A stretch of 22,108 bases of DNA, from positions 1 through 22,108 of IMG/VR virus record IMGVR_UViG_3300050821_003817; one strand, 5' to 3'. The notes under the pieces were generated by a model. It did not search any database. It saw only the letters and a list, made by a program, of their open reading frames with translations, and was not told the origin of the DNA. Every line of letters begins with the position of its first letter. The first letter of the stretch is position 1. This DNA comes from a virus. The position numbers and the translations under genes are program-made. Positions 1 to 22,108 of the stretch are shown here, one piece after another.

Positions 1-2
1 GC

Positions 3-89
3 GGGGTATGGTGCACGCTCGGCCTGCTCAATTGGGGCGTGCGCCGCGGTCGATTCTTTTTCAAGCGGTTGCCCCCCGATGACGGCTGA
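3..89 (+). CDS. 3' end of an unidentified protein (partial)
   Basis: Frame 3 is open from the window edge to a TGA at 87-89 and encodes about 28 residues. They begin with a hydrophobic stretch rich in W, L and C (WCTLGLLNWG), followed by a basic tail with RRGRFFFKR and PPDDG. This pattern fits the last membrane segment and cytoplasmic tail of a small membrane protein, but too little is visible to name it. It overlaps the next start codon (79) by 11 bases, as is common between co-transcribed phage genes. The other two forward frames also continue to the left edge, so the choice rests on composition only. Confidence 0.4.
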   Translation, partial: GVWCTLGLLNWGVRRGRFFFKRLPPDDG

Positions 90-231
90 CCCGAATTACG
101 GCTCGATCGTGATCAAGCTTCGCAAGCGTCCGTTTTTTACGCGACTGCGTCGACACTACCGCGCATATCGAGCGCTGCGCATCGGTCGGCTCAAGTCGCT
201 TTGGTTCGCGTGGGGCCTGGCCCGCTTATGA
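79..231 (+). CDS. small basic phage protein, 50 aa
   Basis: ATG at 79 to TGA at 229-231. The protein is very basic, with aromatic residues spaced between arginines (KLRKRPFFTRLRRHYRAYRA, then RIGRLKSLWFAWGLARL). It looks like one or two amphipathic helices. Short proteins of this type, with an RHYR..R core and a WxLAR-like end, are familiar from GC-rich phage genomes but have no known function; this is from memory of the family, not a search. It overlaps the upstream partial gene and ends 6 bases before the tRNA-like gene. No clear ribosome binding site precedes the ATG. Confidence 0.6.
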   Translation: MTADPNYGSIVIKLRKRPFFTRLRRHYRAYRALRIGRLKSLWFAWGLARL

Positions 232-237
232 GATTGC

Positions 238-312
238 ACGCCTGTAGCTCAGCGGTAGAGCGCCCGGTTGACGAGCAACCGGCGGGCCTGGGTTCGAATC
301 CCAGCGGGCGTG
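238..312 (+). tRNA. tRNA-like gene with enlarged anticodon arm; isotype uncertain
   Basis: The acceptor stem pairs 238-244 with 305-311 (7 bp, one T-G wobble). T8-A9 are at 245-246, the D stem is GCTC/GAGC at 247-250 and 258-261, and the T arm at 288-304 has loop TTCGAAT and stem CTGGG/CCCAG. The discriminator is G312 and CCA is not encoded. The abnormal part is the anticodon arm. With canonical spacing (position 26 at 262, a 4-nt variable loop at 284-287) the loop is 11 nt (268-278) instead of 7, and T33 would precede GAC (270-272, Val). The same bases can fold as a 7-bp stem, 264-270 with 276-282, closing a 5-nt loop ACGAG. In that fold the central triplet is CGA, with no U33 before it. It may be a decayed tRNA, a tRNA with a loop insertion, or a tRNA mimic. 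Confidence 0.75.
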
Positions 313-331
313 CCTGATGCCATGCCTTCGC

Positions 332-568
332 ATGGGCAGCACGATTGTCTGCACCCGCGGTCAATCGAGACGCGATTGCGAGGTGTGTCGCGCAGTCAAA
401 GGGAACAACCTTTGCGACTGGAAGCTGCCCAACGGTCGCACGTGCGACGCTGCGTTGTGCGATTCGTGCACGCACAAGCCGGCGCACAACAAGGACCTTT
501 GCCCGACGCACGCTAAGCGGTGGGCCGAGATTCAAGCGCAGCGTCGCGCGCTGGCGCGAAAGTCGTGA
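332..568 (+). CDS. cysteine-rich zinc-ribbon-like phage protein, 78 aa
   Basis: The start is taken at ATG 332; an in-frame ATG at 317 would add five residues. From 332 the protein has eight cysteines: C7, C16 and C19 (CEVC), C28, C38, C43 and C46 (CDSC), and C57 in a CPTH motif with H60. The CxxC pairs and the CxxH suggest one or two structural zinc sites, as in zinc-ribbon or HNH-like folds, but no HNH nuclease motif is visible. A basic helical tail follows (residues 61-78). Small proteins with this cysteine spacing occur in many phage genomes without known function. It lies between the tRNA-like gene and a small membrane protein, probably in one transcript. Confidence 0.75.
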   Translation: MGSTIVCTRGQSRRDCEVCRAVKGNNLCDWKLPNGRTCDAALCDSCTHKPAHNKDLCPTHAKRWAEIQAQRRALARKS

Positions 569-584
569 CACCCCGGGAGCCCCA

Positions 585-740
585 ATGGTCACAGTAGTTC
601 TGATTCTTCAAGTCGCCGCTTTCGTGCTGCTCGTGCTGGCAACCATCGGCGTTCCGTCCTCTCCGAGATTCGCGCTTGGGTGGGGCGGACTGGCGTGCTG
701 GCTTTTGAGCGAGTTGATAGGCAGAATTCAATTACATTGA
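585..740 (+). CDS. small membrane protein, 51 aa
   Basis: ATG at 585 is preceded by CGGGAGCCCCA, a usable ribosome binding site; the stop is TGA at 738-740. Residues 2-22 form a clear hydrophobic segment (VTVVLILQVAAFVLLVLATIG). After a short polar turn (PSSPRFALG), residues 33-45 form a second apolar stretch (WGGLACWLLSELIG). This gives a likely helical hairpin in the inner membrane. Small two-helix membrane proteins are common in phage accessory modules. A lysis role (holin) is possible but unsupported, because no endolysin or spanin is next to it. Spacing to its neighbours is short (16 and 10 bases), suggesting co-transcription. Confidence 0.65.
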   Translation: MVTVVLILQVAAFVLLVLATIGVPSSPRFALGWGGLACWLLSELIGRIQLH

Positions 741-750
741 GAGGATTTAA

Positions 751-924
751 ATGAGTTTCAAATTCGATCTTTCGCAGGAGGTCACCGTCGACGTTAGCGG
801 TGAAAGCGGCGTGATCACCGGTCGCGCCGAGTACACGGCCGACGAAAATATGTACCGTCTGCGTTACAAGGCAGCCGACGGTCGCGGGGTTGAGAATTGG
901 TGGCCGGAGAGCGCGCTGCGGTGA
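751..924 (+). CDS. small conserved phage protein, 57 aa
   Basis: ATG at 751 has a good ribosome binding site (GAGAGGA, 740-746). The protein begins with KFDLSQEVTVDVSGESG and ends with an aromatic motif before the terminus (ENWWPESALR). It is predicted to be a small beta-barrel (SH3-like) from its alternating hydrophobic pattern and the sequence GVITGRAEYT...YRLRYKAADGR. Many GC-rich phages carry a protein of this length and pattern, usually beside the next two genes. Its function is unknown. The stop TGA (922-924) overlaps the GTG start of the next gene, which implies translational coupling. Confidence 0.8.
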   Translation: MSFKFDLSQEVTVDVSGESGVITGRAEYTADENMYRLRYKAADGRGVENWWPESALR

Positions 925-1181
925 GACGCTGCTACCTTCCCCCGATGCCCGAGGTCCCATCCGGGGCCACTCAAGAAGTGCGCATGCGCATGTGCTGCGA
1001 CTACGCGCGCGACCTGGTAGCGCTCAACCCGCACGCGTTTCTGCCACCCGAGGTCAAGCGTCGATGGTGGCACCTGTTCAAATGCGAGTATCCGCAAATA
1101 CTCGTCACTGCGACGGTCAATGCGGTCGTGACCGACGCACCGCTGTATTGGCCGCTCAATCAGGGGGAGAGAAAATCGTGA
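921..1181 (+). CDS. hypothetical phage protein, 86 aa
   Basis: The start is taken as GTG at 921, overlapping the preceding stop as GTGA and preceded by GGAGA at 906-910. In-frame ATGs at 897 and 945 are alternatives. The protein is probably helical, with a central segment CCDYARDLVALNPHAFLPPE followed by a WWHLFKCEYPQ stretch. I recognise no catalytic motif. The stop TGA (1179-1181) overlaps the GTG start of the next gene, so this gene and its two neighbours appear translationally coupled. Its function is unknown. Confidence 0.7.
   Translation: MRRCYLPPMPEVPSGATQEVRMRMCCDYARDLVALNPHAFLPPEVKRRWWHLFKCEYPQILVTATVNAVVTDAPLYWPLNQGERKS
1163..1169 (+). promoter_or_regulatory. ribosome binding site fixing the GTG start at 1178
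   Basis: GGGGGAG lies eight bases upstream of GTG 1178 and is the best Shine-Dalgarno match in the reading frame. It argues against the longer upstream open frame as the real N-terminus. Confidence 0.6.
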
Positions 1182-1426
1182 ACGTCACGCTTCACAGCAC
1201 CTCAAAGATAGTTGAGTTTATGGTTGATGGAGTGCGCGTTCCGGCCCGTCTTTGGGAGGGCCGCACCGAGCGCGGAACCCCCGTGCACGCGTTTATCACG
1301 CGCATTTGCCCGACGATCGAGGTGCCGCTGCCGACGCACGTCGAGGCCGAGTTTGCACGCGACCTCGAGGAACAGACCCCGCCGACGGCGCTCGTCGCCG
1401 CAATCCCGCTGCGGATGGTTCTGTAA
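1178..1426 (+). CDS. small conserved phage protein, 82 aa
   Basis: GTG at 1178 is supported by a strong ribosome binding site, GGGGGAG at 1163-1169, eight bases upstream. The upstream frame stays open but has no comparable signal. The protein opens with MNVTLHSTSKIVEFMVDGVR, followed by VPARLWEG.T..G.PVHAFITRI, and ends with VAAIPLRMVL. This architecture belongs to a recurrent small phage protein family of unknown function, recognised from memory. It is likely a compact beta-rich fold. The stop TAA at 1424-1426 lies one base before the GTG start of the PP-loop gene. Confidence 0.8.
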   Translation: MNVTLHSTSKIVEFMVDGVRVPARLWEGRTERGTPVHAFITRICPTIEVPLPTHVEAEFARDLEEQTPPTALVAAIPLRMVL

Positions 1427-1427
1427 G

Positions 1428-2198
1428 GTGGTCGAGCAGCTCGCCAGCGCGCGCAACCTGCTCGGGATCGTGCGCGCTCAAACGGGCGCGATCGGGGTCG
1501 CGGTCAGCTTCGGGAAAGACTCGCTAGCCACTCTCGACCTGTGCTGTCAGGTGTTCAGCCGCGTCGAGGCGTTCTATCTGTACCGCGTGCACGGTCTCGA
1601 AGTGGTCGACGACTGGGCGCGCGCGGTGCGCGAGCGCTGCGGGGTTCAGGTGCGGATGTACCCGCACTTCGACCTGTCGCGCTGCTACCGAAACGCGGTG
1701 CTGCAGCCGCACTGGGCGGGGCTCGACAAGGCCCCGCGCATCAAAATGTCCGACGTCGAGGATGCGTTTCGCGCCGATGCGCGCGTCGACTGGATCGCCT
1801 ACGGGTGGCGTCGCAACGACTCGTTCTCGCGCGCGCTGATCATGAAACGCTGCGGGGGGCTCGACGAGCGCGCGCGGCGCGTGTTCCCGCTTCGCTCGTG
1901 GCGTCGCTCCGATGTATACGCGTACCTCGATCAGCAGGGGATCGCGCGCCCGCCGACGCTCGGTCGCAAGGAGCAGGGCGGGCTCGACTTTCACCCGGCC
2001 GCGCTCGCCGCGCTGCGCGACGAGCACCCGGACGACTGGGCTAAGTGGACGCGAGATTTTCCGTTTTCACCGATGCAGACGTTACCGATCGCAGCGACAG
2101 ATGGCCCGTCATCGGGATCGGCTCCCGCAGCGGTCGCGCGTCGGAAAGCATCCAGCAAAAAGGGCCCGTCGCGATCGGGTGCGGCTGGTAAAGCTTGA
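1428..2198 (+). CDS. PP-loop ATPase, PAPS reductase/DndC-like, 256 aa
   Basis: GTG at 1428 is one base after the preceding stop. Residues 27-32 (SFGKDS) match the SGGKDS pyrophosphate-binding loop of N-type ATP pyrophosphatases. Downstream conserved features are a DW.A..V....G VQV block, GWRRNDSFSRALIMKRCGG near residues 127-145, and a PLRSWRRSDVYAYL block near 155-168, typical of phosphoadenosine-phosphosulfate reductase-like proteins. The cysteine-containing C-terminal active site of true PAPS reductases is absent, so sulfonucleotide reduction is unlikely. The fold more probably adenylates a substrate, perhaps for nucleic-acid modification as in DndC or tRNA thiolation enzymes; that is inference. 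The last 50 or so residues are low complexity (A, S, R, K rich) and overlap the ASCH gene on the other strand. Confidence 0.85.
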   Translation: MVEQLASARNLLGIVRAQTGAIGVAVSFGKDSLATLDLCCQVFSRVEAFYLYRVHGLEVVDDWARAVRERCGVQVRMYPHFDLSRCYRNAVLQPHWAGLDKAPRIKMSDVEDAFRADARVDWIAYGWRRNDSFSRALIMKRCGGLDERARRVFPLRSWRRSDVYAYLDQQGIARPPTLGRKEQGGLDFHPAALAALRDEHPDDWAKWTRDFPFSPMQTLPIAATDGPSSGSAPAAVARRKASSKKGPSRSGAAGKA

Positions 2199-2451
2199 GC
2201 AGCTCGTTCAGCGGCAGCACCGCGTAAAGCGTCACGATGCACACCGCGGCCCCGTACACGTACCCATCCGGGAGCCAGCACCCGAGCGAGCGCAGCAGCT
2301 CGTTACCCGCTTCCAGGCTCGCGCGCGACCGGCCGGCGATGATCAGCAGGTCGCCGCGGTACGGGGTAGCCCATGAGCGGTTCTCGACGCGCTTGTGCCC
2401 TGCGGCGATCGCCCATGCCCAGGGCTGATGCACGGTCAAAGACTTCAGCAC
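2041..2451 (-). CDS. ASCH/PUA-like domain protein, 136 aa
   Basis: The start is a GTG complementary to 2449-2451, with GGGGAGG (complement of 2457-2463) five bases upstream. A TTG at 2484 would give 11 more residues but lacks this support. The N-terminus carries the ASCH signature: LTVHQPWAWAIAAGHKRVENR (residues 5-25), then RGDLLIIAGRS. The ending GPFCWML.DARPLREPIPM.G is also typical. ASCH domains share the PUA fold and bind RNA or modified nucleosides; some are amidohydrolases for N4-acetylcytidine. In phages their role is mostly unknown. It is the only minus-strand gene in the window, converges on the PP-loop gene with a 158-bp overlap, and is divergent from the terminase genes. It therefore needs its own promoter, perhaps inside the start of the small terminase gene. 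Confidence 0.85.
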   Translation of the reverse strand: MLKSLTVHQPWAWAIAAGHKRVENRSWATPYRGDLLIIAGRSRASLEAGNELLRSLGCWLPDGYVYGAAVCIVTLYAVLPLNELLKLYQPHPIATGPFCWMLSDARPLREPIPMTGHLSLRSVTSASVKTENLAST

Positions 2452-2456
2452 CGACG

Positions 2457-2463
2457 CCTCCCC
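2457..2463 (-). promoter_or_regulatory. ribosome binding site of the ASCH gene
   Basis: The complement reads GGGGAGG, five bases before the GTG start at 2451. It is the strongest Shine-Dalgarno match on this strand here and decides the start over the upstream TTG. Confidence 0.65.
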
Positions 2464-2477
2464 GGTCGGTCGCGACG

Positions 2478-2993
2478 ATGACAATGAACGCCTACGCGAA
2501 GTATCGCGGGGTGAGCCATACAGCGGTCTCGAAAGCAGCGCGCACCGGTCGCATAACGCTCGTCAATGGTCGGGTGGACCCGGTCACCGCTGACCGCGAT
2601 TGGAAGCGCAACAGCGAACCGGTACCGCACGGGGGGCAAATCGTCGGCGAGGATACCCCTGCACCCGGTCGGGAGTCACCCGGCAAGGGGGCACAACCAG
2701 GTCCGCGAGACCCCGAAACGGCCACGTTCGCGCGCTCGCGCGCGCTGCGCGAGACGGTCAAGGCGCGGCTGGCGAACCTGGAATACGATCAGAAGCGCGG
2801 CAAGCTCGTCGACGCCGAGGAAGTGCGCTCGCACTTCTACAAGCTCGCGCGCGCTGCGCGCGACATGCTGCACTCGATCCCGGATCGGCTCGCCCCGCGT
2901 CTGGTCGGCGAGACCGACTCGCACAAGATTCACACCATGATCACGGAAGAAATTGACCGCGTCTCCGCAGCTATCGCCGACGCAGCTGTGTGA
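2478..2993 (+). CDS. terS: terminase small subunit, 171 aa
   Basis: ATG at 2478 (a second ATG lies at 2484). Residues 3-30 (MNAYAKYRGVSHTAVSKAARTGRI) form a helix-turn-helix of the Nu1/TerS type that recognises the packaging site on phage DNA. A charged, proline- and glycine-rich linker (about residues 45-80) leads to a C-terminal helical region (about 83-171) with ALRETVKARLANLEYDQKRGKLVDAEEV. That motif is typical of small terminases that oligomerise and contact the large subunit. Length fits the family. It directly precedes the large subunit, which begins inside its last codons. No strong ribosome binding site is visible before the ATG. The in-frame upstream ATGs at 2373 and 2415 are less likely because they lie in the ASCH gene. 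Confidence 0.85.
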   Translation: MTMNAYAKYRGVSHTAVSKAARTGRITLVNGRVDPVTADRDWKRNSEPVPHGGQIVGEDTPAPGRESPGKGAQPGPRDPETATFARSRALRETVKARLANLEYDQKRGKLVDAEEVRSHFYKLARAARDMLHSIPDRLAPRLVGETDSHKIHTMITEEIDRVSAAIADAAV

Positions 2994-4929
2994 GCAGCTG
3001 TGGCGCTCCGCATGGGCGCAGGACCGTCGGCTGACGCTGTCCGAGTGGGCCGATGCGAACGTCGTGCTTTCGAGCAAGGACAGCAGCGAACCTGGTCCTT
3101 ACCGCACCGAGCGCACCCCGTACGTGCGCGAGATCGCGGACTGTCTGTCGCCGCAGAGCCCGGTCGAGACCGTCGTATGGGTGTCGGGAGCTCAGCTCGC
3201 CAAGACCCGGCTCGGGCTGAACTGGATCGGCTACGTGGTCGACGTCGCGCCGGGTCCCATGCTGATGGTCGAGCCGACGCTGCTGTTGGCGAAGAAGATC
3301 AGCAAACAGCGGCTCTCGCCGATGATCGAGTCGACGCTCGCGCTGCGCGACAAGGTGAGCGAGGCCCGCTCGCGCGACAGCGGGAACACGATGTTCGAGA
3401 AGGAGTTCCCGGGCGGCATCCTGATGCTCACCGGGGCAAATTCCGCCGTCGGTCTGCGCGCCATGCCCGTGCGGTACCTCTTTCTGGACGAGGTCGACGG
3501 GTACCCGGGCGACGTCGAGGGCGAGGGCGACCCGGTCGAGCTGGCGCGCAAGCGGGCTTCGACCTTCGCGCGGAGGAAAATCCTGATGACCTCGACCCCG
3601 ACCATCAAAGGGCTTTCGCGCATCGAGGCGGAATTTCAGCGCTCCGATCAGCGTCGGTACTTCGTCCCGTGTCCGCACTGCGCGCTGATGGACTGGGTTC
3701 GCTGGGAGCGCATCCAGTGGCAGGAGAAGCGCCCCGAGACCGCGGCGCTGCTGTGCACTGGCTGCGGCGCGCTGATCCACGAACGACACAAGACCTGGAT
3801 GCTGGCCTCGGGCGAGTGGCGCGCCACCGCGACGGGCGACGGCAAGACCGCGGGCTTTCACCTGTCGAGTTTGTATGCACCGTCCGGGTGGGTGTCGTGG
3901 GCCGACATCGTCTCGGAGTTTCTCGCCGCCAAGGACAACCCGATCAAGCTGAAAACGTGGGTGAACACGCGACTAGCGGAAACATGGGAGGAACGCGGCG
4001 ACGAAATCGACTCGACTGGCCTGAAGGCGCGACTCGAAGATTACGGCGGGGTCGAGGTGCCGGCCGGGGTCGCGGTGCTCACCGCCGCCGTGGATGTCCA
4101 GGGCGACCGCTTGGAGGTCGCTGTCAAGGGCTGGGGGGCCGGCGAGGAATCGTGGCTCATCGCACTGCATCAGGTGCAGGGCGACCCGCTGAAGGATGCG
4201 ACGTGGTTCGAGCTTGACTCGATTCTGCAACAGACCTACACGCACGCCAGCGGGCGCGAGCTTGCGGTGCGCACCGTCGCGATCGACAGCGGGGGCCTTC
4301 ACACAGACAAGGTTTACCGGTTCGTCAAGCCGCGCGAGACGCGTCGGCTCCGAGGTGTCCCCGGTATCGAGGGGGTGCAGCGGGTTCGCGCGATCAAGGG
4401 GATGGCCGGCCCGGGTCGTGAGATCGTGGGCCGTCCGAGCGCGAGCAACCGCTATAAGGTGAAGCTTTATATCCTCGGGGTCGACACGGCGAAGGACACC
4501 ATCTTTAGCCGCATGCACTCGGGGGTCCCGGGTCCGGGGTACCTGCACATCCCGGCATGGGTTGACGACGAGTACCTCGAACAGCTCACCTCGGAGAAGG
4601 CCATACGCCGATATAAGAAGGGCGTCGGCGCGGTGCGCGAGTACGTGAAGACGCGCGACCGAAACGAGGGACTTGACCTGGAGGTGTATTCGCTGGCCGC
4701 GCTTTACATGCTGGGACGGCAGACCGTCGCCCGTCTCGGTCAGATGGCAGCGGCGATGCTCCCGCTTCCGGTCGAGCCCGGGGTCGAGCCCGTCGAGCAG
4801 CTGCCCGCGGCCGCGCCGTCGTCGCGACGCGGTCAACCCGCGGCCGCACAACCCGCGCGCCCGTCGTGGTACTCGAAGACGTCGGGCCCCGCGTTCGGCA
4901 AGACCGGATGGGTTAACAGCTGGAAGTGA
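2953..4929 (+). CDS. terL: terminase large subunit, GpA family, 658 aa
   Basis: The ATP-driven DNA packaging motor and nuclease. From TTG 2953, the ATPase domain shows a Walker A-like GAQLAKT (residues 79-85), a Walker B YLFLDEVD (175-182) and the coupling motif TSTPT (213-217). Two CxxC pairs (C240/C243 and C268/C271) form a likely zinc ribbon, as in many lambda GpA-like terminases. The second half carries nuclease-type motifs such as AAVDVQGDRLEVAVKGWGAG and AIDSGG. The C-terminal 50 residues are proline/alanine rich. The start is uncertain: no ATG is available, and TTG 2953 (41 bases inside terS) or CTG 2986 are the candidates. Family identity is certain from the motifs and length. Confidence 0.93.
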   Translation: MTASPQLSPTQLCEQLWRSAWAQDRRLTLSEWADANVVLSSKDSSEPGPYRTERTPYVREIADCLSPQSPVETVVWVSGAQLAKTRLGLNWIGYVVDVAPGPMLMVEPTLLLAKKISKQRLSPMIESTLALRDKVSEARSRDSGNTMFEKEFPGGILMLTGANSAVGLRAMPVRYLFLDEVDGYPGDVEGEGDPVELARKRASTFARRKILMTSTPTIKGLSRIEAEFQRSDQRRYFVPCPHCALMDWVRWERIQWQEKRPETAALLCTGCGALIHERHKTWMLASGEWRATATGDGKTAGFHLSSLYAPSGWVSWADIVSEFLAAKDNPIKLKTWVNTRLAETWEERGDEIDSTGLKARLEDYGGVEVPAGVAVLTAAVDVQGDRLEVAVKGWGAGEESWLIALHQVQGDPLKDATWFELDSILQQTYTHASGRELAVRTVAIDSGGLHTDKVYRFVKPRETRRLRGVPGIEGVQRVRAIKGMAGPGREIVGRPSASNRYKVKLYILGVDTAKDTIFSRMHSGVPGPGYLHIPAWVDDEYLEQLTSEKAIRRYKKGVGAVREYVKTRDRNEGLDLEVYSLAALYMLGRQTVARLGQMAAAMLPLPVEPGVEPVEQLPAAAPSSRRGQPAAAQPARPSWYSKTSGPAFGKTGWVNSWK

Positions 4930-4943
4930 AACCCGGTTGCAAC

Positions 4944-4957
4944 CCCCATCCGTGGGG
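4944..4957 (+). other. short hairpin after the large terminase
   Basis: CCCCA (4944-4948) pairs with TGGGG (4953-4957) around a TCCG loop. No T run follows, so it is not a classical terminator. It may stabilise the 3' end of the terminase message. Confidence 0.3.
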
Positions 4958-4960
4958 CCA

Positions 4961-4990
4961 TTGACCGGTCGCGAATACCAGGAATAGACT
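4961..4990 (+). promoter_or_regulatory. possible sigma70-like promoter before the head genes
   Basis: TTGACC (4961-4966) resembles a -35 box (5 of 6) and TAGACT (4985-4990) a -10 box (4 of 6), with an 18-base spacer. Transcription would start around 4997, almost at the ATG at 4999, giving a leaderless or very short-leader mRNA. In GC-rich DNA such matches are less frequent by chance, but this remains a pattern match in a 69-base intergenic gap. Confidence 0.35.
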
Positions 4991-4998
4991 GCGCGTCC

Positions 4999-5616
4999 AT
5001 GACAACCGTGATGGAACCGCCGATCCCGACGCGGTTTCCGCCCTACCTCACCGCGCACACCACCCTGAAGGTGGATCGGCGGTTCCCCAACTTCTCGAAC
5101 ACAGACTTCGCATATACCCTGCTCATGGCAGGCGCGGCCGTGTTGAGCAAGCCGGCGATCGCGGATTCTGACGGGATCACGTGGCACGTGGTACTGACCC
5201 CGACTGATACCGCACCGCTCAACACGACCGCAACCCCTGCCCCCTATCGCTTCGTTGAGCGGCTCACCGATGCTTCGCTCGGCGAGACCTACGACGTCGG
5301 CGAGGGCCGGATCATGGTCAACCCGGACCTGGCCTCCCTGAGCGCCGGGGACGCGATCACCTACGAGGAAAAAACGCTCGCCGTGATCGAGCAGTCGCTG
5401 CTGACCGGGATCACGGCCGATATTGAGCACTACTCGATCGCCGGCCGCTCGATCAGCAAGATCCCGCGGCGCGAGCTGCTGCAGATGCGCGGCCAGTTCC
5501 GAGCGCTCGTCTGGCGTCAGCGCAACCCGGGCAAGGCGACCATCGACGTGAACGTCGTGTTCCCGGCCAAGGTGATAGGGCCGTTTCCGTACGCGTACCG
5601 CTGGCCCGAGGACTAA
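4999..5616 (+). CDS. gpW-like head-tail joining protein with N-terminal beta domain, 205 aa
   Basis: ATG at 4999 (an in-frame ATG at 5011 is possible). The C-terminal part (about residues 115-180) is helical with the pattern AVIEQSLLTG...EHYSIAGRSISKIPRRELLQMRGQFRA. This matches the helix, short beta hairpin, helix arrangement of gpW-type proteins that cap the portal after DNA packaging. The N-terminal about 110 residues look like a beta-sandwich (WHVVLTPTDTAPL..., VGEGRIMVNPDLASLSAGD), an arrangement seen in many phage genes placed right after the terminase. Its position between large terminase and portal agrees. The exact virion role of the N-terminal domain is unknown. A possible promoter and a hairpin lie in the gap upstream. 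Confidence 0.7.
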   Translation: MTTVMEPPIPTRFPPYLTAHTTLKVDRRFPNFSNTDFAYTLLMAGAAVLSKPAIADSDGITWHVVLTPTDTAPLNTTATPAPYRFVERLTDASLGETYDVGEGRIMVNPDLASLSAGDAITYEEKTLAVIEQSLLTGITADIEHYSIAGRSISKIPRRELLQMRGQFRALVWRQRNPGKATIDVNVVFPAKVIGPFPYAYRWPED

Positions 5617-5625
5617 GGTCGCCCA

Positions 5626-6168
5626 ATGGCTGACTCTCAGCTCGATTGGGGCGTTCCCTGGATCGTCGACCGTGTCACCAGAAAAGTGCTCGGGTACCGC
5701 ACGCCGCACGGTGATCAGTCGGTCTCCTTTGTTCCGATTGTCGGGTCTAACGGCGTCTTGTTGGCGTCAGGCGACGTGCTGCAGGCCGGAGCCGCCTCGT
5801 CGGGAACGCCAGGAAGCGGGTCGGCCGTCGTCGGTGCGGCCTCCCTCGACACGGGCGGCAAGGTGCCGGTCGGTCAACTGCCCACAGGCCCCGCGCCCGT
5901 GCTCGTCAATTCTGGCGCGACAGCGCTCGTCGCTGGGGACACGCTCGAAGTAGACGGGCTGTCGTCGGGCACACCGGGCAGCGGCTCTGCTGTCGTCGCG
6001 GTTCCAGGCCTCGACTCTGCGGGCCTGTTGAATAACGTCCTGATGCCGAAACAGCACGCGACGATCGGCGCCCCGGCCTACGTGAAGGGCGGTGTGTACT
6101 TCGACACCACGCTCAACAAGCTGCGGATCGGGGGCGCCGCGGGTTGGGAAACGGTCACGTCGGTATGA
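5626..6168 (+). CDS. repeat-containing head-fibre/decoration-like protein, 180 aa
   Basis: ATG at 5626, ten bases after the previous stop; its own stop overlaps the portal start (ATGA). Residues 47-86 and 103-141 are two copies of one module: (A/S)GDxLxxxGxSSGTPGSGSAVV, then V/GxxxLDxxGxxxxxxLP. The last about 35 residues (APAYVKGGVYFDTTLNKLRIGGAAGWETVTS) form a compact beta motif found at the ends of phage fibre and decoration proteins, often as a trimeric foot or head. The composition (G, S, A, V, few charges) supports an extended trimeric fibre. It could be a head fibre, a portal-vertex appendage or a short tail appendage encoded out of place. Assignment is by composition and motif memory, not by a search. 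Confidence 0.6.
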   Translation: MADSQLDWGVPWIVDRVTRKVLGYRTPHGDQSVSFVPIVGSNGVLLASGDVLQAGAASSGTPGSGSAVVGAASLDTGGKVPVGQLPTGPAPVLVNSGATALVAGDTLEVDGLSSGTPGSGSAVVAVPGLDSAGLLNNVLMPKQHATIGAPAYVKGGVYFDTTLNKLRIGGAAGWETVTSV

Positions 6169-7742
6169 AGCGCGCGCGCAGACCGTCCCTGTTTCGGCGC
6201 GCGCTCGGCTCGGTCGGTCGCGTTTTCTTCGGGCGCACAACTCTCTACAAGCGCAGCGTTTTCAAGGGCGCCGAGCTATCGAGACTGTGGTTCGATTGGA
6301 TCGCCTCGCCGATCAGCGCCGACCAGGAGATTTATAACGACTTTCTGCGTCTGCGCTCGCGCGCGCGCGAGCTGTCGCGCAACAGTCCGCTCGTCAAGCA
6401 GTACCTCGCGCTGCTTGCTGCGAACGTCGTCGGACCCGATGGATTCAAGTTTCAGGCCCGCGTGCGCAACAAGGACGGCAAGCTCAATTTCGCGCTAAAC
6501 CAGAAGATCGAGGACGCGTGGGAGTCGTGGTCCGACGCGGTCACCGTCGACGGGCTCATGGCGCTCGCGGACTTCGAGCGTCTGCTGTTGCGCAATATCG
6601 CCACCGATGGCGAGGTGCTCGTTCGCAAGATTCGCGGCTATGCACCGAACCCGTACAAGTACGCGCTTCAGCAGATCGACCCGGACCTGCTCGATCATCA
6701 ATACTTCCGCGCACCGGTCGACGGCGAGAACGAGATTCGACTCGGGGTCGAGGTCGATAAGTGGGGGGTGCCCGTCGCGTACTGGATTTGGGACCGTCAC
6801 CCGACCGACCTGACCAACATCACGATGCGTCAGCGGTTGCGCGTTCCGGCCGACGAGCTGCTGCATATCTACGACCCGGAGCGCCCGAATCAGACGCGCG
6901 GGACCACGTGGCTCAACTCGGTGATGATGCCCATCAAGATGCTCGACGGGTATGTCGAGGCCGAGCTTGTCGCGGCGCGCACCGGGGCCTCAAAAATGGG
7001 GTTTTTCCAATTCAAGGACGCGAGCGATTTTGAACCGCCGCAGGCCGAGGAAAAGCTCGAAATGGAGGCCGAGCCCGGTAAGCTCGCGATGCTCCCGCCG
7101 GGGCTCGAATTCAAGGACTGGAACCCCGCGCATCCGACCATCGCATTCGGCAACTTTCTAAAGTCAATGCTGCGGTTCATCGCCTCGGGGCTGCGCGTCG
7201 CATACAACGCGCTCGCAAACGACCTCGAAGGGGTGAACTACTCGAGCATGCGGGCCGGGGTGCTGATCGAGCGCGATCAGTGGCGGGTACTTCAGAAGAT
7301 GTGGATTCGGCGCTTTCTGAAGCCGATCTATCGCGAGTGGATCGATTTTGCGCAGCTGTCCGGGCAGCTCGTGCTCGACGCACGCGACCCGAGCGCCTGG
7401 CTATCGGTGCGCTTCCTCGCGCGCGGCTGGCAATGGGTCGACCCGCTCAAGGACATCAATGCGTCGATTGCCGAGATCGATAACGGGTTGACCTCGCGCA
7501 CCCGGGTCATTGCAGAGACGGGCGGCGACTTTGAAGAAGTGGCCGAGGAATTGGCCGAGGAACAGCGCATCATCGAGGAATTGGGGCTCAAGCTCACCGG
7601 GCTTGGCGTCGGCGCTCAAGCGACCGCGGGCGACAACCCGGGCGCGGATCAGGCCGATGCGTCGGGCGGAGGCGGTCGCGCGCGCACAGCCCGTCTGCGC
7701 GTGGTCAATGCTGAGCTTGCCGCAATGGCGCAGGAGGACTGA
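6165..7742 (+). CDS. portal protein, lambda gpB family, 525 aa
   Basis: ATG at 6165 overlaps the preceding stop (ATGA), which fixes the start over an ATG 21 bases upstream. The portal forms the dodecameric DNA entry ring at one capsid vertex and docks terminase and then the neck. Family features include a basic N-terminus, the RARELSRNSPLVKQYLALLAANVVGPDGF segment (about residues 66-94), GEVLVRKIR, the QQIDPDLLD motif, and AARTGASKMGFF. The region IASGLRVAYNALANDLEGVNYSSMRAG, near residue 340-366, is diagnostic of lambda-type portals. Length is close to that of lambda gpB. The last 80 residues are acidic and alanine rich. It is followed closely by the protease-capsid gene, whose AGGAGG site lies inside the portal's last codons. 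Confidence 0.95.
   Translation: MKRARRPSLFRRALGSVGRVFFGRTTLYKRSVFKGAELSRLWFDWIASPISADQEIYNDFLRLRSRARELSRNSPLVKQYLALLAANVVGPDGFKFQARVRNKDGKLNFALNQKIEDAWESWSDAVTVDGLMALADFERLLLRNIATDGEVLVRKIRGYAPNPYKYALQQIDPDLLDHQYFRAPVDGENEIRLGVEVDKWGVPVAYWIWDRHPTDLTNITMRQRLRVPADELLHIYDPERPNQTRGTTWLNSVMMPIKMLDGYVEAELVAARTGASKMGFFQFKDASDFEPPQAEEKLEMEAEPGKLAMLPPGLEFKDWNPAHPTIAFGNFLKSMLRFIASGLRVAYNALANDLEGVNYSSMRAGVLIERDQWRVLQKMWIRRFLKPIYREWIDFAQLSGQLVLDARDPSAWLSVRFLARGWQWVDPLKDINASIAEIDNGLTSRTRVIAETGGDFEEVAEELAEEQRIIEELGLKLTGLGVGAQATAGDNPGADQADASGGGGRARTARLRVVNAELAAMAQED
7732..7737 (+). promoter_or_regulatory. ribosome binding site of the protease-capsid gene
   Basis: A consensus AGGAGG nine bases upstream of ATG 7747. 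It is among the strongest such sites in the window, consistent with high expression of the capsid protein. Confidence 0.7.
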
Positions 7743-7746
7743 CGCA

Positions 7747-9945
7747 ATGCCGCAAAAGCTCAAAGAGACCGACGAGCTGCCGATCCTGTACCGGGATCGG
7801 TCGATCATCGTTCGCAAGCCGATCGTCGCGACCCCGCCTCCCGAGGACGATGACCCGAGTCCGGATGACGACGACGCGACCCGTCAAGCGGCGCTGCCCG
7901 GAGTCAACCCTCCCGCCAAGGCGAAAAAACCGAAGCGACGCGCCGGCTCAGCGACCGAGGCTGGCCAGGCGGGCGGCGATGACAGCGACGAGGAAGACGG
8001 CGACGGGGCGGTGATCAGCGCCGACGAGAGCACTGTCGGCAAGATGCGCTCCTACCCGATCAGTCTGTCATCTGAAATTCCGGTCGAGCGCTGGTACGGA
8101 AACGAGATTCTCCAGCACACCCCGGACGCGGTCGACCTGTCGCGCGCCGACGGGATGCCACTGCTCATGGATCACGACTCGCGCAATCAGGTCGGGGTGA
8201 TCACCGGGCTGCACGTCGGCAAGGATCGCAAGCTGCGCGGCAACATGATGTTCTCGCGCTCGGCGACCGGGGTCGAGCAGGACGTGGTCGACGGCATTCG
8301 CAAGAATATGAGCGTCGGCTATCGGATCTCGAAGTACGAGTACGAGGAAGGCAAGGGCGACAAGCCCGACACCTATCGGGCCACGCGCTGGACCCCGATG
8401 GAGGCCACCCTCACCAGCGTTCCAGCCGATCATACGATCGGGGTCAACCGCGCGGCCGGCATGAACGAGACGCGATTTTCGGTCATGGTGACGCGCTCTC
8501 TCAACAGTCAAGGAGCATCGCAAATGCCGGATCCAGTGGTAGCAGCACCGAACGGCGCAGCAGCAGCACCGATTGCCGGGGCCGCTGCCGCTGACATCGC
8601 ACGTCTGGCCGAGACGCACCGCATGCTCGACCGCTTGCCCAAGTGGCTCGCGGACGGCACCTCGATCGAGGACGTGCGCACGCAGATCCTCGAGGCGCGC
8701 GCCACCCAGCCGATTCCGCTTCCCCCGGCCGAGCTTGGCGATAACGCAGGGCTGAAATTGAGCCCGACCGAGGCGCGACAGTACAGCTACTCGCGTGCGA
8801 TTCTGGCCGCGGCAAACATGGCGGAGGGTCGGCGCGAGACTTCGTTCGAGACCGAAATATCGGACGACCTTGTCAAGCGCATGCCGCAGCAGTTCCAATC
8901 GCGCGGCGGGTTGCTGATTCCGACCACGCTGCGCGGCACGAAGCACGAGGGCAAGCGCGGGGCGGTGCTGACCGCAGAGCAGGCGCGCGCGCTCGAACAG
9001 GCTTTGACCCGCGCCGGCACGATCGACTCGCAGACCGCGAACGCGATCAAGGAGGTAGTGTTCACCGAGTACGGGGGCGAGCTGATCGAGATTCTGCGCA
9101 ACATGGCGAAGGTCGTTCGCATGGGTGCGCGCGTGTTGACCGGACTGTCGAGCCCGATCGGCTTCCCGCGTCAGACCGGGGACGTCACCGCAACGTGGGT
9201 CGCTGAGAACAGCGGCTCGAACGTGGCCTCGTCGAACGTGACGACGGACATTGTCACGCTCACCCCGCGCTCGCTGATGGCAACCACCGCATACAGTCGA
9301 CAGCTGCTCGTCCAGTCTTCGGTCGATGTTGAGTCTATGGTGCGTGCGTCAATCGCCGCTAAGCACGCCTTGGCCTGGGACCTGGCCGGCATACACGGGA
9401 CCGGGATCAACAGTCAGCCGCTCGGAATCTACAACCAGCCGAACGTGCAGACGACCGATTTCTCGAATGCGTCGTACAGCAACACGGGCCAGCTGATCGC
9501 CTTTACCGGCGCGGTTCACATGCAGGAGCTGCTCGCCACCGCGAACGCGCTGTTCGGAACGCTCGGGTATCTGACTACCCCGGGCATCGCGGCGGACGCA
9601 ATCACGACGCTGCGCTTTCCGGCCGCTGCTATCGCTCAAGGCGGGCAGCTGTGGAACGGCACCATCGATTCGGGCGAAATGGCCGGCTACAAGGCCGAGA
9701 GCACGAATCAGGTCAGCGCAACGATGGGCGAGGACGGGGCCGCGACCGGGGGCTCCCATCACGGGCTGATCTTCGGTAACTGGCAGGAGCTTCTGATCGG
9801 TCAATTCGGCGGTGCGATGGAAATGATCGTCGACCCGTACTCGCTCAAGAAGCAAGCGCTGATCGAGGTCGCGAGCTTCCAGATGGCCGACGTTGCCGTG
9901 CGGCACCCGGTCTCGTTCTGCGTGGCGATCGATCTGAACGCGTAA
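7747..9945 (+). CDS. prohead protease - HK97-type major capsid protein fusion, 732 aa
   Basis: One open frame joins the maturation protease to the major capsid protein. Residues 1-25 are ordinary. Residues 30-90 form a low-complexity acidic then basic then acidic stretch (EDDD, DDDD, KAKKPKRR, DDSDEEDGDG). The U35-type protease spans about 98-240, with H143 in LLMDHDSRNQVG and S189 in KNMSVGY, the expected His and Ser. E219 sits in WTPMEATLTSVPAD, the usual third conserved block. An alanine/proline-rich linker (about 260-285) and a helical scaffold-like region (285-385) lead to the HK97-fold capsid domain from about 385 to the end (GGLLIPT, AENSGSNVASSN, LGIYNQ and the C-terminal FQMADVAVRHPVSF). 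The protein must self-cleave to release mature capsid subunits. The start has a strong AGGAGG site. Confidence 0.92.
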   Translation: MPQKLKETDELPILYRDRSIIVRKPIVATPPPEDDDPSPDDDDATRQAALPGVNPPAKAKKPKRRAGSATEAGQAGGDDSDEEDGDGAVISADESTVGKMRSYPISLSSEIPVERWYGNEILQHTPDAVDLSRADGMPLLMDHDSRNQVGVITGLHVGKDRKLRGNMMFSRSATGVEQDVVDGIRKNMSVGYRISKYEYEEGKGDKPDTYRATRWTPMEATLTSVPADHTIGVNRAAGMNETRFSVMVTRSLNSQGASQMPDPVVAAPNGAAAAPIAGAAAADIARLAETHRMLDRLPKWLADGTSIEDVRTQILEARATQPIPLPPAELGDNAGLKLSPTEARQYSYSRAILAAANMAEGRRETSFETEISDDLVKRMPQQFQSRGGLLIPTTLRGTKHEGKRGAVLTAEQARALEQALTRAGTIDSQTANAIKEVVFTEYGGELIEILRNMAKVVRMGARVLTGLSSPIGFPRQTGDVTATWVAENSGSNVASSNVTTDIVTLTPRSLMATTAYSRQLLVQSSVDVESMVRASIAAKHALAWDLAGIHGTGINSQPLGIYNQPNVQTTDFSNASYSNTGQLIAFTGAVHMQELLATANALFGTLGYLTTPGIAADAITTLRFPAAAIAQGGQLWNGTIDSGEMAGYKAESTNQVSATMGEDGAATGGSHHGLIFGNWQELLIGQFGGAMEMIVDPYSLKKQALIEVASFQMADVAVRHPVSFCVAIDLNA

Positions 9946-9954
9946 CCCGACGTC

Positions 9955-10200
9955 GTGCCCACTTTTGAACGTCCGACGGCTCTGGTGATGGCGCTGAAAG
10001 ACTTCATCGCCTCACCCGGGCGCATCGCCCACGCGGGGGAGGTCGTCGAGTTGGACGACCTCGACGCGCGACGCGCGCTTGCGCTTGGCAACGCGCGCGA
10101 GGTGACCAAGGGCGACTGGCCCAGCATCACGCCGCCCGACACGGTTGATACGCGCGAGCCCGCGGTGCGGTCTCGGGACCCCTTTGTGCGGAGGAAATGA
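9955..10200 (+). CDS. small post-capsid protein, 81 aa
   Basis: GTG at 9955, nine bases after the capsid stop. The core LVMALKDFIASPGRIAHAGEVVELDDLDARRALALGNAREV matches a recurrent small phage protein placed just after the major capsid gene, with a VVEL...A..L...G.A pattern. It is probably a small SH3-like or helical fold. Its function is not established; head completion or a capsid-associated role is inferred from position only. The C-terminal 30 residues are charged and proline rich. The next gene's GGAGG site (10190-10194) lies inside its last codons, suggesting coupled translation. Confidence 0.7.
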   Translation: MPTFERPTALVMALKDFIASPGRIAHAGEVVELDDLDARRALALGNAREVTKGDWPSITPPDTVDTREPAVRSRDPFVRRK

Positions 10201-10203
10201 AAA

Positions 10204-10587
10204 ATGGGAATCGACTATACCTACGTGTTGAGCGACGGCAGCATCACGCAGCTGTTCGCGCCTGCCGCGGTGACGGCAACCGCGAACGAGACCGGGGTAG
10301 CGATCCCGCTCTCGAAGGGGGACGCGGCGCTCATTCTCGAAAACGGCGCGATCACCGGGGCCCCGACGGCGCTAACCGCGCAGCTGCAATGCTCCGCGGA
10401 TAACTCAACCGGCTGGACGAACGTCGGGGCTGCGGTCGCGATCGCTGCGGCCGGCGCGCAGATGGTGTCATTCCGTCCCCAGGATCAGGTCGGGTTGTAC
10501 TACCGTCTCGCGTTCACGGTCACCGGGGGTTCGTCGCCGTCGGTGACGGTCGGGGCAAGCATCATTTCCTGGAACGAGAAAAACTGA
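10204..10587 (+). CDS. capsid decoration-like structural protein, 127 aa
   Basis: ATG at 10204 is nine bases after GGAGG (10190-10194). The protein is beta-rich and neutral: DYTYVLSDGSITQLF, a middle LQCSADNSTGWTNVG motif (about residues 60-74) and a C-terminal YYRLAFTVTGGSSPSVTVGA segment. The SxDxSTxWT motif is common in phage beta-sandwich structural proteins that decorate heads or tails. Position right after the capsid block and before the head-tail joining protein supports a virion role, most likely capsid decoration. No similarity to lambda gpD itself is visible. Confidence 0.6.
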   Translation: MGIDYTYVLSDGSITQLFAPAAVTATANETGVAIPLSKGDAALILENGAITGAPTALTAQLQCSADNSTGWTNVGAAVAIAAAGAQMVSFRPQDQVGLYYRLAFTVTGGSSPSVTVGASIISWNEKN

Positions 10588-10603
10588 GGCGACGAGTTGA
10601 GCT

Positions 10604-10906
10604 GTGCCGACCTTCTTCGCGGACGGCGACATTGCGGTGATGCTCGCCGATATCGGCCGTCCGGTCGTCATCGCGGGCCATACGATCAAGGGTCTGATCG
10701 ATATCGTGAGCCGCGACGTGCTGCTGTCGATGGGGATCGCCGGGATCAGCGCAACCGTGACCTCGGTGACGGTGCAGACCTCGTCGCTTCCGAGCGGGAC
10801 GCACAACACCGAGGCGATCACGGTCGATGGGATCTCGCTCAAGATCCGCGATATGCAACAGACGGGCGACGGTGCGCTCACGCACATTCTGTGCGAGGTT
10901 CCGTAG
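10604..10906 (+). CDS. head-tail joining protein, gpFII-like, 100 aa
   Basis: GTG at 10604. The N-terminus FFADGDIAVMLADIGRPVVIAG, the central loss-of-charge linker and the C-terminal TEAITVDGISLKIRDMQQTGDGALTHILCEV follow the pattern of small beta-barrel attachment proteins (lambda FII type). These sit at the neck and join the filled head to the tail. Length (about 100 residues) and location between capsid and tail-terminator genes agree. Its stop TAG is directly followed by the ATG of the next gene, so translation is likely coupled; GAGG for that gene lies in its last codons. Confidence 0.75.
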   Translation: MPTFFADGDIAVMLADIGRPVVIAGHTIKGLIDIVSRDVLLSMGIAGISATVTSVTVQTSSLPSGTHNTEAITVDGISLKIRDMQQTGDGALTHILCEVP

Positions 10907-11353
10907 ATGCCATCGAACAGCGTTCGGGATCAGATCATCGCGGCGACCATCGCGGCGCTGAACACCTCGACCCCGGGCGGCGTTCCGGCCGCGGTCCGGG
11001 TGCGCATGGAACCGTATCAGCCGTCGGATCTTCCGACGCTCACGGTCGCGCCGCACACCGACGAGGGCAGCCCGCTCAAAAGCGACCGCTGGGGGCCGAT
11101 CCTCGAGCGACTGCTGATCATGCGGGTGAGCATCTACGTGTCGGGTGCAGCGCCCGACGCACTCGCGGACCCGATCATCGTATGGTGCGAAAAGACGCTC
11201 AACTCGAACCCGCTCGGCGCGCTGGCGACCGACATCCTGCCCGGTCGCTTCGAGTGGCAGTACGCGAACGAGGATCAGGCATACGCACTGCTGTTGGCCG
11301 ATTTCCACGTTCAGTACCAGACGTTGAGAACCGACCCGACCAAGACGCAGTAA
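10907..11353 (+). CDS. tail terminator protein, gpU-like, 148 aa
   Basis: ATG at 10907 directly abuts the previous stop. The protein has the layout of minor tail proteins that cap the tail tube and set its end: an N-terminal helix (VRDQIIAATIAALNT), a beta strand VRVRMEPY, LPTLTVAPHTDEG, the strand pair LLIMRVSIYVSGAAPDALADPIIVWCEKTL, and a C-terminal strand YALLLADFHVQYQTL. The order head-tail joiner, terminator, major tail protein is conserved in siphoviruses. Identification is by pattern and position; the sequence family is very variable. Confidence 0.75.
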   Translation: MPSNSVRDQIIAATIAALNTSTPGGVPAAVRVRMEPYQPSDLPTLTVAPHTDEGSPLKSDRWGPILERLLIMRVSIYVSGAAPDALADPIIVWCEKTLNSNPLGALATDILPGRFEWQYANEDQAYALLLADFHVQYQTLRTDPTKTQ

Positions 11354-11372
11354 CCATCTAGGGAGCAAGACG

Positions 11373-12152
11373 ATGCCCGCACTCGCTATGGCGCCGAACC
11401 CCGGCAATCTGATGCTCGGTCGTGGCAAGCTCTATTTCGACCGCTTTGTCAACAACACCACCACGAAAACAGGCGAGTTTGACCTGGGCAACGTCACCGC
11501 CTTCGATCTGACGCCGAAGCCGACGATCAAGAAAAAATACGAGTCGATGGACTCTAGCTCGCTGCTGTACGCGCAGGCAGTGACTCAGCAGGACTTGACC
11601 CTGAAGGTGACGGGCGACGAATACTCGCTCAAGAATCTGGCCGCTGCGCTGCTCGGCACCGAGGGAACGTTCGTTCAGACCTCGACCTCGACGATCACGG
11701 CGGGCGCGCTCACGTCGCTGCCTCTGAATGGCGCGTGGTACCCGACCGGCTACCGCAGCATCACGGTCACCGACGTCAAGCAGGGCTCGACGGTCGGGGT
11801 GCTCGGCACCGACTACAACGTCGATCTCGTCACCGGTCGGATTCAAATCTTCACCACGGGGCTTTTCACCGCCGCGACGGCGACGGTATGGGACGGCTCG
11901 GCCGCGGCCGTGACCTACAACCTCGTTGCGCTTTCAACCGTCGGGCTCGTCGAAGGCTACCTGCGGTTCATCGGCAACCCGGTCAAGGGGCCTGTGTACG
12001 AGTACGAGGGCTGGCACGTCAGCTTCACCCCCTCGGGCAATCTCGGGTTCATCGCGGACGATTTCGGAAACTGGACGCTTGACGGAGCGCTGATCGCAGA
12101 TACCGTGAACCACGCGACGGAGCCGTTCGGTCATCTGATTCAGCGCGCCTAG
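11373..12152 (+). CDS. major tail tube protein, 259 aa
   Basis: ATG at 11373 after a GGGAG site about 8 bases upstream. It should form the stacked rings of the tail tube. The sequence is beta-rich, with an N-terminal GRGKLYFDRF strand, GNVTAFDLTPKPTIKKKYESMDSSS (a typical tube-protein loop region), QDLTLKVTGDEYSLKNLAAALLG, and a C-terminal WHVSFTPSGNLGFIADDFGNWTLDGALI resembling the tube-protein beta-sandwich. An inserted region around residues 100-175 (SITVTDVKQGS..., TGRIQIFTTG) may form an extra surface domain. It lies before a strong terminator and the G/GT chaperone pair, the standard position. Confidence 0.85.
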   Translation: MPALAMAPNPGNLMLGRGKLYFDRFVNNTTTKTGEFDLGNVTAFDLTPKPTIKKKYESMDSSSLLYAQAVTQQDLTLKVTGDEYSLKNLAAALLGTEGTFVQTSTSTITAGALTSLPLNGAWYPTGYRSITVTDVKQGSTVGVLGTDYNVDLVTGRIQIFTTGLFTAATATVWDGSAAAVTYNLVALSTVGLVEGYLRFIGNPVKGPVYEYEGWHVSFTPSGNLGFIADDFGNWTLDGALIADTVNHATEPFGHLIQRA

Positions 12153-12185
12153 GACAAGGACCTTCGCAGGCCGCGCGTGCGGCAA

Positions 12186-12219
12186 GGGGCGGCGCGGGGC
12201 AACCACGCCGCCCCTTTTT
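12186..12219 (+). terminator. rho-independent terminator after the major tail gene
   Basis: GGGGCGGCG (12186-12194) pairs perfectly with CGCCGCCCC (12206-12214), 9 bp with an 11-base loop, followed directly by five Ts (12215-12219). It sits between the major tail gene and the tail chaperone gene. It should reduce read-through from abundant to scarce tail proteins. Confidence 0.9.
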
Positions 12220-12236
12220 CACTCAAGGTGCACCGA

Positions 12237-12701
12237 ATGGACACGGTCTACAGCTTCGCAAACCGCAAGTTTCGAACGATTCTGCGTCGAACGATCGAGA
12301 ACGACTTTACCTGCATGAACCTGATCCGCGGGGCTCGGCTCGATACGCTCGTGGTCGCTGAGAACGAGAGCCCGGAGGACTTCGCTGCGCGCCTGTTCAG
12401 CGCAGCGATCGCCGACGGCCAGGTGTTCAACCTGCTCGGGTGTCTGCTGATACCGGTCGAGCTTGAGGATGGCGACTGGACCCTGAAGGTCATGCGCGCG
12501 ACCGGCGATCACCTGCGCACCGTGGTCGACGACGTCGAGAAGCGACAGATTCAGGCCGGCATCATTTCGATGGTGACCGGTTTTTTTCGGAGCGGGCTCG
12601 CCTCGTTGCAGACTTCCCGGACGTCTTCGTCCCCGTCGGGAGTCGAAGCGCAGCCCAATTCCGCGACCGGGGCGACTTCTACTACGGCGACTGGCAGCTG
12701 A
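12237..12701 (+). CDS. tail assembly chaperone G (unshifted product), 154 aa
   Basis: ATG at 12237 after AAGGTG. The zero-frame product corresponds to lambda gpG: it binds tape measure and tube subunits during tail assembly and is absent from the virion. It contains a helix/beta start (YSFANRKFRTILRRTIENDF), ESPEDFAARLFSAAIADGQ, and a helical segment TGDHLRTVVDDVEKRQIQAGIISM. It then runs over seven Ts at 12581-12587. After the Ts the zero frame encodes a low-complexity S/T/G tail (TSRTSSSPSG and on), which differs from real domain sequence and is typical of the leftover tail in the unshifted product. Confidence 0.85.
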   Translation: MDTVYSFANRKFRTILRRTIENDFTCMNLIRGARLDTLVVAENESPEDFAARLFSAAIADGQVFNLLGCLLIPVELEDGDWTLKVMRATGDHLRTVVDDVEKRQIQAGIISMVTGFFRSGLASLQTSRTSSSPSGVEAQPNSATGATSTTATGS

Positions 12702-12910
12702 TGGTGCGCGAGCTTTCGGACTTCGACCCGCTGCGCGCGCGGCTCGTGCTGACCTGGCCGCTGCGTGAGGCGCTGCTCGCATACAGTGAGCTGCGCAAGC
12801 GACAGATGCAGGAGCGTCACGACGTTTCGATGGTGCTGTGGGCGCTGCTCGCACCGCACACCAAGGACAAGCACGCGCCCCCCGAGCTGCCAGAGATTCT
12901 TAGAGGCTGA
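12237..12910 (+). CDS. tail assembly chaperone GT (-1 frameshift fusion), about 224 aa
   Basis: Ribosomes that slip back one base on TTTTTTT (12581-12587) read from base 12587 onward in the other frame and stop at 12908-12910. The first 117 codons come from G, the last 107 from the shifted frame. The shifted frame gives domain-like sequence immediately after the slip: FVPVG, QFRDRGDFYYGDWQLMVRELSDF, WPLREALLAYSELRKRQMQERHD. The T part normally recruits tube subunits while the G part holds the tape measure. No independent start with a good ribosome binding site exists for the T part; an ATG at 12701 would leave out the RDRGDFYYGDW block. The frameshift efficiency is not known. Confidence 0.85.
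12581..12587 (+). promoter_or_regulatory. slippery heptamer T TTT TTT for -1 frameshifting
   Basis: The zero-frame codons are GGT TTT TTT CGG, so a one-base back slip keeps full pairing in both ribosomal sites (X XXY YYZ with all T). It lies at the point where coding potential moves from the G frame to the T frame. I see no convincing downstream pseudoknot. Confidence 0.85.
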
Positions 12911-12916
12911 CCTTTC

Positions 12917-15490
12917 GTGCGCAGCGTTCTGGTAAAGCTCTCGTCAGAGGGCGAGGAACAGGTGATCGCCGCCTTCGCGAAGATGGCCGAGGGGGCGAAG
13001 AAACACGGCAAGGACACCGAGGGGTCGCTGGCCTCGATCAAGAACGTCGCGGCCGAGCTGGGCAAGACTCTCATCGGTTTGTTCGCGCTCGAGCAGGTCG
13101 TTCACGGTTTCGGCGAGCTTGTCAAGGGCGCTATCGAGACCGGCGAGCAGCTGTCGCGGCTGCACCGTCAGACCGGGATCAGCACCGACTCGCTGCAGGC
13201 GTATGCCTATGCGGCGCGCCAGGCGGGCGTAGACGGCGACGCAATGACGACCGCGATGGGAAGGCTCGCGCGCTCGATTTTCGCCGCTCAGCAGGGCTCT
13301 GCGGGCGCCACAACGGCACTGGCTGCGCTCGGTCTGCACGTGCGCGATTTCATTGGGCTCACCCCGGATCAGCAATTCGACAAGGTCGCGCTAGCGCTCG
13401 GTCGCATGCAGGACCATACGAAGGCGCAGGCGGCGGCGCAGCTGCTGATGGGACGCGGAGCGGCGCAGCTGCTACCGGTCTTTCAGGACGTCGCCGAGAA
13501 GGGTATCGGCGGGTACGTCGAGCGGCTCAAGGAGCTTGGGGTCTATCAGAGCACCGAGCTTATCGCGCAATTCAAGCAGGTCCAGGAGGAAGCGAAAAAC
13601 CTCAAAACCGAGGTCACCGGGCTGGCGACGCAGTTTGCCGCTGGGCTCGCCCCCGCGGTCTCGCACGCGATGCAGACGATTTTGCATCAGACCGCATCCG
13701 GTACCGACGGGTTCAAGTCGCTCGGGGCGACGATCGGCTGGCTCGTCGACGTCACTGTCACCGGCCTGGCGGTGATGGGCTCGGCGATCGGCGAGTATCT
13801 CGGCAAGGTGTCGACGCTGAGCGATCGGAACCTCGAAATCATGAAAGACAAGAACGCGTCGATTCTGGACGTGCTCAAGGCCGGCGCGCACTACCTATCG
13901 TTCGGGGTGTTTCAGGAGGCCCCCGCGGAGTTCGGGGGAACCGCTTCCGCGGCGTCTCGGTTCGCCGAGCTGTTCAGAAAAGGGCCAGCCGGCTATGCGA
14001 CGGCCACCCCGCCGCCCGAGACACCGCCGACCGGGCTCGGCGACGAGGTCGGGGGACCGCACGGCGAAGCGATTGCTAAAGCACGCGAACAGCTTCAGCA
14101 GCAGCTGCTCGATAACGAGCTGAACGCGTACAAGGCGCAGGCGGCGAAGCGCGAAGCGCTCGAAAAGGAATCGTTCGAGAGTGGGGCGACGACGCTTGCG
14201 AAATACTTCGACGATCGCGCGCAGATCATCAACGAGCGTGCGGTCGAGGAAATCGACGTTCTCGTGCGCAAGCGCGCTGCCGCGGCCGCGGTACCGATTG
14301 ACGAGGACAACCAGATCAAGGCACTCGCGCAGCGCAAAGAGCTTGCGAAGCTGGACGGTGAAATCGCTGCGATAAACGCTGCGCGCGAGCGCGAGCTTGC
14401 GACGCTTGCGACCGAGCGATTCGCGGCCGACAAGCGCAACACCGACGCGCAGGAGAAAGCCGAGCAGGCGCTCGCGAAGCTGCGCGGTGATCACCTGACC
14501 GAGCAACGGGCGCAGCTTGAGAAGAACCTGGCCGAGCTGGATCGCACGCTCGCGCGTGGCGGGGTCGGCGCAGGAGAACGCGGAGCTGCGGTCGATACCG
14601 CGCGCGCGCGCGGGACCGCGGTCATAGACTTCGGCGAGCAGGCCCGCCAGGCGAAGGTTCAATTCGAGGATCTGAACATCGAGCTTGCCAAGATCAAGGA
14701 CGCGCAGGCCAGCGGGAACCTCTTTCCGGTTCAAGCGGCGCAGCAGACCATCGACCTGGAACGACAGCGGCTGCCGATACTGCAGGGAATCGTCGACCAA
14801 ATGACGCGACTTGCTGCGCTGGCGCACGACCCGGCGCTCGTCGAGCAGGCAAAGCAAGCGCAGCAGCACATCGATGGTCTGAAGGTATCGACCGATCAGG
14901 CCGGCACCGAACTTGCGAAGCTCAAGGACGTCGCGCAGGTCAGTCTCACCGACGGGTTGAGCAAGGGAATCCTCGACACGATCAACAACATAAAATCGGC
15001 CGGCGACGCAGCTCGCGCGTTCGGTCTTCAGTTTGCGCAGGCGATCGAGGCGGCGATCGTCAAGCTGCTCGTTATGAAATCGATACAGGCGATCGGCCTG
15101 TTCAGCGGGGGCGGGGCGGTGACCCCTGCGGTCGGAAAAGCAGAGGGGGGATGGATTCCAGGGGTAGGCAATACCGACTCGGTCCCGCTCATGGGAACCC
15201 CGGGCGAGTTCGTGATCCGCAAGGACGTCGCTTCTCAACCCGGAATGCACGCGCTGCTCGAAGCGATCAACGGGGGTGCGCTGCGCGGCAAGCCGGTCGG
15301 AGGCGTCCCGCACTACGCGGCGGGCGGGTTCGTGGGTGGCGCTTCAGCACCCGCACCGCAATTCAAGGTAATCAATGTCCTCGACCCGTCGGTGCTCGGC
15401 GATCACCTCGCGACGGCACCGGGCGAGCAGTCCGTGATCAACATCATGGCGCGACACCCGAACCGCATTCGCGAGGCGCTCGGCTCATGA
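12917..15490 (+). CDS. tail tape measure protein, 857 aa
   Basis: GTG at 12917, six bases after the GT stop; its last bases overlap the next start (ATGA). The N-terminus GEEQVIAAFAKMAEGAKK...FALEQVVHGFGELVKGAIETGEQLSRLHRQTGIS is the typical tape-measure entry segment. A hydrophobic stretch near residues 272-296 (IGWLVDVTVTGLAVMGSAIGEYLG) may enter the host membrane. Residues about 384-660 are long charged helices, probably coiled coil (EQLQQQLLDNELNAYKAQ and on). The C-terminus carries GGWIPGVGNTDSVPLMGTPGEFVIRKD, the common GTDSVP..GEFV motif. At about 1.5 angstrom per residue, the family rule, it predicts a tail near 130 nm. Confidence 0.92.
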   Translation: MRSVLVKLSSEGEEQVIAAFAKMAEGAKKHGKDTEGSLASIKNVAAELGKTLIGLFALEQVVHGFGELVKGAIETGEQLSRLHRQTGISTDSLQAYAYAARQAGVDGDAMTTAMGRLARSIFAAQQGSAGATTALAALGLHVRDFIGLTPDQQFDKVALALGRMQDHTKAQAAAQLLMGRGAAQLLPVFQDVAEKGIGGYVERLKELGVYQSTELIAQFKQVQEEAKNLKTEVTGLATQFAAGLAPAVSHAMQTILHQTASGTDGFKSLGATIGWLVDVTVTGLAVMGSAIGEYLGKVSTLSDRNLEIMKDKNASILDVLKAGAHYLSFGVFQEAPAEFGGTASAASRFAELFRKGPAGYATATPPPETPPTGLGDEVGGPHGEAIAKAREQLQQQLLDNELNAYKAQAAKREALEKESFESGATTLAKYFDDRAQIINERAVEEIDVLVRKRAAAAAVPIDEDNQIKALAQRKELAKLDGEIAAINAARERELATLATERFAADKRNTDAQEKAEQALAKLRGDHLTEQRAQLEKNLAELDRTLARGGVGAGERGAAVDTARARGTAVIDFGEQARQAKVQFEDLNIELAKIKDAQASGNLFPVQAAQQTIDLERQRLPILQGIVDQMTRLAALAHDPALVEQAKQAQQHIDGLKVSTDQAGTELAKLKDVAQVSLTDGLSKGILDTINNIKSAGDAARAFGLQFAQAIEAAIVKLLVMKSIQAIGLFSGGGAVTPAVGKAEGGWIPGVGNTDSVPLMGTPGEFVIRKDVASQPGMHALLEAINGGALRGKPVGGVPHYAAGGFVGGASAPAPQFKVINVLDPSVLGDHLATAPGEQSVINIMARHPNRIREALGS

Positions 15491-16440
15491 GCGTCGCGAC
15501 CGGCACTGCGACCGATTACGACGACCTGCTCGATCGGCTCGTCACCTTCTTGACGACCGATGCGACGCTCACCGGCCTGGGCCAGAATTGGACGAAGCTC
15601 GCCGACAACGCGGTTGGATACACGAATGCGTACGGCGACGCGGTCGTCTACGAGGTGTATCTGAAAGCACCGGGTCTGTCGACCACGGAAGCGATCTACG
15701 TCCAATTGCAGGCGTTCAACTCAAGCGGCTACTGGAATTGGCGCATGCGCGGTGCGACCGGCTACAACTCGGGCCAGCCGTGGGCCTCTCAACCGGGAGC
15801 GAGCCCGGACACGTTTCTGTCGCTGTGGAACGCCTCGATTCCGTACACGTTCATTGCGAACGGTCAGCGCATCATCGTGATCGCTCAAGTCGGCACCGTC
15901 TTCGAGTCGGCGTACCTGGGAAAGTTTTTCCCATACGGGCAGCCGAGCCAGTACCCGTACCCGCTGTTCATCGGCGGCACCTCGATCGTGCACAACACGC
16001 TCGCGTCGGACGTGACCGGAAATCACAGCGCGTTTTTTGACCCGACGACCGCTTACGTGTACTGGGTTGACGGCAGCTGGCAACCTTTTCAAAACGTCAG
16101 CGCTGCGGGTTTGGGCACCAATCCCGACTACACCGGGCGCCAGGTCTGGCCTTACATATACGGCGGGGCGGCGAACGAACCGACCTGGATGCAACCGAAT
16201 CTCGACGGTACCTACCCGCTGTTTCCAACGCGACTCGAAATGTATGCGAACACATTTCCGGCGACGGGGAGCACTACCCCTCCCGCTAACGCGCTGGGCG
16301 AGTTTGATGGGGTCTACTTCGTGCCCGGGGTCTCGATCACCTCCGGGACCACGATCACGATCAGCGGGGTTACGTACCTCGTGCTGCAAAACTGCTTCCG
16401 CACCGCGGAGAACAGTTTCGCCGCGATCAAAGAGGCTTGA
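15487..16440 (+). CDS. tail structural protein, paralogue 1, 317 aa
   Basis: ATG at 15487 overlaps the tape-measure stop (ATGA). The protein starts VATGTATDYDDLLDRLVTFLTT, continues with beta-rich sequence (AIYVQLQAFNSSGYWNWRMRGATGYNSG) and a block ERIIV-like IIVIAQVGTVFESAYLGKFFPYG, and ends GVTYLVLQNCFRTAENSFAAIKEA. Its beginning (ATGTAT...L...L.TF) and its ending match the same parts of the next gene, so the two are likely a duplication. Proteins of this pattern are encoded downstream of tape measures in several siphophages and are annotated as virion structural proteins. A carbohydrate-binding or adhesion function is possible but unproven. Confidence 0.75.
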   Translation: MSVATGTATDYDDLLDRLVTFLTTDATLTGLGQNWTKLADNAVGYTNAYGDAVVYEVYLKAPGLSTTEAIYVQLQAFNSSGYWNWRMRGATGYNSGQPWASQPGASPDTFLSLWNASIPYTFIANGQRIIVIAQVGTVFESAYLGKFFPYGQPSQYPYPLFIGGTSIVHNTLASDVTGNHSAFFDPTTAYVYWVDGSWQPFQNVSAAGLGTNPDYTGRQVWPYIYGGAANEPTWMQPNLDGTYPLFPTRLEMYANTFPATGSTTPPANALGEFDGVYFVPGVSITSGTTITISGVTYLVLQNCFRTAENSFAAIKEA

Positions 16441-16444
16441 GCGA

Positions 16445-17389
16445 ATGGCCTACGCGACTGGAACAGCGACGGGATGCGCGGCCGTTCTGCAGGCTCTCGC
16501 CACCTTCGCGGCCGCGCACGGCTGGACGGTCGATAATAACGCCGCGTACCTGAGCGGGTGGTGGCTCGCGGTTCACAAGGGCTCGTGCTATCTGAATTTT
16601 CAGGCCCCCTCAACCGACGACAGCATCACGATTTATGGGGCGACCGCCTTCTCGGGAGGCGCGACCCCGAGCACTCAAGCGCAGACGAGTCTCGGCTACG
16701 TGTTCACCGCCGCGACGGGTCCGTATGCCGCGTATCACTTCTTCTCGTCGAGCGGCGGCACCTACCTGCACGCGCTGATCGAAATCAGCACCGACATATT
16801 CGCGCACTTCCACGGTGGGCAGCTCAACATCGTCGGGGGCGCGTCGCCCTGCATCTACGTCACCGCTTCGCGCTGGAACGCGTACGCCCCGACGAGCGGC
16901 TCCGACCCGATCACGTGTCAGGCCGATCACCCGAGCAACACGCGACCATTCGACAGCGCCGGGGCCACGCATCCACCTGGGGCGATCGCATGCACGGTCG
17001 ACTCGACATTTCGCTGGTTCGTGATGGGAGGCAGCGTCGCGCTGACGCGCGTCGGCCCGCTCGGACAGGGAGGCGGCGGGGGTCCACTTCCGCAGTGGCA
17101 GCGCAGCGGAATCATGGCGTCGCCGAACACCTTCAACGGTGTTGCGGTGCTGTACCCGCTGCCGATCTTCGTAGAGCGCGCCGCGGGAAGCATCTTCAGC
17201 ATGGTCGGCGAGGTACCAGACCTGCGCTACGTGAACCTTCGATATAACAATGCGAAGGACGAGATCACGATCGGCTCGGACGTCTGGAAGCTCTATCCGC
17301 TGGTCGCGAACATTCCCCCGGGAACGCTGGTCGCTGGCGGGCCGGCGTCGAGCTACCCGTTCGGGATCGCCTTTAAGAAGTCCGCATGA
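16445..17389 (+). CDS. tail structural protein, paralogue 2, 314 aa
   Basis: ATG at 16445, four bases after the previous stop; its own stop overlaps the next start (ATGA). It opens AYATGTATGCAAVLQALATFAAAHGWTVD, then WWLAVHKGSCYLNFQAPSTDDSITIYGATAFSGG. The middle has YHFFSSSGGTYLHALIEISTDIFAHFHGG, a recurrent tail-module motif. The end is YNNAKDEITIGSDVWKLYPLVANI...SYPFGIAFKKSA. Both ends align with the preceding gene, while the middle parts differ. It is likely a tail-tip or baseplate structural protein of unknown precise place. A glycine run (GQGGGGGP) near residue 215 looks like a flexible linker between two domains. Confidence 0.75.
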   Translation: MAYATGTATGCAAVLQALATFAAAHGWTVDNNAAYLSGWWLAVHKGSCYLNFQAPSTDDSITIYGATAFSGGATPSTQAQTSLGYVFTAATGPYAAYHFFSSSGGTYLHALIEISTDIFAHFHGGQLNIVGGASPCIYVTASRWNAYAPTSGSDPITCQADHPSNTRPFDSAGATHPPGAIACTVDSTFRWFVMGGSVALTRVGPLGQGGGGGPLPQWQRSGIMASPNTFNGVAVLYPLPIFVERAAGSIFSMVGEVPDLRYVNLRYNNAKDEITIGSDVWKLYPLVANIPPGTLVAGGPASSYPFGIAFKKSA

Positions 17390-19089
17390 CAACCGGGGTG
17401 CTCGCGTCCGACGCTGTCTATCCGACGGTCGCCGGGATCAACGCTCAGGTGTACGACGCGCTCGGTGCGCCCGCGGCGTTCCCGTTCGCGGGGTACCTCG
17501 CCGCGCTCGACCTGAGTGGAGCCGAGTCGTTCACCGTCGTCCCGATCACCGCGCTCAGCTGGACCGGCACCCGCGCGCTCTCGTTCTCGGACGACTACTA
17601 CTACCGGATCCAGATCAACCCGCCAGTGCTCGCGCTCGGGGCGCTCGCGAACGACCTCTCGCGCACCGTCTACGTATGGAACGCCCACATTGAGCTGACA
17701 TCGGCGACGCTAACCGCGATCACCGGAACGATCGCAGGGGTTAGCTACGCGGGGCCCGCGCTTCCGACGGTCTACAAGCCCAACCAGTCGGACGCGTACG
17801 TGGTGACGGTGACCACGCTCGGGCCGGCGATCATCAGCGGCACCTATGGTTTCACGTGGAACACTGGCGAGCTTGTCCCCCTCGTCATCAGCGGGATTCG
17901 AATCGTGGCCTGGACACACCGCCCCGACTACCAGTCGCCACCGATCGAGCGGATCGCCTTTCAGACCGACGTGCTCGGGGCCTGGTCCGGGGCCGAGCAG
18001 CGGCGCGCGCTTCGGATAGCCCCACGACGCGCGTTCTCGTTTCTCGCCCAGGTCGAGCAGCAGGAACGACGCCAGATGGAAACGGAGCTTTTTCAATGGT
18101 CTGCGCAGATATGGGCGCTTCCGATCTGGCCCGACGGGCAGGCGCTCGCCGCGCCGGTTAGCGCCGGAGCGGCCTCGATCGCATGCGTTACCGACTATCG
18201 CGACTTTGCGGTGGGAGGCCTCGCGCTGCTTCTGACCGACGGGGTGACCTTCGAGCTTGTCCAGGTCGGGGCGATCGCGACCGGTCTGCTCACCCTGCTC
18301 GCCGGCACCACGACGGCCGACGCGTGGCCGGTCGGTACGCGCCTGTATCCGATCCGCCAGGCGCGCCTGCTCACCTACCCGAAGATCAAGCGCGACAGCG
18401 GGGTCAATGCCGACGTCGCGGTCGATTTCACGATCGTCGAGCCGTGCGACTGGCCCGCGGCGTCGGGTCTGCCCACGTATCGGGGAGCGCCCGTCCTCGA
18501 GGATTCGCCGAACGACGCCGACGGTCAGGACGCGGCCTACTACCGCGAGGCAATCATCATCGACAATTCGACGGGGGCGATCGAGGTCGACGACCGGGCG
18601 CAGGTCGGGTTTCCGCACTTCTCCCACGCTTGGTGGCTCAAGGGGGCTGCAGCGCGCGCCGCGTACCGCTCGCTGCTGTACCTGCTGAAGGGCTGCCAGG
18701 GCGAGATTTGGGTTCCGACCTATCAGCTCGACCTGCGCGTGGTGGTCGACATCGCCGGCAATGCGACCGTGATCACGGTCGAGAACGTTGGGTACGCGGT
18801 CTACCTGAGTGCGGCTCAGAACCGTCAGGACGTGCGTGTAGAGCTTTTTTCGGGCGCGGTGTACTACCGACGCATCTCGGCCGCGACGACGCTCTCAGCA
18901 GCTCAGGAGCAGCTCAGCATCGATTCGGCGCTGTCGAGCAGTCCGATTCCGGTCTCGGCGATTCGCCGGGTGTCGTGGCTCACCCTCTGTCGACAGACCT
19001 CGGACGTGGCAGAGATTCAGCACCTGACCGCACTCGACGGGCTGGCGACCTCGACCATGCCGCTGCAAGCGGTGCAGCACGCGCTATGA
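17386..19089 (+). CDS. distal tail-like structural protein, 567 aa
   Basis: ATG at 17386 in an ATGA overlap. The N-terminal about 190 residues are beta-rich. A diagnostic segment follows: FQTDVLGAWSGAEQRRALRIAPRRAFSFLAQ and WSAQIWALPIWPDGQ (about residues 188-253), resembling a tail-module family with SGxExRxxLRxxPRR and WxLPLWPD. Residues about 253-325 (VSAGAASIACVTDYRDF, LALLLTDGVTFELVQVG, AGTRL-like ending) form a small beta module that appears again in the last gene of the window. Then comes ARLLTYPKIKRDSGVNADVAVDFTIVEPCDWP. The role is probably in the distal tail ring or tip, inferred from position before the gpL-like protein. Confidence 0.75.
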   Translation: MTTGVLASDAVYPTVAGINAQVYDALGAPAAFPFAGYLAALDLSGAESFTVVPITALSWTGTRALSFSDDYYYRIQINPPVLALGALANDLSRTVYVWNAHIELTSATLTAITGTIAGVSYAGPALPTVYKPNQSDAYVVTVTTLGPAIISGTYGFTWNTGELVPLVISGIRIVAWTHRPDYQSPPIERIAFQTDVLGAWSGAEQRRALRIAPRRAFSFLAQVEQQERRQMETELFQWSAQIWALPIWPDGQALAAPVSAGAASIACVTDYRDFAVGGLALLLTDGVTFELVQVGAIATGLLTLLAGTTTADAWPVGTRLYPIRQARLLTYPKIKRDSGVNADVAVDFTIVEPCDWPAASGLPTYRGAPVLEDSPNDADGQDAAYYREAIIIDNSTGAIEVDDRAQVGFPHFSHAWWLKGAAARAAYRSLLYLLKGCQGEIWVPTYQLDLRVVVDIAGNATVITVENVGYAVYLSAAQNRQDVRVELFSGAVYYRRISAATTLSAAQEQLSIDSALSSSPIPVSAIRRVSWLTLCRQTSDVAEIQHLTALDGLATSTMPLQAVQHAL

Positions 19090-19943
19090 GCTTCGCAGCG
19101 ATCGAGAGCAGTATCGAGTCGGGCGAGCCGATTCTGCTTTTCGACTTTTCGCTCGGCCTGCTGCACTTCCGATACACGACGGCCGACCGGCCGATCGTCT
19201 GGCCGGCGGGCAGCGGCATCACGTTCGCGTCGACCCCGGTCGATCGCGGGCCGGTCAAGCAGGGCTCCGAAATCAAGCAGCAGACCCTGAAGGTCACCGG
19301 GCCGCGCGATCTGTCGGTGGGCCAGCTGTACGCGGTCACGCCCCCGACGACACCGGTCGCACTGACGATCATCAAAGTGCACTACACCGACAGCGCCTTT
19401 CAGGGCTTGGTCGACTGGCTCGGCCGGGTCGTCTCATGTCGGTGGATCGGATCCAAGGTCGAGCTATCGTGCGAGCCCGTTTACACCGCGGTTCAGACGA
19501 TGGGGCTGCGTCGACGCTGGCAGATTGGATGCCCACATGTGGTGTACGGCCCGCAGTGCACCGTGGTCCCCGCGGCGTTCGCGGTACCCGGGACCCTGAC
19601 CGCGGTTTCCGGCTTCACGATCACCGCGGCCGCGTGGGCCACCCCGCCGACCGGGTTGCTGTTCACGGGCGGGTTCGTCACCTGGGACACCGGCAACGGG
19701 TACCTGGAACGACGCACGATCAACTCGGTCGCCAGCGGCGGCGCGCTCACGCTTGACAACACGTTCGAGGGCCTGGTCGTCGGGCAGCTCGTGAACGCGT
19801 ACCCGGGGTGCAACCGCACCCCGACTAACTGCGCATCGTTTCGCAATTTCGCCGACGGGGTATCCGCTGCGAACGGTCTGCTCTACGGGGGGCAGTTTTA
19901 CATCCCGACCCGCAACCCAATGAACGGAACACCGGTCTATTGA
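19086..19943 (+). CDS. gpL/DUF2163-like tail tip protein, 285 aa
   Basis: ATG at 19086 in an ATGA overlap. N-terminal part: LLFDFSLGLLHFRYTTADRPIVW, then a beta domain with QGSEIKQQTLKVTGPRD. The C-terminal part has four cysteines in the family pattern: C149 and C158 (IGCPHVVYGPQC), C242 in AYPGC and C249 in TNCASFRNF, ending in GGQFYIPTRNPMN. In lambda gpL, which belongs to this general group, four cysteines bind a [4Fe-4S] cluster at the tail tip. DUF2163 proteins of gene transfer agents are related hub components. The same ligand set here makes an iron-sulfur site likely but not shown. It precedes the J-like gene, as gpL does in lambda's tail-tip block. Confidence 0.85.
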   Translation: MSFAAIESSIESGEPILLFDFSLGLLHFRYTTADRPIVWPAGSGITFASTPVDRGPVKQGSEIKQQTLKVTGPRDLSVGQLYAVTPPTTPVALTIIKVHYTDSAFQGLVDWLGRVVSCRWIGSKVELSCEPVYTAVQTMGLRRRWQIGCPHVVYGPQCTVVPAAFAVPGTLTAVSGFTITAAAWATPPTGLLFTGGFVTWDTGNGYLERRTINSVASGGALTLDNTFEGLVVGQLVNAYPGCNRTPTNCASFRNFADGVSAANGLLYGGQFYIPTRNPMNGTPVY

Positions 19944-19955
19944 GGACTCAACCCG

Positions 19956-20183
19956 ATGCCCTACTATTACATCGCCGTTCTGATCATTTCGATAATTCTG
20001 AGCTACGCGCTTCGGCCGCGCGTGCAGCAGCCTGCAGCCGCGTCACTCTCGGATGTTTCGATCCCGCAGATCGAGATCGGGCGCCCGGTCGCCGTCGTGT
20101 TCGGAGAGGTCTGGATCGACGACTCGAACATCATTTGGTATGGCGACCTTACGAATCAGCCGATCTACCCGCCTAGCAAATGA
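19956..20183 (+). CDS. small tail-module protein with N-terminal membrane segment, 75 aa
   Basis: ATG at 19956 with a GAGGA site at 19942-19946. Residues 2-18 (PYYYIAVLIISIILSYAL) form a hydrophobic helix. After a short proline/alanine linker, the C-terminal part reads IEIGRPVAVVFGEVWIDDSNIIWYGDL. The PVxVVFGxxxxxxxNIxWYGDL ending resembles the start of tail-assembly proteins of other siphophages, so the gene may be a split-off or short form of that protein. The membrane helix could hold it at the tail tip or host membrane during infection. The gene ends in an ATGA overlap with the next. Function unknown. Confidence 0.7.
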   Translation: MPYYYIAVLIISIILSYALRPRVQQPAAASLSDVSIPQIEIGRPVAVVFGEVWIDDSNIIWYGDLTNQPIYPPSK

Positions 20184-20383
20184 GCGAGCCGCGAGCCACG
20201 ATCGCCGACGTGCGCGCAGCGCGACTGTGCGCACGGGGCCTTCGCGTCTGGCTCGCACACCACGGCTTCGATTACCTCGACTTCCTCGAGCGGGGGCTGC
20301 GCGTCTCGGAGCTTGAGGCAACCGGGGATCTGTTCGCGCTCAAAGTCGCGCAGGTCGCGCGCGCGCGCGCTGAGACGAGCTGA
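20180..20383 (+). CDS. small helical tail-module protein, 67 aa
   Basis: ATG at 20180 in an ATGA overlap; its stop TGA (20381-20383) overlaps the ATG of the next gene. The sequence ITIADVRAA-like start (TIADVRAARLCARGLRVWLA), then HHGFDYLDFLERGLRVSELEATGDLFALKVAQVARAR, is a recurrent phage family in the tail module with a FDxxxFLxxGLxxxxLxATGDxxAxxVxxxA pattern. Predicted fully helical. It has no known activity. It is probably a tail assembly or tip accessory factor because it is tightly coupled to the J-like gene. Confidence 0.75.
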   Translation: MSEPRATIADVRAARLCARGLRVWLAHHGFDYLDFLERGLRVSELEATGDLFALKVAQVARARAETS

Positions 20384-22108
20384 TGGGAAAGGGCAGCAGC
20401 ACCGTCAGCGGGTACCGCTATTACATGGGCCTGCACTTCGGCCTGTGTCACTCGCTTGAGCCGTACGTCGGGGCGAGCGTCGCCGATGGGCTTCTGGAAA
20501 TACGCGCCGGGGATCTGACCGCGTGGGCCGGCACGCAGACCGGTTCCGGAACGATCTATATCAACTCACCTGGCCTGTTCGGGGGTGATCAGCGCGAGGG
20601 GGGAATTCTCGGCTACGCCGACCTCATGGCGGGCGAATCGACGCAGCTCGCTAACCCGTACTTGACCGCGCAGCAGGGCTTGCCGCAGTCGGCCTTCCGT
20701 GGGCTCGCGACGCTCGTTTACAAGTCCGGCCAGGTCGGCTCGAACAACCCATACCCGAAACCCTGGACCTTTCGCGTTCGTCGCACCACGGCCGGCTGGC
20801 AGGGCGGGGCCCCGTGGAACCCGACTCAAGCGGCGATCACGCTGTCGAGCGGGGTCGTCGGAATGAACCCGGCGCACATCATTTACGAAGCGCTCACCAA
20901 CAGCGATTGGGGCATGGGGTACCCCAGCGCGCAGCTCGATCTGACGTCGTTTACCGCGGCTGCGACTCAACTCTATAGCGAGGGTCTCGGTCTGTGCGTG
21001 CTGTGGAACCGCGAGAACACGATCGAGCAATTCATTCAGGACATTATCAATAACGCGGGCGGGGCGCTGATCTCTGACCCGACTACCGGTCTGTTCGTGC
21101 TCAAGCTGCTGCGCGGGGGCTACAACCCGCTCACGCTTCCGACCTTCACCGAAGACAACGTGCTCGAAATCGTCAGCTATGACGCGGCCACGGTCATCGG
21201 GGCGATCAACGAAATGGTCGTAACCTACGTCGACCCGACCATCGGCAGCAATAACTACGGCGGGCAGCAGTGCGTCGCGGTGCAGGCCACCGGAAGCATT
21301 CAAGCTTCGGGGGTCGTCGTCTCGCAAAAGCGGGACTACAAGTACATCGCGACGGCGGATCTGGCGTCGCGAATCGCGCAGCGCGACCTCGCGCCGCTGT
21401 CGACGGCACTTAAGCGCATTCAGGTCAAGCTCGACCGTACCGCGTGGACGCTCACCCCGGCCGACGTGTTCGTGCTCGACTTTGCTCCGCTCGGGATTGG
21501 CTCGGTCGTTTTTCGTGTCGGCGAGATCGATTACGGAACGCTCACCGCGGGCGCTGTCACCGTCACCGCGATCCAAGACGTGTTCAGTCTTCCCGCTTCG
21601 AGCTACGTCTCGGTGCCGACGACGGGATGGGTCCCGCCGAACCCGAACCCGATCGCCACGGCTCACTGGATGGGCATCGACGCCGACTATCGAACGCTGT
21701 ACCGCGATTTACCCGCGTACGAATTTACGACGCTCGGGGCCGGTCAGGGTTTCATCATGCTGGCCGCTCAACGTCCCACGGGCATGTCGTACAACTACCA
21801 GCTATGGAGCGTCGTCTCGCCGGGTTCGACCTATCTTTTTCACGGGGGCGGAAACTGGACCCCGACCGCGCTGGTCACCTCAAGCCTTGGTCCGTTCGAT
21901 ACGTCGATATCGCTGAACACCGCGACCGACCTGACGAACGTGCTCGCCGGCACGGCCGCGATGCTCACCGACGGGGTTCACTTCGAGGTCGTGGAAATCG
22001 ACGCCATCGACCCGGTCGCGCTGACCGCGACCATTGCGCGCGGGTGTCTCGACACGGTCTCGTACGCGTTCAGCGCCGGGGCGCGGCTGTGGTTTACCGA
22101 TCTGGTCT
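20383..22108 (+). CDS. tail tip / host specificity protein, J-like (5' part)
   Basis: ATG at 20383 in a TGATG overlap; the frame stays open to the window end (575 codons visible). It opens MGKGSSTVSGYRYYMGLHFGLCHS, then EIRAGDLTAWAGTQTGSGTIYINSPGLFGGDQREGGI, a start shared by large siphophage tail-tip proteins. A central segment reads NPAHIIYEALTNSDWGMGYP...LGLCVLWNRENTIEQFIQDIINNAGGALISDP, matching the gpJ/phage-tail_3 hub domain pattern. The next block (KRIQVKLDRTAWTLTPADVFVLDFAPLGI) is also typical. The last 80 visible residues hold the small beta module also seen in the 567-residue tail protein. The missing C-terminus should carry receptor-binding domains. Confidence 0.88.
   Translation, partial: MGKGSSTVSGYRYYMGLHFGLCHSLEPYVGASVADGLLEIRAGDLTAWAGTQTGSGTIYINSPGLFGGDQREGGILGYADLMAGESTQLANPYLTAQQGLPQSAFRGLATLVYKSGQVGSNNPYPKPWTFRVRRTTAGWQGGAPWNPTQAAITLSSGVVGMNPAHIIYEALTNSDWGMGYPSAQLDLTSFTAAATQLYSEGLGLCVLWNRENTIEQFIQDIINNAGGALISDPTTGLFVLKLLRGGYNPLTLPTFTEDNVLEIVSYDAATVIGAINEMVVTYVDPTIGSNNYGGQQCVAVQATGSIQASGVVVSQKRDYKYIATADLASRIAQRDLAPLSTALKRIQVKLDRTAWTLTPADVFVLDFAPLGIGSVVFRVGEIDYGTLTAGAVTVTAIQDVFSLPASSYVSVPTTGWVPPNPNPIATAHWMGIDADYRTLYRDLPAYEFTTLGAGQGFIMLAAQRPTGMSYNYQLWSVVSPGSTYLFHGGGNWTPTALVTSSLGPFDTSISLNTATDLTNVLAGTAAMLTDGVHFEVVEIDAIDPVALTATIARGCLDTVSYAFSAGARLWFTDLV

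Follow-up and report, generated by a model that had tools for sequence, protein, structure and literature searches.

What do a PP-loop ATPase and an ASCH-domain protein do when their genes lie side by side, next to the genes that package a phage genome? Here we examined such a locus in a virus record of 22,108 bases, the whole of which is referred to as the window; it lacks end repeats and is therefore probably a fragment. The PP-loop gene (1428-2198, plus strand) begins with GTG and encodes 256 aa, with the SFGKDS PP-loop motif at 1506-1523 (residues 27-32). The ASCH gene (2041-2448, minus strand) begins with TTG and encodes 135 aa, starting MKSLTVHQPW. Downstream are the terminase small subunit TerS (2478-2993, plus strand, start inferred; phrog_57, E 7e-31; 51% to the TerS of locus L159) and the large subunit TerL of the GpA family (2953-4929, plus strand; PF05876, E 6e-95; PF20454, E 2e-91). 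These Pfam and phrog matches confirmed the placement, made in a first-pass annotation, of both genes directly 5' of the terminase genes. Absent from that annotation was the convergence of the two genes, which overlap at their 3' ends by about 158 bp (2041-2198). A stop-free, tail-to-tail overlap of 92-152 nt recurs in five relatives (L002, L025, L027, L029, and L030). Because the genes are convergent, ASCH opposes the terminase transcripts in the window's clade, a layout for which we know of no reason. Near either end of the window ARAGORN placed tRNA-Ser(cga) (238-314, plus strand) and tRNA-Trp(cca) (20724-20795, minus strand), and right after the tRNA-Ser is a small cysteine-rich, zinc-finger-like ORF (317-568) without a confident family.

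The PP-loop protein matches PF01507 (PAPS_reduct) at 46 bits (E 8e-12; cut-off 22.5) and phrog_424 (E 3e-13). Its relatives were gathered from phage records and viral contigs. As the sole query, the window protein retrieved no relatives from the viral contigs, and a diverse alignment (A1) was too diverged as a query; close sub-alignments did retrieve them, at 57-67% identity to the window protein in other viral contigs. One scan of genome contigs yielded a single relative, from a MAG of candidate division TA06, and a plasmid scan gave one weak match. Substitutions between the window and its relatives are mostly at silent sites, with pN of 0.25-0.35 and pS of 0.65-1.0, so the gene is under purifying selection. 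Gly29, Lys30, and Asp31 of the SFGKDS motif are invariant across the family. An AlphaFold2 model from 49 family members had a mean pLDDT of 89.9, with the last ~36 residues poorly defined. In VIA-align this model matched the PAPS domain of FAD synthase (Z 15.2, rmsd 2.6, 156 aligned), as well as APS reductase (APR, Z 14.9), CysD (14.2), LarE (~14), GMP synthetase (13.8), and TilS (12.8); the fold is also common to TtuA and NcsA. Judged by its modeled fold and SxGKDS loop, the protein is a member of the N-type ATP pyrophosphatase (PP-loop/HUP) superfamily. Since the Z scores across this superfamily are only a few units apart, the fold does not pick out a substrate.

Relatives of this protein are usually labeled "phosphoadenosine phosphosulfate reductase," and a sulfur role has been assigned in phage papers (PMC10434257). 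The ECG[IL]H-like C-terminal catalytic cysteine motif was found in 0 of 74 family members, and the window protein lacks it too, which bears out the first-pass remark that there is no reductase cysteine site. Against NCBIfam cysH-type models the window protein scored 17-22 bits, with cut-offs of 154-254. A true PAPS/APS (sulfate) reductase was rejected on the missing catalytic cysteine, despite the PF01507 domain. More broadly, no cysteine is conserved throughout the 74 members, no alignment column exceeds 62% Cys, and Cys is absent from the invariant and nearly invariant positions. DndC, SspD, and BrxP have the PP-loop PAPS-reductase fold in common with the window protein, but their conserved cysteines, which serve as 4Fe-4S ligands and, in DndC, also as a dyad, have no counterpart in the window's family. 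The DndC-type reading put forward in the first-pass annotation fails on this point. PADLOC models for DndC/SspD and other curated defense models did not match the window proteins, and a DndC/SspD-type enzyme was rejected on the cysteines together with this result. The PADLOC BrxP model gave a very weak match over 24-31 residues in two relatives only. Dnd-type phosphorothioation and sulfate reduction by these genes both look unlikely.

The ASCH protein matches PF04266 at 36.8 bits (E 7e-9), exceeding the curated cut-off, and phrog_3193 (E 5e-32). Its selection signal is weaker than that of the PP-loop gene (pN 0.36-0.51, pS 0.61-0.80 against relatives), and Lys19, Glu22, Arg24, Gly32, and Trp99 are invariant in an alignment of 16 relatives. 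The predicted structure (pLDDT 92.4) matched the human TRIP4 ASCH domain, both free and DNA-bound, in Foldseek (E 2e-11 to 8e-11, TM 0.77-0.80), and a sequence-profile match to the TRIP4 solution structure reached E 3e-27. Structure prediction, which the earlier annotation had named as a check, confidently returned a PP-loop ATPase fold for one protein and a PUA/ASCH fold for the other. With PF04266 and a PUA-like fold carrying GxKxxExR, the window protein is an ASCH protein of the ASC-1/TRIP4 type. It has the same fold and GxKxxExRxWxTxxRG residues as human ASC-1/TRIP4, but the phage protein stands alone and its middle part is shorter. By analogy with TRIP4, we propose that the window ASCH may bind DNA.

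We next asked how regularly the two genes travel together. Among 69 PP-loop loci from phages and viral contigs, which are not independent of one another, a ParB-like gene is nearby in 58 and an ASCH gene lies within 2.4 kb in 49. The commonest order is ASCH-PP-ParB-TerS-TerL, while the order in the window's clade is ParB-PP>-<ASCH-TerS-TerL. The genes keep company in many phages that are unrelated to each other. Isolates with these genes include phages of Riemerella, Bacteroides, and Lactobacillus; the set is intact in the Riemerella phages RAP44, CRP2, and CRP12, and Lactobacillus phage JNU_P7 has the PP-loop gene. As a control, a non-redundant set of 42 loci with at least 2.9 kb upstream was fetched by terminase similarity rather than by the PP-loop gene. 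In this terminase-only sample, ASCH occurred in 13/16 loci with the PP-loop gene and 0/26 without (Fisher p 2e-8), and ParB in 16/16 and 5/26 (p 1e-7), although both profiles, ASCH and ParB, were built from PP-linked loci and so may be less sensitive in the others. Pfam alone (E 0.01) assigned 12 PAPS_reduct, 5 ParB, and 4 ASCH among the 63 ORFs of the 16 PP-loop loci, and when 101 ORFs upstream in the PP-negative loci were scanned, no ASCH appeared among the 25 most frequent families listed. In Bacteroidetes phages, the ASCH protein scores marginally below the Pfam cut-off. The association of PP-loop and ASCH genes is no coincidence, and their co-occurrence beyond chance holds as the first-pass annotation supposed. 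Its notion of a pair stands as an association, but most relatives carry a three-gene set that includes the ParB-like gene.

In the window itself, no ParB gene was detected within the 1.4 kb upstream, where the fragment begins. The slot taken by a ParB-like gene in three relatives (L002, L025, and L030) holds two small plus-strand ORFs (897-1181 and about 1178-1426), neither of which resembles ParB. In two more relatives (L027 and L029) an upstream ParB-like ORF is discernible by eye, with a profile E of only 0.03-0.05. Some PP-loop relatives have neither ASCH nor ParB (L015, L016, and L035-L038), and in Psychrobacter phage Y8A the PP-loop gene is about 4 kb from ParB (PMC10434257). ASCH also occurs near TerL without a PP-loop gene in L007, L008, and Burkholderia phage CSP3, so ASCH as an exclusive partner of the PP-loop gene was rejected. 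By Pfam, no modification enzyme adjoined ASCH in the ASCH-first loci scanned, a set that did not include CSP3. We found no description of the ASCH-PP-ParB-terminase set in the literature searched, though an earlier mention is possible; Iyer et al. 2013 (NAR gkt573) and Maindola et al. 2014 may touch on ParB-linked modification genes.

The identity of the enzymes that accompany ParB in place of the PP-loop gene was informative. All five ParB-positive, PP-negative loci of the terminase-only sample carry DNA-modification enzymes: three have ParB-N6/N4-methyltransferase fusions (L090, L162, and L164), one has ParB and Mom (L159; Mom E 6e-49, terminase 70% identical to that of the window), and one has ParB and a TAGT glycosyltransferase (L171; E 5e-18). 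Pfam found a DNA-modification enzyme in 1 of the 16 PP-loop loci (exclusivity p 3e-4). One exception, L118, has a Dam-type adenine methyltransferase (3394-4275) between the PP-loop gene and ParB. In L171, the ParB-like gene and then the TET-associated glycosyltransferase (2929-4427) lie 5' of a window-related terminase; from its sequence, this region is a candidate DNA glycosylation locus. In a ParB-first sample, 80 viral loci were fetched with the ParB of L159 and L162, queries of the methyltransferase and Mom type that bias the sample toward such ParBs; 48 had methyltransferase fusions, 10 an adjoining Mom, and 3 an adjoining methyltransferase. For the other 19, per-family Pfam counts included N6/N4 and C5 methyltransferases, Tet_JBP, TAGT, Mom, radical SAM, and PLP enzymes. 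Among annotated phages, phiEf11 has ASCH, ParB, and Mom, while Appa and Zartrosa have ParB and Mom.

Two comparisons show the exchange at the level of DNA. Lactobacillus phage CV244 is arranged ASCH - ParB/methyltransferase - TerS - TerL, and viral contig L020 is arranged ASCH - PP - small ORFs - ParB - ... - TerL. Their ASCH proteins are 92% and their TerL proteins 86% identical. DNA similarity ends 12 bp 5' of the L020 PP-loop start and resumes at the TerS/TerL junction, and between these breakpoints CV244 has the ParB-methyltransferase whereas L020 has the PP-loop gene, small ORFs, and ParB. Common flanks around a different core indicate an allele swap. The window and L159 are 70% similar from within TerS onward, with PP-loop and ASCH genes upstream in one and ParB and Mom in the other. 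In its position 5' of TerS/TerL and its interchange with known modification enzymes, the window locus resembles a ParB-associated phage DNA-modification locus.

A natural null is provided by Riemerella phage CRP19 (L258, OR089151), whose flanks to either side are 95-96% identical to those of RAP44. At 3342-3701 the P-loop half of the PP-loop gene has been lost, and the PP C-terminal part now continues, in frame, from an ASCH N-terminus. ParB, TerS, and TerL are intact and about 96% identical to those of RAP44. The PP-loop core of the set is therefore dispensable in CRP19, as would be expected for an accessory modification. The titles and abstracts listed for the Riemerella phages yielded no statement about restriction resistance.

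Given the ParB and ASCH linkage and the slot of known DNA-modifying enzymes, these genes probably place or manage a mark on phage DNA. The first-pass annotation had suggested that the pair marks phage DNA or RNA, or handles a modified nucleotide; nucleic-acid modification is partly supported, but the context favors DNA over RNA. We consider it fairly probable, from gene content and order, that ASCH-PP-ParB is a phage DNA-modification module by the packaging genes, with a PP-loop adenylating enzyme replacing the methyltransferase. The neighborhood evidence is one of association rather than activity. That DNA is the substrate, that it is adenylated, what the individual proteins do, and that the aim is protection are all inferred. 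PP-loop enzymes such as TilS, GMP synthetase, LarE, and DndC adenylate a substrate, which a nucleophile then attacks. In the phage module, the PP-loop enzyme would activate an atom of a DNA base, a base substituent, or a base precursor by adenylation at the cost of ATP, and a small nucleophile from the cell would attack the adenylated base; sulfur from a host donor could be an alternative nucleophile. The DNA context and the lack of cysteine and Fe-S ligands favor adenylation with a small cellular nucleophile. The ASCH protein may attach to DNA or to the altered base, which it would then target, read, or trim. The ParB-like partner could be the DNA-engaging NTPase of the module, like DpdB in 7-deazaguanine systems, where this ParB-like protein provides the ATPase function (PMC12839542). 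The mark would be made late, ahead of packaging, and would protect the packaged genome. More tentatively, and with somewhat less than even confidence, the family could represent a widespread, previously unrecognized hypermodification chemistry, such as amination of an adenylated base or its ligation to an amino acid or amine, by a PP-loop ATPase without catalytic cysteine or Fe-S cluster, with ParB as the DNA-engaging partner and ASCH as a docking or reader subunit.

RNA modification would instead make the PP-loop protein a TilS/TtcA-like tRNA-modifying enzyme and ASCH its RNA-binding companion, adjusting phage or host tRNAs. The fold common to TilS, TtuA, and NcsA, the tRNA-Ser(cga) and tRNA-Trp encoded in the window, and the wide association of PUA/ASCH domains with RNA (PMC7641849) are consistent with this, but the ParB partnership and the interchange with DNA methyltransferases and Mom are not, no cysteines are conserved for an Fe-S thiolase, and the best structural matches of ASCH include DNA-bound TRIP4; we regard this as unlikely. 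A different view comes from the prophage-linked IbrA/IbrB, a PAPS-reductase-like and ParB-like pair as here, likened by description, for which we know of no ASCH or terminase linkage. In PMC5874904 they are termed "coactivators of prophage gene expression," and the PP-loop and ParB proteins, with a similar architecture and a place adjoining the terminase, might coactivate late or packaging genes or set their timing, with no nucleic-acid modification. This is quite improbable, as the exchange with methyltransferases and Mom would be left unexplained, and IbrAB may itself be a modification pair.

Defense or counter-defense acting on proteins or nucleotides, with the PP-loop enzyme adenylating or tagging a host factor and ASCH serving as an RNase or antitoxin, also seems doubtful. 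A Zymomonas ASCH is cited as an RNase in PMC13160076, and the PP-loop protein has a weak profile match to Cap9 of CBASS (E 9e-5), but no PADLOC model matches the window proteins, and the position and ParB linkage favor DNA. Least credible is an auxiliary metabolic gene, that is, a true PAPS/APS reductase that boosts sulfur assimilation beside an unrelated ASCH gene. The PF01507 and phrog_424 annotation and the role assigned in phage papers (PMC10434257) suggest it, and the catalytic motif missing in 74/74 members, the low NCBIfam scores, and the fixed linkage to ParB and ASCH make it highly improbable.

If modification of phage DNA is correct, its nearest parallels are known ParB-linked systems. 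Phage ParB_N + N6_N4_Mtase methyltransferases use the same slot 5' of TerS/TerL and a homologous ParB domain, and that of CV244 has the same ASCH neighbor; their catalytic unit is a SAM methyltransferase, whereas here a gene of its own encodes the catalytic unit, a PP-loop ATPase. Mom hypermodification, of the phage Mu family, is partnered by ParB in phiEf11, Appa, Zartrosa, and L159, as in the PP-loop loci. The Mom of L159 is a small enzyme immediately 5' of TerS/TerL, like the PP-loop gene, and phiEf11 has an ASCH gene as well, but Mom has a different, GNAT-like fold without a PP-loop. ParB-domain genes also accompany CmoX/CmoY, where the chemistry is proven, with cytosine carboxymethylated and glycine ligated to it (PMC12783734). 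In Synechococcus phage S-B43, the CmoX/CmoY locus has a ParBc gene, so that here too a ParB-domain gene belongs to a phage DNA-modification locus. Adenylation of the base substituent is the activity proposed for CmoY (PMC12783734), but unlike the window protein CmoY is an AMP-forming ligase not termed PP-loop, and no ASCH is mentioned. Dnd has a ParB-like partner, DndB (PMC10853773, PMC12839542), and type-4 BREX has a PAPS-reductase-type protein in place of a methyltransferase (PMC12839542).

Phage "PAPS reductase" genes are currently counted as auxiliary sulfur metabolism (e.g., PMC10434257), and such annotations would be wrong if this PP-loop family modifies DNA. Should the hypermodification reading be true, a good part of phage "cysH"/"PAPS reductase" auxiliary metabolic genes would be DNA-modification enzymes. 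DNA modification by this family would also leave a new base or backbone mark to discover, and restriction and other DNA-sensing defenses would have a counterpart, which no study found in the literature searched has sought.

Several loci vary the arrangement. A single viral contig (L079, 398-4131) has two PP-ParB pairs in tandem followed by ASCH, and in two other loci (L018 and L040) two PP-loop copies flank ParB. In one locus (L097), a short glutamine-amidotransferase-like ORF (1918-2433; match of 52 residues) lies directly 5' of ParB-PP, and on this sequence match it could hint at an ammonia donor.
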